The notes beneath the pieces were generated by a model. It was not told the DNA's origin. It worked only from the letters and a program-made list of their open reading frames with translations, and searched no databases. From positions 1 through 64,000 of the forward strand of contig JAFYAV010000002.1 of assembly GCA_017540545.1 (NCBI GenBank): DNA of 64,000 bases, written 5' to 3'. Shown here in pieces: positions 1-64,000 of the stretch (position 1 is its first letter; the number at the start of each line of letters is the position of its first letter). Position numbers and translations under genes: made by a program. The stretch comes from Candidatus Saccharimonadota bacterium (GTDB lineage Bacteria; Patescibacteriota; Saccharimonadia; Saccharimonadales; Saccharimonadaceae).

Positions 1-600
1 ATCTCCAAACATCTCGACAAATCGGGCTTTGACTAGCTCGTCGTATTTCTTTAAACAAGCGTTCTTTTTGTCAATTATTCGTACAATATTATCTAGTTTT
101 CGAACTAAATCATTCTGGGTTTCTATATCTATAAGTGGGAATGTCATTTGCTTTAAATGGCTTGGGCCATAGTTCAATTGGGCGGAACCAGTGATTTGTT
201 TCGCTAGCTGCTTTTTGAATGCTGTCGACTTTAGGAAATACATGAAGTATCTGATGTTCAGCTTTGAATCATCAAGGACCTTAAAACGAATAGTACTCGT
301 ATTCATACATAACGGAAGCATTTCCTTAGATATAAAGCCCATTTTCTTATCTATGTAATCGACTTTAATCCCGGAGCTGGCAACAATAAAATCTCCTTCG
401 TCGCACAAGAAATGCCTATATTTTCCATATGCTTCATCTTCGGAAATATATCGATCTGAAGTAGATAGGTCTACTTTGCCATCGACTAAATTTGCTACAT
501 TTAGCAACTTAACACCCGACGATGTATATTGAGTATTTCTTACTCCTGGACCTTCTTGAAAGAAGAGCATTTCTGAAATTTTTACTTCTACTTTATTCAT
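1..600 (-). CDS. hsdS: Type I restriction-modification specificity subunit HsdS, C-terminus cut by window edge
   Basis: This is the DNA-recognition subunit of a type I restriction-modification system; it supplies the target recognition domains that direct HsdM and HsdR. The 200 codons visible read from an ATG at 598-600 to the window edge with no stop. The N-terminal half has the usual HsdS features: an EGPGVRNTQY-like start, a GDFIVASSG segment and, near position 1, the conserved helix ending KARFVEMFGD that closes the first target recognition domain. Only one recognition domain and one central conserved region are in view. It starts 11 bp after the hsdM stop on the same strand, so the two are co-transcribed. 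The protein should continue for roughly 200 more residues outside the window. Confidence 0.9.
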   Translation of the reverse strand, partial: MNKVEVKISEMLFFQEGPGVRNTQYTSSGVKLLNVANLVDGKVDLSTSDRYISEDEAYGKYRHFLCDEGDFIVASSGIKVDYIDKKMGFISKEMLPLCMNTSTIRFKVLDDSKLNIRYFMYFLKSTAFKKQLAKQITGSAQLNYGPSHLKQMTFPLIDIETQNDLVRKLDNIVRIIDKKNACLKKYDELVKARFVEMFGD

Positions 601-611
601 GCCGAATATAC

Positions 612-2117
612 CTACAAATTCGAATTTGTTTCGGTTAATAATTTCTTTAATTCGGCAAGGTTATCGGCCACTTCCTTGTCTAATTTCTCGATATCGGCAA
701 GAATTTCAGATGTTGGTGGGTATTCGACTGGTTTATACTCTACTTCTTTGTACTTGTTAATCGAAAGGTCGTAACCATTCTTTGCGATTTCGTCCTTAGG
801 CACGAAGAATGATTGGTCGGTACGTTTACGATCTTCTTCGTTATTCAAATTATGGAAGCGTTCAATGATATCTGGAATATCGTTTTCTTTTACTGCGGCA
901 CGCTTATCGTCAAGGCTAAAACCGTCAGCTTTCATGTCATAAAACCAAACCTTGTCGGTTCCGCCAGTATCGGTCTTAGTGAAGACTAAGATTGCTGTAG
1001 AAACGCCTGCATATGGCTTAAATACGCCAGAAGGCATAGAAATTACGGCGGTAAGCTTCTGGTTCTCGACAAGTTCCTTGCGGAGTGCTTTGTGGGCCGT
1101 ACTACTACCAAATAGGACACCATCCGGAACGATTGACGCACAACGACCGCCAATCTTTAGTGTCTTGATAAATAGCGCCACAAATAGAAGCTCTGTTTTC
1201 TTTGTGTTAGCTAGCGAAAGAAGGTCTTTTGATACTTGATCTGGGAAAAGGCTACCAGCAAATGGTGGGTTAGCCATGATCATCGAGTAGGCTTCGCGCT
1301 CTGTATTATCGTTTGAAAGTGAATCTTGATACTTGATGTTTGGACTGTCAACGCCATGGAGCATTAAGTTCATTGCTCCAATACGAAGCATAGATTGGTC
1401 GGTATCAAAGCCGGTTACAAGCTTAGAGCGGTAGTAGTCGCGCTTTTCTGGCACCATAAGATCGTCTTCTTGGTGCTCGCCAACGTAACGTATGGTTGAG
1501 AGTAAGAATCCGGCGCTACCCATAGCTGGATCCAGGATATTATCATTGAGTGTCGGTTGCATGAGTTCCACGATCATATTGATGATGTGGCGCGGAGTGC
1601 GGAACTGGCCGTTTTGACCAGAAGCGGCAATTTTACTAAGAAGATATTCGTAGACATCACCCATGATATCTTTATTATTCATATCCATGGCATCGATGCC
1701 ATCTACAATCTTAGAGAGAACCAGTGGTGTTGGGATTAGGAACGTTGCGCTATCCATGTATTTACTAAATGTGGAGTCGCCAATCGTCTTAATGAATGGA
1801 AAGACGTAGTCCTTTACGGTATTAAACATAGTCTCTGGATCGAAATTATGAAAAACATGCCAACGCATATCTTCGTAATTTGCTTCGAGACGAGGATTTT
1901 CGGAGATTACACAGACGCCTTCGCCGAAGATTTTGCGCTCCAGTGGAATACCGAGGGAATTAGCTTTTGATTCGTCCTTTTGCTGATTGTCATCAAGCAG
2001 CTTAATGAACATTAAATAAGTAATCTGCTCAACTGCAGTAATCGGGTTAGTAATACCACCGGTCCAAATCGTATCCCAGATGGAATCTACTTTGTTGCGT
2101 AAGTCTCCGACAATCAT
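612..2117 (-). CDS. hsdM: Type I restriction-modification methyltransferase subunit HsdM
   Basis: This is an N6-adenine DNA methyltransferase of the type I system; it uses S-adenosylmethionine and works in a complex with HsdS. The 501 residues are full length for the family. An N-terminal helical HsdM_N domain (about 1-140) precedes the Rossmann methyltransferase fold. The AdoMet-binding motif I is DPAMGSAGF at about 196-204 and the catalytic NPPF motif is at 283-286. The ATG at 2115-2117 has a GTGGAG sequence just upstream and an extended -10 box about 40 nt upstream. hsdS follows directly; hsdR is not in the window and would have to lie beyond position 1. The system could otherwise be an orphan methyltransferase. 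Confidence 0.95.
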   Translation of the reverse strand: MIVGDLRNKVDSIWDTIWTGGITNPITAVEQITYLMFIKLLDDNQQKDESKANSLGIPLERKIFGEGVCVISENPRLEANYEDMRWHVFHNFDPETMFNTVKDYVFPFIKTIGDSTFSKYMDSATFLIPTPLVLSKIVDGIDAMDMNNKDIMGDVYEYLLSKIAASGQNGQFRTPRHIINMIVELMQPTLNDNILDPAMGSAGFLLSTIRYVGEHQEDDLMVPEKRDYYRSKLVTGFDTDQSMLRIGAMNLMLHGVDSPNIKYQDSLSNDNTEREAYSMIMANPPFAGSLFPDQVSKDLLSLANTKKTELLFVALFIKTLKIGGRCASIVPDGVLFGSSTAHKALRKELVENQKLTAVISMPSGVFKPYAGVSTAILVFTKTDTGGTDKVWFYDMKADGFSLDDKRAAVKENDIPDIIERFHNLNNEEDRKRTDQSFFVPKDEIAKNGYDLSINKYKEVEYKPVEYPPTSEILADIEKLDKEVADNLAELKKLLTETNSNL

Positions 2118-2155
2118 GCTATCTCCACATTAAATTTATAAATATCCTTAGCTTA

Positions 2156-2161
2156 ATTATA
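2156..2161 (-). promoter_or_regulatory. Extended -10 promoter of hsdM-hsdS
   Basis: The minus strand reads TGATATAAT here, an extended -10 element about 38 nt upstream of the hsdM ATG. No good -35 hexamer is visible 16-18 bp upstream, which is tolerated by extended -10 promoters. The rest of 2118-2335 shows nothing recognisable. Confidence 0.55.
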
Positions 2162-2335
2162 TCATGAAACGCACTCTTTTCGACGTCTGCGGCCAGCTTT
2201 TCACGCGCATATTTCACAACATTTAGCGATTTCAGGTCAAGAAAAAACTTTATCCCTGTTTCTTGCACGAAAAAGGCCAAAAGTCCGATTGTGATCAAGT
2301 GGATGCTATCTATTGACTTTCTGACACTTTATTTT

Positions 2336-2776
2336 CTAGAATTCGCGGCCGTAACTTGGCGAAATATCTACCGGTTCAGCCCAAAGCCAGAGCTTCGTTA
2401 CCGTCCAACGTCGTACGAAATACATGCGTAGGATTGCTTCGTTTACGTCGCGGTCGTTTAGTGCGCGCGGAATGTAGGCGAGAGAGAAGAAGTATTTGTC
2501 CTTGCCTTCGCCGTCGTAATGGATATAGACGCGTTTTCCATAGCCAAAGCGCATCTCCTTATCCCAGGTTCCGAGTAGTGTTTCGTCATCAAACTCCCTA
2601 AGCGCCCATTTGGCGTCTCTGATATTTGAGTCTACCAACTCCATATTCTTTAGGTCGCCATATTCGCGCGAAGTAAGAATACCTTCGTGCTTAACGTAGA
2701 GTTGATGAAGTTGTCTGGCGGTTACCTTGATAGGTTCGCCATTCTTTGGCTTCTTGTATATGCGGCGTTTTGCCAT
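2336..2776 (-). CDS. Hypothetical protein, 146 aa
   Basis: I do not recognise this protein. It has a very basic start (MAKRRIYKKPKNG), a helical middle and an aromatic-rich C-terminal half with several Trp and Tyr residues. It has no signal peptide, no membrane segment and no cysteines, so it is probably cytoplasmic. The ATG has GAGG a few nucleotides upstream. It begins 44 bp after the XRE regulator stop on the same strand, so the two probably form an operon. That arrangement is typical of regulator-effector pairs such as toxin-antitoxin or phage-type modules, but nothing in the sequence proves such a role. Confidence 0.6.
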   Translation of the reverse strand: MAKRRIYKKPKNGEPIKVTARQLHQLYVKHEGILTSREYGDLKNMELVDSNIRDAKWALREFDDETLLGTWDKEMRFGYGKRVYIHYDGEGKDKYFFSLAYIPRALNDRDVNEAILRMYFVRRWTVTKLWLWAEPVDISPSYGREF

Positions 2777-2820
2777 AATAACCTCATTTCTTTAGAGGTT
2801 GCGCCATAAGGGCGGTATAA

Positions 2821-3333
2821 CTATTTCTTTTTGTGGTTTTTGTTTATCTCGTTAGCAACGGACTTTTTTGTTTGCTCAAGATATGAAGCGGGATCCGGAT
2901 ATGTAGAAAAGTTCCGTTTGTATTCTTCGAGATTCGATAGCAGACGTTTTATCGCCCAGGCGTCCTTCCAGAGATTAACATGAGGTTGCACGCTACCCAT
3001 TCCGAAATCGGCTTCGTCTTGCACATCGCTTATTACTTCCGAAAGATACAATAATGTAAAGCAATTAACAATTCTCATCCCGACATCAGGGGCGCTATTG
3101 ATGACCTCGTTGCTTTCGTCACCAAAATACAATTTATCCATCGTCGTATTAAGTGCATGGGCAATTTTAGCTAAATTAGCGGTGCTTGGTTCGCGTACGC
3201 CGCGCTCAAAATCACTAATCATGCTGTCTTTGATTTTTGTTTTGTCGTATAAGTCTTTTTGGCTCAACTTAAGACTTTCGCGAGCCGCGCGTATCCTTTT
3301 TCCAAGAGCTTCTTTACGCCATTTATCATCCAT
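2821..3333 (-). CDS. XRE-family helix-turn-helix transcriptional regulator
   Basis: This is a DNA-binding regulator. Residues about 9-65 form a Cro/CI-type helix-turn-helix, with LSQKDLYDKTKI as the first helices, then IKDSMISDFERGVREP as the recognition helix and turn, followed by TANLAKIAHALNTTMDKL. The remaining 100 residues are helical and of unknown function, possibly for dimerisation or ligand sensing. The C-terminus is lysine-rich. The ATG is preceded by GGAGG. The gene lies between a restriction-modification operon and a phage-like cassette, which suggests a mobile-element regulator. Two direct repeats overlap its promoter and may be its own operator. Confidence 0.85.
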   Translation of the reverse strand: MDDKWRKEALGKRIRAARESLKLSQKDLYDKTKIKDSMISDFERGVREPSTANLAKIAHALNTTMDKLYFGDESNEVINSAPDVGMRIVNCFTLLYLSEVISDVQDEADFGMGSVQPHVNLWKDAWAIKRLLSNLEEYKRNFSTYPDPASYLEQTKKSVANEINKNHKKK

Positions 3334-3366
3334 TTCTGGAACCTCCGTTATCTAATTGTTGAAGAT

Positions 3367-3405
3367 ATTATAACGCATTCGTGAAGATTTTACTATATCG
3401 TGAAG
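3367..3405 (-). promoter_or_regulatory. Promoter and possible operator of the XRE gene
   Basis: A TATAAT -10 box lies at 3367-3372 on the minus strand, about 34 nt before the XRE start codon. The octamer TCGTGAAG (plus-strand reading) occurs at 3379-3386 and again at 3398-3405, 19 bp apart, covering the spacer and -35 region. Two same-face repeats over a promoter are the usual layout for autorepression by an XRE protein. The operator role is inference. Confidence 0.45.
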
Positions 3406-3547
3406 GCAACTTAACGGTCTGATATATGCCGTTTAGCATTAGCGTGTTCATATTTAACTGTTTTTCACCCCTATAAATGGAGGTATTTAACTTTGGATTT
3501 TCAGGCGAAAATGTAGGTAATATCAATTTTAATAAGGAGCTACAAAT

Positions 3548-4204
3548 ATGAAACGGAGTCATATTCAAAAGCTAAGGCCGTTCAAGTATTACGACTACCT
3601 GAACGGCGCAAATCTCGTTGGCTCAGAACGCTATCCCGAGCTCCAACCTACTTATATTATACCTGATAAAGTAGTTGGCTTTAACGAGAAGAACTCTATA
3701 AAGAATCCGGAATGTTATTATCTGGATCATTTTATAGACGATTATCATTTCGAGCCGGTCTGGAGCAACTGTGATAAATACTTAGGTAAGTATCGCCAGT
3801 TCAAAGGCGTCATTACAACAGACTTCTCGGTCTATCGCGATATGCCACTCTGGGTGCGCAAATATAATGTAGGTCGCAATCGTACTATTGCATACTACCT
3901 ACAAAGGAACGGTATAAATATCGTTCCAGTCGTGTCGTGGGCATACCTGGAAGATTTCGAGTGGTGCCTTGACGGAGTACCAAAAGAGTCATCTATCGCC
4001 ATTTCTACCAATGGCTGTATGTCTAGCTTTATTAGTAAGAATGTATTGCTGGAAGGCGTGGATAAATTGCAAGAAATCCTACACCCTTCGAATTTAATTA
4101 TTGCCGGCGGTCCACTCCCGGAGCTAGACGAGAAGTATGATAATATTCGCTACTACAAAAATTTTTCTCAACGTCTCACGGAAAGGAGAAAACATGGGGA
4201 GTAG
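3548..4204 (+). CDS. DUF4417 family protein (phage/mobile-element associated)
   Basis: The 218 residues look like a DUF4417 protein, a family of unknown function common in prophages and integrative elements of Firmicutes. The pattern I rely on is a central GVITTDFSVYRDMP segment followed by a WVRKYNVGRNR-type helix, a VPVVSW strand and a C-terminal ISTNG/LIIAGG strand pair. The start is well placed, with AAGGAG seven nucleotides upstream. The gene overlaps the next by 11 bp, so the cassette is translationally coupled. No catalytic residues can be named. The family call is from memory of conserved segments, not from a search. Confidence 0.65.
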   Translation: MKRSHIQKLRPFKYYDYLNGANLVGSERYPELQPTYIIPDKVVGFNEKNSIKNPECYYLDHFIDDYHFEPVWSNCDKYLGKYRQFKGVITTDFSVYRDMPLWVRKYNVGRNRTIAYYLQRNGINIVPVVSWAYLEDFEWCLDGVPKESSIAISTNGCMSSFISKNVLLEGVDKLQEILHPSNLIIAGGPLPELDEKYDNIRYYKNFSQRLTERRKHGE

Positions 4205-4595
4205 TGGATCATACCTAAAAAGCGGCGGCTTCACCCATCAGGAATGGGATCAAGTTGGGGCGATTAAGGGCGTAAAGATTCTAAAGAAAAACGGCACAAA
4301 AGAAGGAACTAAAGGCGGTTTACCGCTATATAGTAACACTCCAGGAACCGCCTATATCTTACTTGATACTGATGGCAAATTTAGTCAATTTCGGCAATAT
4401 GGCGAAGATCGAAAGATGAAATTTGATATAGATTACGGACGCCACGATAGTAGTTATGAATACCTTCATATCCATTATTATGACAAGAACGGCCATAAGA
4501 AGAAAACCGAAGCGATAGCCTTACCAAATAATGTTATAATTAATAAGAACCTATATGAAAAATATAAGGGTTTCTTGAAAGGAATAAATCTATGA
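4194..4595 (+). CDS. Small phage-type protein (minor-head neighbourhood family)
   Basis: The best start is the ATG at 4194, preceded by GGAAAGGAG; an upstream in-frame ATG at 4137 lies inside the DUF4417 gene and lacks a site. The protein begins with a Gly/Ser-rich MGSSGSYLKSGGF stretch and contains a QFRQYG...DIDY block followed by a LHIHYYD motif and a YEKYKGFL end. I have seen this layout in small proteins next to phage minor head genes in Firmicutes, and the DUF4417 neighbour fits. The function is unknown; the histidine-rich C-terminal part could also be a nuclease or toxin-like module, which I cannot exclude. Confidence 0.5.
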   Translation: MGSSGSYLKSGGFTHQEWDQVGAIKGVKILKKNGTKEGTKGGLPLYSNTPGTAYILLDTDGKFSQFRQYGEDRKMKFDIDYGRHDSSYEYLHIHYYDKNGHKKKTEAIALPNNVIINKNLYEKYKGFLKGINL

Positions 4596-4876
4596 CAGAC
4601 GCTCAAGAAAAAGCAAAAGAAGAATACCTTGAAGTCTTTGGCCATGATGGCGAAATAGAGTTTATGTACAATGGCTCTTTTTATCATATTGAGCCTATTG
4701 AAGATGAGGGTAATTACGACACTTATGGTATTTGGAAATACCCAAATAAGCACACTGGCGAAGGCGAGATTATTGCTCGATGTAAGCCAGCAGAAGCCGT
4801 TTTGGAAGAGAAAGCTTTTGACGGAAAAACTATCCTCGAGATTGAGGATGATATGACGGATTGCATTCTTCGCTAA
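4592..4876 (+). CDS. Hypothetical acidic protein, 94 aa
   Basis: This acidic protein is the third gene of the cassette and its ATG overlaps the previous stop by four bases (ATGA), so it is translationally coupled. It starts with a helical KAKEEYLEVFGHDGE segment and continues with short beta strands around aromatic residues. The high negative charge, small size and position directly after a basic, histidine-rich neighbour resemble an immunity or antidote protein, but this is only context. It ends 16 bp before an intrinsic terminator. Confidence 0.6.
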   Translation: MTDAQEKAKEEYLEVFGHDGEIEFMYNGSFYHIEPIEDEGNYDTYGIWKYPNKHTGEGEIIARCKPAEAVLEEKAFDGKTILEIEDDMTDCILR

Positions 4877-4891
4877 AGGCTTTCAGTTTTT

Positions 4892-4923
4892 AATAGCTTC
4901 GTTAATAACGGGGCTATTTTTTA
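4892..4923 (+). terminator. Intrinsic terminator of the DUF4417 cassette
   Basis: AATAGC at 4892-4897 pairs with GCTATT at 4913-4918, with an inner CGTT/AACG stem, followed by a T run. It also overlaps the stop codon of the 40-residue gene on the other strand. Confidence 0.75.
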
Positions 4924-5036
4924 TTATCACCGGATTTCTCAGCCTGCTTTAGCTCTTTATCTGTTTCCCAGAGCAGCTTAAAGAACTTAGCTAGGCGTTC
5001 TATTTCTTCGTGGGTTAATTCGCGTCTCTTTTCCAT
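4914..5036 (-). CDS. Small charged helical protein, 40 aa
   Basis: This short reading frame starts with ATG at 5034-5036, preceded by GGAGAG 8 nt upstream, and has a stop at 4914-4916. The product is almost entirely a charged amphipathic helix (THEEIERLAKFFKLLWETDKE). It follows the 62-residue gene by 14 bp on the same strand, so the two are probably co-transcribed. The function is unknown. The ribosome binding site and the clean heptad-like pattern are the only support. Confidence 0.45.
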   Translation of the reverse strand: MEKRRELTHEEIERLAKFFKLLWETDKELKQAEKSGDNKK

Positions 5037-5050
5037 GATTTTTTCTCTCC

Positions 5051-5239
5051 TTAATACTTATATAGCATCTCGTCGCCATCCCAGGCCGCCCACTCGTTGC
5101 GCTTCTTTTCTTCTGGCGTCATCTTAGCTTGTTCTTTTTCAAACTTCTTCAGCGTGCGTAATAGGCTTATTAAGTTTTCTGCAGCTTCTATACGTTTTTG
5201 CCTTTCTTCATCTTCGTTAAGTTGATTCTTGTCACTCAT
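5051..5239 (-). CDS. Small charged helical protein, 62 aa
   Basis: The ATG at 5237-5239 has AAGGAG 6-7 nt upstream, which decides the start. The product is dominated by Glu and Lys, with a helical core (ENLISLLRTLKKFEKEQAKM) and a Trp-containing, acidic tail ending in LYKY. There is no membrane segment or cysteine. Together with the 40-residue gene downstream it forms a two-gene unit convergent with the DUF4417 cassette. Antitoxin or phage accessory proteins often look like this, but no function can be assigned. Confidence 0.5.
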   Translation of the reverse strand: MSDKNQLNEDEERQKRIEAAENLISLLRTLKKFEKEQAKMTPEEKKRNEWAAWDGDEMLYKY

Positions 5240-5291
5240 ATCGACTCCTTATTTAGTTATGACTATTAGACCGCGGTTCGAGCATAAAGTC

Positions 5292-5315
5292 AAAAAACGG
5301 CCCTACAGGGGTCGT
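5292..5315 (-). terminator. Intrinsic terminator on the minus strand
   Basis: On the minus strand ACG-CCC pairs with GGG-CGT (5297-5315) and is followed by six T residues. No protein gene ends here, so it may end a non-coding transcript from 5320-5650. Confidence 0.55.
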
Positions 5316-5660
5316 AAAATCGTCTATTTTTCGCCAAAATCGCCAAGGGCTAGCGTTTGTAATCCGGCTCCAACCAGAGCCATGGATTCCATGGATTTAG
5401 CTCTTGCGCGTCGCACCTCTGTAATAACGGTTTAAGGATCGTAATTCGCGACTTAATTATGCAGAATTTGTCGTCTTCCTCGGTTCCTATCAATGTACTT
5501 AAGTTCCAGCCAAGTCAAGAAAATATGCCCGTAGGGCTATATTTTTTTGACTTGATTGAGAATGGATTCGCCTCTGGGGGTTCGTCCAATGCCCGGTCGC
5601 TTGCGACAACGGCGCATTGTTTATATCCCCCATCCCTAGTCATATTTCAAGAAATAAAAA

Positions 5661-5687
5661 AGAAGCACTTGTGCTTCTATTTTTTTA
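5661..5687 (+). terminator. Intrinsic terminator-like hairpin
   Basis: AGAAGCAC at 5661-5668 pairs perfectly with GTGCTTCT at 5671-5678, followed by ATTTTTTT. An A run on the other side makes it potentially bidirectional. It does not follow any supported protein gene. Confidence 0.55.
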
Positions 5688-5821
5688 CAATACGAAAATT
5701 TCGCATTTTCCAAGTCTAGCGAGAGGAAATACTCGACCTTAGCCGAGTGGGGGAGGATTCTCAAGGCAAAGCGGAGAACGTCCACCATTACTAGCGACGC
5801 TGGTATGCGGTGTGATTAGTA

Positions 5822-5851
5822 TTGACTTTTTTAGAAAAAGTGTGATATTAT
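5822..5851 (+). promoter_or_regulatory. Promoter of the 86-aa membrane protein
   Basis: TTGACT at 5822-5827, an 18-bp spacer and TGATATTAT with the -10 hexamer at 5846-5851. The transcript would start about 40 nt before the ATG. Confidence 0.65.
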
Positions 5852-5897
5852 ATATAAAAGTAATATAGCATATAATACTTTAGAAGGGGGGATTAAT

Positions 5898-6158
5898 ATG
5901 GCAAAGTACGAAAAACGCCAAAAAAGAGACGAAATATGGACTTCGTTTGGCGTTGCGTTGTTTGTAGGTTTTTGGGTTGGGTCGGCAGCTTTCGTTTGCA
6001 TTGTTGCGCTTTATGTCAGCTGGCTGGAAAATTTTCAAATATTTGTAAATATTTTCGAGGCCATTGAAACATTTGGTGTAGAAAGATCGCTCTTGCTGTT
6101 TGACGCAATCGTAGCCATTGTAACTTATTTCTTGGAACGTAGGTCCTTTACGGCGTAG
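5898..6158 (+). CDS. Small membrane protein, 86 aa
   Basis: The ATG has a GGGGGG ribosome binding site seven nucleotides upstream. The protein has a short charged N-terminus, a hydrophobic segment (about 19-43) that spans the membrane, and a second weaker hydrophobic stretch near 64-77. I do not recognise the family. It is a monocistronic unit with its own promoter at 5822 and a terminator at 6204, like other orphan cassettes in this window. Confidence 0.6.
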   Translation: MAKYEKRQKRDEIWTSFGVALFVGFWVGSAAFVCIVALYVSWLENFQIFVNIFEAIETFGVERSLLLFDAIVAIVTYFLERRSFTA

Positions 6159-6203
6159 AGCTTAATGGTTAAGTTGTTCGACTAAAAATCCAGGAAAACA
6201 ATT

Positions 6204-6231
6204 TGGTGCGAAGTAATTTGCACCATTTTTT
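6204..6231 (+). terminator. Intrinsic terminator
   Basis: TGGTGC at 6204-6209 pairs with GCACCA at 6220-6225, followed by six T residues. It ends the 86-residue membrane protein transcript. Confidence 0.8.
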
Positions 6232-6329
6232 CTGTCCTTTGGCGATAGATTATAAGACTAATACGCCTTTTAGGCTTTTTATTCTTCGGTTATTGGGGTG
6301 CAAAATCTAGTGGGGATATACGTATATGC

Positions 6330-6358
6330 TTGACAAATAAATGTTCGTGTGATATAAT
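6330..6358 (+). promoter_or_regulatory. Consensus sigma-70-type promoter
   Basis: TTGACA at 6330-6335, a 17-bp spacer and TGATATAAT with the -10 hexamer at 6353-6358. Both hexamers are perfect and the -10 is extended, so this should be a strong promoter for the gene at 6425. Confidence 0.85.
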
Positions 6359-6424
6359 AAACAAACTAGTAACTAACAACCGATTTGTAGTAGTTATAGT
6401 TATAGCACCTTGGGAGGTGGAATT

Positions 6425-7231
6425 ATGAAGATGAAGATCGATACCGGCACTGTGAAGACGTTGGCAGTTCTCGTTTTGCTCGAAGGGCTCCTGACTTCAA
6501 TCGACCACTACCTGCCCCACAAGCTCCTTGTGATCGGAGGCCTGTTTGTCTATTCGGTGGCGATCTATCTGGCGGTCGCAATCGCAATTTCGACGGTTGC
6601 GGTAATCGTTGCCAGAAAGAACCGGGAAGCGGCAACTATGCTGTTTTGTGCCGTTGCTGGCAGAGTGATCGGGTGGCTCTCTACCCAGTACGCCTACTTA
6701 CTGTCGCACTGGCATATTGGTCCCGTATATATGCGAATGCTACTCGTCGGCGCAATCGTCGCAATCGCCATCGCGGCGAGAAAAGGCAATGGTGGCTGGC
6801 GAACCGTTTCGCTCGCATGTATGGCAGCCGGATTCCATATTCCGTTGGGAGAATATGCAATCGACGGCTTGCACGGCGTAAAATACGGACAGGGCCTGCG
6901 TCTTTTTGCGGAGTCAATCCCGAGGCCGAGCATCCTGCTTTACTTGGAATGCGCAGCATTCCTAGTCGCTGCCTGCGCACTGGTGGCCGCAAAAAGATCT
7001 TCCAATGAAATTTGGACAGCGATGGTTGTGGGGTGGACAACCATTCTGCTCCACGGATTGCTTGCAGTCGTTGCAGCATTTGTCCTGATGCCGCAAGAAA
7101 CGGGTTTCGGACTGAAGTACACCGAAATGCAGGTGATTCTTACGCTCATGGCTATGGCGGTTTCGTCTTGGGTCCTGGGCGGAACGGCGATCACCTACGT
7201 TAAGCGTGTTGGGCGTATTGAGCGCAAATAA
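6425..7231 (+). CDS. Polytopic membrane protein, 268 aa
   Basis: The start is the ATG at 6425, five bases after a GGGAGGTGG ribosome binding site; a TTG at 6410 would lie inside that site. The protein is hydrophobic throughout, with about seven or eight membrane segments separated by short loops with Arg/Lys pairs on one side. No family motif is recognised. Its codon use is richer in G and C than that of most neighbours, which may reflect recent acquisition. It is monocistronic, with a perfect promoter at 6330 and a terminator at 7263. Confidence 0.75.
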   Translation: MKMKIDTGTVKTLAVLVLLEGLLTSIDHYLPHKLLVIGGLFVYSVAIYLAVAIAISTVAVIVARKNREAATMLFCAVAGRVIGWLSTQYAYLLSHWHIGPVYMRMLLVGAIVAIAIAARKGNGGWRTVSLACMAAGFHIPLGEYAIDGLHGVKYGQGLRLFAESIPRPSILLYLECAAFLVAACALVAAKRSSNEIWTAMVVGWTTILLHGLLAVVAAFVLMPQETGFGLKYTEMQVILTLMAMAVSSWVLGGTAITYVKRVGRIERK

Positions 7232-7262
7232 TCCCTCCATCCACGATCCTCATTAGGATCAC

Positions 7263-7290
7263 CCCCCAGCGATTAGCTGGGGGTCTTTTT
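7263..7290 (+). terminator. Intrinsic terminator
   Basis: CCCCCAGC at 7263-7270 pairs with GCTGGGGG at 7276-7283, followed by TCTTTTT. It ends the 268-residue membrane protein gene. Confidence 0.85.
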
Positions 7291-7322
7291 GTGTACTACT
7301 ATTTTTACGGAGCTGACGGCGG

Positions 7323-8009
7323 TTACCCAAGAATCCACTCAATCACCTTCTTCTTGATGTTGAAATACTCATCCTTTTCGAACTGCATATTAGCAATGCA
7401 ATAGCGCTTATTAACGAGATGCGAGCAAAACATGCATTCGTGTAGTGTACTTGAATCTTGAATGAAGAGCGAATTAGAAATTTTGTTTGAGCAAATGACA
7501 TTATAAGAATTTGAGCAGGTTGTCGAGTCGTCGGCGCGGATGCAGAACGAAGAAGCCGTTGAGCGCTGCGAGGCTAGCAAATATTCCGACTCATGGCAAG
7601 AATCGCAGAATACGATATTTTTGCAACGCGTGCAGTTAGCGCTTCGCCAGACATTTTCGCTATCATATACGGTATCGCTCTGTGCTACATTGATCGAATT
7701 GAAATTACGCTCCGTGGTCGTATAATTCGTCTCGTGCCAGATTTCGATAATGTCATCAATCGACGTAATCTCCCGCTTCGGCAGCATCCAATCTTCACGC
7801 GCCTCTTCGTTTTGAAAGGTGATGAAGCGCGTAGAATTCAAGCTCTCGGCCCAAGTTTCTTCGCCAGTTGTAGAATCATAGGTCATAACTGGTAACTTTA
7901 TATCAAAAGCGAACTTCTGCATAAACTCCTCGGGACTCCATGGGCATTTTGCGTCAAATATTGCCATCATGACCTGGTCGATAATAGTTTTTGCTCGTTT
8001 TTCGTTCAT
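7323..8009 (-). CDS. Cysteine-rich protein coupled to the HerA/VirD4-like ATPase
   Basis: The start overlaps the stop of the upstream ATPase by one base (TAATG), so the two are translationally coupled. The N-terminal half is a mixed fold with a KCPWSPEEF segment. The C-terminal half has many cysteines in CxxC-type pairs spaced in repeats (NCTRCKN, FCDSC, CMFC), consistent with a beta-helix or a metal-binding array, and ends with a NKRYCIANMQFEKDEY-like tail. I have seen such Cys-rich, NK-YCI-N-Q-type tails in uncharacterised CPR and phage proteins. The function is unknown; coupling suggests it works with the ATPase, perhaps as a substrate-binding partner. Confidence 0.7.
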   Translation of the reverse strand: MNEKRAKTIIDQVMMAIFDAKCPWSPEEFMQKFAFDIKLPVMTYDSTTGEETWAESLNSTRFITFQNEEAREDWMLPKREITSIDDIIEIWHETNYTTTERNFNSINVAQSDTVYDSENVWRSANCTRCKNIVFCDSCHESEYLLASQRSTASSFCIRADDSTTCSNSYNVICSNKISNSLFIQDSSTLHECMFCSHLVNKRYCIANMQFEKDEYFNIKKKVIEWILG

Positions 8010-9892
8010 TAGTTCACCTTTCTTCTTCCTGTTGACTGCTCGCGCATTAAATCAAAAACACTAAACGTATTGGACGGTTTAATCCATTGTTTTTTGTTGG
8101 TATCGGTGCATATTGCGTCCACCGCGGAAGTCGATGCCTTTTGCGTTGCGCCATCTCGTAATGGTTTCGCCTCGTAGTCCAAGCTGCGACCGCTGATGGC
8201 CGGCAAGACGATGCCATTCCTGGACAACCTAGCAATTACTTGGCGGTCCGCCAGCGAAGCTAAAAGTTTGATTTTCTCCGACTCTGAGGCGGCAAAGGTC
8301 TCCGGGTTAGAGACGAGATAATCCGGCTGCGAGCTACTGGATAAATCTATGTTTAGATATTTCGACATCATTTCGGCGTCATCATAGTTTAAGCGCAGAC
8401 AAAAGTAGTTTGCTACATTGGCATGGATGGCCGTACGCAAGTCGATAGAAATTTGCGAAAAATACTGCCCAGCTAATATTACGGTTATATTATACTTGCG
8501 CGCTTCGGATAAAAAACGACGCAAAACGGGGTTTTCAATTACGGCGACCTCATCGATAACTAATATTATGTGTTCGTGTAGTTTTCTACTAAGTCCCAGC
8601 AAGAACAGCTGATTCATGGCTAGCCCTGCTATCATCTTCGTAGCGGATTCGCCTAGCTTTGCGGATGATAGTGAAATAATCGTAGCCTTATTTTCGGACA
8701 ATTCGTAATCGAGCCGGCATTCGTTTTTTCGGTAAAGAGCTGGCGTCATTTGCAGCTCATCGATTAATGACAAGATTCGTGCAAAAGTCGCATCGTAATG
8801 TTGGGTCTTTAACTCGTTGTACTCATGACCGAAGAACTCTTGAAGATTTTCGGGCAGATAATCGCCAAGTTCCTTCAGGCAGGCATTCTTAAAAGCCAGG
8901 TCTGTTAGTAGACGGCGTAGATTTTGGAAGTTTAAATCATTTTTGGCGCTCAGGAGATATATGCTTGCGCGCAATAACCTAGCTAACCGACTATTCCAGT
9001 CGTCGCCAATCAGGCTTTTAAACAGCGCGAGTGACATGTCTACTGCACTTATGATATTTCGTTCATCTGTCAAGAATAGATTTAGCCCATGTTCCTTGTC
9101 GCTAAAATCTAAAACTTTTACGCCTGCCAGTCCGCCAATTTCGTCCTTAATGCTATCGTGCGGGTCGATTACCAAAACATGATATCGCTCGCTATAACTC
9201 CTAGCTATCTCGCTAATGAGCTTAGAGAGCAGTTTAGTTTTGCCTGTACCGCTAGCGCCGAAGAACACAGTATGCTTTTGGAAGTCGTAGTTTTTCAGAT
9301 TTAGGTAATGCTTATCTTTCAGGTATGGATAAACTTCAAGCTCCATTAACGGGTTAACTTTACTTGAATCTGCCAGGCTAAGCGTTCGCGATAAATTCAA
9401 ATATTTTGGCGGTTTACGCAAGATATATTTTCTGCGAAGGTCAAGATCGAGCAGTTTTAGTCCCGCACCATAGACGCGCATTAGTCTAGTCGAGTCGCCA
9501 TACTTCACCGTGAAATAGGTTTTGACGGTATAGTCCCAACCGATTTTGCGAATCTCAAAAAATGCGGACGCCAGCTCTCTGCCGTTAAACTCCAATCGTT
9601 CGCCTACGCGCATTAAGTTGTCGTCTTGCCGTGCGAAAAATGGCAGAAAGCAAGAAGAACTGTTCATTTGCAGAGTGTTAGGGTTGGCAGTTTTGAATAC
9701 GAAGCCATCTAGTCCGGACAAGAAATTGGGGATATTGCGACTGCTAACTAGAAAAATCTGAAGATTTGGCGGATCGAAAACGAAGCGAAGCTCAAATCTT
9801 TCACCTTGACGATGTAGCCGCACCAGTGATACGACTAGCGACTTCCAGATTTCGACATCAAGCTTCTTTGCTGCCAAAAACACCTCGTACAT
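8009..9892 (-). CDS. HerA/VirD4-like ATPase (DUF87/TraM-recognition type)
   Basis: This is a RecA-fold pumping ATPase related to the HerA, VirD4 and TraG coupling proteins. The 627 residues contain a Walker A motif GASGTGKT at 212-219 and a Walker B motif with D447 and E448 in ILVIDEVA; an AGQYF segment follows, as in VirD4-type proteins. The first 200 residues form a separate N-terminal domain with no evident membrane anchor. The gene starts six bases after an extended -10 box (TGCTACAAT), so its mRNA should be leaderless. The partner gene overlaps its stop. A role in DNA or protein translocation, for example feeding a type IV pilus or conjugation-like channel, is plausible but not shown. 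Confidence 0.8.
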   Translation of the reverse strand: MYEVFLAAKKLDVEIWKSLVVSLVRLHRQGERFELRFVFDPPNLQIFLVSSRNIPNFLSGLDGFVFKTANPNTLQMNSSSCFLPFFARQDDNLMRVGERLEFNGRELASAFFEIRKIGWDYTVKTYFTVKYGDSTRLMRVYGAGLKLLDLDLRRKYILRKPPKYLNLSRTLSLADSSKVNPLMELEVYPYLKDKHYLNLKNYDFQKHTVFFGASGTGKTKLLSKLISEIARSYSERYHVLVIDPHDSIKDEIGGLAGVKVLDFSDKEHGLNLFLTDERNIISAVDMSLALFKSLIGDDWNSRLARLLRASIYLLSAKNDLNFQNLRRLLTDLAFKNACLKELGDYLPENLQEFFGHEYNELKTQHYDATFARILSLIDELQMTPALYRKNECRLDYELSENKATIISLSSAKLGESATKMIAGLAMNQLFLLGLSRKLHEHIILVIDEVAVIENPVLRRFLSEARKYNITVILAGQYFSQISIDLRTAIHANVANYFCLRLNYDDAEMMSKYLNIDLSSSSQPDYLVSNPETFAASESEKIKLLASLADRQVIARLSRNGIVLPAISGRSLDYEAKPLRDGATQKASTSAVDAICTDTNKKQWIKPSNTFSVFDLMREQSTGRRKVN

Positions 9893-9959
9893 TCCTTAAT
9901 TGTAGCATGGAGTAAATAACGCCTAAGGACGACAAACTCGCTCATGTTATATTATAAAC
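9893..9959. promoter_or_regulatory. Divergent leaderless promoters
   Basis: Two start codons face outwards across 67 bp. On the minus strand TGCTACAAT (hexamer 9899-9904) lies six bases before the ATPase ATG. On the plus strand TGTTATATT (hexamer 9948-9953) lies six bases before the ATG at 9960. In both cases transcription should begin at or next to the A of the start codon. Confidence 0.7.
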
Positions 9960-10268
9960 ATGAGTGTATACGATCTTGACCTAAAGGGGATTAGAAAAAC
10001 ATTTATCGAGTTTCATCAATCGGTATATGGGCGTACGATATTTTTTCTCGCCTATATTATTCCATTTGTGTTATTTGTTGTGGCGGCGGTGGCGGCACTT
10101 CTTGCCATCTTTTTCTCTTTTGACACAAATTTATTTATGATTAGCCTATACTCAATTTCCGCATTCTTTCCAACCTTTATTATTGGCAACATGTATTTCT
10201 ATAGCGAAATACGCCGATTCTGCGCCTACAAGGATCGCAGTGCACGCCGACAAGAAAAGAAAAAATAG
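9960..10268 (+). CDS. Small membrane protein with two transmembrane segments, 102 aa
   Basis: The protein has two hydrophobic spans at about 26-50 and 56-81, a short charged N-terminus and a lysine/arginine-rich tail, so both ends probably face the cytoplasm. No family is recognised. The ATG lies six bases after an extended -10 box and has no ribosome binding site, consistent with a leaderless transcript. It is divergent from the ATPase operon and upstream of the ABC-F gene, from which it is separated by 71 bp. Confidence 0.65.
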   Translation: MSVYDLDLKGIRKTFIEFHQSVYGRTIFFLAYIIPFVLFVVAAVAALLAIFFSFDTNLFMISLYSISAFFPTFIIGNMYFYSEIRRFCAYKDRSARRQEKKK

Positions 10269-10339
10269 CCACAACCGCAAAACTCTCGCCAATTAGCAAC
10301 TTTTGTTATATAATATATAGAGATAAAGTCAAATAAGCC

Positions 10340-11983
10340 ATGAAAGCCGAGCATTTATCTCTACATTTTGGCGCACTGCCAATTTACGACGATTGTAGCT
10401 TTCATTTTGAGGATACAGATAAAGTTGGCGTCGTTGGCGTAAATGGCGCCGGCAAGTCAACCCTATTTAAGGTAATTCTCGGCCAAGAAAAACTAGACGA
10501 AGGCCAAATCAAGCTACCTGGCCTGCGCTTGGGCTATTTGCCTCAAGAAATCAAAATCGATCCAAAACATGATGATGTGACGGTATGGGAATATATCGCC
10601 GCCGCGCGTCCAGTCGATGAACTGCAGGCAAAACTGAACTCTGAATACGAAAAGCTCGCCAAATACCCCAACAGTCAAGCTATCGCCGATCGGATTACGA
10701 AACTGCAGGATCTTTTGGACTCGTACGATCTTGCCAATATCGACTACGAGCTGCTCAAGATCGTCGAAAAGATGAAACTGCAGAATCTAATTGATGCAAA
10801 AATGAAAAACTTGTCTGGTGGCCAAAAGTCCAAGGTCGCATTTGCGCGGGTTTTATTCGAAAACGCCGGCCTGCTCCTACTAGACGAGCCGACTAATCAC
10901 CTCGACGTTGAGACGAAGTCATTCGTGGCAAATTATTTACGCAACTACCCGGGAATGATTCTTGTCATCAGTCACGATGTGGAATTTCTCGACACAGTTA
11001 CAAATAAGACGCTATTTCTCAATAAGTCTACCCACAAAGCCAAAGCCTATAATGGCAACTATACCTTCTTCCGTCGTCAATACGCCGAGGAGAAGGCTGA
11101 GCAAGATCGGCGCATTACGGAACAAGAGCGCGAAATAAAGCGAATTGAAGAATTTGTCGAGAGGGCGCGTAACGCTAAGCGTAGTAACTATTCTCTCATT
11201 CGCCAGGGACATGTTCGCGAGAAAATGCTCGACCGCAAACGGTCCGAGCTTGAAATACGCGAACAAGAATACGACCACGTACATCTGAATATTTCGCCAA
11301 ATAAGCAGTCTGGCAAAACGCCGCTGGAAATCCAAAACCTCACCTTCCACTACGAGGGCAAACCGCCTCTATATGAAAAACTTTCTTTTATGCTGACGCG
11401 TGGAGAGAAATTTCTTATTGTCGGTGAGAATGGTATTGGTAAATCAACTCTTTTGAAGTTGATTACGGGCGAGCTAAGTCCCGATGATGGCTCAATTATA
11501 TTTAGTCAGAACACTACGGTCGCATATTATGCGCAGGAACTTGAGATTCTCAACGAGCGTGAAACCATCCTCGACAATGTTAAATCCTATGATTATACGG
11601 AGGCAGAAATGCGCAGCATGCTAGCAAACTTTCTCTTTCACGGAGACGAGGTCAATAAGAAAGTCGCAGTTCTTAGCCCTGGCGAAAAAGCGCGCGTTGC
11701 ATTATGTAAGATTCTAACCAAGCGTGCTAACCTGATTATTCTTGACGAGCCGACCAACCATTTTGACCCAGAAACCCAAAAAATAATCGGCGAGAACTTT
11801 CGCGACTACGACGGCACCATTATTATGGTTAGCCATAATCCCAGCTTCGTGGAGCAAGTTGGTATTACGCGCATGCTTGTTTTGTCGAGTCAAGATTCAA
11901 GCAAGACCACAATGGGTATTATTAAGAACTATTCGCGCGAACAACTAGAGTACTATTATTACCTCAATTCTGATCTCGTATAA
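10340..11983 (+). CDS. ABC-F family ATP-binding protein
   Basis: This is a soluble tandem ATPase of the ABC-F family, which act on the ribosome (translation factors such as EttA, or antibiotic-resistance proteins) and lack membrane domains. The first domain has Walker A at 33-41, an LSGGQ signature at 158-162 and Walker B with D182/E183 in LDEPTNHLD. A charged interdomain linker (about 245-320) is followed by a second domain with Walker A GENGIGKS at 362-369, a degenerate SPGEK signature at 446-450 and LDEPTNHFD. The length of 547 residues is normal. An extended -10 box lies at 10319-10324, and the ATG has no clear ribosome binding site. The subfamily cannot be decided by eye. Confidence 0.92.
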   Translation: MKAEHLSLHFGALPIYDDCSFHFEDTDKVGVVGVNGAGKSTLFKVILGQEKLDEGQIKLPGLRLGYLPQEIKIDPKHDDVTVWEYIAAARPVDELQAKLNSEYEKLAKYPNSQAIADRITKLQDLLDSYDLANIDYELLKIVEKMKLQNLIDAKMKNLSGGQKSKVAFARVLFENAGLLLLDEPTNHLDVETKSFVANYLRNYPGMILVISHDVEFLDTVTNKTLFLNKSTHKAKAYNGNYTFFRRQYAEEKAEQDRRITEQEREIKRIEEFVERARNAKRSNYSLIRQGHVREKMLDRKRSELEIREQEYDHVHLNISPNKQSGKTPLEIQNLTFHYEGKPPLYEKLSFMLTRGEKFLIVGENGIGKSTLLKLITGELSPDDGSIIFSQNTTVAYYAQELEILNERETILDNVKSYDYTEAEMRSMLANFLFHGDEVNKKVAVLSPGEKARVALCKILTKRANLIILDEPTNHFDPETQKIIGENFRDYDGTIIMVSHNPSFVEQVGITRMLVLSSQDSSKTTMGIIKNYSREQLEYYYYLNSDLV

Positions 11984-12008
11984 TATCCGCTTGTGGTAAT
12001 ATGTAATT

Positions 12009-12809
12009 ATGGGTTTGAAGGTTGGAGAAGTAAGACTAGAAAAACATAATCCGCGTTGGCAGCGCATGTTCGCCCAGGAGCTTGATGAGCTCTGGGAGTA
12101 CTTTGGCGATACCGCTATTCGCATCTCGCATATTGGCTCAACGGCTGTCGACGGCATTGAAGCTAAGCCAATTATAGATATCGCCGTCGCAGTTAATGAT
12201 TTAAGCGATTTCGACCAAGTATCGCACAAGTTTACTTCCGACCCAAATTATTCAATCAAAGAAGACTTTGCCAACGATGAAATTCTTATCCGCAAAGGCG
12301 GGAAGCTCAACCGCCAATTCTATATCCACGTTATGGATATAGACAGTAAGCGTTATAAAGACACAATCTTCTTCCGCGACACCTTGTTACACAATGAGAA
12401 GATTCGCAACAACTATCGTGACCTCAAGCACGTCCTTGCTAAGAAATATCCGAACAACCGCAAAAAATATAGCTCCAGCAAAAAGGAATTTATCGACAGC
12501 GTTCTAGAGATGGAATGGTCGAAGACTACGTTAATCCCACTCTCAATTATTGCCGGCATTTCGCTATGTACATTTTTGGCCGCTCTTTATGTCCAGCTTA
12601 CGGTACCGCTCGGCACGAAAATACTCAACGCAGTTTATGTTTCAAACATAAGTCGAATCGGACTATGTTTAGGCGTCATCTTCTTCGTCTTCGCCTCCGT
12701 TTCGTCCGGCATCTTGCTCCACCGCTTCTTCAAAGCAAAAACCATCTATGACGCCGTAGTTACGAAAACGCAGAAAGAAATTACTAAAGAATCTCACCAA
12801 AAGAAGTAG
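12009..12809 (+). CDS. GrpB-like nucleotidyltransferase domain fused to two transmembrane segments
   Basis: The first 170 residues resemble the GrpB/UPF0157 family, a nucleotidyltransferase-like fold: an HNPRW start, an HIGSTAV segment, the DIAVAV metal-site region and a YKDTIFFRDTLLHN helix. The residues after about 175 form two hydrophobic spans (about 178-200 and 218-240) and a basic tail, which are not part of the usual GrpB protein. The fusion would tether the domain to the inner face of the membrane. The family's substrate is poorly known. The ATG lies six bases after TGGTAATAT, indicating a leaderless mRNA. Confidence 0.8.
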   Translation: MGLKVGEVRLEKHNPRWQRMFAQELDELWEYFGDTAIRISHIGSTAVDGIEAKPIIDIAVAVNDLSDFDQVSHKFTSDPNYSIKEDFANDEILIRKGGKLNRQFYIHVMDIDSKRYKDTIFFRDTLLHNEKIRNNYRDLKHVLAKKYPNNRKKYSSSKKEFIDSVLEMEWSKTTLIPLSIIAGISLCTFLAALYVQLTVPLGTKILNAVYVSNISRIGLCLGVIFFVFASVSSGILLHRFFKAKTIYDAVVTKTQKEITKESHQKK

Positions 12810-12912
12810 ACCGTCTTGAATGATCTCGCGAAATAGTATATAGTACTCAAAACTCGCCAGGTGTGGCGGTTGGTTCATTAATCCATTTTCGCCAGAAAGG
12901 AGGGGTGCGGCG

Positions 12913-14172
12913 ATGCTACTTAAAAAGTTAAAAGAACTAGACGACAATAAGTTTGCTGAGTATGACGGGAAGATTTTGTTAATCTGGCTGATTCGCTATT
13001 TTCTTACGCATGGCTATCTTTTGGCTCTCTACGCACTAGCTTATGCCAGCCGGAAGCACGCCTCTCAAAAACGGAGGGACGGACAGCCATTCATTAACCA
13101 TCCGATGCATGTGGCAAAATACTGCATTGATGGTGCTCGTGTGTGCAACTATAAGGTTTCCCAGACATGCCTTATAGTGGCGCTACTTCACGACGTGTGT
13201 GAGGAATGCAATATTCCACCAGAGAAGTTGCCTTTCCCGAGAGCTGTACGGGAAAAAGTCAAATACCTCACTCTTGTCTACGATGAGGCTCTGTTCGAAG
13301 AAAGCGACATGCCACTTTCGCGCCTACCTTTCCCCGACGCTGCGAAGAAAAGGAGAAAAAAGTCGGAAGTCGACAAGATCCGTCTTAGCTACAAGATGAA
13401 TCTAAAGATGATTTACTTCCACAATATAGGCGACGATCCTGAGGTTCTCTACATCAAAATCATGGATCGCCTGCACAATACGGAAACCATGGTTGAGAAA
13501 CTGTGCAGAGCGGCAGTAGGGAAGAATCTCTATGAGACGAGGGATATGTTAATTCGCGAATGCAACGAAGCTCTTGGCAGATATGTCAACGATGACATAT
13601 ATGAGCCACTCTGCAACGCAATCGAAATGCTTTCCAGGCGCAATAATGAAATAATTAGAGAGCATCAGGACGCTCTCGATGATTTCATTAAAGCACTGGA
13701 GAGTGGAGATGTGCTCAATGATGGCGGCGTCAATTCGAGCTCGCGCAGGGCAAGAAAAATGCGGAACTGGCTCGACGTGCATCACCTTATCTGGACAGAT
13801 AGGGCATGTAGAAAAAACAAGCGCGGCGATGCGGCCAGGAAGCTCCGTAGTATGTATGCGGTCATCATGGACATTGACGTCCACCGCGAGTTACATGCGA
13901 TACCGATTCTGCATGCTTGGGAAAGAGAGTGTTTGAGAAGGCTCCCGGGTAAGCTCGCGATGCATGAACTATGGCTGGTCTGCCGTGATGATGAGATTCT
14001 CGTCCGAAAGTATGGCATCAACGGCCTTGGCGACATGATGGCGGAGCATCTACTTAGGAAAATCTACGAAGTTGAGGCGAAATGCCCTGAGTTGTCTAGC
14101 GAGTACGAAGGCCTCAAAGAGGTCGTCGAGATACAGTTAGAACTCTTTAAGGAGCATATTGGCGAGTTTTGA
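12913..14172 (+). CDS. HD-domain phosphohydrolase, RelA/SpoT hydrolase type
   Basis: The N-terminal domain matches the hydrolase half of RelA/SpoT proteins, which removes pyrophosphate from (p)ppGpp using Mn2+. Visible features are KHASQKRRDGQPFINHP (first His and helix), the metal-binding ALLHDVCEE and the downstream IMDRLHNTETM. The synthetase and TGS/ACT domains of long RSH proteins are absent. About 200 helical residues of unknown role follow instead. It starts after AAAGGAGGGG. The stop lies inside the downstream terminator. The gene uses more AGA/AGG arginine codons than the ribosomal genes. A small hydrolase acting on another nucleotide is an alternative. Confidence 0.8.
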   Translation: MLLKKLKELDDNKFAEYDGKILLIWLIRYFLTHGYLLALYALAYASRKHASQKRRDGQPFINHPMHVAKYCIDGARVCNYKVSQTCLIVALLHDVCEECNIPPEKLPFPRAVREKVKYLTLVYDEALFEESDMPLSRLPFPDAAKKRRKKSEVDKIRLSYKMNLKMIYFHNIGDDPEVLYIKIMDRLHNTETMVEKLCRAAVGKNLYETRDMLIRECNEALGRYVNDDIYEPLCNAIEMLSRRNNEIIREHQDALDDFIKALESGDVLNDGGVNSSSRRARKMRNWLDVHHLIWTDRACRKNKRGDAARKLRSMYAVIMDIDVHRELHAIPILHAWERECLRRLPGKLAMHELWLVCRDDEILVRKYGINGLGDMMAEHLLRKIYEVEAKCPELSSEYEGLKEVVEIQLELFKEHIGEF

Positions 14173-14185
14173 ACTCGCCTTTTTT
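14161..14185 (+). terminator. Intrinsic terminator overlapping the HD gene stop
   Basis: GGCGAGTT at 14161-14168 pairs with AACTCGCC at 14172-14179, followed by seven T residues; the TGA stop is in the loop. Confidence 0.85.
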
Positions 14186-14225
14186 CTGCCCAAAACCAAA
14201 CATAAACATGATAATATATAAACAT

Positions 14226-14891
14226 ATGGAGGTACTCGAGTTTTTTGATAAGCACTACAAGATTTTGACCGGTGCAATAATTGGTATTATCGTTCTTTGC
14301 GCCGTCATCATTATTGCTGTGCCAATCATACGCGAAAATGAAAAACCAACAATTCTAGAAATCGGTGTCGCACCTACTACGGCGAAGATAGAAATCGATG
14401 GCAAAGAATATGCGAATGGCGCCTATGTATTTGAACCGGGCAGCTATACGGCCCATATTAGCCAAGACGGTTTCACGAGCAAAGAGGTCTCTTTTAGTGT
14501 TAAAGAACATGAACAAAATCTCCTAGCAGCATTTATTGTAAATGAGGAGGAGGGTTTGGCCTATTTTGAGCGCAGCGCTGCGGACATGGAATCTCTTCGC
14601 CTTAGCTATGAAAATGACGAAGAAGTTCGCGTCTTCATCGACGAATACGACGAAAAGCTCGAAATACGCAATAAGCTTCCTATCAATGCTTCGTATGACC
14701 TTAAGGATACTAATCCAGGCATGGGTAGCTACATGGTATTTATGAATATTTCCGACGGCAGTAACCATGGGAAGTGTCATCATGCATTTTGCCTACTCGT
14801 TACTGGCGACCGCAAAAACGAGGCACGCATCAAAGAAATATTAGATATAAACGGCTACGAGTATAACGACTACGAGGTAATTTATGAGTAA
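14226..14891 (+). CDS. Membrane-anchored PEGA-domain protein
   Basis: The start is set at the ATG at 14226 because an extended -10 box, TGATAATAT (hexamer 14212-14217), lies 8 bp before it; an earlier in-frame ATG at 14169 is inside the previous terminator. The 221 residues contain one N-terminal membrane span (about 12-37) and then a PEGA-type beta domain (about 45-100: APTTAKIEIDG, an EPGSY segment and an HISQDGF turn). PEGA domains are found in surface-layer proteins. The rest is an acidic globular region with two cysteines. The last eight bases overlap the start of the hydrolase gene, so they form one operon. Confidence 0.8.
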   Translation: MEVLEFFDKHYKILTGAIIGIIVLCAVIIIAVPIIRENEKPTILEIGVAPTTAKIEIDGKEYANGAYVFEPGSYTAHISQDGFTSKEVSFSVKEHEQNLLAAFIVNEEEGLAYFERSAADMESLRLSYENDEEVRVFIDEYDEKLEIRNKLPINASYDLKDTNPGMGSYMVFMNISDGSNHGKCHHAFCLLVTGDRKNEARIKEILDINGYEYNDYEVIYE

Positions 14892-17800
14892 GAGCGCATA
14901 CCGTCTGTTTACTATCTTTTTAGCTATCGCGACAAGCATCGTTCCGACCGTTGAGGTTTATGCAGCTAATTCGTTAGATGACCGTTATTATACTGAAGAT
15001 ATCCGTTACTATAAACCTAACGCCTGCGGTGGCGGAAGTTCTTCTAGCGGGGGTGTAGTGGTTGGTGGCGAGGCGGTAATAAGCGGCACAACGGCAGACG
15101 AGAAAGTTTGGTCCGGCCTCAAGTCGCTCGGCCTAACTGACGAAGTAACCGCCGGCATCATGGGCAATATGTCGCACGAAAGTAATCAGTTTAACCCTGT
15201 CCAGCATGAAGGTTCGTGGCTTCTAAAATACGGCAAACAAGGACGAGACTTTGATTTATCGGGAAATGAGGGACTGGCCTATGGTCTAGGCCTAATTCAA
15301 TGGTCATTCGGAAGGCGTGTCAGGATGTATAACTACGTGAAAGACCATAATTCTAATCTCCTTAAGTATTTTAACGAACCAATGAAATATAGCCACGCAA
15401 ACGGAAATGTATTCGGCGTTAACGGGGATAGCTTTATTAAGTTGGCAGACAGCGAGGCTGACGCCGATGCGCTCTATTCACTTGAGCTTACATTTCTAGT
15501 TAATGAAGAGCTTAAGACTAATGATGGCTATAGTGGCATCTTCAACCAGACCTCTGTTACCGATGCGTCGGACTATTTCCTAGAACATATAGAGATACCT
15601 GCAAACATTCCAGCAACTAGACCGGGGCGTCGTAGCACTGCGGAAGAAATGTTCTCGAAGTTTTCGGGCAAAACGTCGTTTTCGGGCGGGACAGGCGGAA
15701 ATGGGAATGGTGCAGGTAGCGCAACGACATCTGCCTCCGATGATGGCTCAAACGTGACTTGGATTGGCGACTCTATATCGACGGGAGCTCTGAACAATGG
15801 CTACATTAAAGAAAAATGGAGTAAAGCGGATGCCGTTTATGGCGACAGTATTAAAGGCAGAAAGCAATTCGATCAAGGCTCCAGCGACAACAAGTCCGGG
15901 CAGCAGCTTGTAGAGGAATACGAAGTTAGTGGCCGCATGCGCCAAGTGCTAGTATTTGCATTAGGCACCAACAATTCTAGTCTGACGGAAGCGGCCATCA
16001 AGAAGATGCTTAGCGCAGCCAAAACACCTAAGACCATCGTCCTGGTGACTAATTATGATAATAACGATCCTACGAGATATGATAACAATAACGCGCTCAT
16101 CCGGAATGCAAAATCCTACGACTCGCGCGTAGTGGTTGCCGACTGGGAGGCCGCCGCCAAGTCAAACTCTTCGCAATTCTTTGGTCCCGATGACGGTATC
16201 CATCCAAACGAACAGGGGAGCAAATATTTTGTCGAGGTTATCTACCGCGCAGCTATTACCGGATACGCAGACACTAATGCTGGGGCCAGTACTAGTAGCC
16301 AAAAATGCGTTTGTGATGAGGTTAGCAAAAGCGACACGTGGGCAGATGAGAAATTTGAATTGACTGACGAGCAAATTGCTGGCCTCTTGGCTATCATTAA
16401 AGAAACCGCCAAGAATAACATGGAAGCAATAAAAACTGAGGCATCATATATGATCAATCTATATGAGGACTATAATCCAAACAACACAAGAACTGGCAAC
16501 GGTTTTGTTCAGTATATGCGGCTTCCAGTTCAGAATGGCGGCAAAATCCCGCTCCATAACAAATATAAAGAAGACTATACAGGGTATTCCAAAGAAGAAT
16601 TCGCTGCCGTAAAAGACATTTGGGTCAATGGTAATCGCACGATGCCAGCCGGTATAGTTGAACGAGCGGCGATAAGCGAAGTCGAAAGTGCGACAAATGA
16701 CGGCAAAGCCATCAGCGCAACCAACCGTAAGAAATACGTCAGCGGCAAGACTATAGTTAAACAAGGTGGCAGGAGCTGGGTCTTCTATCGGTTCGCGGAT
16801 GATACGAACCGCAAAGGTGACCTATTTGGCTATCCGGAGGACGGCTCGCCCAACCAGACCTCTAGATCAACCTCTACGTCTGCAGGCGCAGGCATTTCAT
16901 GGTCGAACGACGGCTGGATTAGTGGGGGACTCGAGGGCTACCATAAGGATGAAGCGTCTACGTGGGGCGTGAAAATAGACAAGGCATCGAACAAGGATTT
17001 TGCTACCGAAACAGCAAATGGTGACGGCAATAAGGGGCCCAACAAGATCACGCTACACAGCTCGGAGTCGGCCGGAGGTTTCACCGATACGGTCAAGTCT
17101 ATGTACCCAGAGGTCAGCAGTGGTTCCGATAGCAATAAGGCCGCCCGCCCGCCGCACTTTACGATCGACATCAAGGGTCGCAAAGTATACCAACACTATT
17201 CTATCCGCAAGACCTCCGGCGCTATGAAGGCGCATGACGACATTGCTGGCATTCAAATCTCCATAATTGGCTACACCTCTAATACGGCTGATGCGCAGTG
17301 GAATCTGCTTAATAGGAGTAGTTTTACGAGCGAAGACTGGCGCTATCTAGTAAGGCTGATAGTGGCAATTTCCGAAAAAACAGGCTCAAAACAAGAGAGC
17401 AAGGATCTTAAGTGGGATAATTCAATAACTACACTGAGCGAGAGTAGCATGTCGAGCTTCACTGGAATCATGGGGCACATGCATGCTCCAGACAACGACG
17501 CCGACGATCCTAAAAATATCTGGCAATTCATCGAACCGTTGTTGCAGGTTAGCGAAGCCGGTACGGGCGAGTGTCAGCTAGAAGAAGCATCCACCAATGG
17601 TGACCTCAATGCTACGGCACTAAAGCTAGCTTGGCCGGATCGCGGGCATAGTCCAGACAACCCAACTGAAGCTTATCGGCAAGCCCTGCTTGAACCAGAC
17701 GGCGTTGGTACGCGCGGTCAAGGAGACAGCTGCTCAATCACGGGCAAGAGTTGCGATGCGTTTGTGGCGACCGTGTTGCGTCATTCGGGTGTAGATAAAG

Positions 17801-18054
17801 ATGTGCCATGTTGTGGCGCTGCAAATATGCTAAACTACTTAGCTAACTCGAGCAAATATACAGAAGTCGAAAACTCAGCTAGCACTCTGAAGGGTGGCGA
17901 TATTCGTGCTAGTGGTGGCCATATCGAAATGGTCGTTGAAGTAAATGGCGAACTAGGTATCGCATCTGCTTCACACTGCGATCGCACGGGTGAAGTGGGA
18001 GGATTTTACGACAATAGCTTTAGGGCATTTAGATTTACCGGCGGCGGTAATTAG
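14884..18054 (+). CDS. Secreted multidomain peptidoglycan hydrolase, 1056 aa
   Basis: A signal peptide (about 1-28, ending VYAANS) is followed by several wall-active domains. Residues about 72-255 resemble phage tail-tip lysozyme (GIMGNMSHES...). Residues about 290-455 are an SGNH esterase with GDS (S297), GTN (361-363) and DGIH (D437, H440). Residues about 480-656 resemble an uncharacterised gut-phage endolysin domain (EASYMINLYE, VNGNRTMP). Residues about 715-885 look like an N-acetylmuramoyl-L-alanine amidase with H725 and GHMHAPD at 864-870. Residues about 940-1056 look like an NlpC/P60 or CHAP peptidase with C957 and H1013. It is flanked by two anchored proteins in one operon. Remodelling of own or host wall is inferred. 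Confidence 0.85.
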   Translation: MSKSAYRLFTIFLAIATSIVPTVEVYAANSLDDRYYTEDIRYYKPNACGGGSSSSGGVVVGGEAVISGTTADEKVWSGLKSLGLTDEVTAGIMGNMSHESNQFNPVQHEGSWLLKYGKQGRDFDLSGNEGLAYGLGLIQWSFGRRVRMYNYVKDHNSNLLKYFNEPMKYSHANGNVFGVNGDSFIKLADSEADADALYSLELTFLVNEELKTNDGYSGIFNQTSVTDASDYFLEHIEIPANIPATRPGRRSTAEEMFSKFSGKTSFSGGTGGNGNGAGSATTSASDDGSNVTWIGDSISTGALNNGYIKEKWSKADAVYGDSIKGRKQFDQGSSDNKSGQQLVEEYEVSGRMRQVLVFALGTNNSSLTEAAIKKMLSAAKTPKTIVLVTNYDNNDPTRYDNNNALIRNAKSYDSRVVVADWEAAAKSNSSQFFGPDDGIHPNEQGSKYFVEVIYRAAITGYADTNAGASTSSQKCVCDEVSKSDTWADEKFELTDEQIAGLLAIIKETAKNNMEAIKTEASYMINLYEDYNPNNTRTGNGFVQYMRLPVQNGGKIPLHNKYKEDYTGYSKEEFAAVKDIWVNGNRTMPAGIVERAAISEVESATNDGKAISATNRKKYVSGKTIVKQGGRSWVFYRFADDTNRKGDLFGYPEDGSPNQTSRSTSTSAGAGISWSNDGWISGGLEGYHKDEASTWGVKIDKASNKDFATETANGDGNKGPNKITLHSSESAGGFTDTVKSMYPEVSSGSDSNKAARPPHFTIDIKGRKVYQHYSIRKTSGAMKAHDDIAGIQISIIGYTSNTADAQWNLLNRSSFTSEDWRYLVRLIVAISEKTGSKQESKDLKWDNSITTLSESSMSSFTGIMGHMHAPDNDADDPKNIWQFIEPLLQVSEAGTGECQLEEASTNGDLNATALKLAWPDRGHSPDNPTEAYRQALLEPDGVGTRGQGDSCSITGKSCDAFVATVLRHSGVDKDVPCCGAANMLNYLANSSKYTEVENSASTLKGGDIRASGGHIEMVVEVNGELGIASASHCDRTGEVGGFYDNSFRAFRFTGGGN

Positions 18055-18063
18055 GAGAAAAAA

Positions 18064-18786
18064 ATGGATAAAGAACTCACAGCAATAAGACGCAGAAAAA
18101 CATTCATGATATTAGCCTTTGTAGCAGTAGCGCTTGCAGCGATTGCAATCTGGATAGTGCTGATATTTGATCGCACACCGGCCGACGAGGCAGAAATTAG
18201 TAATATCGATAGAATTGAGCTTAAAGTGCATCCTACCGTAAAGTCGATTATTCAAAAACGTCTCCGCGAAGCAATCGACCTAGCTTATGGCATCGAAGAT
18301 GACAAGGAGCCCATCGGCGTAATTCGTAAAGAGTCTATCTCGATTAAGGATGAAAAAGATGGTACAAAACAATACAATTTTCTCGTTGATGTAGATGCAT
18401 ATGAATTGACTTATCGAGCGGAAGTTTGGGAGAAAAAGGAGAAGAAAAATAGCGAAGTGTTTTTCTATTGCGTACCGCCTAGTCAGTCCAAATACCCCGA
18501 CAATTTCTGCGTAGGGTATAACGGTCAGTCCACGCTTAGTGTCACGATTGGCTATTCGCTACCACTTACCGCTAAAAAGACAATGAACGGTTATTACTAT
18601 GATGCGAAGATTAAATATAAAGAAAAGAGTATCTGGCCATATGTCGATATCTTTGTCAGCTCCTGCGGAAGCCAAAAAATCAAAGACGAAGCGCGCAATG
18701 ACTTCAGGGATTGGATTAAAGAACAGGGCTACGACCCGAATCTATTCGAAATCCAAGTCCCAGATAATTGTACTGGTGGCGAGTAG
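18064..18786 (+). CDS. Membrane-anchored hypothetical protein, 240 aa
   Basis: A basic N-terminus (RRRK) and one membrane span (about 14-35) are followed by an extracellular domain of about 200 residues. That domain has three cysteines, including FFYC and SSCGS, and ends in a CTGGE tail. I do not recognise the fold. It starts 9 bp after the hydrolase stop with an AGGAGA site, so it is the last gene of the envelope operon. It may hold or regulate the hydrolase at the cell surface. Confidence 0.75.
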   Translation: MDKELTAIRRRKTFMILAFVAVALAAIAIWIVLIFDRTPADEAEISNIDRIELKVHPTVKSIIQKRLREAIDLAYGIEDDKEPIGVIRKESISIKDEKDGTKQYNFLVDVDAYELTYRAEVWEKKEKKNSEVFFYCVPPSQSKYPDNFCVGYNGQSTLSVTIGYSLPLTAKKTMNGYYYDAKIKYKEKSIWPYVDIFVSSCGSQKIKDEARNDFRDWIKEQGYDPNLFEIQVPDNCTGGE

Positions 18787-18788
18787 AG

Positions 18789-18817
18789 TTGAATTATTTG
18801 GCGAAATCTGCTAAAAT
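18789..18817 (+). promoter_or_regulatory. Promoter of rpsL-rpsG
   Basis: TTGAAT at 18789-18794, a 17-bp spacer and TGCTAAAAT with the hexamer at 18812-18817. It begins only a few bases after the preceding stop and leaves a leader of about 80 nt before rpsL. Confidence 0.65.
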
Positions 18818-18906
18818 CAATTCAAGAGTTTCGTGAGCTCTGTTTGTTAATGCTGGACAACTGAGCTCTATTACAGCAATAAATTTAAGATAATAAAGGA
18901 TTTTTT

Positions 18907-19320
18907 GTGCCTACAATCAATCAATTAGTGCGTAAGCCACGCAAAAAAGCCGCAAAGAAGAGCTCGGCTCCAGCTTTGGGTTCTATCGTGAATACGCTCA
19001 AGACTCGTTACTACAAGCAGGCCGCCCCACTTAAGCGCGGTGTTTGCGTTAAAGTAACGACTAAAACTCCAAAGAAACCAAACTCCGCTTTACGTAAGGT
19101 TGCTCGTGTTCGCTTGACCAATGGTCAAGAGGTTTGGGCATACATCGGTGGCGAAGGTCACAACCTCCAGGAGCACGCAGTTGTGCTCGTACGCGGTGGT
19201 CGTGTACCGGATCTTCCAGGTGTCCGTTACCATATCGTACGCGGTACTTTGGATCTCCAGGGTGTTCAAGGTCGCAAGCAAGGCCGTTCTAAATACGGCG
19301 CAAAGAAGGAGGGTAATTAA
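18907..19320 (+). CDS. rpsL: 30S ribosomal protein S12 (uS12)
   Basis: S12 sits at the decoding centre of the small subunit. The product begins [13 protein letters not shown] after a GTG start and contains the invariant [13 protein letters not shown] loop, which carries the lysine altered in streptomycin-resistant mutants, and a [10 protein letters not shown] segment. The length of 137 residues is normal, with a slightly long basic tail. rpsG follows 2 bp later, as in the canonical str operon. The GTG start is chosen because it gives the conserved N-terminus. Confidence 0.97.
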
Positions 19321-19322
19321 TT

Positions 19323-19802
19323 ATGCCACGTAAAGTTACTTCTAGCTTGCAGCGCAAAGTTATGCCAGATCGCAAATATCAGAGCGTTTTGGTTCAGCGT
19401 TTAATAAACAAGTCTATGCTCGATGGTAAGAAGCATGTTGCTGAACGCGCTGTTTATGCCGCCATCGAGGGTGCCGCAAAGAAGCTAAAAAGCGAAAACC
19501 CAGTCGAGGTACTCGAACAGGCTATCAAGAATATTAGCCCGGATTTCGAGGTTAAATCTCGTCGTGTCGGTGGTGCGAACTATCAGATTCCATTTCCGAT
19601 TGCTGGCCATCGCCAACTTCATTTCGCAATGTCCTGGCTTGTTCAGGCCTCACGCGCTCGCTCTGGCATGCCATACGCTAAGCGTCTCGAAGCCGAAATT
19701 ATCGATGCCTACAACGAAGCCGGTGCGGCTTTCAAGAAAAAGGAAGACTGTCACCGTATGGCCGAAGCAAACCGCGCCTTCGCGCATTTTGCTCGCGCCT
19801 AA
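19323..19802 (+). CDS. rpsG: 30S ribosomal protein S7 (uS7)
   Basis: S7 nucleates assembly of the 30S head and contacts the E-site tRNA. The 159 residues start PRKVTSSLQRKVMPD and include the conserved SRRVGGANYQIPF strand and a MAEANRAFAHFA helix. It is the second gene of the rpsL-rpsG unit. In the canonical str operon fusA follows directly; here a terminator and a glycoside hydrolase gene intervene. Confidence 0.97.
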   Translation: MPRKVTSSLQRKVMPDRKYQSVLVQRLINKSMLDGKKHVAERAVYAAIEGAAKKLKSENPVEVLEQAIKNISPDFEVKSRRVGGANYQIPFPIAGHRQLHFAMSWLVQASRARSGMPYAKRLEAEIIDAYNEAGAAFKKKEDCHRMAEANRAFAHFARA

Positions 19803-19822
19803 TATACGAACACAGTTCGAAA

Positions 19823-19855
19823 AATATCCTCCAGGTGGGTCGGGAGGATATTTTT
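19823..19855 (+). terminator. Intrinsic terminator after rpsG
   Basis: AATATCCTCC at 19823-19832 pairs with GGAGGATATT at 19843-19852, followed by a T run. It separates rpsL-rpsG from the glucosidase gene. Confidence 0.85.
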
Positions 19856-19931
19856 GTGATGTCATACTTATCGTTAGCAACGTTCTTGCCTGCTAGCGCC
19901 TAGTTTTAAACTCTTATGCTAAAATAAAAAC

Positions 19932-21350
19932 ATGGCAAAGCGTAAGCTAATCTATCAAATCTATCCTACAGCCATCGGCTCACTCAGAGATATCGCTGAC
20001 AAAATCCCGCTAATCGCCAAGCTACAGCCTGACTATATTTGGCTTAGCCCGATTTTTTTAAGTCCTTGGGTGGATGGAGGTTACGATGTGTCAGATTACT
20101 GTAAAATCGATCCACGCTTTGGGAATATGAAGGACTTCTACCATCTGGTGGATGTTGCAAAGAAACATAATATCGGCATCCTCCTAGACCTCGTCCTCAA
20201 CCACACTTCGTCCGAACACCCGTGGTTTAAAAAATCTGAGCAGCACGACCCTTGGTATAAAGACTATTATGTTTGGTTAGACAAGCCGCTCAACTGGGAT
20301 TCGTTCTTCGGCGGTCCTGCTTTCGACTACGATCCAATTCGTGGCAAGTATTATTTGCATCTGTACGATCGCTCGCAGCCAGACCTGAATTTTAGTAATC
20401 CGCGCGTAGTGCGCGAGTTCAAGCAAGTCATTAAGTTCTGGACCGATCGCGGCGTGGCGGGTTTTCGCGTCGATTCGGCCAATGTTTTGGCTGAGGATGC
20501 GCTAAAATCTGGCATATTGCCACGAGTTTCGGGATTCTTTAACTATTATCAGACTAAAGAGACTGTAGCTATTCTCGAGAAGCTACTAAGTTCGCCGAAA
20601 ATCTTCACGATCGCCGAGCCGATTGGTGGCGAGTTCTTGAGCCACTTGCGCTTTCGCGAATTAACTCGCAAGGCCTTTGACGCCGCCTTCAATGTCGGCA
20701 CGCTAGACGTGGCGGACACTTTCTTCTCAATAAAAGATCATTTTTATCCAATCAATTATCGGAAATGGCTCCACACTTTAGCCAAATGGAGTCAAGAAGA
20801 AAAGTTTTCTCTTGCCATCGAATCGCACGATACACCGCGCGCCCCATCGCGCTTTAATGCCGAACCAAAAACTCTCGCTATGTTGCAGTTCTTGTTACCT
20901 AGCAATTATCCATGCATATATCAGGGGCAAGAAATCGGCACAAGAAATGCGAAGCTTAGTAATAATATTGAAGATTACCCAGGCGTGCAATCCCGAATGA
21001 TTTATCGTCGTCTTCGCAAAGAGGGCAAGACTAAGGCTCAAGCCATGAAGCAGGTTAAGCTGTCTTCGCGAGATAATGCTCGTCAGCCCATTGATTGGGG
21101 CGAATATGTAATGCAGGAAAGTGACGACAATTCAGTCCTAAACTTTTACCGTAGGCTCACTGAGCTTTGGCGCCAAGACCCGGTATTAATCAATGGCTCC
21201 TTGAAGATCAAAAAGATTAGCCGCAAAGGGCTTTTTGAGTTTGAGCGTCGCTATAAAGAAGAGACGTATTATGTTCATCTGGATTTAAGCGGGCGCACAA
21301 AATCTTACTGCAAAAACAGCCGAGGCGAAATCATAGTTACTAATCGCTAA
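19932..21350 (+). CDS. Glycoside hydrolase family 13 (alpha-glucosidase/amylase type)
   Basis: This enzyme hydrolyses or transfers alpha-linked glucosides. The 472 residues form a GH13 (beta/alpha)8 barrel. Conserved regions are visible: DLVLNHTS, GFRVDSANV with nucleophile D181, the IAEPIGG region with acid/base E229, and ESHDTPR with D300. A YQGQEIG segment follows and the C-terminal beta domain is short. The pattern resembles oligo-1,6-glucosidase or trehalose-hydrolase-like members. There is no signal peptide, so it acts in the cytoplasm. The ATG lies six bases after TGCTAAAAT, pointing to a leaderless mRNA. It is inserted between rpsG and fusA. The exact substrate is not decidable. Confidence 0.9.
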   Translation: MAKRKLIYQIYPTAIGSLRDIADKIPLIAKLQPDYIWLSPIFLSPWVDGGYDVSDYCKIDPRFGNMKDFYHLVDVAKKHNIGILLDLVLNHTSSEHPWFKKSEQHDPWYKDYYVWLDKPLNWDSFFGGPAFDYDPIRGKYYLHLYDRSQPDLNFSNPRVVREFKQVIKFWTDRGVAGFRVDSANVLAEDALKSGILPRVSGFFNYYQTKETVAILEKLLSSPKIFTIAEPIGGEFLSHLRFRELTRKAFDAAFNVGTLDVADTFFSIKDHFYPINYRKWLHTLAKWSQEEKFSLAIESHDTPRAPSRFNAEPKTLAMLQFLLPSNYPCIYQGQEIGTRNAKLSNNIEDYPGVQSRMIYRRLRKEGKTKAQAMKQVKLSSRDNARQPIDWGEYVMQESDDNSVLNFYRRLTELWRQDPVLINGSLKIKKISRKGLFEFERRYKEETYYVHLDLSGRTKSYCKNSRGEIIVTNR

Positions 21351-21456
21351 ATTATTTGGCCGTTATTCTTTTCATACTCTGTAAATTATGCTAGAATTTA
21401 ACAAAAGCTTGCGAGAGCAATTATTGCTATTGTCTAAAAATAATTAAAGGAAATAT

Positions 21457-23553
21457 ATGGCAAATCAAAAAGTTACGGATTTATCCAAGTATCGCAATAT
21501 TGGCATCATCGCCCATATCGATGCTGGTAAAACCACTACATCTGAGGCTATTCTTTACCGCACTGGTCTCAAGCACAAAATCGACCTTGTTAAGGGTGAT
21601 ACTGGCGGCGCAACTACTGACTGGATGGAGCAGGAAAAGGAGCGCGGCATCACAATCACCTCTGCTGCCGTTACGGCTTATTGGAAGGGTCACAAGATTA
21701 ATATTATCGACACACCAGGCCACATCGACTTTACGGCCGAGGTGGAGCGCTCTCTGCGCGTTCTCGATGGCGCTGTAGTCGTTTTCGATGGCAAGATGGG
21801 CGTCGAAGCTCAGTCTGAGACTGTCTGGCGCCAGGCCGACAAATATGGCGTGCCACGCGTTTGCTTTATTAATAAAATCAATCAGATTGGTGGCGACTTC
21901 TATAAGTCTCTTGAATCTATCCACAAGCGCCTTTCTAAGAACGCATTCGCTATTCATCTTCCAATCGGCTTCGAGAAAGACATCTGCGGTGTCGTAGACC
22001 TTATCGACATGAAAGCTTACACCTACAAAGATTACGCCGATCATGAGCTCACTGTTGGTGAAATTCCTGCAGACATGGTCGAAAAAGCCAAGAACTATCG
22101 CTCCATGCTCGTCGAAGAGGCTGTTCAGGCCGACGAAGCGTTGATGGAAAAGTATTTCGATCAAGGCGAAGAAGCCATTACCCCAGAAGAGCTCAAGAAA
22201 GCTCTCCGCAAGCGCGTAATTGATGGCCAATTCTTCCTCGTAACCGGTGGCGATGGCCGTGGCGTTATTGTCGAAAAGGTGCTTGATCTCGTTACGGATT
22301 TCTTGCCAGCTCCGACTGATATTCCGGCCATTCTCGGCAAGTCGCCAAAGACTGGCGAGGATATTGTTCGCCACAGCGACGAGAAAGAGCCGCTTACGGC
22401 TCTCGCCTTCAAGATCGCAACCGATCCATTCGTAGGCAAGCTTATCTTTATCCGCGTTTATTCTGGAAAGCTCACTTCCGGTTCATATATTTTGAACGCA
22501 ACTACTGGCAACAAAGAGCGCGTCGGTCGTCTCGTTCGTATGTTTGCCGACAAGCGTGACGACATCGATGAAATCGGTGCCGGCGATATCGCTGCCGTGG
22601 TAGGTCTTAAAGATACTACTACTGGTACCACTATCTGCGATCCAGCCCATCCAATTCTCCTTGAGTCTATCGAATTCCCAGACCCGCCTGTATCTATCGC
22701 GGTTGAGCCGAAGACTAAGGCCGACCAAGAGAAGATGGCGATCGGTCTCGGCAAGCTCGCCGAAGAGGATCCAACTTTCCGCGTCCACACTGATGAGGAG
22801 TCCGGCCAAACCATCATTTCTGGTATGGGCGAGTTGCATCTAGATATCATTATCGATCGTCTCAAGCGCGAATTTAACGTTGAGGCTAACACTGGCGAGC
22901 CGCAAGTCGCCTACCGCGAAACTATCCGCGGCACCGCCGAAGCTCAAGGTAAGCACATCAAGCAGTCTGGTGGCCGCGGCCAATACGGCGATGTTTGGGT
23001 CAAGTTTGAGCCAAATGAACCAGGCAAAGGCTTTGAATTTATCGATCAGATTAAAGGCGGCGTTGTGCCTCTCGAATATCGCAAGCCAGTCATGGAAGGT
23101 ATCAAGGAAACTCTCGAAGGTGGCGTTATTGCTGGCTATCCAGTGCTTGACGTTAAGGCTACTCTATATGACGGTTCTTACCATGACGTCGACTCCTCCG
23201 AGCTCGCATTCCATCTTGCCGGTGCGCTAGCAACTCGTGAAGGTATCAAGAAGGCTAAACCAGTTCTGCTCGAGCCCGTCATGAAGATTGAAATCACCAC
23301 CCCAGAAGACTTCATGGGTGACGTAATTGGAGATTTGAACTCTCGTCGTGGTCGCGTTGAGAACATGGAAGACCGCGATAATGGCGTAAAGGTTATCTCC
23401 GGTTTCGTACCTCTCGCAAACATGTTTGGTTACACTTCGGATCTTCGCGGTATGTCGCAAGGTCGCGCGGCTTCTACAATGGAGCTTAACGGTTACGAAG
23501 AAGTTCCACCGAACATTGCGCAAGAAATCATAGACAAGCGCAACTCGAAATAA
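21457..23553 (+). CDS. fusA: Elongation factor G
   Basis: EF-G is the GTPase that drives translocation of tRNA and mRNA. The 698 residues are full length. The G1 motif AHIDAGKTT is near residue 20, followed by G2/G3 (RGITITSA, DTPGHIDF) and the NKI G4 motif. Domain IV carries the SGGRGQYGDV segment. The start has AAAGGAAA upstream. An extended -10 box, TGCTAGAAT, lies at 21389-21397. It is separated from rpsG by the GH13 gene and from tuf by four orphan genes. Confidence 0.98.
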   Translation: MANQKVTDLSKYRNIGIIAHIDAGKTTTSEAILYRTGLKHKIDLVKGDTGGATTDWMEQEKERGITITSAAVTAYWKGHKINIIDTPGHIDFTAEVERSLRVLDGAVVVFDGKMGVEAQSETVWRQADKYGVPRVCFINKINQIGGDFYKSLESIHKRLSKNAFAIHLPIGFEKDICGVVDLIDMKAYTYKDYADHELTVGEIPADMVEKAKNYRSMLVEEAVQADEALMEKYFDQGEEAITPEELKKALRKRVIDGQFFLVTGGDGRGVIVEKVLDLVTDFLPAPTDIPAILGKSPKTGEDIVRHSDEKEPLTALAFKIATDPFVGKLIFIRVYSGKLTSGSYILNATTGNKERVGRLVRMFADKRDDIDEIGAGDIAAVVGLKDTTTGTTICDPAHPILLESIEFPDPPVSIAVEPKTKADQEKMAIGLGKLAEEDPTFRVHTDEESGQTIISGMGELHLDIIIDRLKREFNVEANTGEPQVAYRETIRGTAEAQGKHIKQSGGRGQYGDVWVKFEPNEPGKGFEFIDQIKGGVVPLEYRKPVMEGIKETLEGGVIAGYPVLDVKATLYDGSYHDVDSSELAFHLAGALATREGIKKAKPVLLEPVMKIEITTPEDFMGDVIGDLNSRRGRVENMEDRDNGVKVISGFVPLANMFGYTSDLRGMSQGRAASTMELNGYEEVPPNIAQEIIDKRNSK

Positions 23554-23566
23554 GCGAATTTTTAAA

Positions 23567-23594
23567 AAACTGCTCCATATGGGGCAGTTTTTTT
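23567..23594 (+). terminator. Intrinsic terminator after fusA
   Basis: AAACTGCTCC at 23567-23576 pairs with GGGGCAGTTT at 23581-23590 (one G-T pair), followed by T residues. Confidence 0.85.
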
Positions 23595-23698
23595 GATTGA
23601 AAGAACTAAGCATGACGGCAATAATCATTTAAGGAGCGCCGCCTGTAGTTTTAAAATCTCAGTAACTTCCACCGCACCTAATTTACGTAACAAAAATA

Positions 23699-23726
23699 AT
23701 GACAAATAACGAAATTATGTTATAAT
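23699..23726 (+). promoter_or_regulatory. Promoter of the beta-solenoid-like orphan gene
   Basis: ATGACA at 23699-23704, a 16-bp spacer and TGTTATAAT with the hexamer at 23721-23726. The leader of about 80 nt ends in a GAGAGGGGGGG ribosome binding site. The rest of 23595-23698 shows nothing recognisable. Confidence 0.65.
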
Positions 23727-23810
23727 ATTTAACAGTGCTGCGAGTAACAACTCATACTGCGACCGCATTAGCGGCCAGAGCAAGCTCCAAAAGAGAGGGG
23801 GGGTAAAAAG

Positions 23811-24533
23811 ATGACGAAAATAAACTCAACCACAGTGATTGTGAGGGGGGAATCCACATTACGGAACACCAATGCCGATGCGAACATCTGTTTTCGTGCA
23901 CAGGATGGCGCGAAGCTTCAAGATGTTAAGGTAAGGTCAAACCCGTACCAATACCAAGTGACATGCGATGGTGCCGAGTATCTTGGCTGCACTGAACACC
24001 TTAAGCCTACTCTTGAGGATTGGCGCGCCATACAGGTCAAAAAGCCGTCTGGTTTTACGAACAATGTCATGGATGACACGGTGTGGTATATGGGGAAAGG
24101 CTCCTTCAATATCGACCGAAAAAAGAGGAGCGTAAGAATTCACGGATTCAGCCAAGTGCAGTATTGTAGCGTCAGGACACCCATCGTCAATAGTGACGAG
24201 AAGAAAGAAACTATCTATCTGAGCGGCGTCGTAACAAGAGCGAAGATTCGCTGCGTCGACACGGTAATCATAACCGATTGCCGGATAGGTACGCTCTCGC
24301 TTCAGAATGTTGGACGAGTTATCATTGGCGGCGATACTACAATTGCGAGAGTTGCAACTCGTTCGGTGCGTCTGGTTTCGATTGGAGAATACGGCGCAAG
24401 CTCAGTCCATATCGGCAAGCTCGTCGTAAGAGGTGCTTTGGCTACCACGATCGCTGGCGACGCTAATGTTGCGAGCGGCAACATCAACTCTGCGCTCACG
24501 ATTCTGGAGGGTCGTGCAACCCTCGGCTCCTAA
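23811..24533 (+). CDS. Hypothetical protein with repetitive beta-strand C-terminus, 240 aa
   Basis: I do not recognise a family. The N-terminal 130 residues are mixed. From about residue 135 the sequence becomes a run of short alternating hydrophobic strands separated by Gly, Asp or Asn (VVTRAKIRCVDTVII, IGTLSLQNVGRVIIGG, KLVVRGALATTIAGDA), a pattern typical of a right-handed beta-helix or bactofilin-like solenoid. There is no signal peptide or membrane span. It is a monocistronic cassette between fusA and a gene on the other strand, with its own promoter and terminator. Confidence 0.65.
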   Translation: MTKINSTTVIVRGESTLRNTNADANICFRAQDGAKLQDVKVRSNPYQYQVTCDGAEYLGCTEHLKPTLEDWRAIQVKKPSGFTNNVMDDTVWYMGKGSFNIDRKKRSVRIHGFSQVQYCSVRTPIVNSDEKKETIYLSGVVTRAKIRCVDTVIITDCRIGTLSLQNVGRVIIGGDTTIARVATRSVRLVSIGEYGASSVHIGKLVVRGALATTIAGDANVASGNINSALTILEGRATLGS

Positions 24534-24546
24534 ACGTCATCTAGAC

Positions 24547-24574
24547 GGGCGCTCCCGGTAAGCGCCCATTTTTT
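24547..24574 (+). terminator. Intrinsic terminator
   Basis: GGGCGCT at 24547-24553 pairs with AGCGCCC at 24561-24567, followed by ATTTTTT. Confidence 0.85.
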
Positions 24575-24630
24575 ATGAGCGATTTTATCGAAATACCGGT
24601 GGTGCTGCACCAATACGATGTCTTATCATG

Positions 24631-24655
24631 AAAAAAAGCTCCGCGTGTGCGGAGC
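24631..24655 (-). terminator. Intrinsic terminator of the 125-aa gene
   Basis: On the minus strand GCTCCGC pairs with GCGGAGC around a four-base loop (24638-24655), followed by seven T residues. Confidence 0.85.
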
Positions 24656-24686
24656 ATGAGAGACAGTGATAGGCGTGATGATGAGC

Positions 24687-25064
24687 TTACGCGCCACACC
24701 CCCACAGGGCCTGGACGTTCGCGAAAACTCCAAGCCTCCTGCCCAATGTGTCTACCATTTTAGCGGGCACAGATACTATACTGAAACCTGTATCCGGGTA
24801 GTAAGTGATGGTAGCCGCCGCATCCTCCTTGTCGCTGAGTACCGACAGGCTAGCTCCAGATCCAAATGGCAAATACCTCCATTCTGGCGGTTCTGCCTTT
24901 TCTTTTCTGATCTTGAAAAAACACTTTGGATCGTCTACGTTTCCATCTAAAACGAGACGCGCCTCGCCCGATTCGTACAAGCTGGCGAGATAAAGCACAT
25001 GCGGGTTACCTCCTCGCTTCCTCAGCTCTTCAAGGTTGAGCTTCGGCACATTCGCGTAATCCAA
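24687..25064 (-). CDS. Hypothetical protein, 125 aa
   Basis: The frame can be extended to an ATG at 25118, but that codon overlaps the -10 box of the promoter found at 25109-25137. The likely start is the TTG at 25062-25064, about ten bases after AAAGGGG, giving MDYANVPKLNLEEL. The product has no membrane span or signal peptide and contains several short strands with a WRYLPFGSGASL motif. The function is unknown. It is a single-gene transcript convergent with the gene at 23811. Confidence 0.6.
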   Translation of the reverse strand: MDYANVPKLNLEELRKRGGNPHVLYLASLYESGEARLVLDGNVDDPKCFFKIRKEKAEPPEWRYLPFGSGASLSVLSDKEDAAATITYYPDTGFSIVSVPAKMVDTLGRRLGVFANVQALWGCGA

Positions 25065-25108
25065 AATTGCATCACCCCTTTCTACAATAAATAATTGACA
25101 ACTACACC

Positions 25109-25137
25109 AGTATATCACGAATTCGAAGAAAAGTCAA
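25109..25137 (-). promoter_or_regulatory. Promoter of the 125-aa gene
   Basis: On the minus strand TTGACT (25132-25137), a 17-bp spacer and TGATATACT with the hexamer at 25109-25114. The predicted start near 25102 is downstream of the longer candidate start codon, supporting the shorter protein. Confidence 0.75.
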
Positions 25138-25183
25138 TATTATGGTAAAGAGGAGAAAGGCGAAGAGGGGCGTAGGTCGCAAC

Positions 25184-25212
25184 TTGACATATAGATAGAG
25201 CAATTATATAAT
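25184..25212 (+). promoter_or_regulatory. Consensus promoter of the 108-aa gene
   Basis: TTGACA at 25184-25189, a 17-bp spacer and TATAAT at 25207-25212. Both hexamers are perfect. The leader is about 42 nt and ends in AAGGGGGG. Confidence 0.85.
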
Positions 25213-25260
25213 ATAGATACTCAAGCAAGACTATTTAGTAGATCTTTATTATAAGGGGGG

Positions 25261-25587
25261 ATGAAAATGCCAATTAAAGATGTTTTAGTGCTTGGGATGG
25301 CAATAGTCGCAACGGTCTATATTATTGCAATGGTCATAAAGGTGCTCTACTTAAGGAGCTTCGACTATGACGATCCGCAGCGAATCGTGGCTACGGTTGT
25401 CAGAATAAGCGCAACTAACGTAAGCCTTCGATACGGTAACCGAGACTATTCGCTGTCCATAGCTGAGCTTGACCCGAGAAAATACTATGTCGGCGAGAAT
25501 ATCAAGGTGTGGTATTATGTCGGGAAAAAGCCTGGGGGCAAAAAATATGAGTATCTTTCTACGATTGGCCCCAACAACCAGCCATAG
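25261..25587 (+). CDS. Small membrane-anchored protein, 108 aa
   Basis: An N-terminal membrane span (about 7-30) is followed by a small beta-rich domain (TVVRISATNVSLRYGN, VWYYVGKKPGG) resembling an OB or SH3-like barrel. The short soluble part with a VGENIKVWYY strand is reminiscent of DUF3592-like proteins, two of which lie at 29092-29987, but the match is weak. The stop codon lies within the terminator hairpin. It is a single-gene cassette with a perfect promoter. Confidence 0.65.
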   Translation: MKMPIKDVLVLGMAIVATVYIIAMVIKVLYLRSFDYDDPQRIVATVVRISATNVSLRYGNRDYSLSIAELDPRKYYVGENIKVWYYVGKKPGGKKYEYLSTIGPNNQP

Positions 25588-25598
25588 GCTGGTTTTTT
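25576..25598 (+). terminator. Intrinsic terminator
   Basis: AACCAGCC at 25576-25583 pairs with GGCTGGTT at 25587-25594, then T residues; the TAG stop is in the loop. Confidence 0.85.
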
Positions 25599-25661
25599 AT
25601 TATAAAAAGACGGCTATGCGTCAAGCCAGTTTATTTATGTTACCATACCTGTAGAGGAAAC

Positions 25662-26306
25662 ATGAAAATTAACCAAAGCTTAAAACAATATATCGAGAAA
25701 AATGTTTTTCCAGAATACGACAAGAACGAAATTGGGCACGGGCTGGAGCATATAAAAAACGTCATTAATAAAAGTTTCAAGATTGTCAAAGAGAATAAGC
25801 TCGACGTCAATCAAGATATAGTCTATGCGGTTGCGGCCTACCATGACATTGGGCACCATATTGATTCCAAGAAGCACGAAATCATTTCGGCAGAGATAAT
25901 GTCAAAAGACGAAAACCTCAAGGAATTCTTCGACGACGATGAGCTCGTAGTCATTAAAGAAGCCATCGAAGATCACCGTGCTTCTGCCAAGAGGAGCCCT
26001 CGCTCGGTGTATGGCAGAATTGTATCTACGGCCGATCGGAGCGGTAGCGTCGAAGAGTGTCTGGAGCGGACTTACACGTATGGCCAAAAGCTTCTGCCAG
26101 GAGCGACCGACGACGAGTTATTTGAAAATGCATTTAACTCCCTAACTAAGAAGTTTGGCGAAAAGGGCTACGCAAAGCATTATTACAAAGATGTCTCCTA
26201 TGATAACTTCTTACGTGATATCCGTAAGCTTTTGCAAGATAAAGATAAATTCAAGAAAACACAACGCGAATATATTGAGAACTTAAAAGCTAAACATAAG
26301 ATATAG
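25662..26306 (+). CDS. HD-domain metal-dependent phosphohydrolase, 214 aa
   Basis: The residues typical of HD hydrolases are in order: H near 26-29 in IGHGLEHIKNV, the HD pair in AAYHDIGHH (about 60-66), a later DHRASAKRS segment, and D in STADRSG. These bind one or two divalent metal ions and usually hydrolyse nucleotides or cyclic dinucleotides. The C-terminus is lysine-rich and helical. The start has GAGGAAA upstream. It stands alone between the 108-residue gene and tuf. The substrate cannot be told from the sequence. Confidence 0.85.
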   Translation: MKINQSLKQYIEKNVFPEYDKNEIGHGLEHIKNVINKSFKIVKENKLDVNQDIVYAVAAYHDIGHHIDSKKHEIISAEIMSKDENLKEFFDDDELVVIKEAIEDHRASAKRSPRSVYGRIVSTADRSGSVEECLERTYTYGQKLLPGATDDELFENAFNSLTKKFGEKGYAKHYYKDVSYDNFLRDIRKLLQDKDKFKKTQREYIENLKAKHKI

Positions 26307-26414
26307 AGACTTTACACTTGCACGAAAATCGTATAATATAATTTTATATAGACTTTTTGGGCTGGTTAATATTAGTGCTCAAAAATATTAATAATAAAGG
26401 AGAATAATAAAACT

Positions 26415-27596
26415 ATGGCAGAATTTGACCGTAGCAAGCCACATATCAATGTTGGTACCATGGGGCACGTTGACCACGGTAAAACAACTTTGACGGCTGC
26501 TATCACTGCTGTTCTCGCAAAGAGACTTCCATCTGATATCAATAAGCCAGTCGCTTACGATCAGATTGATAACGCTCCAGAGGAAAAGGCTCGCGGTATC
26601 ACCATCGCAACCTCTCACCAGGAGTATGAATCTGAGAAGCGCCACTACGCGCACGTCGACATGCCAGGCCACGCCGACTACATTAAGAACATGATTACCG
26701 GTGCCGCCCAGGTTGATGGTGCTATTCTCGTAGTCGCTGCTAACGATGGTGCTTTGCCACAGACTCGTGAGCACGTTCTCTTGGCTCACCAGGTAAACGT
26801 TCCAAAAATCATCGTCTTCTTGAACAAGATGGATCTCGCTGATCCTGATCTAGTCGAGCTCGTCGAAGAAGATGTTCGCGACCTTCTCGAGAAGAACGGT
26901 TTCGATCGCAACTGTCCAATCATCAAGGGTTCTGCAACTAAGGCCCTCGAAGGCGACAAAGAAAACGAAGATGCCGTTATGGAACTCGTCCATGCTATGG
27001 ATGAATACTTCGATATTCCAGAGCATGATCTCGACAAGCCATTCTTGATGCCAGTCGAGGACGTTTTCTCCATCAAGGGTCGTGGTACTGTTGCTACTGG
27101 TCGTATCGAGCAGGGTACCGTCCACATCAACGATGAAGTCGAAATCGTCGGTCTTAAAGACACTCAGAAATCCGTCGTTACCGGTATCGAGGCCTTCCAC
27201 AAGACTCTCGATCAGGGCCAAGCTGGCGATAACGCCGGTCTTCTCCTCCGCGGTATTGAGCGCGATCAGGTTGAGCGTGGTCAGGTTATTGCTGCCCCAG
27301 GTAGCATCACCCCACACACCGAATTCGAAGGTCAGGTTTACATCCTTAAGAAGGAAGAGGGCGGTCGCCACACTCCATTCTCCAATGGTTACAAACCACA
27401 GTTCTACTTCCGCACCACCGACGTTACCGGTGAGGTTGAGCTTGAAGACAAAGAAAAGATTGTCATGCCTGGTGATACTGTCACCTTCAAGGTTAAGCTC
27501 AACGCTCCAATCGCTATGAACGACAATGACCGCTTCGCTATCCGCGAAGGTGGCCGCACCGTCGGTTCTGGCGTCGTTACCAAGATTGTCAAATAA
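26415..27596 (+). CDS. tuf: Elongation factor Tu
   Basis: EF-Tu brings aminoacyl-tRNA to the ribosome. The 393 residues have the G1 motif GHVDHGKTT near 19-27, DMPGHADY (G3; the usual Cys of DCPGH is replaced by Met) and NKMD (G4). The switch region ARGITI is intact and domain II/III are complete. The start is preceded by AAAGGAG. The leader at 26340-26414 contains the inverted repeat TTAATATT/AATATTAA. It is monocistronic, ended by a terminator at 27614. Confidence 0.98.
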
Positions 27597-27613
27597 TTGA
27601 TATCTTGAAACTA

Positions 27614-27646
27614 AAATACCTCCTCAGAAATGGGAGGTATTTTTTT
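27614..27646 (+). terminator. Intrinsic terminator after tuf
   Basis: AAATACCTCC at 27614-27623 pairs with GGAGGTATTT at 27633-27642, followed by T residues. Confidence 0.88.
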
Positions 27647-27707
27647 ACGGAAATAGGCAAGTTACAACGCTGAGCTAGATGTTAGGGCGTTGCCATTATG
27701 GTACCGC

Positions 27708-27771
27708 TTGACTAGAGAAGAAATCAGTGTTATACTAGCGGAGGTAGTCGTTATGGCAATTTTTGTTGCCA
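27708..27771 (+). promoter_or_regulatory. Promoter and leader hairpin of the mannose-1-phosphate guanylyltransferase gene
   Basis: TTGACT at 27708-27713, a 17-bp spacer and TGTTATACT with the hexamer at 27731-27736. In the 72-nt leader, ATGGCAA at 27752-27758 pairs with TTGCCAT at 27765-27771. The hairpin sits early in the leader, well before the AAAGGAGG ribosome binding site, and may only stabilise the transcript. Confidence 0.65.
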
Positions 27772-27814
27772 TAGCAAGTTTTTATGCACTTTTACAAAAG
27801 GAGGATGGGTACGT

Positions 27815-29005
27815 ATGGCAAAAAAAGGTACACCAAACGACAAACTCTGGGCTGTCATTTTGGCTGGCGGAAAGGGGCAGAGGCTGTTCCCGCTGAGTAA
27901 TCCCATGAAGGAGAAACAGTTCGTCTGGATTAGTTCCGAAACTGGATCGTTACTGCAGAATACGATCAGGAGATTTATCTCCATCGGAGTAAAGCCGACA
28001 AATGTGGTCATCATAACGACATGCGATCGTCAGACGCAACTCGCATCTGATGATGCGCTGAGTCTTGGAGTTCTGTCTCAGAATATCTATCAGATCGCTC
28101 CAGATCTTGGATATACTGGAGCAATGAACGCTGGAACAGAGTTTGTCTCCAGGATCGACGCCAACGCAATTATTATCAATTCGCCGTCCGACCAGCTGAT
28201 CGAGAAAAACGCATCGTTCAAGGACTCTATGCAGACGGCAATTGAGTACGCAAGCAAGGGCTCCTTTGCGAACGTAGGCGTGAGAATCACGGATCTTGTC
28301 ACCTACATGGGAACTGGACATATGCAGTACGACAAAGAAGGCCGTATCACAAAATTCATCGAGAAGCCTGATCGGGAACTTGCCGACAAGCTGATGAGAG
28401 AAGGAAACACCGCTTGCAATACGGGTATAAATGTATGGCGTGCCGACAGATTCCTCGACGCAGTCAAGGGCGAAAACCTCAAGGATATGCCCACGGATAA
28501 GTTCATGGAGATCCTCATGAGAAAGGATCTGCGCGCCGTTGTTGGCACTTTTCCGTGGTATGATTGCGGAACCCTGAGCAGCCTGCATGATGTAGGAATG
28601 GCGATGGGGAAAGGCACTCCCGACCACCATAATGTAACGTATGGAAACGTAAAGAAGGGGGGCACTCAGGGTACGTACTGTCATGAGTCCTACATAAGAG
28701 CAGAGTCTGGGCATCGTATCGAGGCATATAACATTCCGGAAGCAGCAGTAATTGCCAATTTCATTAATGGCAAGCCTGCATTTGTAGCTTGCGCAAAATC
28801 GGAAAGCCAGAGAATGCGCGAAGTCGCGGAAGAGTTTGAGCGAACCGGCACCTTGAAGGTTGGCCCCGAGAACGAAGTTCTTCTTACGGACGTATCCGAT
28901 GAATGCGCAATCGCAGTCATCGGCTTACCCGGCGCCAAGGTAGTGGTTACAAAAGGCAAAACGCCTGGCGTAAAATACAACTGGCTTATCACAATGCCCA
29001 ACTAA
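27815..29005 (+). CDS. Mannose-1-phosphate guanylyltransferase-like nucleotidyltransferase
   Basis: The product resembles ManC/GMP-type enzymes that make GDP-mannose from mannose-1-phosphate and GTP, supplying sugars for surface glycans. The nucleotide-binding signature LAGGKGQRLFPLS with a nearby PMKEKQF is at about 16-36, followed by the NSPSDQLI metal-site region near 115 and a KFIEKPDRELA segment near 177. The canonical lysine in the FVEKP-type motif is present. The last 100 residues form a beta-type C-terminal domain. It is 396 residues, long enough for the single-function enzyme but without the isomerase half. It is a monocistronic cassette. A related sugar-1-phosphate substrate is possible. 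Confidence 0.85.
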   Translation: MAKKGTPNDKLWAVILAGGKGQRLFPLSNPMKEKQFVWISSETGSLLQNTIRRFISIGVKPTNVVIITTCDRQTQLASDDALSLGVLSQNIYQIAPDLGYTGAMNAGTEFVSRIDANAIIINSPSDQLIEKNASFKDSMQTAIEYASKGSFANVGVRITDLVTYMGTGHMQYDKEGRITKFIEKPDRELADKLMREGNTACNTGINVWRADRFLDAVKGENLKDMPTDKFMEILMRKDLRAVVGTFPWYDCGTLSSLHDVGMAMGKGTPDHHNVTYGNVKKGGTQGTYCHESYIRAESGHRIEAYNIPEAAVIANFINGKPAFVACAKSESQRMREVAEEFERTGTLKVGPENEVLLTDVSDECAIAVIGLPGAKVVVTKGKTPGVKYNWLITMPN

Positions 29006-29024
29006 AAAACTACGACTATCGTCA

Positions 29025-29049
29025 GGCCTCTACATAAGAGGCCTTTTTT
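29025..29049 (+). terminator. Intrinsic terminator
   Basis: GGCCTCT at 29025-29031 pairs with AGAGGCC at 29037-29043, followed by six T residues. Confidence 0.88.
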
Positions 29050-29091
29050 CATGTGTTAAAATATAACCAGAAGCATCAAAAGGAGTATTTC

Positions 29092-29520
29092 GTGAGTACA
29101 GCGGAAATAATAATACTAGTCATCGGCATTGTTCTTGTTATTGCCGGATACACTTACAACAAGATTTGCGACTCCAAGAAGAAAAAGTCGAAAATTCCCG
29201 CTGATTTCATAGAGTGTGTCGGCATTTGTAAGAAGCATATAGAAAAGAACGGAAAATTTCATGAAGAATTCGAGATCGTGCATGATGGAAAAACACTCCA
29301 GCACAGCTTTCCGCCACAAAGCTCGAAAGATAAGCTCCACGAGATTAACTCAATCGAAAAATTCTACATCAATGGCGCTAACGAAAAAGACATAAAAACC
29401 GCTGCAGACTTTGCTTATCAGGAAACGCCCGCCGATAAGAAAAAACTACGCATATGCTACGCAGTAATGGGCGCGGGGCTAATCATTATTCTAATAATAC
29501 TCATGAGGATATTATTCTAG
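29092..29520 (+). CDS. Small membrane protein, DUF3592-like architecture, 142 aa
   Basis: The chosen start is the GTG at 29092, which follows AAAAGGAG; an upstream in-frame GTG at 29053 lies within the likely -10 region (TGTTAAAAT). A first membrane span (about 4-22) and a last one (about 118-141) flank a soluble domain of about 90 residues with short strands (EEFEIVHDGKTLQHSF). This span-domain-span layout and its neighbour suggest a DUF3592-type pair. The function is unknown; the domain probably faces outward. Confidence 0.65.
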   Translation: MSTAEIIILVIGIVLVIAGYTYNKICDSKKKKSKIPADFIECVGICKKHIEKNGKFHEEFEIVHDGKTLQHSFPPQSSKDKLHEINSIEKFYINGANEKDIKTAADFAYQETPADKKKLRICYAVMGAGLIIILIILMRILF

Positions 29521-29528
29521 AATAAACT

Positions 29529-29987
29529 ATGCAAGAAGAATACATAGCATTTATACTATTCGGCATAGTCTTCATCGCTGTAGGAATTGCCATTCTGATT
29601 TCGGTGGCATTGTCTGGCCGCAAGGTGCATAGAGAATGCACCGAACGCGTAACCGCGCACTGCGTGCGCATAACCAACGAAGCAGACGTGGTCGAAAGAG
29701 CCGTTTCTATCGGCAATGAAGGAAACCTTAATTTTGGTATAAAAGCGCCCGTATTTGAAATACTATATAACGGTCAGGCAATAGAGCTAAAGCCGCACGT
29801 CTATTCGAACGTTTGCGATACCCAGGTCGGAGAAGCGCGAGAGATTCTCATTGACCCCAAAAATCCCCAAAATTATTACGACCCCAAAGAGCGAAGGGCT
29901 AATTTTACGTTAGTCACGGTAATTCCTGCTTTGGGCTTAATTGTATTCGGCATTATGTTTCTATGTATTCCTGTCCTTGGAATCTAG
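29529..29987 (+). CDS. DUF3592-like membrane protein, 152 aa
   Basis: Two membrane spans (about 7-29 and 126-149) flank a soluble domain that ends in EILIDPKNPQNYYDP, very like the conserved YDPKNPE motif of DUF3592 proteins. Before it are strands of the type VFEILYNGQAIELKP. It follows the 142-residue gene by 8 bp and shares its architecture, so the two are probably diverged paralogues in one operon. No biochemical role is known for the family. Confidence 0.7.
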   Translation: MQEEYIAFILFGIVFIAVGIAILISVALSGRKVHRECTERVTAHCVRITNEADVVERAVSIGNEGNLNFGIKAPVFEILYNGQAIELKPHVYSNVCDTQVGEAREILIDPKNPQNYYDPKERRANFTLVTVIPALGLIVFGIMFLCIPVLGI

Positions 29988-29995
29988 ATAAAGAT

Positions 29996-30024
29996 TGACA
30001 GATAACACAATCATTGATATAATA
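29996..30024 (+). promoter_or_regulatory. Consensus promoter of rpsJ
   Basis: TTGACA at 29996-30001, a 17-bp spacer and TGATATAAT with the hexamer at 30019-30024. A perfect, extended promoter placed only eight bases after the preceding stop. Confidence 0.88.
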
Positions 30025-30044
30025 TTAAAGCATTAACTAATTAT

Positions 30045-30104
30045 CGTTCCGCAACAACTCATTGACTGCGCGTCTAGATGCAATCTGAGGTTATGCGGAA
30101 AGCA
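30045..30104 (+). promoter_or_regulatory. Structured leader of rpsJ
   Basis: In the 87-nt leader TTCCGCA at 30048-30054 pairs with TGCGGAA at 30095-30101, and AACTC at 30057-30061 continues the stem with GAGGTT at 30088-30093. The enclosed 26 nt can form a further short ATTG/CAAT stem. The stem ends 9 nt before the AAAGGA ribosome binding site. Such leaders are classical sites of ribosomal-protein autoregulation, but no known class is recognised. Confidence 0.5.
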
Positions 30105-30117
30105 AGAAAGGATATAA

Positions 30118-30441
30118 ATGGCAGAAAAGAAAGCCGACGGACCAACTATCCGTATTCGCCTCAAGGCCTTCGATCATCGTTTGATCGATGCAAGCGCAAA
30201 ACAAATCGTAGACACCGCAATTCGCACCGGCGCAAGCGTCAGTGGTCCCGTACCGCTTCCGACTAAGCGCTCATCCTTCACGGTCGTAAAGAGCCCACAC
30301 GTTTACAAGTCGGGCGGCGAAGCCTTTGAGATGAAGGTTCACAAACGCCTTATCGACGTTATCAATGCTACGCCAAAGACGATTGATGCATTGCAAAATC
30401 TCTCTTTGCCGGCAGGCGTCGACGCAGAAATCAAGATGTAA
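30118..30441 (+). CDS. rpsJ: 30S ribosomal protein S10 (uS10)
   Basis: S10 is part of the 30S head and also acts as NusE in antitermination. The 107 residues contain [14 protein letters not shown] near the N-terminus, the [19 protein letters not shown] loop and a terminal helix with [20 protein letters not shown]. The start is preceded by AAAGGA. In the canonical S10 operon rplC follows directly; here a terminator and three orphan genes separate them by about 3.9 kb. Confidence 0.97.
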
Positions 30442-30458
30442 TAATTATAAGCAAAAGG

Positions 30459-30481
30459 CCACTCTCACGGAGTGGTTTTTT
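30459..30481 (+). terminator. Intrinsic terminator after rpsJ
   Basis: CCACTC at 30459-30464 pairs with GAGTGG at 30470-30475, followed by six T residues. Confidence 0.82.
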
Positions 30482-30524
30482 GCTATCAAGAAGTTGGTTG
30501 CCGACACTCAAGAGAGGCATATAA

Positions 30525-30552
30525 TTGACAATAGCGCGGAATATGGTACAAT
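30525..30552 (+). promoter_or_regulatory. Promoter of the 343-aa orphan
   Basis: TTGACA at 30525-30530, a 16-bp spacer and TGGTACAAT with the hexamer at 30547-30552. The leader ends with GAGGAGGTGG. Confidence 0.72.
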
Positions 30553-30651
30553 ATACATATTGAGTTTCGCTTAGGAATATCAATTGAGCAGCTCAAAGTA
30601 AGAATGGCACTTTTGTAAAAAAACACCATAGCGCATAGAGGAGGTGGTATC

Positions 30652-31683
30652 ATGCGCAAATTAGGGTATCTTAATACCGGGCAAGAATTATATGTTGCGG
30701 CCACAAAAGCGACCGAAGTACTCGATGGCGCCGTCAAGGCTAGACACTATGTCGCTTTTTCGATTATAGCCTCAGACAGCATTTTGGAGGATCCCGTAAT
30801 CGCCTACAGACTCGACGGAGACGCCTACAAGATTAAGCCGGAGACTATAGTTCAAACTCTGAAGACTATTCCGAGGTGCACTCTTTCTGGTGCATACGAG
30901 GCTAAGGTAGACATAGGGACATATGTCCGCGATGACAATTACACAATCATAAGCGAGATAAGATCCAAGCGGCAGGCGTGGTTTGGCGTAATGCCGATCT
31001 ATGACGATACCGATGTCAACATTATTAATGCCTCTGGATTGGGCAAGCGCATCCAAGAGGAATTCAATAGGTGCATCGAAATTGACGCAAAACTCGAACA
31101 GGGAAGCGGCAATTATATCGTTGCTGACTGGAGGACGCTTCGCTACAATTACCTCCAGGATGACATTCTCGAGGCAGAGCACGCTATTGTATACAACGCC
31201 GACAAAATAATGACTAAACTCCTCAAGCACGTACGCTTTGGGACGATAAAGCAGAGATACGAAATGGCTCTGGTCACTTTTCCTCATCAGGGAGACAGTT
31301 TCTTTGAGCCGACGGCGAGATATAAGCTCTCCAATGAGATCGCCGAGGAGGATATCAGTAAGCAAGAGCGCGAGCTCTACGCGATAGCGGAGGGAGCACT
31401 CAAGGCATCGCGCAAGGTCGACCTCGACCTTAACGAAGCGACCGAAGGGGACTTGGAAGATCTTAAAGCGCGCGTACTTCACATAGCGAGAGGCGGTGCA
31501 TGCGAGAGGTTCTTTGATATAGTTCTCGTTTGTCGAACCGACAGGTCATCATACGTATTCAATGAAAACGACACCTGCGACGATATCGACGATACCATCG
31601 ACACGATCCTCGCCGAAGGATGTACTGATAGTATCAAGCCTGTTGTATGGGACGAAATCGGCGACTACCTGTGCCGATTCTGA
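30652..31683 (+). CDS. Hypothetical protein, 343 aa
   Basis: I do not recognise this protein. It has no signal peptide or membrane span. It mixes strands and helices, with an acidic C-terminal third (DLDLNEATEGDLEDL, NENDTCDDIDDTIDTI) and a few scattered cysteines. The start has an exceptionally strong GAGGAGGTGG site. It forms a cassette with its own promoter and terminator, inserted between rpsJ and rplC. Arginine is often encoded by AGA/AGG, unlike the neighbouring ribosomal genes. Confidence 0.65.
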   Translation: MRKLGYLNTGQELYVAATKATEVLDGAVKARHYVAFSIIASDSILEDPVIAYRLDGDAYKIKPETIVQTLKTIPRCTLSGAYEAKVDIGTYVRDDNYTIISEIRSKRQAWFGVMPIYDDTDVNIINASGLGKRIQEEFNRCIEIDAKLEQGSGNYIVADWRTLRYNYLQDDILEAEHAIVYNADKIMTKLLKHVRFGTIKQRYEMALVTFPHQGDSFFEPTARYKLSNEIAEEDISKQERELYAIAEGALKASRKVDLDLNEATEGDLEDLKARVLHIARGGACERFFDIVLVCRTDRSSYVFNENDTCDDIDDTIDTILAEGCTDSIKPVVWDEIGDYLCRF

Positions 31684-31689
31684 AGACTT

Positions 31690-31719
31690 CCGGGGCGCAC
31701 ACTGTGCCCCGGCTTTTTT
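31690..31719 (+). terminator. Intrinsic terminator
   Basis: CCGGGGC at 31690-31696 pairs with GCCCCGG at 31706-31712, followed by C and T residues. It may also serve the convergent gene that ends at 31741. Confidence 0.85.
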
Positions 31720-31740
31720 ATTGCTATAACAATTAAGGAG

Positions 31741-33576
31741 TTATTTTGTTATGCCAGCCTTATCAATCAGCCCCATCAGCTCATGGTCCAGATTGCCCGA
31801 CCATAGCGAGTCAATCATATAACGATAAGCGCCCTCTTTGCGGTATTGTAAACTCAGTTCATTTAGACGCCATGTGACTCGTTGAGTTAACTGACGGTAC
31901 CCAGCAGAAATATCGTCCGGCCAGCCACGACTGAAGTCCTCGGAAAACCTATGCCAAAAACGCTCGAAGTCGCCCGGATCAAAAGGTTTTGCACTGGCAG
32001 TCAACTCGCTAAACTTGCAAATCTCCTTAAAGCCCGGATCAAAAGCGAGCTCTCGGTATTCCTTATCGCTGAGATTTCGTACCGCATATGTCGCCATGCG
32101 TTCGAGAAAAGATAGTGTATGAATCATATCTGAATCAAGAACTCGTTCGTTCCGATTGTTCCATAGATGTTCGTTAATGTCTTTTATAATACTCGAAACA
32201 TCAGAAAGGCCAACAACTACCCGACCGTCCTCTAACTGGTTTACGGGTAAATCTTGGATCTTTGCGTCAATTTCTGCAATACCGCATTTTGGCTTCTCGA
32301 GCGATACCTGCCGTGTGTTTTCCTCAAGTCGACGCAATATGTCGATTGCTGGCTCGTTATAATCCTTCCGATCACCGTTGCAGTGCGTTGTTGCCTCAAC
32401 GGTTTTGTCGTAATTTGGCAAATCTAGGCACAGCTTCCCGTCAAAACCAGCACCGGCATACTGAAAATAGTCCTGCGGATCTAAGCGACTATTAATAATC
32501 TCACGCAGCCGCGCTTCAGATTGCTCGTGCTGACTAGGATTATCTTTTGTATCGTAGAAAAGCACCATTGCCTCAAATAACTCATGTAGACCCGGTCTCT
32601 CATTATGGATAAACTCACGAGACTGCCACAAAAAGCCCGAAAGCGCCGCTGCATCGTTGCGGTTAGATTCAAAACGCGAATAATCGCTAGTTGGGATTTC
32701 GCGAAAAACCATCAGAAGGTCACGGATATTACGGGGATTATTTCTCGAGGCCAGCGTTTGAATCGTAAAATCAGAAATACCGAAGGCTCCAACCCTGTCG
32801 CCGAAAGAGTTCGAATAGGTCATCAAAGATCGCACGCGCGGATCATTCTCGTCGATCATCGGAGAAATTCGTTCCCTAAACCCCTCAATAATCTCATCAT
32901 TTAGCCCATGATTTCGACAGTAATTCTTAAATAAGTCGGCCTTTGTGTGGTGTTCGTTTCCGCCAATCTGGTTATTTGCCGACTCCTCCAATTCTTCAAT
33001 AAAACTAATGTAGGCATGCACCATGTTAGGATTGCGACCAATAGCCGCCGTATTGATGCCGTCACTAAGATGCTCGATGCTACGCTTCCATTCTTCCGCT
33101 GGACGCTCAGAACAGCCGACTAGCTCAGATATAAACTCCTCGCGCATCGTGTCGCCATAGGCGTCCTTGTTGAAATATTTAACGTAGGCCAGAAAAGCTT
33201 CTGAAGCGTCAAAATACTCAGATTGTCGAGCAAATTCGCTCACATTATGCGACTGAGAATTAATATAATCGATATCCGACATTAGGGCGCTCACGCCGTC
33301 CGTATCGAGCCTCACCAATGCCGCTATCGCCTCATGTTTGCGCGGGCCTAACTGGCTGTATAGCCGCACGACGGCTTCGCGAGCCTCAGCCGTCTTCTCG
33401 CCAGGATTTTCCCATTCATCATCGAGCCATAGCTCCAGAAAATTGCGATCCGTCTCGCTAGCCTCTACATCTGGACGGTAGAAGACTAAATCTGGAGCTT
33501 CTATTACTTCTGGGCTATGCGTACTGTTCTCTGCTTTGGGTAAAGCTAAAAACTCGGGCGACTTATCGTCATTCAT
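31741..33576 (-). CDS. Large helical hypothetical protein, 611 aa
   Basis: The start is placed at the ATG 33574-33576, six bases after TATAAT on the minus strand, which would give a leaderless mRNA. An upstream ATG at 33669 would add a hydrophobic stretch but overlaps the -10 box of the divergent gene. The protein is mostly charged alpha-helix, with no signal peptide, no membrane span and three or four cysteines. A repeated-helix fold (HEAT or TPR-like) is possible. I see no catalytic motif. It is transcribed against all surrounding ribosomal genes. Confidence 0.7.
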   Translation of the reverse strand: MNDDKSPEFLALPKAENSTHSPEVIEAPDLVFYRPDVEASETDRNFLELWLDDEWENPGEKTAEAREAVVRLYSQLGPRKHEAIAALVRLDTDGVSALMSDIDYINSQSHNVSEFARQSEYFDASEAFLAYVKYFNKDAYGDTMREEFISELVGCSERPAEEWKRSIEHLSDGINTAAIGRNPNMVHAYISFIEELEESANNQIGGNEHHTKADLFKNYCRNHGLNDEIIEGFRERISPMIDENDPRVRSLMTYSNSFGDRVGAFGISDFTIQTLASRNNPRNIRDLLMVFREIPTSDYSRFESNRNDAAALSGFLWQSREFIHNERPGLHELFEAMVLFYDTKDNPSQHEQSEARLREIINSRLDPQDYFQYAGAGFDGKLCLDLPNYDKTVEATTHCNGDRKDYNEPAIDILRRLEENTRQVSLEKPKCGIAEIDAKIQDLPVNQLEDGRVVVGLSDVSSIIKDINEHLWNNRNERVLDSDMIHTLSFLERMATYAVRNLSDKEYRELAFDPGFKEICKFSELTASAKPFDPGDFERFWHRFSEDFSRGWPDDISAGYRQLTQRVTWRLNELSLQYRKEGAYRYMIDSLWSGNLDHELMGLIDKAGITK

Positions 33577-33582
33577 GACTAT

Positions 33583-33588
33583 ATTATA
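33583..33588 (-). promoter_or_regulatory. -10 box of the leaderless 611-aa gene
   Basis: TATAAT on the minus strand lies six bases before the ATG. A partial -35 (TTGCCT) lies 17 bp upstream at 33606-33611. Confidence 0.6.
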
Positions 33589-33641
33589 TGCGACCAAAGC
33601 CAACGAGGCAAAAAGCATTATCAACGACCATACCGTAGAGA

Positions 33642-33670
33642 TTGACAAAACGAACAAAGTATGATACAAT
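33642..33670 (+). promoter_or_regulatory. Promoter of the 125-aa helical gene
   Basis: TTGACA at 33642-33647, a 17-bp spacer and TGATACAAT with the hexamer at 33665-33670. Confidence 0.8.
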
Positions 33671-33725
33671 AAATCTAGCTGTTTTTGTTACTATTCGTAA
33701 AGAATTGTACGTTAGGAGGTGTATT

Positions 33726-34103
33726 ATGGCCAATACTCAATCCCCGTTTGAAGAATGCCTTATGGCAATATCTCAGCTTCTGGCCACATATGATGGTGGC
33801 AACAAGGTGTGTGTTGAGGAAAACTCATCAGGATTCCAGCAACGTGTCTTCTTGATAGCCTCAATTATGAGGATACTCGAAAAGTATATTCAATATGCGA
33901 ACAAACAAACCAACGAGTACAGACGAGTGCGGGCAAGATATCTGAATCTGGGTAGTATATTCAACGATTATACCGACATGGTAGTAAAGTATGAACCATA
34001 TGTGGAATGCAAAAATCCCCCGAGCATGGACGACCTGAACGAGCGTTGGTTCAGAATGCGTGCGAATCTAATTACATTCACAAATAGATACTTAAGCAAA
34101 TAG
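33726..34103 (+). CDS. Hypothetical helical protein, 125 aa
   Basis: The start is the ATG at 33726, which follows TTAGGAGGTG; an upstream TTG at 33642 is part of the promoter -35. The product is mainly helical with a hydrophobic FLIASIMRILEKYIQYA helix, many Arg and Tyr residues and two or three cysteines. It has no membrane span. The function is unknown. It is the last orphan cassette before rplC and ends about 100 bp before an intrinsic terminator. Confidence 0.65.
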   Translation: MANTQSPFEECLMAISQLLATYDGGNKVCVEENSSGFQQRVFLIASIMRILEKYIQYANKQTNEYRRVRARYLNLGSIFNDYTDMVVKYEPYVECKNPPSMDDLNERWFRMRANLITFTNRYLSK

Positions 34104-34142
34104 TAAGGGCGTACGCATTCGGGAAGGTAACATATCCAATTC

Positions 34143-34185
34143 GGGGTTTAGATACCGGAACGGAAAGCTAGCAAAAATCTACCCC
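34143..34185 (+). other. Hairpin in the 3' untranslated region
   Basis: GGGG at 34143-34146 pairs with CCCC at 34182-34185 and TAGAT at 34149-34153 with ATCTA at 34177-34181, leaving a 23-nt loop. It lies between the helical gene and its terminator. Its role is unknown. Confidence 0.35.
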
Positions 34186-34199
34186 AGCATAGACAGCAG

Positions 34200-34224
34200 G
34201 AGCCGCCTTCGGACGGCTCTTTTT
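34200..34224 (+). terminator. Intrinsic terminator before the rplC operon
   Basis: GAGCCG at 34200-34205 pairs with CGGCTC at 34214-34219, followed by five T residues. Confidence 0.82.
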
Positions 34225-34239
34225 ACATCTTAAAACCGT

Positions 34240-34340
34240 TTGACAAAAAGAGGTCGTCCGTGCTATAATTCGTCTCGTATATTATCAAAGTAACAGTCGC
34301 ATTGGCGCAAGAGGTACTGGTCCGTCGCCCGACGGATACC
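34240..34340 (+). promoter_or_regulatory. Promoter and leader hairpin of the rplC-rpsH operon
   Basis: TTGACA at 34240-34245, an 18-bp spacer and TGCTATAAT with the hexamer at 34264-34269. The leader of about 105 nt contains the perfect hairpin TCCGTCG/CGACGGA at 34321-34336, extended by GG/CC at 34319-34340. In other bacteria the S10 operon leader is bound by L4; whether this hairpin does that is unknown. Confidence 0.7.
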
Positions 34341-34382
34341 ACTCATAAGCCAATCGATTTTAATGGGAAAGGACGCCCACAG

Positions 34383-35003
34383 ATGAAAATCATCCTCGGC
34401 ACCAAGATTGGTATGACCCAGATCATCGGTGAAGACGGTGTAGTTACACCTGTAACTATCCTTCAAGCCGGCCCATGCACGGTGACTCAGACTAAGTCTG
34501 TCGAAAAAGACGGCTATAGCGCAGTGCAGTTGGCATATGGTCAGGGTAAGAATCTGAGCAAGGCCGTGTCCGGACACGTCAAAAAATCCGGAAAAGATAT
34601 CAACCCTAAACACATCCGTGAATTCCGCGTCGAGAATATCCCAGAAGATGTCACGCTTGGTAGCGAAATCACCGTCGCTAGCTTTACGCTTGGCGATAAG
34701 GTCCAAGTTACAGGTACGAGCAAAGGTAAGGGCTTTGCCGGTACCGTTAAGCGCCACAACTTCATGGAATCTCGTAACACGCACGGTTTCAAAGGTGACA
34801 TCCGCAAGGTTGGTTCCATTGGTTCCATGTATCCCCAGAAGGTCTTCAAGGGCAAGAAGATGGCTGGTCGCATGGGTCATGACCGTGTAACCGTCAAAAA
34901 CCTCGTTGTCTCCTATATCGACACCGATCACAACCTGATTGGCCTCAAAGGCGCAGTGCCTGGTCCAAACAAAGGTCTCGTAATGGTGGAGGGAAAGGAC
35001 TAA
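34383..35003 (+). CDS. rplC: 50S ribosomal protein L3 (uL3)
   Basis: L3 nucleates 50S assembly and reaches the peptidyl-transferase centre with its long loop. The ATG at 34383 follows GGGAAAGGA and gives the conserved MKIILGTKIGMTQ start; an upstream TTG frame start at 34302 is inside the leader. The 206 residues include the KGKGFAGTVKRHNF segment and the GRMGHDRVTVKN block. It is the first gene of the rplC-rpsH operon, one base before rplD. Confidence 0.97.
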   Translation: MKIILGTKIGMTQIIGEDGVVTPVTILQAGPCTVTQTKSVEKDGYSAVQLAYGQGKNLSKAVSGHVKKSGKDINPKHIREFRVENIPEDVTLGSEITVASFTLGDKVQVTGTSKGKGFAGTVKRHNFMESRNTHGFKGDIRKVGSIGSMYPQKVFKGKKMAGRMGHDRVTVKNLVVSYIDTDHNLIGLKGAVPGPNKGLVMVEGKD

Positions 35004-35004
35004 T

Positions 35005-35616
35005 ATGGCAGAAGCAAAATTGAATAAAGACGTATTTGGTCTTTCCGTCGATAATCATGAGCTAGTCAAACTCGCCTATGATGTTTATCTAGCAAACAGC
35101 CGTAGCTCTCACGCTAAAACTCTTAAGCGTGGCGAAGTCCGCGGTGGCGGTAAAAAACCATGGAAGCAGAAAGGTACTGGTCGCGCCCGCTTCGGCAGCA
35201 CCCGCAACCCAATCTGGCGTCATGGTGGTGTAGCTTTCGGTCGCACCGGCGAAGAAAACTTCACCAAGAAAATCAGCAAGAGCGCAAAGCTTCAGGCCGT
35301 TCGCCAAGCTTTGAGCATGCAGAATCAAGACAAGAACGTTGTCGTAATCGACACTTTCGCTTGTCCAAAGGGTAAGGTTAAAGAAACTCTCGCTATGTTC
35401 GAAAAGAACAAAATTGACGCAAATCAAAACATTCTTCTCGTCGTGAGCGAAAAGGACGAACTCGTACATCGCGCAACCAACAACGTTGCTAACCTCAAGG
35501 TTGTTCGCCCAACCTACCTCAACGTATTCGATATTCTCAACGCCGACAAAATTGTCATTACTGAGAAATCATTACCAATTATCGAAAACTGGCTTATCGG
35601 AAAGGAGAACGCATAA
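35005..35616 (+). CDS. rplD: 50S ribosomal protein L4 (uL4)
   Basis: L4 lines the exit tunnel and in many bacteria represses its own operon. The 203 residues contain the tunnel loop region GGGKKPWKQKGTGRARFGS and the C-terminal LNVFDILNADKIVITEKSL block. Its last base is shared with the rplW start. Confidence 0.97.
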   Translation: MAEAKLNKDVFGLSVDNHELVKLAYDVYLANSRSSHAKTLKRGEVRGGGKKPWKQKGTGRARFGSTRNPIWRHGGVAFGRTGEENFTKKISKSAKLQAVRQALSMQNQDKNVVVIDTFACPKGKVKETLAMFEKNKIDANQNILLVVSEKDELVHRATNNVANLKVVRPTYLNVFDILNADKIVITEKSLPIIENWLIGKENA

Positions 35617-35951
35617 TGTTAATTCGTCCTATCGCAACCGAAAAAGCCTATCATGAGCAAACCAAGCGCGGTTATATGTTTGTCGTCCCAGATAACGCAA
35701 GCAAACAAGCCGTCGCCAAACAGGTTTCCGAACAATTTAACGTAACAGTCACTTCCGTTCGTATCAGCGTGCGCAAAGGTAAAGCAACTCGCTTCAGCCG
35801 TGGTAAGCATGCATATCCTGGTACAACTTATCGTCAAGATAAGAAAATCGCTTTCGTCACTTTGAAGGAAGGCGATAAAATTAAAGTCTTCGACGAGGAG
35901 CCAGTAGCAGAAGCTGACGATAAGAAATCCGACAAGAAAGGGGATAAATAA
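35616..35951 (+). CDS. rplW: 50S ribosomal protein L23 (uL23)
   Basis: L23 sits at the tunnel exit and docks trigger factor and SRP. The 111 residues include LIRPIATEKAY and the SVRISVRKGKATR strand. A charged Asp/Lys tail of about 15 residues extends beyond the usual end. It overlaps both neighbours by one base. Confidence 0.96.
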   Translation: MLIRPIATEKAYHEQTKRGYMFVVPDNASKQAVAKQVSEQFNVTVTSVRISVRKGKATRFSRGKHAYPGTTYRQDKKIAFVTLKEGDKIKVFDEEPVAEADDKKSDKKGDK

Positions 35952-36787
35952 TGGCTATTAAAGCATATCGCCCAACTACGCCGGCCCAACGTCAGAAAAC
36001 AACCCAAGATTTTGATCAGATTACTACTCGTAAACCACTCAAAAGCTTGGTTAAGAGCAAAAAACAACAAGCCGGTAAGAATAACTCCGGTCGCATTACG
36101 GTTCGCCATCGTGGTGGCGGCGTCAAGCGTCATTACCGTATCTTGACTCACAATCTTCCAGCAGGTCTTACCCTCAAGATTGAAGAGATTGAGTACGATC
36201 CAAACCGTAGCGCACGTATTGCTCGCGTCAAAGACCAGAACGGCGTATATTACTATATTCTCGCCGATACCAACATGACTAAAGGTGCCGAGATTCAAAC
36301 TGGCGACGAAGCTCCAATTGAGACTTCTAACCGCATGGCTCTCGAGCAAATCCCAGTTGGTACTCAGGTTTACGCAATTGAATTAACTCCGGGTAAAGGT
36401 GCTCAAATGGTTCGCGCCGCTGGCGCTTCCGCTCAGCTCATGGCTAAAGAGAACGGTTATGCCACTCTTCGTATGCCATCTGGCGAAGTCCGCAAGGTTT
36501 TGACCACTTGTATTGCAAGCATTGGTACCGTAGGTAACGTTCAGCATCAAAACATCAAGATCGGTTCTGCTGGCCGCAAACGCCGCAAAGGCATTCGCCC
36601 AACCGTTCGTGGTGTTGTCATGAACGCCTGCGATCACCCTCACGGTGGTGGTGACGGTGGCCGTCACGGTTCCGGTAAAGCTCCACGTACTCCATGGGGT
36701 CAGCTCACCTTGGGTTACCGCACTCGTCATAATAAGAAAACTAACAAGATGATTGTTCGCAGTCGTCATGAAGGAAAAAGGAGATAG
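35951..36787 (+). CDS. rplB: 50S ribosomal protein L2 (uL2)
   Basis: L2 is needed for subunit association and peptidyl-transferase activity. The 278 residues are full length. GRITVRHRGGGVKRHYR is near residue 50 and the conserved HPHGGGDGGRH loop, with the functionally important histidine, is near 226-236. It lies in normal S10-operon order. Confidence 0.98.
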   Translation: MAIKAYRPTTPAQRQKTTQDFDQITTRKPLKSLVKSKKQQAGKNNSGRITVRHRGGGVKRHYRILTHNLPAGLTLKIEEIEYDPNRSARIARVKDQNGVYYYILADTNMTKGAEIQTGDEAPIETSNRMALEQIPVGTQVYAIELTPGKGAQMVRAAGASAQLMAKENGYATLRMPSGEVRKVLTTCIASIGTVGNVQHQNIKIGSAGRKRRKGIRPTVRGVVMNACDHPHGGGDGGRHGSGKAPRTPWGQLTLGYRTRHNKKTNKMIVRSRHEGKRR

Positions 36788-36790
36788 TCT

Positions 36791-37081
36791 ATGTCTAGAT
36801 CTCTCAAAAAGGGGCCTTATGTGGACGCCAAGCTTCAGAAAAAGATTGAAGCGCTTTCCGCTGAGGACCGCACTATTATCAAGACCTGGGCTCGTGAATC
36901 CACTATCAGCCCAGAAATGGTTAGCCGCACCATCGCTGTTCACAATGGTCGTGTCCATGTTCCTGTATTTGTTACGGAAAACATGGTTGGTCATAAGCTC
37001 GGCGAATTTGCTCCGACTCGTAAATTTAAGCGCCATGGCGGCAAGAAAGCCGCTGAGGCCGCAGCAAAGAAGGGAGCATAA
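36791..37081 (+). CDS. rpsS: 30S ribosomal protein S19 (uS19)
   Basis: S19 forms a complex with S13 in the 30S head. It begins [14 protein letters not shown] and contains the invariant [27 protein letters not shown] region, read here in pieces. The 96 residues end in an Ala/Lys-rich tail. Confidence 0.97.
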
Positions 37082-37084
37082 TCT

Positions 37085-37498
37085 ATGGCTACTAAAACTG
37101 CACATGCATATATCAAGGGCGTTGACAGCCAGCCGCGCAAAGTTAGCATTGTCGCTAGCCTAGTTCGCGACCGCTACGTCGCAGACGCCGTGATTATTCT
37201 CGAGAATACACCGCGCCGCGCCGCTAAGGCTGTTCGCAAGGCAATTGAGTCCGCCACCGCTAACCTACTCCAAAGCGGAAGCATCGATACTAAGACCATC
37301 GCAATTAACCGCATCTCGGTTACTGCAGGCACTCGTATGCGCCGCTATGTTCCAGCAAGCCGCGGTCGCGCATTACCATTTGAAAAGATTTCATCCAACA
37401 TCTTCGTTGAGGTCGTAGGCGAAGAGAAGCAAAAGAAGACTGCTGAGAAAAAAGCTGATTCGAAGGCAGACAAGAAAGAAGAAAAGGAGAAAAAGTAA
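37085..37498 (+). CDS. rplV: 50S ribosomal protein L22 (uL22)
   Basis: L22 lines the exit tunnel with its beta hairpin. The core is normal, with PRKVSIVASLVRDR, a NTPRRAAKAVRKAI helix and the MRRYVPASRGRA tunnel tip. The last 20 or so residues are a Lys/Glu tail beyond the usual end. rpsC starts immediately after the stop. Confidence 0.96.
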   Translation: MATKTAHAYIKGVDSQPRKVSIVASLVRDRYVADAVIILENTPRRAAKAVRKAIESATANLLQSGSIDTKTIAINRISVTAGTRMRRYVPASRGRALPFEKISSNIFVEVVGEEKQKKTAEKKADSKADKKEEKEKK

Positions 37499-38125
37499 AT
37501 GGGTCAGAAAGTAAACCCAGTAAGCTACCGTCTCCAGGTCAATAAGAACTGGAGCAGCAAGTGGTTCTCCCGCAAGGCTGACTTCAAGAATTGGCTCATC
37601 GAAGATGTCAAAATCCGTGAAGTTATCGAGAATCGCTTCAAGAGTCGCCCAACTATCGATCGTATCGGTATTGAGCGCAGCCCAAACCTCACCACGATTA
37701 CAATTCGCACTGCTAAGGCAGGTGCCGTCATCGGGAAACAGGGCGCGGGTATAAATGAGCTCAAGAAAGAACTCGAAAAAGTCACCAACGCTCCTCTCCG
37801 CATCAATGTCGAAGAGGTCAAGAAGCCAGAACTCAGCGCAAAGCTTGTTGCTGAAAATATCGGCTTCCAGCTCGGTAAGCGTATGAATTTCCGTCGCGCC
37901 GTCAAAATGGCATGCGCCTCCACAATGAATGCTGGTGCAAAAGGTATTCGCGTTGAGGTCGCCGGCCGTCTAAATGGCGCCGAAATGTCTCGTCGAGAGA
38001 AGTTTATTGAGGGCTCCGTACCTCTACATACTCTTCGCGCAGACATCGATTTCTATGTCGAACACGCTAAGACTATTGCTGGCATTGTTGGCGTAAAGGT
38101 TTGGATTTATAAGGGGGAGAAATAA
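37499..38125 (+). CDS. rpsC: 30S ribosomal protein S3 (uS3)
   Basis: S3 forms the mRNA entry site with S4 and S5. It begins GQKVNPVSYRLQVNKNW, has a KH domain with VIGKQGAGINELKKEL near 78-92, and ends after AGIVGVKVWIYKGEK. The length of 208 residues is typical. Confidence 0.97.
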   Translation: MGQKVNPVSYRLQVNKNWSSKWFSRKADFKNWLIEDVKIREVIENRFKSRPTIDRIGIERSPNLTTITIRTAKAGAVIGKQGAGINELKKELEKVTNAPLRINVEEVKKPELSAKLVAENIGFQLGKRMNFRRAVKMACASTMNAGAKGIRVEVAGRLNGAEMSRREKFIEGSVPLHTLRADIDFYVEHAKTIAGIVGVKVWIYKGEK

Positions 38126-38127
38126 TC

Positions 38128-38547
38128 ATGGCACTTACTCAACCGCGCAAAGAAGCGCACCGCAAAGTTCGCAAAGGAAAGAATGAGGGAACCGCTAGCC
38201 GCTGCAACACTGTTGCTTTCGGCGAATTCGGCCTCATGAGCCTTGATAACGAACGCATCAATGGCCGCCAAATCGAGGCAGCCCGCCAAGCAATCACTCG
38301 TTATGTCAAACGTGGCGGTAAAATCTGGATTCGCATCTTCCCACACATCCCAGTCACCAAGAAGCCTCTTGATGTAAAGATGGGTAGCGGTAAAGGCGAA
38401 CCACAATACCACGTTGCCAAGGTGAAAGCCGGCACCGTAATGTTCGAAATTGCAGATGTGACCGAAGCACAAGCAAAAGAGGCACTACGCCTTGCTTCGC
38501 ACAAACTTCCAGTTCGCTGCAAGATCATAAGGAAAGAGGAGCTCTAA
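38128..38547 (+). CDS. rplP: 50S ribosomal protein L16 (uL16)
   Basis: L16 organises the A-site tRNA region of the large subunit. The 139 residues include RKVRKGKNEGTASRCNTVAFGEFGL, the IWIRIFPHIPVTKKPLDVKMGSGKG block read in parts, and the HKLPVRCKI end. It lies in canonical order before rpmC. Confidence 0.97.
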   Translation: MALTQPRKEAHRKVRKGKNEGTASRCNTVAFGEFGLMSLDNERINGRQIEAARQAITRYVKRGGKIWIRIFPHIPVTKKPLDVKMGSGKGEPQYHVAKVKAGTVMFEIADVTEAQAKEALRLASHKLPVRCKIIRKEEL

Positions 38548-38548
38548 T

Positions 38549-38764
38549 ATGGCAGAGAAGAAAACTGACAAAAAAGCCGTCAAAGAAGCTAAAACCATCA
38601 GCAAACTTCCTCTTGATGAGCAACTCGCCGAAAAACGCGCAGAGCTCTTGATTGCTCAGCAAGGTCTCGGTTCTACACTTCAGAACCCACACCGCATCAA
38701 AGCGATTAAGAAAGAAATAGCACGTATTTTAACGCAAATTAACGCCACGAAAGGAGATAAGTAA
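38549..38764 (+). CDS. rpmC: 50S ribosomal protein L29 (uL29)
   Basis: L29 is a small two-helix protein near the tunnel exit. The 71 residues carry a charged N-terminal extension before the core, LDEQLAEKRAELLIAQQG and NPHRIKAIKKEIARILTQ. Its last base is shared with the rpsQ start. Confidence 0.94.
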   Translation: MAEKKTDKKAVKEAKTISKLPLDEQLAEKRAELLIAQQGLGSTLQNPHRIKAIKKEIARILTQINATKGDK

Positions 38765-39066
38765 TGGCACGCACACTTACTGGAGTAGTGTCCTCGGACA
38801 AGCGTGACAAGACGATTACTGTCGAAATCACCTCTCGTGAGACGCATCCAATCTACAAGAAGCAGTACTCCAAAACCCGTAAGTATACCGCTCACGATGA
38901 AAAGAATGCTGCTCATGAAGGCGACGTCGTCATGATTGCCGAAGGCCGCCCAATCAGCAAAACTAAGACCTGGTCTCTCGTTAAGATTATCGAGAAGAGC
39001 CATGGCAAAGTCGAACTCAAAGAAGAAGTCACTCAGGTCGAAAGTGACGAGAAAGAGGAGAAATAA
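38764..39066 (+). CDS. rpsQ: 30S ribosomal protein S17 (uS17)
   Basis: S17 is an early-binding OB-fold protein. It starts ARTLTGVVSSDKRDKTITVEI and contains KKQYSKTRKYTAHDE and GDVVMIAEGRPISKTKTW. An acidic and lysine-rich tail of about 15 residues follows. The length is 100 residues. Confidence 0.96.
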   Translation: MARTLTGVVSSDKRDKTITVEITSRETHPIYKKQYSKTRKYTAHDEKNAAHEGDVVMIAEGRPISKTKTWSLVKIIEKSHGKVELKEEVTQVESDEKEEK

Positions 39067-39069
39067 TAA

Positions 39070-39438
39070 ATGATTCAACAAGAAACCCGTTTGAAAGTTG
39101 CCGATAACAGCGGCGCCAAGGAGCTTGGCGTAATCCGCGTTCTCGGCGGCACTCGCGCTCGTTATGCGCATGTCGGCGATATCGTAACCTGCTCAGTAAA
39201 GGACGCATCCCCAACTGGCAACGTTAAGAAAAAAGCCGTCGTACGCGCCGTTATCGTACGTACGCGCGCAACCATTCGCCGTCCTGATGGATCAACGATC
39301 CGCTTTGATGATAATGCGGCCGTTCTCGTCAACGACGACAAGACCCCTAAAGGTACCCGCGTCTTCGGTCCAGTTCCGCGCGAACTTCGCGACCTTGGCT
39401 ACGCAAAGATTATTAGCTTAGCTCCGGAGGTACTATAA
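39070..39438 (+). CDS. rplN: 50S ribosomal protein L14 (uL14)
   Basis: L14 contributes to intersubunit bridges. The 122 residues begin [19 protein letters not shown] and contain the [17 protein letters not shown] and [14 protein letters not shown] segments. It is full length and overlaps rplX by one base. Confidence 0.98.
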
Positions 39439-39758
39439 TGGGTGTACGTATTAAAACCGGCGATACCGTAAAAGTTATCTCTGGCAGCAACAAAGGTGCG
39501 ACTGGCAAAGTTGTTAAAGTCGCTCCATCCGAAAACAAAGTATTCGTAGAAGGTCTCGGCAATCGCACGCGCCACATGCGCGCCAGTGCTTATCGCCAGG
39601 CTGGCAAGAAAGATATTCAAGTCGGCATCGATGCAAGTAATGTTGCGCTCGTAATTGACACTAAAGCTGGCACCACCAGCCGCGTTGGTTACGGCAAAGA
39701 CAAAGACGGCAAAACCGTCCGCATCGCCCGCCAAGCTAATAACCGGGAGATTAAATAA
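39438..39758 (+). CDS. rplX: 50S ribosomal protein L24 (uL24)
   Basis: L24 is a KOW-domain assembly initiator. The GDTVKVISGSNKGATGKVVKV start is the KOW motif. The 106 residues cover the core, and the usual C-terminal zinc-type cysteines are absent. It overlaps rplE by one base. Confidence 0.95.
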   Translation: MGVRIKTGDTVKVISGSNKGATGKVVKVAPSENKVFVEGLGNRTRHMRASAYRQAGKKDIQVGIDASNVALVIDTKAGTTSRVGYGKDKDGKTVRIARQANNREIK

Positions 39759-40330
39759 TGGCCGAAACTAAATATGAAGCACGCCTCAAGACTCTCTATA
39801 AAAAAGAAATCGCAGAGGCTCTCAAGGAAGAACTCAAACTAGACAATATCAATCAGGTGCCAAAACTCGAAAAGGTAATTGTGACATCTGGTGTCGGCAA
39901 AAAGCGCGACGATAAGCGCTACACTGAAACTGTCGAATTGACATTAACGAAAATCACCGGCCAGGCAACCGTTAGTCGCCTCGCCAAGAAGTCGATCGCA
40001 CAGTTTAAAATCCGCAAAGGCATGGGCGCCCCAGTTGGCTATATGACCACTTTGCGCAACGACAAGATGTATGAATTCGTCGATCGCTTAATTAATATAG
40101 CTTTACCGCACGTACGCGATTTCCATGGCGTAAGCAACAAAGCCTTTGATGCTCGCGGCAATTATAGCCTCGGCCTCAAGGAACAAACCGTCTTCCCAGA
40201 AATTTCCTTCGAAGATGCTGCCGTTCTCCATGGTCTAGAAATCACATTTGTTATTAAAAACGGTTCACGCGAAGGGAGCATGAAATTGTTAGAAAAATTC
40301 GGCATGCCGTTTGAGAAGGAGGCAAAATAA
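39758..40330 (+). CDS. rplE: 50S ribosomal protein L5 (uL5)
   Basis: L5 binds 5S rRNA. The 190 residues contain [13 protein letters not shown], the [18 protein letters not shown] block, a [10 protein letters not shown] segment and the C-terminal GMPFEKE end. Spacing to rpsN is two bases. Confidence 0.97.
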
Positions 40331-40331
40331 T

Positions 40332-40601
40332 ATGGCTAAGAAATCAGCCGTCTTCCGTGACGAAAAACGCCGCAAAATGTATGAAAAATACGCTGCAAAG
40401 CGCGCAGAGCTTAAGGCTGCGGGCGACCTCGAAGGTCTCCAAAAGTTACCACGTAACTCTAGCCCGACTCGCCTCAAAAATCGCGACATGCTTGACGGTC
40501 GCCCACGTGGCTACATGCGCCGCTTCGGCCTCAGTCGTATCAATTTCCGCGAAAAAGCAAGCAAGGGTGAAATCCCTGGTGTAACAAAGAGTAGTTGGTA
40601 G
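40332..40601 (+). CDS. rpsN: 30S ribosomal protein S14 (uS14), zinc-free form
   Basis: S14 is part of the 30S head. The start is the ATG at 40332 following GGAGGCAA; an upstream frame start at 40311 lies within rplE. The 89 residues end in the conserved [17 protein letters not shown] block. The CxxC pairs of the zinc-binding form are absent, so it is the long, cysteine-free type. Confidence 0.95.
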
Positions 40602-40615
40602 GAAAGGAGAAGTAT

Positions 40616-41017
40616 ATGTCTATTCAAACAACCGATCCTGTAGCTGACATGCTTACTCGCATTCGTAACGCAATTGCAGTCGGCAAGACCGAAATCCGCG
40701 TCCCTACTAGCAAACTCAAATTTGCTGTCGCCGACAAGCTACAGAAAATTCATTATCTCGAAAAGGTCGAAATCGAAGAAGCTCAACCTCGCAGCATTCT
40801 CCATATCGTCATTAACGACGCTAATGGAGTCGCCCATATCAATGAGATCTCAAAGGTTTCTACCCCTGGTCGCCGCATTTATGCTGGCGTCAGCGAGATT
40901 CCGAAAGTCAAATCCGGCCGCGGAACCGTTTTGGTCTCCACGAGCAAAGGTATCATGACTGGCCAAGAAGCAGTCAAGAATAAGCTCGGCGGAGAAATCT
41001 TGGTCAAGGTTTGGTAA
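40616..41017 (+). CDS. rpsH: 30S ribosomal protein S8 (uS8)
   Basis: S8 binds 16S rRNA early and represses the spc operon in E. coli. The ATG at 40616 follows GAAAGGAG. The 133 residues begin MSIQTTDPVADMLTRIRNA and end in the STSKGIMTGQEAVKNKLGGEILVKVW region. Normally rplF follows; here a terminator closes the operon and about 11 kb of unrelated genes intervene. Confidence 0.97.
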   Translation: MSIQTTDPVADMLTRIRNAIAVGKTEIRVPTSKLKFAVADKLQKIHYLEKVEIEEAQPRSILHIVINDANGVAHINEISKVSTPGRRIYAGVSEIPKVKSGRGTVLVSTSKGIMTGQEAVKNKLGGEILVKVW

Positions 41018-41033
41018 GGACACGAGACTTGCA

Positions 41034-41064
41034 AAAAAATACCCCATAACAAGGGGTATTTTTT
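41034..41064 (+). terminator. Intrinsic terminator after rpsH
   Basis: AAAAAATACCCC at about 41034-41045 pairs with GGGGTATTTTTT at 41053-41064. It separates the ribosomal operon from the type VII locus. Confidence 0.88.
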
Positions 41065-41177
41065 GTAGGTGCAAGCCTAAACCTCAGTTTTATATCATAA
41101 AGGAAAGTGCAAACTCCGAAGCATATGTGGTATTCTTAATACAAGGAAGGAGGTAGAACTAACATTTCGAAGATTAT

Positions 41178-41540
41178 ATGAAAGAAGACGAGGAAGTGGG
41201 GGCCGCGATAAACGAAACGGAACTCGAAAATCTAAGTAGCGAAGTTTTAAACTACCGTAGGAGAATACTCAAAATTCTAAAAAGAGTGGATTCTTCAATG
41301 AATAGACTTAAGCGTAGCTATCAAGGTCCGCCTAGTTCGAAAATTATCGACAATTATGCGGAAATAAGAGAAGCATACCCGATAGTACAAGAAAATCTCA
41401 AAAACTATTCGGACGATTTCTTAGCCTTGATAGAAAAAATGCGCAATAATGAAAAAATCCTGAGCAATCTATACTTAGAATTTTCCGACAGAATCCAACA
41501 GCAAATCAATAATAACGATATTATGGATATATATAAATAA
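41178..41540 (+). CDS. Helical type VII locus protein, 120 aa
   Basis: This is the first gene of the type VII-like locus. The product is acidic at its N-terminus and then mostly long helices (EVLNYRRRILKILKRVDSSMNRLKRSYQG, read in parts), like the helical-hairpin accessory proteins of Ess systems. There is no WXG motif and no signal peptide. The in-frame ATG at 41178 is 25 nt from the only strong ribosome binding site (GGAAGGAGG, 41144-41152), so translation initiation here is unusual. A promoter with an extended -10 (TGGTATTCT) lies upstream at about 41131-41136. Confidence 0.65.
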   Translation: MKEDEEVGAAINETELENLSSEVLNYRRRILKILKRVDSSMNRLKRSYQGPPSSKIIDNYAEIREAYPIVQENLKNYSDDFLALIEKMRNNEKILSNLYLEFSDRIQQQINNNDIMDIYK

Positions 41541-41550
41541 AGGAGCATGA

Positions 41551-41865
41551 ATGAAACTAGCAATGGAACAGGCCACCATAGGCTACAGCAGAACAGGCGT
41601 AAACAGCCTAATGGAGAACATCAAAGCAAATGTAATTGATGACGCAACAAAACAAATGGAAGACGGCCTTAAAGACCTCGAGGACGCAATTGATGCAATA
41701 TGGGTAGGAAAATCGGCCGAACAATTCAAAGAAAATATGCGCAATGATAATAGAAAATTGCGCGCCGCAATGCAGCAGGTCTACCTAAGCATAAACGGCG
41801 AGACCAAAGAAGTTGGTCGTCAAATGGCACATGTAGACGAACAGTTAGTAGAAAAACGCGCATAA
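41551..41865 (+). CDS. WXG100-family protein, 104 aa
   Basis: Proteins of this family are the small secreted substrates or chaperone-like partners of type VII secretion. The 104 residues form a helix-turn-helix hairpin with W51-V52-G53 at the turn, in IDAIWVGKSAEQF, the defining WXG motif. The C-terminal half ends in a charged helix. The start has AAAGGAG upstream. It lies between other small helical genes in the same operon as the EssC-like ATPase further down. Confidence 0.85.
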   Translation: MKLAMEQATIGYSRTGVNSLMENIKANVIDDATKQMEDGLKDLEDAIDAIWVGKSAEQFKENMRNDNRKLRAAMQQVYLSINGETKEVGRQMAHVDEQLVEKRA

Positions 41866-41880
41866 TAAGGAGAAAGAAAA

Positions 41881-42348
41881 ATGGCAATCAAAGATGCAAT
41901 TACAGAAATTCAACATGCGGTAGAAGACGTAAACGCAAACGTAGATAGCGCAAACTCCAAAATACAGCAATCTATGCAGGCCTCCGGAAATGCTCTTTCC
42001 TATGGGCTAGACTTTGCCGGTATGGACGAAGCTAATATTTCTAAATTCCATGATGCGTTAGCGACATATCAGGTCAGAGTAAACGCAATCTTGTCCGGGT
42101 TGAACGCACAAAAGGGGCCAATTGAAGAAGCCTTTAAGGGCGAAGGATTAACTAATAGCATACAAACATTCTTCACCAACGCAAAGACTCTTCTGACAGC
42201 CTACGTAAAAACCATTGAAGTCGAAGAGAAATTAGTAATTGAGGCTAATGAAAACTGGAAAAAGGCCTCCGGAAGCCTTTCGACCGACATTACCGAAGAC
42301 GCCAATACTCTTCGCGCAGCCGCTGAAGGACTAGTGGTAGAGGAATAA
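41881..42348 (+). CDS. Helical type VII locus protein, 155 aa
   Basis: The 155 residues are almost entirely helical, with a central AQKGPIEEAFKGEGLTNSI loop and a final NWKKASGSLS segment. The length and helical content resemble the longer Ess accessory or LXG-chaperone proteins, but no canonical motif is visible. The start follows AAGGAGAA. It overlaps nothing and is followed one base later by the next gene. Confidence 0.65.
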   Translation: MAIKDAITEIQHAVEDVNANVDSANSKIQQSMQASGNALSYGLDFAGMDEANISKFHDALATYQVRVNAILSGLNAQKGPIEEAFKGEGLTNSIQTFFTNAKTLLTAYVKTIEVEEKLVIEANENWKKASGSLSTDITEDANTLRAAAEGLVVEE

Positions 42349-42349
42349 T

Positions 42350-42661
42350 ATGGCTTCAATTGATGGGTATCGAAGCGATATTCGCGATTATCATGACATC
42401 GAGGATAAGCTGAACAAGATAATCGAAGACCTAGATTCGGCATCGCAAAACGCAAAACGAATAAGTTACGAGGTAACTAATAACTATCGCATCGACGGTA
42501 ATTCTACGTCTATTGCGGATCGCGCCGATACCCTCAATAGTGATATAGATGAACTTAAAGAGCGACTTAGGCATAAGATAATCCCAGCCATTCATGACGC
42601 AATCTCCCATTCTTGGCGGGAAATCGAGAGGTTAGAAGAGGAAGAAGATGAAGATGATTAA
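42350..42661 (+). CDS. Helical type VII locus protein, 103 aa
   Basis: The protein has two long helices separated by a NYRIDGNSTSIADR turn, and a very acidic end (EEEEDEDD). The architecture is similar to DUF5082/YwqH-type proteins of type VII loci in Firmicutes, though I cannot confirm the family. Its end overlaps the following WXG100 gene by 14 bases, implying coupled translation. Confidence 0.65.
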   Translation: MASIDGYRSDIRDYHDIEDKLNKIIEDLDSASQNAKRISYEVTNNYRIDGNSTSIADRADTLNSDIDELKERLRHKIIPAIHDAISHSWREIERLEEEEDEDD

Positions 42662-42938
42662 ATATGCAGATACGGACGAGATGCGAGAAGTCTCAACCGA
42701 ACTGAAAGCGCTCGCCAGTGAGCTAGATGGCGAAATCAATATGCTTTATTCGCGCCTCTCTGAAGTCCCTACAATATCAAAGGAATGGGTGGGGAGCAAG
42801 GCGCAATTGTACTTTCGGCTCATATCTTATGACAAATGGCAATATATTAGCCTCTCGGATCATATATCAAGACTAGGCAATGAAATACTTCGAGAGGCAA
42901 AAGAGCTCGAAACGAGCATAAACAAGGATAAAAGGTAA
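42648..42938 (+). CDS. WXG100-family protein, 96 aa
   Basis: The 96 residues have the WXG100 helical-hairpin layout with W47-V48-G49 in SKEWVGSKAQLYF. An ATG six bases later (42654) is an alternative start. The AGAGGAAG sequence upstream lies in the previous gene. A second WXG100 protein in one locus is common, because these proteins often form heterodimers such as EsxA-EsxB. Confidence 0.85.
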   Translation: MKMIKYADTDEMREVSTELKALASELDGEINMLYSRLSEVPTISKEWVGSKAQLYFRLISYDKWQYISLSDHISRLGNEILREAKELETSINKDKR

Positions 42939-42945
42939 TTAAGCT

Positions 42946-43254
42946 ATGAGTAGAATGAATTACCCGGACCAAGAATTATACACACAAGTGAACACTATGG
43001 TTGAAGATTGCTCGCAGGCACTAAAGAATGCAGCATCAAAATGCTCATTTGACGTACCGTCAGACTTCGATTATAAACACGACTTGTGGGAGCTCCAGAA
43101 TGAAATATGGTCACTGCACAATGATTTAAAAGATATCAAAAATGCAATATTAAGTGCAGACTTCAGATACAATAACATAGCAAAAGGTGCATCGGAAAGA
43201 ATAGATGCAATGAAAACTCCGAAAATCAAAGCATACGGCAGAATGATTCGTTAA
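42946..43254 (+). CDS. Helical type VII locus protein, 102 aa
   Basis: The protein is helical with an ELQNEIWSLHNDLKD coiled-coil-like core and a basic end (KIKAYGRMIR). It has no WXG motif but is of the same size and fold class as its neighbours. Two cysteines near 23 and 33 may matter. It is followed two bases later by the acidic repeat gene. Confidence 0.65.
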   Translation: MSRMNYPDQELYTQVNTMVEDCSQALKNAASKCSFDVPSDFDYKHDLWELQNEIWSLHNDLKDIKNAILSADFRYNNIAKGASERIDAMKTPKIKAYGRMIR

Positions 43255-43256
43255 AA

Positions 43257-43751
43257 ATGGATAGCGACATACTATACATAGACCACCACAACCCCGACCC
43301 GCCGGTACGTTATTCAAGTGCAGATGAGGAGGCAGTCGAGAATAGCGACGGCTCCACAAATGCTAACGATATTATTGATCCAATCGTAGATGATCAAGCG
43401 CCCGAACAGAACGATTCGGTAGCGGAGTCATCCGATCAAACAACCGAACAGAACGATTCGGTAGCAGAGTCATCCGATCAAACAGTCGAGAAGAACGACC
43501 CGATTGGGTCGTCTGACGAACAAGTCATTACGACCGACGAAGCGACGGAAATGAAGGAGGACATTTCGACTACCGCCGAAAGCGACAAACAAGAAGAGGA
43601 AGCCGCACCGAAAGAGGCTAACACTGAAGACCATACGCCAGATCCTTTTGATGAAATCCAGCTAAAAATGATGGGATACCCCCTTCCAACACCAGAGGTA
43701 AGTAACTTAAAGCCCCCATTACCTCCTAATGCTAATAGTGAAACAAAATAA
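43257..43751 (+). CDS. Acidic, low-complexity repeat protein, 164 aa
   Basis: The protein is unstructured and acidic, rich in Ser, Asp, Glu, Gln and Pro. It contains two exact copies of a 14-residue unit (EQNDSVAESSDQT plus one) encoded by a 42-bp direct repeat, then partial copies, and ends with a proline-rich PLPTPEVSNLKPPLPPN tail. There is no signal peptide. In type VII loci such disordered proteins can be secreted substrates or tethers. It closes the first operon of the locus. Confidence 0.7.
   Translation: MDSDILYIDHHNPDPPVRYSSADEEAVENSDGSTNANDIIDPIVDDQAPEQNDSVAESSDQTTEQNDSVAESSDQTVEKNDPIGSSDEQVITTDEATEMKEDISTTAESDKQEEEAAPKEANTEDHTPDPFDEIQLKMMGYPLPTPEVSNLKPPLPPNANSETK
43402..43485 (+). 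repeat. Tandem 42-bp direct repeat
   Basis: Two adjacent copies, 43402-43443 and 43444-43485, nearly identical, encoding two copies of the EQNDSVAESSDQ unit in the acidic protein. Such coding repeats can expand or contract by slippage. Confidence 0.85.
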
Positions 43752-43756
43752 AAAAT

Positions 43757-43785
43757 CTCCGGGGAACACATCCCCGGAGGTTTTT
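43757..43785 (+). terminator. Intrinsic terminator of the WXG100 operon
   Basis: CTCCGGGGA at 43757-43765 pairs with TCCCCGGAG at 43771-43779, followed by G and five T residues. A run of A residues on the other side makes it likely bidirectional, serving the lipoprotein gene too. Confidence 0.88.
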
Positions 43786-43814
43786 AGTTGCGAGAGTCGG
43801 GCGGCCTAGATGGC

Positions 43815-44297
43815 TTACTCGATGGGGGACCAGATGGTGACAATTCCGTACGAAGTCTCCACTTCGCCAACTTCCTGCATCAGCTCTCCGAGCCTCGCGA
43901 GCTCTTCTCCGGTGACACTTTTGGCGTCAATGCCAGTCAGATCATAGGCGTCGAACCGGTTTCCAATCTCGAAGCCTAAACCGTCGTTGCGATCTTTATC
44001 GTAAAATTTCGCACCCGACATGTCATCGTAATACTGCACTTCGTAATGCTCGACGATGCTCTGACCCACGTCTCCGCACGCAGCAGCCAGCTCCTGATCG
44101 TTCTTTAAACGATCGACGAAGATTCTGGCGTCTTCGGGTTTAAATATGTAACCCGCGTAAAAGCTGCGCGGTATCACTACGTTACCCCCGAGCGGATCGG
44201 CTGTCTTCTGGTCGCCCGCAGTGGCTGCTCCACATGCAGTAAGGCTGATTCCCAACAGTACACATACAAAGATCAACAGTTTTTTCAGATTTCTCAT
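43815..44297 (-). CDS. Lipoprotein, 160 aa
   Basis: A lipoprotein signal peptide is clear: MRNLKKLLIF, a hydrophobic stretch and the lipobox LTAC with the cysteine at residue 22. The mature part is an acidic domain of about 138 residues with one further cysteine and a YYDDMSGAKFYDKD segment; I do not recognise it. The start has GGGAGGG upstream and a TGATATAAT -10 box (44335-44340). It is transcribed against the type VII genes and divides the WXG100 operon from the ATPase gene. Confidence 0.8.
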   Translation of the reverse strand: MRNLKKLLIFVCVLLGISLTACGAATAGDQKTADPLGGNVVIPRSFYAGYIFKPEDARIFVDRLKNDQELAAACGDVGQSIVEHYEVQYYDDMSGAKFYDKDRNDGLGFEIGNRFDAYDLTGIDAKSVTGEELARLGELMQEVGEVETSYGIVTIWSPIE

Positions 44298-44334
44298 TTA
44301 TTTGCCCTCCCAAAAAATAATTACTGTTAAACGT

Positions 44335-44340
44335 ATTATA
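44335..44340 (-). promoter_or_regulatory. Extended -10 box of the lipoprotein gene
   Basis: TGATATAAT on the minus strand, with a TTGCAT -35-like hexamer 17 bp upstream at 44358-44363. The distance to the start codon is 37 nt. Confidence 0.7.
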
Positions 44341-44416
44341 TCACAAATTTGCAAAAAATGCAATAGTAAAATATTTATGGTAATCTATTCTCTTTCGCGC
44401 TTGTTATGCTACTAAG

Positions 44417-44445
44417 TTGATAAATGCGCTATCTGACTATATAAT
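44417..44445 (+). promoter_or_regulatory. Promoter of the EssC-like ATPase operon
   Basis: TTGATA at 44417-44422, a 17-bp spacer and TATAAT at 44440-44445. The leader of about 50 nt ends in only a weak GGTGG site. The region 44298-44502 otherwise shows nothing further. Confidence 0.7.
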
Positions 44446-44502
44446 ATATACGTAAGCAATATAGTATTTCGATCTAGTAATGATATGTTTGGTGGCTAGT
44501 GA

Positions 44503-47500
44503 ATGATTGTACATATTTTCAATGAAAGAGTAAACGTCGTTAAAGAGCTATCCTTGACGGCTAGTAGCATGTACCCAATTCATGTTGACGGAAAAATAAT
44601 AGCCAACATTATTTCTGATGTAGACAGCTGGACTATGAAGACCACCGAGGGCTACTATAGCCCCGAAGCCGTCAAAGACACGGTAAAATTACAGCAGTAC
44701 TATATATACAACGTAATATGCGAAAAAACAAAAGAGGTTTTTTATGTAGTAGTCGTAATGCGCTTCTTCTCCGACGCGCAAGTATATGCCACACCAAGCA
44801 AGCTTATAATAGGCAATACTCCGGCCTGCGATATATGTTTACCAGTAAAGAATTCTAAGCGCGAAAGCCTAAAACTAATGTTAACAGACGATGGCTGGGT
44901 GGCCGAAACGGATTCTCGATGCTTTTTTGCATCTAGGACGCGCATAACAAATGGGCGCAAAATCTTGTGCGGCGATAGCATATTTTACTACGGGCTTAAG
45001 ATAATACTATTACGAACATCATTTATACTCTGTAGCCCAAAGAAATTTATAAAGCTAGCGCCACACATTAAACCAGCCGGGCCAGAACCAAATTATATCC
45101 CACAACAAAACGAAAACAGTAATTTCGACTACGACACCCCGCTGTATGGCGAAAACGACTACTATTACAAATCGCCACGCTTCAATTACACAATTGAAGA
45201 GGTCGAAATGGTAATTGATGAGCCTCCGGCAGCAGAACAACCCAATAACCTACCGCTAATCGTAACTATCGGTCCTCAGATCACGATGGCTATAGCATCC
45301 GCATTGTCGATACTAAGCATGACAATGATAGTGTCGTCAGGAGCCAACGACGACGCAAGAATGGCCATATCGATCACAACTATGGTTATTACGATGGTTG
45401 GAGCGCTAACGTGGCCAACTGTAAGCCGAACAATAAACAACAAAAGAATCAAAAAACGAGAAGAGAAACGCCAAACAAAGTACCACGCATATCTCGAACG
45501 AAAGAAAAAACAAATTGATGCAATTAAGCAAGAACAGAAGAAAATTCTATCAACAAATAACCCGACAATCAAACAGTGCGAACAAATTATCGACACCCAA
45601 AATGAGCGGCTTTGGCAACGCAATATAGATCACGGCGATTTTCTATCAATACGTCTGGGGACTGGCAATGTCAATACGCGCCTTATATTGAGCGAACCGA
45701 AAGAAAAGTTTTCGGTAGAAGACGACGACAACCTTAACCTAGAATTAAAACAAGTAATTAAAGAATCTCGCCTAATTCCCAATGCACCAATTACCTACAA
45801 CTTCACAAATCACGTAATCGACGCCGTTATTGGCGAAAATGACTCCATGAAGAGCTTTATGGATTGCGTATTTTTGCAAATGTTGTCGTTTCACTCGTAT
45901 GCGGACTTAAAAATTGTCGTATTTACTACTGAACCAGAGAAATGGGATTACCTAAAGATAGCGCCGCACTGTTGGAACAATGAACACAGTACAAGATACT
46001 TCGCTACTACCATCGAGAAACTAGCATCAATTTCCGGAGAGTTGGAAAAGATATTTGATGCACGCAAAGCTAATGACGAAGAGGAAAAATTAGAAGACGA
46101 CGGCGAAGAGCAAGGCGATAATATTAGTTTTAAGGATTTTAAACCGTATTACCTCTTCTTTATAGACGATATGACGGCGGTACGAAATGTTAATTTGATT
46201 AGTAAAATTCTATACTACAAACGCAATATCGGGTTCTCTATAATTACGTTGGCACAAAATGTGACCATGTTACCAAATGAGACGTCCGACTTTATTAGCA
46301 TTACGCGAGACCAATCCGCAATCATTACTACCGGCGTTAACGAAAGCCAGAAAATCTTCAAAGCCGACTTCAACGATAATACCGTTGATATGAATATATG
46401 TACGCAAAAACTAGCAAACATTCCCATAAAAATAGAAAAAGGACGTTTTGAGCTACCTAAGTCCATATCTTTCCTTGAATTATACGAATGCGGACGCGTG
46501 GAGCAGCTAAATGCACTTGCGCGCTGGAAAGAAAACGACCCCTCCGTCAGCCTTTCGGTCCCTATAGGTATCGATCAAAATGGAGAGATATTCCGTATGG
46601 ATATTCACGAAAAGGCTTATGGACCGCACGGTCTTATCGCCGGAACGACAGGTTCAGGTAAATCCGAATGGATCATAACATATATCCTTTCGCTAGCGGC
46701 AAATTTTAGCCCCAACGAACTACAATTCGTACTAATTGACTATAAGGGCGGAGGGCTAGCCAAAAGCTTCGAGAACTCCGAGATGAAGATAAAACTACCT
46801 CACCTTGCAGGGGTAATTACGAATTTGGACAAATCGGAAATATTCCGTTCGATGGCGGCAATTGAATCTGAGCTCAAGCGTAGGCAATCTATGTTCAACA
46901 GTGCTCGCGAAAAAATGCACGAAGGGTCGATGGACATATATAAGTATCAACAATACTTCCGCAGAGGTCTTGTCAAAGAACCACTGTCCCATCTATTAAT
47001 TATCTGCGACGAGTTCGCTGAGCTTAAGCAACAAGAGCCCGATTTTATGGACCAGCTCATATCGACATCTAGGATAGGACGCTCGTTAGGCGTTCATCTC
47101 ATACTGGCAACCCAAAAACCAAGCGGGGTAGTGAATGAACAGATATGGTCAAACTCTAGATTTAAAGTAGCCCTAAAAGTCCAGAACAAGAACGATTCGA
47201 ATGAAATAATTAAAAGACCAGACGCCGCTTTTCTAAAACAGACAGGTTCATTTTATATGCAAGTCGGAACCGACGATTACTTCAACTTAGGTCAAGTTGC
47301 CTGGTCAGGCGCTAAATACTATCCATCCAACACGGCGCGACGCAAAATAGATGAGTCAGTTCAGCTAATTGACGACATTGGACGAGTTGTTAACACCCTA
47401 AAAAATCAAGAGGCAATAGAAGATCAAGGAGAACAGCTGTTCAATATAGTTGCCTATTTGTCTGACATTAGCAAAAAGACAGTCCTTCTTAGTCGCCCTA

Positions 47501-49068
47501 TGTGGCTTTCGAATATTAAGCAAAACTCACTTCTGTCAGAAATTAAGCAAAAATACGGCATCCTAGCTGCAAAAAAATACACCTACAATACACTTATTGG
47601 CGAATACGACGAGCCACGCAGGCAAGAGCAGGGTGCGCTCCAAATTGATTTGGCGGCAGGCAACATTGCCATTATCGGCAAAGCAGACGGCAGCATTGAG
47701 CGGCTAATATCGGCCATCATATGGTCTAGTATATGTGACCATACGCCAGCAGAAATTGCATATTATATATTCGATTTCGGGTCGGAAACGATGAAGAAAT
47801 TTGCGAAATTCCCACAAGTCGGCGAAGTTGTATTCCAAGACGAAACCGATAAAATATCAGGGACATTAAGCCTAATCGCCGAAGAAATAGAAAACCGAAA
47901 GGATATATTGTCAAACTACAACGGATCTATAGATTACTATAATAAAACCGAAACAGAAAAAATGGGCATTATCGTAGTAGTTATCAATAACTACGATATT
48001 CTCTGCGAATCTTTGCCTCGAACAGTCGATTTAATAACCGACATGTTTCGCGAAGGTCCAAAATACGGAGTAATTTTCATTATAAGCTCAAATACCAACA
48101 ATGCTATCGGAAGTCGCCTACTCCAGTTTTTCAATCATACGATAGTTATGCAGTTAACAGACGATTCTATGTACAGAGCAATTACGGAATGCCGTCGAAA
48201 TCTAATCCCGCGCAAAGAGGTTGGGCGAGGCATCTGCAAGCTTGACGCCAACAATAACGACTCCTATTGCGAATTCCAGACAGCAATGATTGACACTGAA
48301 GACAACGAGCTAAAGACAATCAAAGAGTATGCCGACGAGTGCGTAGAAGTATATAAATGCAAGGTGAAACAACTGGCGAAAATACCAGACGACATAGGTA
48401 GCTCCGACGTCTCTCGCCACATTAGAACGCTTTCAGATGTACCAATAGGCATTAATCTATACGAAAAGAATCTAGCATTATATGATTTTATGTCGCGCAA
48501 AATCCATCTCATATCAGGCAAAGACATCAAGGAAAACATAGGCTTCATCTATGCTCTAACGAGAATATTAACAAAAGTACCAAACATCAAAGTTAGAGTA
48601 TTTGACTTAATTGATATCTTTAAGATACCTATGTTAGACGTCCAAATGTTTGACCAAGATGCAAATACAGTTTTCGCTGCCCTAGAAAGAGATGTGTTAA
48701 CACGCACTGAGGCGCAAGACTGCGGCATTACCTTAATTATTGGCGTCGGTCAATACAAGCAAAAACTGTCACAAGCAGGCCTAGAAATATTTAGAAACCT
48801 CTTTGCGAATGTCGGAAAAAGCAAACAATCAATATACGTACTCATAGACAGCTATGAAAGTATACGAAACCTCAGGCTCGAAAAATGGTTCCACGACGTA
48901 GACGTCGAGCATGGCATCTGGCTTGGAAGAGAATTAGAAAATCAAAGCCTGTTCGAAAACATAGAGATACGAGATCAAGACAAGAAGCATAGATTCAATG
49001 GCCTCGGCTTTGTTATTTCGGACGGCGACTACCAAGTGATAAAAACCGTAATAGACAAGGATGACTAA
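44503..49068 (+). CDS. EssC/EccC-like type VII secretion ATPase
   Basis: This is the motor of the type VII-like system. The first 190 residues resemble FHA-type domains as in Firmicutes EssC. Two membrane spans follow at about 250-277 and 287-308, then a coiled linker. The first FtsK/SpoIIIE domain has Walker A GTTGSGKS at 714-721 and Walker B ending D836-E837 in IICDEFAEL. Two further FtsK-like domains are degenerate: around 1059-1063 the P-loop reads GKADG, and around 1339 it reads GKDIK, neither with a GKS/T. The layout (one active, two dead domains) matches EccC/EssC. 1521 residues is typical. Confidence 0.88.
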   Translation: MIVHIFNERVNVVKELSLTASSMYPIHVDGKIIANIISDVDSWTMKTTEGYYSPEAVKDTVKLQQYYIYNVICEKTKEVFYVVVVMRFFSDAQVYATPSKLIIGNTPACDICLPVKNSKRESLKLMLTDDGWVAETDSRCFFASRTRITNGRKILCGDSIFYYGLKIILLRTSFILCSPKKFIKLAPHIKPAGPEPNYIPQQNENSNFDYDTPLYGENDYYYKSPRFNYTIEEVEMVIDEPPAAEQPNNLPLIVTIGPQITMAIASALSILSMTMIVSSGANDDARMAISITTMVITMVGALTWPTVSRTINNKRIKKREEKRQTKYHAYLERKKKQIDAIKQEQKKILSTNNPTIKQCEQIIDTQNERLWQRNIDHGDFLSIRLGTGNVNTRLILSEPKEKFSVEDDDNLNLELKQVIKESRLIPNAPITYNFTNHVIDAVIGENDSMKSFMDCVFLQMLSFHSYADLKIVVFTTEPEKWDYLKIAPHCWNNEHSTRYFATTIEKLASISGELEKIFDARKANDEEEKLEDDGEEQGDNISFKDFKPYYLFFIDDMTAVRNVNLISKILYYKRNIGFSIITLAQNVTMLPNETSDFISITRDQSAIITTGVNESQKIFKADFNDNTVDMNICTQKLANIPIKIEKGRFELPKSISFLELYECGRVEQLNALARWKENDPSVSLSVPIGIDQNGEIFRMDIHEKAYGPHGLIAGTTGSGKSEWIITYILSLAANFSPNELQFVLIDYKGGGLAKSFENSEMKIKLPHLAGVITNLDKSEIFRSMAAIESELKRRQSMFNSAREKMHEGSMDIYKYQQYFRRGLVKEPLSHLLIICDEFAELKQQEPDFMDQLISTSRIGRSLGVHLILATQKPSGVVNEQIWSNSRFKVALKVQNKNDSNEIIKRPDAAFLKQTGSFYMQVGTDDYFNLGQVAWSGAKYYPSNTARRKIDESVQLIDDIGRVVNTLKNQEAIEDQGEQLFNIVAYLSDISKKTVLLSRPMWLSNIKQNSLLSEIKQKYGILAAKKYTYNTLIGEYDEPRRQEQGALQIDLAAGNIAIIGKADGSIERLISAIIWSSICDHTPAEIAYYIFDFGSETMKKFAKFPQVGEVVFQDETDKISGTLSLIAEEIENRKDILSNYNGSIDYYNKTETEKMGIIVVVINNYDILCESLPRTVDLITDMFREGPKYGVIFIISSNTNNAIGSRLLQFFNHTIVMQLTDDSMYRAITECRRNLIPRKEVGRGICKLDANNNDSYCEFQTAMIDTEDNELKTIKEYADECVEVYKCKVKQLAKIPDDIGSSDVSRHIRTLSDVPIGINLYEKNLALYDFMSRKIHLISGKDIKENIGFIYALTRILTKVPNIKVRVFDLIDIFKIPMLDVQMFDQDANTVFAALERDVLTRTEAQDCGITLIIGVGQYKQKLSQAGLEIFRNLFANVGKSKQSIYVLIDSYESIRNLRLEKWFHDVDVEHGIWLGRELENQSLFENIEIRDQDKKHRFNGLGFVISDGDYQVIKTVIDKDD

Positions 49069-49352
49069 TGGAATATAAGGTATTAGTAGAGATATTCTTG
49101 CCAGAGATAGAAGAAAGATATGAGGCTTATATTCCTATCAATAAAACAATCGGCGAAATAGTCGACTTGCTTTTAGGTCTAATACGAAACCAACATGACG
49201 AGTTGCCAAACGACATAAAGCCAAAACTATACAATCGACACAGCTATCGGAAATATTACGGCAAAGAAGTTGTGCGCACAACGGATATTAGAAATGGAAC
49301 GGAGTTAATCATGATATTCCGCACCCCAACGGCGACGACAGAAGATTATTGA
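49068..49352 (+). CDS. YukD/EsaB-like ubiquitin-fold protein, 94 aa
   Basis: The small size, the KVLVEIFLPEIEERYEA strand pair, a central TIGEIVDLLLGLI helix and the DIRNGTELIMIF last strand match the ubiquitin-like YukD/EsaB proteins encoded beside EssC in Firmicutes type VII loci. The gene overlaps the ATPase stop by one base, so the two are made together. In other systems the protein is cytoplasmic and regulates secretion. No Gly-Gly tail is present. Confidence 0.8.
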   Translation: MEYKVLVEIFLPEIEERYEAYIPINKTIGEIVDLLLGLIRNQHDELPNDIKPKLYNRHSYRKYYGKEVVRTTDIRNGTELIMIFRTPTATTEDY

Positions 49353-49432
49353 CGGCTTAGCGATTAGTCTCCTACCCTAGATTATGCAAACCGTGCTATC
49401 ATAAAAACCAGAAGTGTAGCAAAGGAGGAACC

Positions 49433-50398
49433 GTGAGCAAATTTGACGACCAATACATAGATCTATGCCGTCGCGTATTGAAGAATGGCGAAAAAATCAC
49501 CAATTATCACAAAGGAGACAAGCGTAGCAAAGCCGCGGCCAATGCAATTCCGGATCACGCATCCCAAGCCAACACCGAAGCTTGTACTATTCGTTTACCA
49601 CACCAGGTCCTCCAATTTAACCTAGAAGAAGAATTTCCCATACTCACCTCAAAGAAAGTTGCGTTCAAGAGTGCAGTGATTGAAATACTCTGGATTTTTC
49701 AGCAAGCATCCAACGATGTAAATTGGCTACAAGAACGCGGCGTAAAAATATGGGATGAATGGAAAATCGCCGAAGATGGTACCTATCAGGGCAGAAACAT
49801 TAACCAAATCTTTTCCGAGAGCCATCCAGAAGAGCCAAAAACTAATTTTGCAGGAACAATCGGCACGGCATATGGCTGGATTGTTAATAGATACAATTTG
49901 GTCGGCAACCTCATCGAAACACTCAAGTCCAATCCTGGCAACCGCCGCATGATTATGAGTCTTTGGCAAAACGAATGGCTATCCACCGCCGCACTACCAA
50001 GCTGTGTCTGGAACTCGCAATGGAACCTCATCGACGGAAAACTAAATGTGCTCGTAGAGTCGCGTTCTACCGATATTCCGCTAGGTTTGCCATTCAATAT
50101 CGTGCAGTACGCAGTGCTATGTCACCTGATAGCGCAATCCATTGGCGCAAAACCGGGACAGTTCACCTTTATTACAAATGACGCCCATATATACACAAAC
50201 CAAGTCGATGGCATTAAAGAGCAAATCGAAAAATACGACAAAGCAAAGAAAGACGGGACGCTTCCGCCGCCACCAGAATTATGGATTAACCCAAAAGTCA
50301 AAAATTTCTACGACTTTGATAGCTCAAAAGATCTCAAAGATATCAAACTCAAAAACTATAAAAATTTAGGCACAATCAAGATGCCAGTTACGGAGTAA
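49433..50398 (+). CDS. thyA: Thymidylate synthase
   Basis: ThyA makes dTMP from dUMP using methylene-tetrahydrofolate. The GTG start follows AAAGGAGGA. The 321 residues include the catalytic cysteine C191 in LPSCVWNSQW, the dUMP-binding RSTDIPLGLPFNI region and the GQFTFITNDAHIY block. The residue after the catalytic Cys is Val, where most ThyA enzymes have His. The gene is followed one base later by folA, which recycles the dihydrofolate formed. Confidence 0.95.
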   Translation: MSKFDDQYIDLCRRVLKNGEKITNYHKGDKRSKAAANAIPDHASQANTEACTIRLPHQVLQFNLEEEFPILTSKKVAFKSAVIEILWIFQQASNDVNWLQERGVKIWDEWKIAEDGTYQGRNINQIFSESHPEEPKTNFAGTIGTAYGWIVNRYNLVGNLIETLKSNPGNRRMIMSLWQNEWLSTAALPSCVWNSQWNLIDGKLNVLVESRSTDIPLGLPFNIVQYAVLCHLIAQSIGAKPGQFTFITNDAHIYTNQVDGIKEQIEKYDKAKKDGTLPPPPELWINPKVKNFYDFDSSKDLKDIKLKNYKNLGTIKMPVTE

Positions 50399-50399
50399 T

Positions 50400-50870
50400 A
50401 TGTTTAGTATTATCGCCGCAATTGGCAAGAATAATGCGCTCGGCAAAGACAATGACCTCATCTTCCATATTAAAGAGGACATGGATTTCTTCCGAAAAAC
50501 CACTACAGGCCATAAAGTCGTAATGGGGAGCAAAACATGGGATAGCCTACCAACAAAACTAAAAAACAGGGAGAACATTGTCATTTCTAGACACAATATC
50601 CCCGAGGCAGATAAAACCGTAAATAATCTCGAAGACTATATCGCAAAGAATATCGATACTCAAGAGGAGATCTTCATTATTGGCGGCGGATCAATTTACG
50701 CACAATTTCTACCATACGCAAAGCATCTCTATCTAACGGAAGTCGACAGTGAACCCGAAGCCGATGTATTCTTCCCAGAATTCGATAAACGCTTTTACCG
50801 ACGTAAAAAAATCAAACATGGGAAGCAGGGTGAGTTAGAATACTCAATTGTCAAATACACCAAAAAATAA
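50400..50870 (+). CDS. folA: Dihydrofolate reductase
   Basis: FolA reduces dihydrofolate with NADPH. The 156 residues have the usual features: IIAAIGKNNALGKDNDL near the N-terminus, a VMGSKTWDSLP segment, the FIIGGGSIYAQF nucleotide site and a YLTEVDSEPEADVFFPEF end. The acidic catalytic residue is in the DMDFFRKTT helix. It is directly coupled to thyA. Confidence 0.95.
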   Translation: MFSIIAAIGKNNALGKDNDLIFHIKEDMDFFRKTTTGHKVVMGSKTWDSLPTKLKNRENIVISRHNIPEADKTVNNLEDYIAKNIDTQEEIFIIGGGSIYAQFLPYAKHLYLTEVDSEPEADVFFPEFDKRFYRRKKIKHGKQGELEYSIVKYTKK

Positions 50871-50895
50871 AACATCCGTGACCCAAATTAGCCTA

Positions 50896-50925
50896 TTGTC
50901 AAACATTAAAGAAAAATGTTACTAT
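50896..50925 (+). promoter_or_regulatory. Promoter of the nucleotidyltransferase-like gene
   Basis: TTGTCA at 50896-50901, an 18-bp spacer and TGTTACTAT with the hexamer at 50920-50925. The ATG is eight bases after the -10 box, so the mRNA is leaderless or nearly so. Confidence 0.65.
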
Positions 50926-50933
50926 GGCGTACT

Positions 50934-52241
50934 ATGTTTATTGCAAAACTATTTTCCGAATCAGTTTACGAGAACGATTCGGAAGCCTTCCTCGCCGCAA
51001 CGAGTGAACAGCGGGAAGCCATAAAACACCACAATTTCATAGCTCGCAAGGTATGTCAAATAATCGACCTGCCGACAGAAGAATTCGAAAAACAAACAAA
51101 AGAAGAGTTGGAAAATTTTTACGACAATCTCTCCGACATGCTCCTTGATTACCCAAGGTTAACACTCTTCGTTCCATTCTATATTCTAAAGAACGCTACT
51201 ATCAGCTTTCGTAAAACATACTTAAAGACCTGGGAAACTTGTTGCAAAATGAGCGACACTCGGGAAGAATTCAATATCGGAGATTATTATGAACCCGACG
51301 CCAGTATTGGCGAACCAGACCATGTCGCAAAAGCCGCACATCTGCTCCCGTGGTTACTTAAGTATGGCTATCTGAACGAGTCTGACATCATAAAACTCGC
51401 AAATAAATACCGGGACGACGATTCCATTGCAATTTGGGGACTTCTTGATGGCGCCGTTGCGGCAAAACAGATTGGAATCCTGAACGAAAGTGCACTCGAG
51501 CAAATTATGCAGATTGCGAAGAAAGCAAAAACAGAGTGCCCAAAGCCGCCGAAACTAATCTTGGTCACCGAAAAGCGCAAGAAATGGCTTAAAGATTTAG
51601 CTGCAAACTACGGCATTGATCGCAAAACATTCAAATTACGCAACCCCGCCGGCCCGTACAGTAGCAATATAGAACCGCAGAAAATAGACGCCGTATTGCC
51701 AACCAACAAACACGAGCATCTAATCCTGCAAGGCTCAAGGCTAAAGGGTTATAGTCGGCCCGGATCTGATTACGATTATTTTATCTACGACGACCGCGAT
51801 CATAAGATATATTCCTACGACAAAGAAAAAGGCAAAGAAGAGATAAGCTATCTAACCCAGAAACTTGAACTAGCTTCGCACTTGATACTGCTCGGAGCGT
51901 GGCTAGGCGAGAGCAAAAATGACACTTTAGCGGCACAGCGAAAAGCGGCAAGCTATTACTACAGAATGAATAAGGCCCAGCAGGCAATAGCCTTATTTAG
52001 TATCGAAAGAACCACAATACAATGTCGACTAATGCAAAAAGGTTTCCCATGCGCATATGTGGATTTATCTCTTGGAACTAAGAATCTTAATACTATCGAC
52101 GGTAGCAGTGCGTTTTATGATGAACGTATGCGTAAAATAGCAACAAAAATATGCATTAAGTATATATTCCTGGGCCGCAGAATCAGTTTAGCCACATGGC
52201 GCAAGACGCTTTCCTACACTACGCCGCCAATGATCGGCTAA
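50934..52241 (+). CDS. Protein with nucleotidyltransferase-like motif, 435 aa
   Basis: The start at 50934 is chosen because of the -10 box immediately upstream. The middle contains LQGSRLKGYSRPGSDYDYFIYDD (read in parts), the GS...SDxD pattern of polymerase-beta-type nucleotidyltransferases, with two aspartates to bind metal. The N-terminal 200 residues are helical and the C-terminal part carries two cysteines and a helical LAAQRKAASYYYRMN region. The substrate and the fold of the flanking domains are unknown. It lies between folA and rplF. Confidence 0.7.
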   Translation: MFIAKLFSESVYENDSEAFLAATSEQREAIKHHNFIARKVCQIIDLPTEEFEKQTKEELENFYDNLSDMLLDYPRLTLFVPFYILKNATISFRKTYLKTWETCCKMSDTREEFNIGDYYEPDASIGEPDHVAKAAHLLPWLLKYGYLNESDIIKLANKYRDDDSIAIWGLLDGAVAAKQIGILNESALEQIMQIAKKAKTECPKPPKLILVTEKRKKWLKDLAANYGIDRKTFKLRNPAGPYSSNIEPQKIDAVLPTNKHEHLILQGSRLKGYSRPGSDYDYFIYDDRDHKIYSYDKEKGKEEISYLTQKLELASHLILLGAWLGESKNDTLAAQRKAASYYYRMNKAQQAIALFSIERTTIQCRLMQKGFPCAYVDLSLGTKNLNTIDGSSAFYDERMRKIATKICIKYIFLGRRISLATWRKTLSYTTPPMIG

Positions 52242-52267
52242 AATCATTTACGAAACAATTTTCGCCA

Positions 52268-52296
52268 TTGTAAATGTAGAGAAAATATGATAAAAT
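52268..52296 (+). promoter_or_regulatory. Promoter of the rplF-rplO operon
   Basis: TTGTAA at 52268-52273, a 17-bp spacer and TGATAAAAT with the hexamer at 52291-52296. Confidence 0.65.
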
Positions 52297-52328
52297 ACCG
52301 AAGATATTATTAACAAAGAGGAACTATA

Positions 52329-52865
52329 GTGAGTCGTATCGGAAAACTACCTGTGGACATCCCTGCAGGCGTGACAATTACGGTCGGCGACAAAGAAATT
52401 ACCGTCGCTGGTCCAAAAGGCACGCTTCAGGTTCCTGTCCAGGATAACACCACGACGAAAGTCGAGGGAAACCAAATCATTGTTACGCGTAGCGACGACG
52501 AGCCAAAGTCAAGAGCTTGGCATGGTTTGCAACGCGCACTACTCAATAACGCCGTAATTGGCGTAACTAAAGGTTTCGAGAAAAAACTCGAAATTAATGG
52601 TGTTGGCTATCGCCTAAGCGGTGGTCCAAAAGAAATCGAAATGGCGCTTGGTTTTTCCCATCCAGTCAAATACAAAGCTCCAGAAGGTATAGAGCTAAAG
52701 ACTGAAAAGATGGAAATTACCGTGTCTGGCATCGACAAGCAAAAAGTCGGGCAAGTCGCAGCCGAAATTCGTGCACTCAAGAAGCCTGAACCATACAAGG
52801 GTAAAGGTATCAAGTACGTAGACGAAGTAATCATTCGTAAAGCCGGTAAGGCAGGGAAGAAATAA
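52329..52865 (+). CDS. rplF: 50S ribosomal protein L6 (uL6)
   Basis: L6 lies near the factor-binding site. The GTG start gives SRIGKLPVDIPAGV, after an AAAGAGGAA site. The 178 residues include a LEINGVGYRLSG segment and the RALKKPEPYKGKGIKY block. It resumes the spc order broken after rpsH. Confidence 0.97.
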   Translation: MSRIGKLPVDIPAGVTITVGDKEITVAGPKGTLQVPVQDNTTTKVEGNQIIVTRSDDEPKSRAWHGLQRALLNNAVIGVTKGFEKKLEINGVGYRLSGGPKEIEMALGFSHPVKYKAPEGIELKTEKMEITVSGIDKQKVGQVAAEIRALKKPEPYKGKGIKYVDEVIIRKAGKAGKK

Positions 52866-52867
52866 TC

Positions 52868-53197
52868 ATGAAAGCAGATTTTAGAGCGAATCGCACTCGT
52901 GCAAAGATTCACGGCACTGCTGAACGACCACGCCTTAGCGTAAACATCAGCAACATGCACGTAACCGCGCAAATTATAAATGACGATAAAGGCAATACGC
53001 TTGCATATGCAACTACTGTTGGTAGCAAGCAAAAAGGTAGCAAAACCGAATTAGCCGCCTTTGTTGGTGCCGAAATCGCCAAAAAAGCAAAGAAAGCCAA
53101 AGTATCAAAGGTCGTCTTTGATCGTGGCTCACGCCTTTATGCAGGCCGCATGAAAGCTCTCGCTGATGCCGCCCGCAAGGAAGGATTGGAGTTCTAA
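52868..53197 (+). CDS. rplR: 50S ribosomal protein L18 (uL18)
   Basis: L18 binds 5S rRNA. The 109 residues include RTRAKIHGTAERPRLSVNIS and end GRMKALADAARKEGLEF. The start is 2 bp after the rplF stop. Confidence 0.96.
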   Translation: MKADFRANRTRAKIHGTAERPRLSVNISNMHVTAQIINDDKGNTLAYATTVGSKQKGSKTELAAFVGAEIAKKAKKAKVSKVVFDRGSRLYAGRMKALADAARKEGLEF

Positions 53198-53198
53198 T

Positions 53199-53843
53199 AT
53201 GGAAAAACAGCAACCAAAGGTAATTAACCAATCTGGCACTACCAAACTCACCAACGAAGCAGCAGCCGCTCGCGATGCTAGGTCAGAGCGCGAAAACCGC
53301 GGTCGCCGTCGCGACAATCGTCGCAATCGCCGTGCCGCCGAAGAGACTAAAAAGGAATTTGATTCCGTCAACATCTCGGTCAATCGCGTTTCCCGAACCG
53401 TAGCCGGCGGTCGCCGCATGCGCTTCCAAGCACTCGTTGCTATTGGAAATCATAAAAACAAAGTTGGTGTCGGCCTCGCAAAAGGTAACGACGTTACTAC
53501 CGCCGTCCAAAAGGCCGAACGCCGTGCTAAGAAAAATATGATCACAATTAACACTAATGGCGACACGATTTGCTACGAAGTCGAAACCAAGGTCACTGGC
53601 GCACATGTTCTTATGAAGCCAGCTGCCCCCGGTACCGGTATTATCGCCGGCGGCGTCGTACGCTCAATCATTGGCCTAACCGGCATCAAGAACTTGATTT
53701 CAAAGTCTCTTGGCTCAACCAATAAGGCCAACATCGCTTACGCCGTTATTGAAGGTCTCAAGCAGCAGACGCCAAAATCCGAATGGCACGGCGCCAAGAA
53801 GGCAGAAAAAGCCGAAAAAGCCGCCCCAAAGGAGGATAAGTAA
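53199..53843 (+). CDS. rpsE: 30S ribosomal protein S5 (uS5)
   Basis: S5 helps shape the decoding region. The ATG at 53199 is one base after the rplR stop and follows AAGGAAGGA. The core FDSVNISVNRVSRTVAGGRRMRF begins near residue 60, after a basic N-terminal extension. The core also has VGVGLAKGNDVTTAV and an APGTGIIAGGVVRSI segment. The usual next gene, rpmD (L30), is missing; rplO follows directly. Confidence 0.96.
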   Translation: MEKQQPKVINQSGTTKLTNEAAAARDARSERENRGRRRDNRRNRRAAEETKKEFDSVNISVNRVSRTVAGGRRMRFQALVAIGNHKNKVGVGLAKGNDVTTAVQKAERRAKKNMITINTNGDTICYEVETKVTGAHVLMKPAAPGTGIIAGGVVRSIIGLTGIKNLISKSLGSTNKANIAYAVIEGLKQQTPKSEWHGAKKAEKAEKAAPKEDK

Positions 53844-54313
53844 TGAAATACAACGAACTAGTCGTGAGTAAAAACGCCGATCGTACGCGCGCCGGTCGCG
53901 GTATTTCCGCTGGACGCGGTAAAACTGCTGGTCGTGGTACTAAGGGCCAGAAATCTCGTACTGGACATCACAAATTGCCAGCAAGCTTTATGGGTGGCCA
54001 ACGCGCTATTATGCAAGCTATCCCGAAGATGAAAGGCTTTAAATCAATTCACGCAAAAGCGCAGGTCGTCTATACTGATGCCCTCAATGCAGTTAAGGGC
54101 AAAGTTGACAACTTTGTTCTCGCTGAAGCGAACTTGATTGCTGATCCATTCGCCAAAGTGAAAGTTATCACTCGCGGCGAAATCACCAGCAAAATCGAGC
54201 TCGAGACTCAATTTGCTAGCAAAACCGCAATCGAAGCTATCAAAAAAGCTGGCGGCAGCTTCAAGAAAGTCGCCGTTCCTGCACGCAAGAAAGCAGAAAA
54301 AGAAAGCGAATAG
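53843..54313 (+). CDS. rplO: 50S ribosomal protein L15 (uL15)
   Basis: L15 assembles late in the 50S. The 156 residues include GRGISAGRGKTAGRGTKGQKSR and a FMGGQRAIMQAIPKMKGF block. The C-terminus is lysine-rich. It ends the rplF operon; a terminator follows 17 bp later and secY is separated by a gene on the other strand. Confidence 0.96.
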   Translation: MKYNELVVSKNADRTRAGRGISAGRGKTAGRGTKGQKSRTGHHKLPASFMGGQRAIMQAIPKMKGFKSIHAKAQVVYTDALNAVKGKVDNFVLAEANLIADPFAKVKVITRGEITSKIELETQFASKTAIEAIKKAGGSFKKVAVPARKKAEKESE

Positions 54314-54330
54314 CTAAAAAATACAAAAAG

Positions 54331-54354
54331 CGCCCCTCATAAAGGGCGTTTTTT
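54331..54354 (+). terminator. Intrinsic terminator after rplO
   Basis: CGCCC at 54331-54335 pairs with GGGCG at 54344-54348, flanked by A and T runs. It may be bidirectional. Confidence 0.8.
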
Positions 54355-54372
54355 GTCTACATAAAAAAGGCG

Positions 54373-54633
54373 TCATTCGACGCCTAGGTCGGCATAGCTA
54401 TTCCTGGTTAATTCAGATATGCCATTACGTTTTTGCATTTTGATTAAGCCTAACAATTTGATAGCGCAATCTGGGCACACCCGAATAGTATCCTTACTGC
54501 ATAATGCGCCATCATTGTATGTTGAAGCCTCAAAGGCCATGCTGGATCCATTTGCTGCATGTTTATAACAGCGCCCACAAATAAAACCCACATCTTTGTC
54601 CGAGCCTACATAACGCCACGCAATAACTTTCAT
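54373..54633 (-). CDS. Zinc-ribbon protein, 86 aa
   Basis: Two CxxC pairs, CGRC near 19-22 and CPDC near 53-56, plus a Cys near 45, suggest a treble-clef or zinc-ribbon fold. No catalytic motif is visible. The start has GGGAGGGGGG upstream, as in the other orphan cassettes. It lies on the strand opposite to rplO and secY and splits them. DNA- or RNA-binding is a guess. Confidence 0.65.
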   Translation of the reverse strand: MKVIAWRYVGSDKDVGFICGRCYKHAANGSSMAFEASTYNDGALCSKDTIRVCPDCAIKLLGLIKMQKRNGISELTRNSYADLGVE

Positions 54634-54783
54634 GCTTTACACCCCCTCCCTAAAAACCAGAAAGCTTGCCGACAATCAAACTAAATAAAGGTACCATAAG
54701 ATTACCTGGAATTATAGCACGATTATGATTATTCACAGGTTATATAATCTATGTTAATATAATATGAGTAAATAAGAGGTATC

Positions 54784-56196
54784 ATGAATTTTAAGACCAT
54801 TTTTAAGTCTTTCAAGAACAAGGATATGCGCAAGCGTATTTTTGCGGTCGTCGGCATACTGGTCGCCTATCGCTTCCTAGCCCATATCCCAGTTCCCCTA
54901 GGAGACCGAGAAACATTCCAACAAGCAATCCATAACTTCATCGAAGGCAGCGACTTCGGCGGATTCATCAATTTGATTTCCGGCGGCAGTCTGACCACCT
55001 TCTCAATTCTTCTCGTCGGCATCTCGCCATACATTACAGCCTCAATTGTCATGCAGCTTCTCACTAAAGCTATCCCGCGCATGGAAGAATTGAACAATGA
55101 TGGCGAAGTTGGTCGACGCAAAATCAGCCAATGGACCCGCATGCTTGCCGTACCGCTTGCCGTGCTTCAGAGTGTTGCATATATCTTCATTCTTTCGCAA
55201 GAGCTTCTCGCCACAAACACTGGTGGAGATATTGAGATGAGTTTTCAGAGCTGGGCCCTAGCCGTCACCTCCATGACCGCCGGCTCCATTATCTTAATGT
55301 GGCTCGGCGAATTGATTACGGAGCAAGGGATCGGCAATGGTATTTCTACCGTTATCCTCTGTAGCATCGTATCTTCACTGCCAAAAGTGGTAATAGAATT
55401 CGCTAGCGCCCTCTTCGATACCTCAGCCGGCACACTTAGCCTATTCGGTTGGCTAGAGCTCCCAGTGAATCCAACGATGTTCTGGACTACTCTCGGAGTC
55501 GTAATTGGCATCGTCCTTGTTCTATATATCTTAATCAAGATAAATGAAGCTCAGCGCATTATTACTATTAATTACGCTAAGCGCGTGCGAGGCAATAGCG
55601 CCTACGGTGGAATCAAATCAATTATGCCTATCAAATTGATTGCAGCAGGCGTCGTGCCAGTCATATTCGCCGTCGCATTCTTATCAGTGCCAGCATTCAT
55701 TGGCCAGCTCATTCTTCGCGCAGATCAGAACAGTGATATTGCCGCGACTATGGTTAGCTGGTTCTCGGCACCAAGCGCCTCTAACTTTAATAAGGAAGTT
55801 GGCCTTCAGGGTAAGGATTTCATTTACCCAACCCTATACTTCATACTAGTTGTTATGTTTACTTACTTCTATACGAGTATCGTCTTTAACGCACAGGAAA
55901 TCTCGGAAAATTTACAAAAGCAAGGCGGCTTCATTGAGGGCGTACGCCCCGGCAAGCAGACCGAAAAATACTTCAGCGGGCTAGTCAATCGTCTCAACCT
56001 ATTCGGCGCCTTCTCGCTTGGCGTTATCGCAATGTTACCGTACATCGTTGATTATATCTTCATTGTTACTACCGGCACACCACTAGGGTTATCTATATCT
56101 GGTACCGGCCTCCTTATCGTGGTAACAGTAGCACTAGAAAATATGCGTCAGATTAACTCAAGAGCATTAATGGTAACATACGACGACTATCAGTGA
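54784..56196 (+). CDS. secY: Preprotein translocase subunit SecY
   Basis: SecY forms the protein-conducting channel of the inner membrane. The 470 residues have ten membrane spans. Conserved features include the FGGFINLISGGSL plug region, the WTRMLAVPLA segment and a KQGGFIEGVRPGKQTEKY cytoplasmic loop near 377-394. The N-terminus starts MNFKTIFKSFKNKDMRKRI, as expected. A TATAAT box lies at 54758-54763. The usual adk and map genes do not follow. Confidence 0.97.
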   Translation: MNFKTIFKSFKNKDMRKRIFAVVGILVAYRFLAHIPVPLGDRETFQQAIHNFIEGSDFGGFINLISGGSLTTFSILLVGISPYITASIVMQLLTKAIPRMEELNNDGEVGRRKISQWTRMLAVPLAVLQSVAYIFILSQELLATNTGGDIEMSFQSWALAVTSMTAGSIILMWLGELITEQGIGNGISTVILCSIVSSLPKVVIEFASALFDTSAGTLSLFGWLELPVNPTMFWTTLGVVIGIVLVLYILIKINEAQRIITINYAKRVRGNSAYGGIKSIMPIKLIAAGVVPVIFAVAFLSVPAFIGQLILRADQNSDIAATMVSWFSAPSASNFNKEVGLQGKDFIYPTLYFILVVMFTYFYTSIVFNAQEISENLQKQGGFIEGVRPGKQTEKYFSGLVNRLNLFGAFSLGVIAMLPYIVDYIFIVTTGTPLGLSISGTGLLIVVTVALENMRQINSRALMVTYDDYQ

Positions 56197-56197
56197 T

Positions 56198-56884
56198 ATG
56201 GCGCTAAAAATCAATCGTACTGCACAAAGGGTATTTAAAGGCATCGGTATAGTACTACTGGTCATTCTCGTCGCCTGTATGCTCAAAATCCTAATTTGGG
56301 AATCATCTTACTATCGTAATAAATCATCTGAAACTCGCGCCGCGGCCGATGCGCCAATTACGCGAATAGTTTCCGCACTCAATCCCGATGAGACGAAGCC
56401 AACCGACAAAGAAATAGCCAACTATCAAGTCGAAGCCGACAAGCCCCGTTACCTTGACATTAAACGATTAAACGTACATGCACGCGTGCAAATATCATCC
56501 GTCAACACTAACGGACTGCTCTCCGTTCCTAATAACATCTACGATACTAGTTGGTATTCCGGCTCAAGCAGACCGGGTCACGGTGGCTATATTATCGTCA
56601 GTGGAGTCGGTATCGCCAACAACTCCAAAGGCGTCTTCGCAAACCTCGACAGTCTAGAACAAGACGACGAAATCGTACTTGAAGTTGGCCTTGGCGACAA
56701 ATACACTTATCGGGTGAAAGAGATCAATATCGTTTCAGACGAAAAAGACACCGAAAGTACCCTCGCTAAGCTCCAAAAACGCCTAGACCAAAAAGAGACG
56801 TTATCGCTAGTAACGCTCAAAACTAGCGGCGCAGACCAGAAGTTTGAGTCTCTGGTTATGCTACGAGCTACGCTCAAAGAATAG
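56198..56884 (+). CDS. Sortase-like protein lacking catalytic residues
   Basis: A membrane span (about 15-35) is followed by a domain with the sortase layout: a YLDIKRLNVHARVQISSVN strand pair, GLLSVPNNIYDTSWY, the GGYIIVSGVG strand, GVFANLDSL and two final strands. In active sortases the third segment reads SGHR; here it is SGVG, with Val at 137 in place of the catalytic His. The catalytic Cys after LxT is Ser 210 in LKTSG, and the Arg is missing. It therefore looks like a pseudo-sortase. It starts one base after secY and should be co-transcribed, in the place of adk and map. Confidence 0.7.
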   Translation: MALKINRTAQRVFKGIGIVLLVILVACMLKILIWESSYYRNKSSETRAAADAPITRIVSALNPDETKPTDKEIANYQVEADKPRYLDIKRLNVHARVQISSVNTNGLLSVPNNIYDTSWYSGSSRPGHGGYIIVSGVGIANNSKGVFANLDSLEQDDEIVLEVGLGDKYTYRVKEINIVSDEKDTESTLAKLQKRLDQKETLSLVTLKTSGADQKFESLVMLRATLKE

Positions 56885-56909
56885 TCTTTACTTATTTATC
56901 AAATTTTGA

Positions 56910-56915
56910 TATACT
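56910..56915 (+). promoter_or_regulatory. Extended -10 box before infA
   Basis: TGATATACT with the hexamer at 56910-56915. The ATG is 13 bases downstream, leaving a leader of about 7 nt. A second AAGG near the ATG could still help initiation. Confidence 0.55.
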
Positions 56916-56928
56916 ACCAAGGTAATTT

Positions 56929-57213
56929 ATGGCTAGTCGCAAGAAAACCGCAAAGGTCGCCAAGAGAGATGCGGATGCTTCCGCAGGCGCAAAAAACAAG
57001 AAGGAAGTTATTAAACTTACCGGAAAAGTCGTTGAAGCCCTCCCGGGGACTAAATTTCGCGTGGAGCTTGAAAACGGCCATATTATTGTTGCTCATATGT
57101 CGGGTAAAATGCGCAAGAATTATATCCGTCTCGTGCCGGGCGACAAGGTGGATGTTGAGTTAACCCCCTACGATCTCACGAAGGGGCGTATCAGCTACCG
57201 CCAAAAAGATTAA
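56929..57213 (+). CDS. infA: Translation initiation factor IF-1
   Basis: IF-1 blocks the A site during initiation. The core OB fold ([50 protein letters not shown] and the RISYRQKD end) is standard. The 94 residues exceed the usual 72 because of a 22-residue basic N-terminal extension ([18 protein letters not shown]). A later methionine does not give the conserved start, so the extension appears real unless an alternative start such as the Val or Lys codons is used. Confidence 0.93.
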
Positions 57214-57221
57214 TTTTAATC

Positions 57222-57277
57222 GAAAGCGAGAGAAACCACTCGCAGATTTTATATCTGCTAGTTGGTACGATGCTTTC
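57222..57277 (+). promoter_or_regulatory. Structured leader between infA and rpmJ
   Basis: The 84-nt gap holds a set of pairings: GAAAGC at 57222-57227 with GCTTTC at 57272-57277 as a closing stem; GCGAG at 57226-57230 with CTCGC at 57239-57243; and GCAGAT at 57242-57247 with ATCTGC at 57253-57258. The inner stems compete for a few bases, so two folds are possible. It lies directly ahead of the alpha-operon genes, where S4-type autoregulation is known in other bacteria. Confidence 0.5.
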
Positions 57278-57297
57278 AGAAAGGTAATTTTCAATAC

Positions 57298-57414
57298 ATG
57301 AAAGTTCGTGCTAGTGTAAAGAAAATCAGCCCTGATGATATCATTGTGCGCCGCAAAGGTGTACTTCGTATCATTAACAAGAAGAAACCTAAAAATAAGC
57401 AAAGGCAGGGTTAA
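57298..57414 (+). CDS. rpmJ: 50S ribosomal protein L36 (bL36), zinc-free form
   Basis: The 38 residues read [15 protein letters not shown] and end KNKQRQG. The usual zinc ligands (CPKC and the later Cys and His) are replaced by SPDD and Asn, so this is the zinc-free form. The ATG follows AAAGGTAA. The stop is followed two bases later by rpsM. The gene is short but unambiguous. Confidence 0.95.
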
Positions 57415-57416
57415 GC

Positions 57417-57803
57417 ATGGCAAGAATCGCCGGTGTTACCATTCCTAGCGAAAAGCAAGTCTGGATTGGCTTGACTTACGTTTATGGCATTGGTCGCACC
57501 ACTAGCAAAGCCATCCTTGCGGCGGCTAAAATAGAGCCGACCACTCGGGTGAAAGATCTCACCGAGGCTCAGGAACAAAAACTTAACGATATTATTTCTA
57601 GTAAATATTCCGTTGAGGGTGACCTAAAGCGCCTCGTGACAAATAATATTAAACGTATCAAGGATATTAATTCCTATAAAGGGCTACGCCACAAGGCAGG
57701 TTTACCAGTCAACGGTCAGCGCACCCGCACGAATGCGCGCACACGCAAAGGTAAAGCTATCGCAGTTGGCGGCGCTCAGCCAAAGGCAGCAAGCAAAACT
57801 TAA
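57417..57803 (+). CDS. rpsM: 30S ribosomal protein S13 (uS13)
   Basis: S13 contacts the P-site tRNA from the 30S head. The 128 residues contain [25 protein letters not shown] and a [24 protein letters not shown] block. It starts the alpha block in normal order. Confidence 0.97.
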
Positions 57804-57812
57804 GGAGTTAAC

Positions 57813-58250
57813 ATGGCAGAAGAAAAATCTACAGTTACAAGCGCTCCTGAAGTGGAGCAAAAGGCCCCAGCTAAGGCTAAGGGCAAAAAAGGAAAACGCA
57901 TCGTCCAAGCCGGCGAAGCGCACATCCAAGCAACCTTTAATAACACTATTGTCAGCGTTACGGACAAGAAAGGCGAAATTATCGCCGCCTCATCCGCTGG
58001 CGCAAATGGCTTCCGTGGCTCCAAGAAGGGTACTGCTTATGCGGCCCAAATTGCAGCCGAGAAAGTTGCCGAAATCGCCAAACGCGATCATGGCATGAAT
58101 AGTGTTGACGTTTTCGTCAAAGGTATTGGCCTCGGCCGCGATAGCGCCATTCGCGCTTTCAGCACCATGGGCATTTCAATTAATAGCATTACGGACAAAA
58201 CCCCAATTCCACATGGCGGTTGCCGTCCTAAAGGAGAAAGGAAACCATAA
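57813..58250 (+). CDS. rpsK: 30S ribosomal protein S11 (uS11)
   Basis: S11 forms the platform with S6 and S18. The 145 residues include a 30-residue lysine/alanine-rich N-terminal extension and then EAHIQATFNNTIVSVTDKKG, the GMNSVDVFVKGIGLGRDSAIRA block and the HGGCRPKGERKP end. The stop overlaps the rpsD start by one base. Confidence 0.97.
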   Translation: MAEEKSTVTSAPEVEQKAPAKAKGKKGKRIVQAGEAHIQATFNNTIVSVTDKKGEIIAASSAGANGFRGSKKGTAYAAQIAAEKVAEIAKRDHGMNSVDVFVKGIGLGRDSAIRAFSTMGISINSITDKTPIPHGGCRPKGERKP

Positions 58251-58867
58251 TGGCACGCGATATTACTCCAATTGGCAAACAATCTCGCCGTGAAGGTTAT
58301 GCACTTGCTCCAAAAGCTAGCAAAATCATGGCAAAAAAGTCTGGTATTCCAGGCCAACACGCAGATATGCGCGTTCGCGGTGGAAGTCTCTATTTGACAC
58401 AGCTCCGCGAAAAGCAAAAAGTTCGTCGTATTTACGGCCTACTCGAAGCGCAATTCGCAAAACTCATGCGCGAAGCACAACGTGCTGAAGGTATGACTGG
58501 CGAAAAGCTACTCGAATATCTTGAACGCCGTGCAGATAACGTCGTATACCGTGCAGGTTTCGCATCTACTCGTCGCGCCGCGCGCCAACTCGTCTCACAT
58601 GGCCACTTTACCCTTAACGGTAAGCGTATAGATATCCCATCTATTCGTCTGGGCGCCGGAGACGTGCTTGAAGTTCGTCCGAAGTCAAAGAAAAATACCT
58701 ATTTCAATAACCTCGAGAATGTCGTAGGCGCAACTAGCCAGGCTCCACTTTCATGGATGAAGGCAGACGCAAAGAAAATGAAAATCGAAATCACAGGTAC
58801 ACCAAAGCGCGAAGAAGCAGAGGTGGGCATCAACGAACAATTAATCGTCGAGTATTACTCACGCTAA
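58250..58867 (+). CDS. rpsD: 30S ribosomal protein S4 (uS4), cysteine-free
   Basis: S4 nucleates 30S assembly and often represses the alpha operon. The 205 residues have the RRADNVVYRAGFASTRRAARQLVSHGHF S4 domain (read in parts) near 95-122. No cysteines are present in the N-terminal region where zinc-type S4 proteins have four. It is followed 9 bp later by rpoA. Confidence 0.97.
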   Translation: MARDITPIGKQSRREGYALAPKASKIMAKKSGIPGQHADMRVRGGSLYLTQLREKQKVRRIYGLLEAQFAKLMREAQRAEGMTGEKLLEYLERRADNVVYRAGFASTRRAARQLVSHGHFTLNGKRIDIPSIRLGAGDVLEVRPKSKKNTYFNNLENVVGATSQAPLSWMKADAKKMKIEITGTPKREEAEVGINEQLIVEYYSR

Positions 58868-58876
58868 AGGAGAACT

Positions 58877-59800
58877 ATGACAAAAGTTATTCACGAAGCA
58901 GAACTAGCAGAAATCAAGGACCTTGGTGAGAACAGTTCAAGCTTTGTTATCAAGCCACTTTACTACGGCTATGGTAACACTCTTGGTAACTCCCTCCGTC
59001 GTGTTCTTCTATCTAGCATTAAAGGTGCTGCCATCACTGCTTTTCGCATTGAAGGTACCACTCACGAATTCTCGGCAATTCCTGGTATCGTCGAAGATAC
59101 GGTTGACATTATGCTCAATCTAAAGAACATTCATGTTAAATCCCACTCCGACGCACCAGTCGAAATTCATCTCGAAAAGAAAGGTACCGGTACCGTCCTT
59201 GCTGGCGATATCAAACTTCCTGCCGAGATAGAAATTGCCAACCCACAACAGGTTATTTGTAATATTGATGATCCTAAATTCACCCTCAAGATGGATATGA
59301 TTGTCGATACTGGTCGCGGCTATCTTAGCATTGAGCAATCCGGCGAAGAGCGAATCCATAGCGATATGATCGCCCTTGACGCCGTATTTACTCCAGTACT
59401 ACGCGTCCGCTACAATGCCGAAAACACCCGCGTTGGTCAAGACACTAATCTACAACAGCTTACTTTGACTATCGACACTGACGGAACCATTACCCCACGT
59501 GAAGCTTTCGAAGAAGCTGCTGCTATCTTGGTCAACCAATATAAGGCTCTCGCCGGTAGCACTACCGTCGAATCAGCTCCAGCTCCAACTGCGAGCCAAG
59601 CCGAAGACGAATCTGGCCTCATGCTTCCAATTGAAGATCTTGGCCTATCCGCTCGCACTGCGAATGCGCTTCTCAATAACGACATTCACACTGTGCGCGA
59701 CCTCGTCGTATTATCAGAAAGCGATCTCAAAGAGCTTAAAGGCTTTGGTGCTAAAGCGCTCGATGAAGTTCGCGAGAAACTAACGGAGTTAAAAGTTTAA
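58877..59800 (+). CDS. rpoA: RNA polymerase alpha subunit
   Basis: The alpha subunit nucleates RNA polymerase assembly. The 307 residues comprise the N-terminal dimerisation domain (FVIKPLYYGYGNTLGNSLRRVLLSS near the start) and, after a charged and disordered linker, a C-terminal DNA-binding domain with LSARTANALLNNDIHTVRDLV and the LKGFGAKALDEVREKL end. Both halves are intact. It starts after AAAGGAGAA and overlaps nothing; rplQ follows at once. Confidence 0.98.
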   Translation: MTKVIHEAELAEIKDLGENSSSFVIKPLYYGYGNTLGNSLRRVLLSSIKGAAITAFRIEGTTHEFSAIPGIVEDTVDIMLNLKNIHVKSHSDAPVEIHLEKKGTGTVLAGDIKLPAEIEIANPQQVICNIDDPKFTLKMDMIVDTGRGYLSIEQSGEERIHSDMIALDAVFTPVLRVRYNAENTRVGQDTNLQQLTLTIDTDGTITPREAFEEAAAILVNQYKALAGSTTVESAPAPTASQAEDESGLMLPIEDLGLSARTANALLNNDIHTVRDLVVLSESDLKELKGFGAKALDEVREKLTELKV

Positions 59801-60232
59801 ATGCATCGCCATGGATATAAAGGGCGCAAATTTGGTCGCGAAACCGATCAACGCACTGCATTAACACGCGGTCTGATGCGCTCCCTATTTAAGTACAAGG
59901 CAATCAATACGACTATCGCTAAGGCGAAGGAAATCCGACGCCCAGCCGAGAAGTTAATTACGATTGCAAAGAAAGGCGATTTGGCTTCTCGCCGCCTCGT
60001 CATTGCTCGTCTAGATGATCAACAAATTGGCAATGAGCTCGTCGACACCATCGCACCACAAATCAAGCGCGATAGTGGCTATCTCAAAATTGAACGCACC
60101 GGCTTCCGCCGTGGCGACAATGCAGAAATGGCAACGATTTCTTTTGTCGATGACATCAAAGAGCAAGCCGAAAAGGCGCCAAAAGCAGAGAAGGCAGCCA
60201 AAAAGCCTGAAGCAGAGAAGGAGGATAAGTAG
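59801..60232 (+). CDS. rplQ: 50S ribosomal protein L17 (bL17)
   Basis: The 143 residues begin MHRHGYKGRKFGRETDQRTAL and contain the helix LMRSLFKYKAINTTIAKAKEIRR. A Lys/Glu-rich tail of about 25 residues extends beyond the usual end, as in several neighbours (L22, L23, S17). It is the normal last gene of the alpha block. Confidence 0.96.
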   Translation: MHRHGYKGRKFGRETDQRTALTRGLMRSLFKYKAINTTIAKAKEIRRPAEKLITIAKKGDLASRRLVIARLDDQQIGNELVDTIAPQIKRDSGYLKIERTGFRRGDNAEMATISFVDDIKEQAEKAPKAEKAAKKPEAEKEDK

Positions 60233-60234
60233 TT

Positions 60235-60660
60235 ATGAAAACCTACAGCCAAAAGACCTCCGAAATTAACCGCGAATGGTGGTTGATCGACGCTAGCACT
60301 TTACCACTTGGTAAACTCGCCGTCGTCATCGCGGATAAATTGATGGGCAAATCTAAAGTCACTTACACGCCACATACCGATAATGGCGATTACGTAGTCG
60401 TAATCAATGCTAAAAATCTCAAAGTTACTGGCGACAAGATGACCGATAAGCATTACTACAGCCACTCTGGATTCCCAGGCGGCCTCAAGGATCTAACTCT
60501 CGCTGAAATCATCGAGAAGAATCCGGCTCTTGCCATCGAGCAAGCAGTCAAGGGTATGCTTCCAAAGAACAAATTACAAGCCGATCGCTTAGCTCGCCTC
60601 CGCGTCTTCGCAGGCGCAGAGCATGCTCACACGGCACAACAGCCAAAGGAGATTAAATAA
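60235..60660 (+). CDS. rplM: 50S ribosomal protein L13 (uL13)
   Basis: L13 is an early 50S assembly protein. The 141 residues include EWWLIDASTLPLGKLAVVIADKLMGK and HYYSHSGFPGGLK. It overlaps rpsI by one base, forming the usual rplM-rpsI pair. Confidence 0.97.
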   Translation: MKTYSQKTSEINREWWLIDASTLPLGKLAVVIADKLMGKSKVTYTPHTDNGDYVVVINAKNLKVTGDKMTDKHYYSHSGFPGGLKDLTLAEIIEKNPALAIEQAVKGMLPKNKLQADRLARLRVFAGAEHAHTAQQPKEIK

Positions 60661-61064
60661 TGCCAGCTAAGAACGCAAAGTACACCTACGGCGACGGTAG
60701 CCGCAAAGCTGCTACCGCAACCGCACGCCTATACAAGGGCAAAGGCGAAATTACCATCAACGGCAAGCCAGCTTTGGATTATCTAAGCGGCAACAAAACC
60801 CTGATGGCCGAAGTCACCGACCCCCTTGCAATGACCCAAAAGCAAAAAGAGTACGACGTTACCATCCTCGTTAAAGGTGGCGGCGTCGCAGGACAGGTTG
60901 ACGCCATTAAGCTCGCTATCTCACGCGCACTCGTCACTGAATTCCCAGAATTCCGCCCAGTGCTCAAGAAAGCCGGTCTCATGAAACGCGACCCACGCGA
61001 AAAAGAACGCAAACACTACGGCCTCCGCAGTGCTCGCAAACGCGAACAGTTCTCCAAGCGTTAA
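60660..61064 (+). CDS. rpsI: 30S ribosomal protein S9 (uS9)
   Basis: S9 reaches the P-site tRNA with its C-terminal tail. The 134 residues contain YGDGSRKAATATARLYKGKGEI and end in the invariant KKAGLMKRDPREKERKHYGLRSARKREQFSKR (read in parts). It is the last gene of the ribosomal run in this window. Confidence 0.97.
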   Translation: MPAKNAKYTYGDGSRKAATATARLYKGKGEITINGKPALDYLSGNKTLMAEVTDPLAMTQKQKEYDVTILVKGGGVAGQVDAIKLAISRALVTEFPEFRPVLKKAGLMKRDPREKERKHYGLRSARKREQFSKR

Positions 61065-61080
61065 TTTGCTTAAGTAACAG

Positions 61081-61109
61081 AAAATCTCCTCTACAAGGGG
61101 AGATTTTTT
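61081..61109 (+). terminator. Intrinsic terminator after rpsI
   Basis: AAAATCTCC at 61081-61089 pairs with GGAGATTTT at 61099-61107, followed by more T residues. Confidence 0.86.
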
Positions 61110-61139
61110 GTGGCAAATCGTGATATAATCCGCGTAACG

Positions 61140-61700
61140 ATGAAGAGATTACTTTGGGTTGCTTTCGCAATATTCACGATAAATACTTTTGCAATCATAG
61201 GTTATTATTGGCTGTTTGGCGGATACCTTGGGAATATTTCACTAACAGTCAGCCGCTACGTAGGGCTCGAGACGTGGAGTGCCGTTGCGTTTCTTATAGG
61301 AAATTTGGCCACTATCGCACTCTTAGTTTTTTATGCCGCCAATCTACAAATCAAAAAGCTCTCCTGGCATCTACTGGTTTGCGCATTCACCATTTCGTTC
61401 TTATCACTATCTCTATGCCCACATCTCCCGACCGGCGGCCAAATCATCGCGATACATCGCTTCTTTGCGTCCACATTGTTTATTAGCCTTTGTCTTCTTG
61501 CCGCAGTAACAACCGGTCTAACAAAAAACCGCCTAGCGCGACTCTTTTGTTTTATTTATATATTGTATGGCTTCCATTTTATTATCGCCTATGCCAACCA
61601 TCTATCATACCTGATGGATAGCATCTTGATATGGGAAACATTATTTATTTATGGCGGCTATGCTTTATATCTACTGCCCGAAACTAAACCTCACAATTAG
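61140..61700 (+). CDS. Polytopic membrane protein, 186 aa
   Basis: The start is the ATG at 61140, ten bases after TGATATAAT (hexamer 61124-61129), so the leader is about four nucleotides; a GTG at 61110 lies upstream of the promoter. Five or six membrane spans are visible. A conserved-looking LCPHLPTGGQIIAIHRFFAS segment lies in a loop near 110-130. The pattern resembles DUF998-type membrane proteins, without certainty. Confidence 0.7.
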   Translation: MKRLLWVAFAIFTINTFAIIGYYWLFGGYLGNISLTVSRYVGLETWSAVAFLIGNLATIALLVFYAANLQIKKLSWHLLVCAFTISFLSLSLCPHLPTGGQIIAIHRFFASTLFISLCLLAAVTTGLTKNRLARLFCFIYILYGFHFIIAYANHLSYLMDSILIWETLFIYGGYALYLLPETKPHN

Positions 61701-61734
61701 TAACTTACGAATCCGCTCGTGTTAAAATGTAGTT

Positions 61735-62232
61735 ATGAAAGCAAAAGTTCTCACGATTATCTCAGTATTAATTTTGATTGCCGCAACGGCAACATCAATA
61801 ATTCTCGTCATAAATAACAAAAATAAAGAAATCAAGCCAAGCGTCGACGTCAATGCCCCAACTGCAGCCATAAAATCCTTCCATTATAACTATGGCAGCT
61901 ATAATGGCGGCTATCATTATTACTCAATCGAAGAAGACGACGGCAAAATGATGATTAATGGAGCAGGGGGCAATGGCGTCGAACTCGACATAAATAAGGA
62001 AATATCTGACGATAGACTAGAAGAGTTATCGCGCATAATCAACGACAATAAAATCTACGAATGGGATGGCTTCAACGAAGATAATAACGGCATCTTGGAC
62101 GGATATAGTTTCGGACTTAAAATCAAGTACGTTGATGGCCGCGAAATAGTCGCCGAGGGGTACGAGAAATATCCGCAAAACTACGAACAGGCGCATAGGA
62201 ATCTTAGGGAATTCCTAGAGTCGTTCGAATAG
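61735..62232 (+). CDS. Membrane-anchored hypothetical protein, 165 aa
   Basis: The ATG lies six bases after TGTTAAAAT, so the mRNA should be leaderless. One membrane span (about 7-27) is followed by a linker and a small domain with a YYSIEEDDGKMM strand, an ISDDRLEELSRIINDNKIYEWDGF helix (read in parts) and an FGLKIKYVDGREIVAEG strand pair. I have seen this domain in uncharacterised Firmicutes surface proteins. It converges with the next gene, leaving two bases between the stops. Confidence 0.7.
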   Translation: MKAKVLTIISVLILIAATATSIILVINNKNKEIKPSVDVNAPTAAIKSFHYNYGSYNGGYHYYSIEEDDGKMMINGAGGNGVELDINKEISDDRLEELSRIINDNKIYEWDGFNEDNNGILDGYSFGLKIKYVDGREIVAEGYEKYPQNYEQAHRNLREFLESFE

Positions 62233-62234
62233 CA

Positions 62235-63191
62235 CTACTTAGTATTGATTACTCTAGTTTTTGCGAAGTTTTTGCCAATTAATCCAATATTCGCATCTTC
62301 CCATTTGCAAGAAGTCTCTTTGAGTTGTTTTGGTGAAAGAATAATCATTTTATAGGTATCTTTGTCTGGTTTTAAAGCGCCTACTCCTACCCAAAATTTT
62401 GCAATCGAAGATTTTGTAGTGCCTAAAGAAATCGTCGTTCCAGATGGGAGCGGTTGGTTAAATACTAAGATTTTATCTGGGCGATTTTTATGGTAGCCGG
62501 TACCACCTTTTATCGCCAAATAGGCATCATGAATTCTATAAATTTTCTCGCGCCACTTTGGATCGTTAGATTGTCCATCGGCTAGTCTGACGTTTAACTC
62601 AACCATCCTAGCGCTATCATCGGAAAGCTTAGGCAGAGGGGTTGTTTCAAGTTGTTTTTCAAGTGCTTGGTCAAAATCTTCACGAGAAGCAAATTGCGAG
62701 CCAACAGTAGTAATTGTCATCTTTAGGTTCTCAGGTTGATATGGCCTCAAAAAGTCCATAAGTTCTTGATAGGAATCAATATAAGCTTTCACCTCTTCTG
62801 GTTTATAGTTATCAAGGACTTCTACGATATAATCATCGACAAAGAGATCAAACCAAACGCCAGGCTTATATATCTCGCAAATTGGTTTTACGTATTTTGA
62901 ATAATACATTAAAGAGAATAATTCCGCCCAGTCTACCTCGGGAGCTTCTTCTAGGCGCCATAGCTTATAGGCACCGTGAAGAAAGGTCAGATTGATAGGT
63001 TGGCTCTTTTCGGCGCAATAATGGACAGACTCCTTGACGTGATTAATAAGATCTTCATTTGCTGAGTACTTACGAAACTTTTTCGATAACAAAAGACGGA
63101 CTATCTGAGCTTCCAAATCATCTTCTGGTTGAATATCGCTCGGAGTTTTGAGTTTTTCTAGTTCAATCTTGATATATTGTTCGGCAGTCAT
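62235..63191 (-). CDS. Hypothetical protein with a structured leader, 318 aa
   Basis: The protein is soluble with no signal peptide. The N-terminal 100 residues are helical, with a LTFLHGAYKLWRLEEAPEVDW segment (read in parts), followed by a VKPICEIYKPGVWFDLFVDDYI strand region and, from about 230, a beta-rich C-terminal domain ending AKTRVINTK. The middle has a faint resemblance to isonitrile-synthase-type proteins, too weak to name it. Its ATG has no ribosome binding site and is preceded by a strongly paired leader RNA, so translation is probably controlled. Confidence 0.65.
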   Translation of the reverse strand: MTAEQYIKIELEKLKTPSDIQPEDDLEAQIVRLLLSKKFRKYSANEDLINHVKESVHYCAEKSQPINLTFLHGAYKLWRLEEAPEVDWAELFSLMYYSKYVKPICEIYKPGVWFDLFVDDYIVEVLDNYKPEEVKAYIDSYQELMDFLRPYQPENLKMTITTVGSQFASREDFDQALEKQLETTPLPKLSDDSARMVELNVRLADGQSNDPKWREKIYRIHDAYLAIKGGTGYHKNRPDKILVFNQPLPSGTTISLGTTKSSIAKFWVGVGALKPDKDTYKMIILSPKQLKETSCKWEDANIGLIGKNFAKTRVINTK

Positions 63192-63282
63192 AATCTTTTG
63201 GAGATGCGAGATGGTTGCTATGCCATCGTTGTAGTCTTGCCGACTACCACCTGCTCTCGGTCATCGCATCTCTTATATTATA
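63192..63282 (-). promoter_or_regulatory. Promoter and structured leader RNA
   Basis: TATAAT lies at 63277-63282 on the minus strand, so transcription should begin near 63271. The leader starts with GAGATGCGA, which pairs perfectly with TCGCATCTC nine bases before the ATG (63264-63272 with 63201-63209). Two inner hairpins are GTAGTC/GACTAC (63231-63247) and GATGG/CCATC (63210-63227). This gives a three-way junction of about 72 nt with no ribosome binding site outside it. Short stretches (GAGAGCAGGTGG, TAGCAACC) look slightly like SAM-I riboswitch segments, but the match is not convincing. Confidence 0.6.
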
Positions 63283-63422
63283 TCCTGGAATGGAAATATT
63301 TCGAGTACAGTGTTGGGGGTTTAACGGACATTTATAGGTTTGGTGGGGCAAAATTCGCCAGGTATTAACAGCAACAAAGAGGATTTATATCAAAAATGAT
63401 ATTATGTTATAAAAGGATAAAA

Positions 63423-64000
63423 ATGAGATTATATCTAGCTAGTCATAATCTGGGACCATATGCAAATGAGTTATTAAAGCTGGTAGGAGGAGGCAGAAGG
63501 GCACTCTATATTGAGAATGCACGAGATTACTATCCAGGCGAGAAGCGCGCGAATGACCTGCAAGAAAAACTAAACATGCTATCTGAACTCGGATTCGAAG
63601 TCGAGGAGCTGAATCTTCGTAATTATTTCGGCAAATCAGATAAGCTGAGAAAATTTATAAATTCATATAAACCCGACTTAATATATGCAAGTGGCGGAAA
63701 TGTATTCTTGCTCGCGACCGCCTATCACCTGAGTGGTTTCGATGAAATTTTGCGAGAAGATCTTGCTAAAGATAAATATGTGTACGGCGGGTTTAGTGCA
63801 GGGATCATGGCTATTTGTAAAACGATAAGATTCTATGGGCATGACTACCTTGTACCAGAACGCGTGCCAGAGATTTATGGAGTTGATGCGGTGTTGGATG
63901 GTGTTGGTCTCGTAGACTATCAATTAATTCCTCATGCAGATGTTCCAGAACATCTTGAAACAACGAAGGAATATATTAAACGTATCGAGTTGGCCGGCCT
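63423..64000 (+). CDS. Peptidase S51 (dipeptidase E-like) family protein, C-terminus cut
   Basis: The visible 192 codons show the S51 signatures: an LIYASGGNVFLL segment near 87 and the nucleophile motif YGGFSAGIMA with Ser125. In this family Ser, His and Glu form the triad in a class-I-amidotransferase-like fold, cleaving Asp-X dipeptides or related substrates. The ATG follows AAAAGGATAAAA, with a TGATATTAT -10 upstream. The last third of the protein lies beyond the window. Confidence 0.82.
   Translation, partial: MRLYLASHNLGPYANELLKLVGGGRRALYIENARDYYPGEKRANDLQEKLNMLSELGFEVEELNLRNYFGKSDKLRKFINSYKPDLIYASGGNVFLLATAYHLSGFDEILREDLAKDKYVYGGFSAGIMAICKTIRFYGHDYLVPERVPEIYGVDAVLDGVGLVDYQLIPHADVPEHLETTKEYIKRIELAG

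What the first reader, a model, noticed from the sequence alone, without database searches (positions are those of the whole stretch)
41178..49352. Type VII-like (WXG100/EssC/YukD) locus inserted in the spc ribosomal operon of a probable Saccharibacteria genome
Seen: two WXG100 proteins (W51-V-G and W47-V-G), four other small helical proteins, an acidic repeat protein, an EssC-like FHA/two-span/three-FtsK ATPase and a ubiquitin-fold protein overlapping its stop. Known: this is the cytoplasmic half of a Firmicutes Ess/Yuk system. Not seen here: EsaA, EssA, EssB or LXG toxins. The four unassigned helical proteins may replace the missing membrane parts or be substrates. Inference: in an organism living on another bacterium's surface, such a compact system could export effectors or attachment proteins. 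I cannot tell whether it has been described.
Basis: partly seen in the sequence, partly recalled or inferred. Interest (0 to 1): 0.8.

Follow-up and report, generated by a model that had tools for sequence, protein, structure and literature searches.

The report
Compact type VII secretion in Saccharibacteria
A few gut Saccharibacteria, tiny bacteria of a group known to live attached to other microbes, carry a stripped-down version of the type VII protein-export machine, probably acquired from gut Bacilli, which lacks the usual accessory membrane proteins and is always accompanied by six small hairpin-type proteins that it probably secretes.

Summary
Window 41178-49352 encodes an EssC-family ATPase over NCBI's EssC cut-off (877.6 vs 778.4 bits) with an EssC-type N-terminal FHA module and membrane spans, a ubiquitin-fold EsaB/YukD-like protein, and six small soluble proteins (g1-g6), of which g1, g2, g3 and g5 show WXG100/LXG similarity. 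An acidic, probably disordered protein (g7) closes the first operon. The block lies between rpsH and rplF.

The essC-yukD + g1-g6 set recurs in other Saccharibacteria of two genera of one family and in gut/rumen Bacilli. The EssC tree puts Saccharibacteria as one clade beside those Bacilli, suggesting acquisition from Bacillota. Class-wide it occurs in 2 of 152 sampled genera; a phylum-wide sample found none beyond the window's own genome.

EssB and EsaA were not found in six Saccharibacteria and four Bacilli genomes; EssA has no above-cut-off hit. No small protein spans the membrane, so they cannot replace the missing membrane parts. A conserved minus-strand lipoprotein/anchored protein (43815-44297) was overlooked.

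Best reading: a compact T7SS variant exporting hairpin-protein complexes, without recognisable toxins. I found no published T7SS in Saccharibacteria or Patescibacteria in the open-access library. Substrates and function remain inferred.

The parts
41178..41540 (+). g1, 120 aa, EsxA-like (WXG100 similarity, motif Y/F-x-G instead of W-x-G)
   Evidence: 10 of 11 orthologues match PF06013, best 1.5e-4; profile hits EsxA 3zbh 2e-4; alignment
41551..41865 (+). g2, 104 aa, WXG100-like protein (W51-V-G)
   Evidence: PF06013 3.2e-5, 9 of 11 orthologues; invariant W, G; related domain in 260-808 aa reading frames of a Bacilli genome
41881..42348 (+). g3, 155 aa, LXG/WXG-like domain without toxin part
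   Evidence: orthologues match PF06013 (8 of 11, best 1.8e-4) and PF04740 LXG (6 of 11, best 1.9e-5); alignment
42350..42661 (+). g4, 103 aa, acidic helical protein, Lap-like by position only
   Evidence: conserved in all full loci; weak YwqH-like matches in 2 of 11
42648..42938 (+). g5, 96 aa, WXG100-like protein (W47-V-G)
   Evidence: 5 of 11 orthologues match PF06013, best 2.3e-5; one YwqH-like 8e-6; invariant EWxG
42946..43254 (+). g6, 102 aa, helical protein without known family
   Evidence: conserved in all full loci; no family
43257..43751 (+). g7, 164 aa, very acidic (net charge -35), probably disordered; conserved C-terminal YPLPTPE...PPxPP motif; Saccharibacteria only
   Evidence: alignment; charge; found in no Bacilli locus
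43757..43779 (.). GC-rich palindrome with T runs on both sides: likely shared terminator of the g1-g7 and g8 transcripts
43815..44297 (-). g8, 160 aa lipoprotein (LTAC lipobox); homologues anchored by lipobox or N-terminal span in seven Saccharibacteria loci
   Evidence: profile search and alignment; translation
44417..44445 (+). promoter-like site TTGATA-17-TATAAT ahead of essC (11 of 12 matches)
44503..49068 (+). essC, 1521 aa: FHA module, membrane spans about 250-310, three FtsK-type ATPase domains, only the first with canonical Walker motifs
49068..49352 (+). yukD/esaB-like, 94 aa, ubiquitin fold, overlaps the essC stop codon

Best explanation
A compact type VII secretion system. Shown: the EssC ATPase with an EssC-type FHA module and membrane spans, a ubiquitin-fold partner, and six co-inherited small soluble proteins, four with WXG100/LXG similarity, arranged as two operons. 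Inferred: EssC assembles in the single membrane, the ubiquitin-fold protein docks on it as the EccD ubiquitin-like domain does in ESX-5, and ATPase domain 1 drives export of complexes made from the six small proteins. g1, g2 and g5 would be EsxA/EsxB-like, g3 a toxin-free LXG-like core, g4 and g6 its partners. The g8 lipoprotein is the only other membrane-attached candidate. The system was probably acquired once from gut Bacilli, and its likely role is contact with a host or rival bacterium.
For: EssC over the equivalog cut-off and best PDB match YukB, 1.8e-119. FHA module matches only T7b EssC structures at E<0.001. Ubiquitin fold with EccD5 match. WXG100/LXG similarity of g1, g2, g3, g5. Module conserved in 2 Saccharibacteria genera and in Bacilli. 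Small proteins have 2-5 times higher dN/dS than EssC in the Saccharibacteria pair, as expected for exposed proteins. g1-g6 profiles find no other gene in the 99%-complete genome G163. EssC tree.
Against: No secretion data exist. EssB and EsaA, essential in T7SSb from established knowledge, are absent. g4 and g6 have no family support, and hhalign finds no significant homology among the small proteins. No toxin or other effector domain was found, so what is delivered is unknown.
Confidence: 0.72

Rival explanations
1. A full T7SS whose other membrane components are encoded elsewhere in the genome and are too diverged to be recognised.
For: Known T7SS types have extra membrane parts (PMC11217815). 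The EssC FHA module, which binds EssB in T7SSb, is retained. G000 is only 73.5% complete.
Against: EssB and EsaA profiles find nothing above cut-off in 99%- and 97%-complete genomes; EssA gives only scattered sub-threshold hits. Genes shared by two T7-positive genomes and missing from one T7-negative genome include no obvious partner; the largest is a papain-like protease with leucine-rich repeats.
Confidence: 0.3
2. The small proteins are scaffold or channel parts of the machine, not exported substrates.
For: All six are kept together as a fixed set in very different genomes, unlike variable substrates of other T7SS.
Against: No membrane span in any of them; they resemble exported WXG100/LXG proteins; faster evolution than EssC; g2-like domains lie in longer reading frames in a Bacilli genome with a single EssC.
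Confidence: 0.2
3. A DNA translocase or anti-phage system that merely uses an FtsK-like motor.
For: FtsK, HerA, SspH and mad8 models match the ATPase domain.
Against: Those matches are far weaker than EssC (FtsK 49.9 vs 877.6 bits); FHA module, ubiquitin-fold protein and WXG proteins are T7SS hallmarks.
Confidence: 0.02
4. Misassembly or contamination joining a Bacilli T7SS to a Saccharibacteria contig.
For: All non-Saccharibacteria relatives found are Bacillota.
Against: Independent genomes show the same rpsH-T7SS-rplF arrangement with 58-74% EssC identity and diverged flanks; Saccharibacteria EssC form their own clade.
Confidence: 0.01

Closest known systems
T7SSb (Ess/Yuk) of Bacillota
   Same: EssC with N-terminal FHA module, membrane spans, three ATPase domains; separate YukD/EsaB-like protein; WXG100 proteins; LXG similarity
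   Different: No EssB, EsaA or recognisable EssA; six small proteins instead of one EsxA; no LXG toxins; Saccharibacteria host; added g7 and g8
T7SSc-T7SSj (Garrett et al. 2024, PMC11217815)
   Same: TsxC ATPase, TsxB ubiquitin-fold protein and TsxA WXG100 core with subtype-specific extras; T7SSg is similarly compact
   Different: None has this gene set: no kinase, phosphatase, TsxI, TsxJ, TsxK or TsxL was seen here; T7SSg ATPase lacks FHA; described only in Bacillota and Actinomycetota
essC-yukD-g1..g6 loci of gut Bacilli (L018, L019, L021, L022, L229)
   Same: Same eight genes in the same order for the g1-g6 block, EssC 46% identical over its full length
   Different: Lack g7 and g8; the four loci read in full have a minus-strand anchored protein with a HEMxHP motif instead; D2 P-loop intact; five of these genomes carry a second EssC
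ESX (T7SSa) of Actinomycetota
   Same: EccC-like ATPase, paired WXG100-type proteins, ubiquitin-like domain
   Different: No EccB, EccD, EccE or MycP in the locus; ubiquitin fold is a free protein; EssC is fused to FHA

Membership tests
Type VII secretion system (broad) | EccC/EssC membrane ATPase | tested here: met
   TIGR03928 877.6 bits over cut-off; YukB 1.8e-119
Type VII secretion system (broad) | WXG100 (EsxA/TsxA) protein in the cluster | tested here: met
   g2 3.2e-5 and most orthologues of g1 and g2, though below Pfam's cut-off for single window proteins; W-x-G invariant
Type VII secretion system (broad) | Secretion of the WXG100 proteins | not testable with these tools
   needs an experiment
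T7SSb | FHA module on EssC | tested here: met
   model of residues 1-250 matches 9qks, 5fwh, 1wv3
T7SSb | Ubiquitin-fold EsaB/YukD | tested here: met
   fold met; sequence match to PF08817 only 0.05 in 3 of 11
T7SSb | EssB/YukC pseudokinase | tested here: not met
   no match over cut-off in 10 genomes; B. subtilis control positive
T7SSb | EsaA/YueB | tested here: not met
   no match over cut-off in 10 genomes; control positive
T7SSb | EssA | tested here: inconclusive
   only scattered sub-threshold hits in 12 genomes; family is short and diverged
T7SSc-T7SSj | subtype-specific components (kinase, phosphatase, TsxI, TsxJ, TsxL) | tested here: inconclusive
   none in the locus by ORF content and domain scans of its ten genes; not searched genome-wide

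The most novel reading that the evidence does not exclude
A genuinely minimal T7SS in which EssC is the only dedicated transmembrane protein and the six hairpin proteins themselves form the secreted assembly that reaches the neighbouring cell; it marks T7SS as a host-interaction system of Patescibacteria, acquired from gut Bacilli.
Probability: 0.25. Interest if true: 0.85.

Novelty: new variant of a known kind. Interest (0 to 1): 0.68.

Why it matters
From the open-access literature, type VII secretion is described in Bacillota and Actinomycetota, and Saccharibacteria interaction work centres on type IV pili and T4SS. A T7SS in this group gives a concrete candidate for how some gut members act on other cells. 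The gene set, without EssB and EsaA, also makes it testable which parts a T7SS really needs, and the six fixed hairpin proteins pose a clear question about what a toxin-free T7SS secretes.

Tried and rejected
Small proteins as membrane replacements: rejected, no spans. Common descent of g1-g6 by profile comparison: no significant matches, so they are grouped by similarity to WXG100/LXG and by synteny only. YukD profile against PDB sequences: nothing, so the fold was modelled. Peptidoglycan hydrolases with WXG-type N-termini in the Bacilli were first taken as substrates of this system, then not used, because those genomes have a second EssC. The 1013-aa protein shared by T7-positive genomes was examined as an EsaA-like candidate and rejected: papain-like with leucine-rich repeats by reading the sequence. 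Phage and plasmid records hold only EssC of at most 34% identity among the best listed, so no sign of a recent mobile carrier.

Full report
ORFs at 41178-43751 (seven), 44503-49068 and 49068-49352 were confirmed. The window belongs to a 795-kb, two-contig genome. Its nearest relatives are records titled Candidatus Saccharibacteria, with 94-98% identical ribosomal proteins in L013. Upstream lies rpsH with a terminator-like hairpin; downstream lie thyA, dfrA and a 441-aa gene, then rplF.

Identity of the ATPase. TIGR03928 (EssC) scores 877.6 bits over a cut-off of 778.4, against 49.9 for FtsK. The best solved relative is B. subtilis YukB, E 1.8e-119. A model of residues 1-250 (pLDDT 80) gives only three PDB matches at E<0.001, all T7b EssC N-terminal modules. 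The 0.19-0.69 identity range among orthologues over this part shows it is diverged. Domain 1 has intact Walker A and B in 11 of 11 sequences; domain 2 is degenerate in Saccharibacteria but reads GQPGSGKE in Bacilli; domain 3 is degenerate in all.

The 94-aa protein folds as ubiquitin in the model (pLDDT 86). Foldseek lists the EccD5 ubiquitin-like domain among its top three matches; the fold is common and unrelated proteins score as well, so membership rests on fold plus its position overlapping essC.

The small proteins. Orthologues of g1, g2 and g5 match WXG100 (10, 9 and 5 of 11) and g3 matches WXG100 (8 of 11) and LXG (6 of 11, best 1.9e-5). g4 and g6 have no convincing family. Profile comparisons tried between four pairs were not significant. 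None has a likely membrane span. g7 has net charge -35 and a conserved proline motif near its C-terminus.

Anatomy. g1-g7 form one run of closely spaced genes with ribosome-binding sites, ended by a palindrome at 43757-43779 that has T runs on both sides. The lipoprotein g8 converges on it from the other strand. essC-yukD has its own strong promoter-like site. g8 homologues, anchored by a lipobox or an N-terminal span, were found in seven Saccharibacteria loci and not in L017.

Distribution. Of 394 genomes sampled in the family, 11 have an EssC match at E<=1e-40, 8 of them over the cut-off, in 2 of 61 genera. Class-wide 6 of 393 genomes, 2 of 152 genera. In a phylum-wide sample of 380 genomes from 313 genera only the window's own genome rang. 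In genus g1 the block lies between rpsH and rplF wherever the flanks are on the contig (window, L013, L014, L015; L020 on the rpsH side); in genus g2 it lies elsewhere and in other orders (L017, L065). A T7-negative member of g1 has two unrelated ORFs between rpsH and rplF, so that interval is variable in the genus.

Relatives. Four gut/rumen Bacilli genomes carry essC (46% identity, full length), yukD and g1-g6. A sample of 145 genomes from the family of one of them gave 8 with g2-like proteins, several with most of the module next to it. More distant Clostridia EssC loci have yukD followed by one or two small proteins. In the EssC tree the eight Saccharibacteria sequences form one clade (SH-aLRT 100), sister to the four Bacilli sequences (100), inside Bacillota sequences. 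The tool warned of long branches; the local Saccharibacteria-Bacilli grouping agrees with identity and synteny. Direction of transfer (from Bacillota) is an inference from all other relatives being Bacillota (one carries a Mycoplasmatota label).

Missing parts. EssB (PF10140) and EsaA (TIGR03929) give nothing over cut-off in six Saccharibacteria and four Bacilli genomes while B. subtilis controls ring. EssA gives only scattered sub-threshold hits. The LXG family finds only g3 or its weak relatives. Comparison of two T7-positive genomes with one T7-negative genome recovered the locus genes but no convincing extra partner. This comparison uses a single negative genome and is suggestive only.

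Selection. Between L015 and L020 dN/dS is 0.06 for EssC (first 1047 aa) and 0.15-0.34 for g1-g7; between two Bacilli it is 0.11 and 0.12-0.21. All are under purifying selection. Between the window and L013, ribosomal proteins are 94-98% identical but g1-g7 only 35-54%, so the small proteins diverge fast.

How it probably works. Shown: gene content, folds of two parts, conservation. Inferred from T7SS knowledge: EssC as the membrane motor, ubiquitin-fold protein as its cytosolic partner, hairpin proteins exported as complexes. In T7SSb, LXG toxins travel with small helical partners (PMC11217815 and papers cited there); g3 with g4-g6 may be such a complex without a toxin. A g2-like domain occurs in reading frames of 551, 808 and 260 aa in Bacilli genome G935, which has one EssC; these were not read, so this is a lead.

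Literature. Searches for Saccharibacteria, Patescibacteria or CPR together with type VII, T7SS or WXG100 found no paper describing such a system (hits checked). The library covers only open-licence papers, so prior description elsewhere cannot be excluded. The 2024 survey of T7SS variants treats Bacillota and Actinomycetota and none of its types has this gene set.

Noticed in passing
   Followed up: partly
L018:14862-16280, L019:13352-14761, L022:5562-6983 (minus): Bacilli loci carry a roughly 470-aa single-span protein with an HEM(A/G/C)HP motif between yukD and g1; no Pfam family. Could be a surface metallopeptidase acting on exported proteins.
   Followed up: partly
L090:6219-13121, L091:5271-6191: Array of proteins joining WXG-type N-terminal regions to NlpC/P60, glucosaminidase, phage-type lysozyme or M23 domains in a gut Bacilli genome, next to three WXG100 genes; the genome has a second EssC.
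   Followed up: partly
rpsH-rplF interval, window 41018-52328; G109:C1:239163-240827: This gap in the spc ribosomal operon holds different genes in different members of the genus (T7SS, thyA-dfrA, unrelated membrane proteins), so it seems a tolerated insertion site.
   Followed up: partly
window 44503-49068, residues about 1054-1066: The second ATPase domain of EssC has lost its P-loop in Saccharibacteria while the Bacilli relatives keep GQPGSGKE.
   Followed up: partly
L116:6151-9192 (minus): 1013-aa membrane-anchored papain-like protein with leucine-rich repeats shared by two T7-positive genomes and absent from one T7-negative genome.
   Followed up: partly
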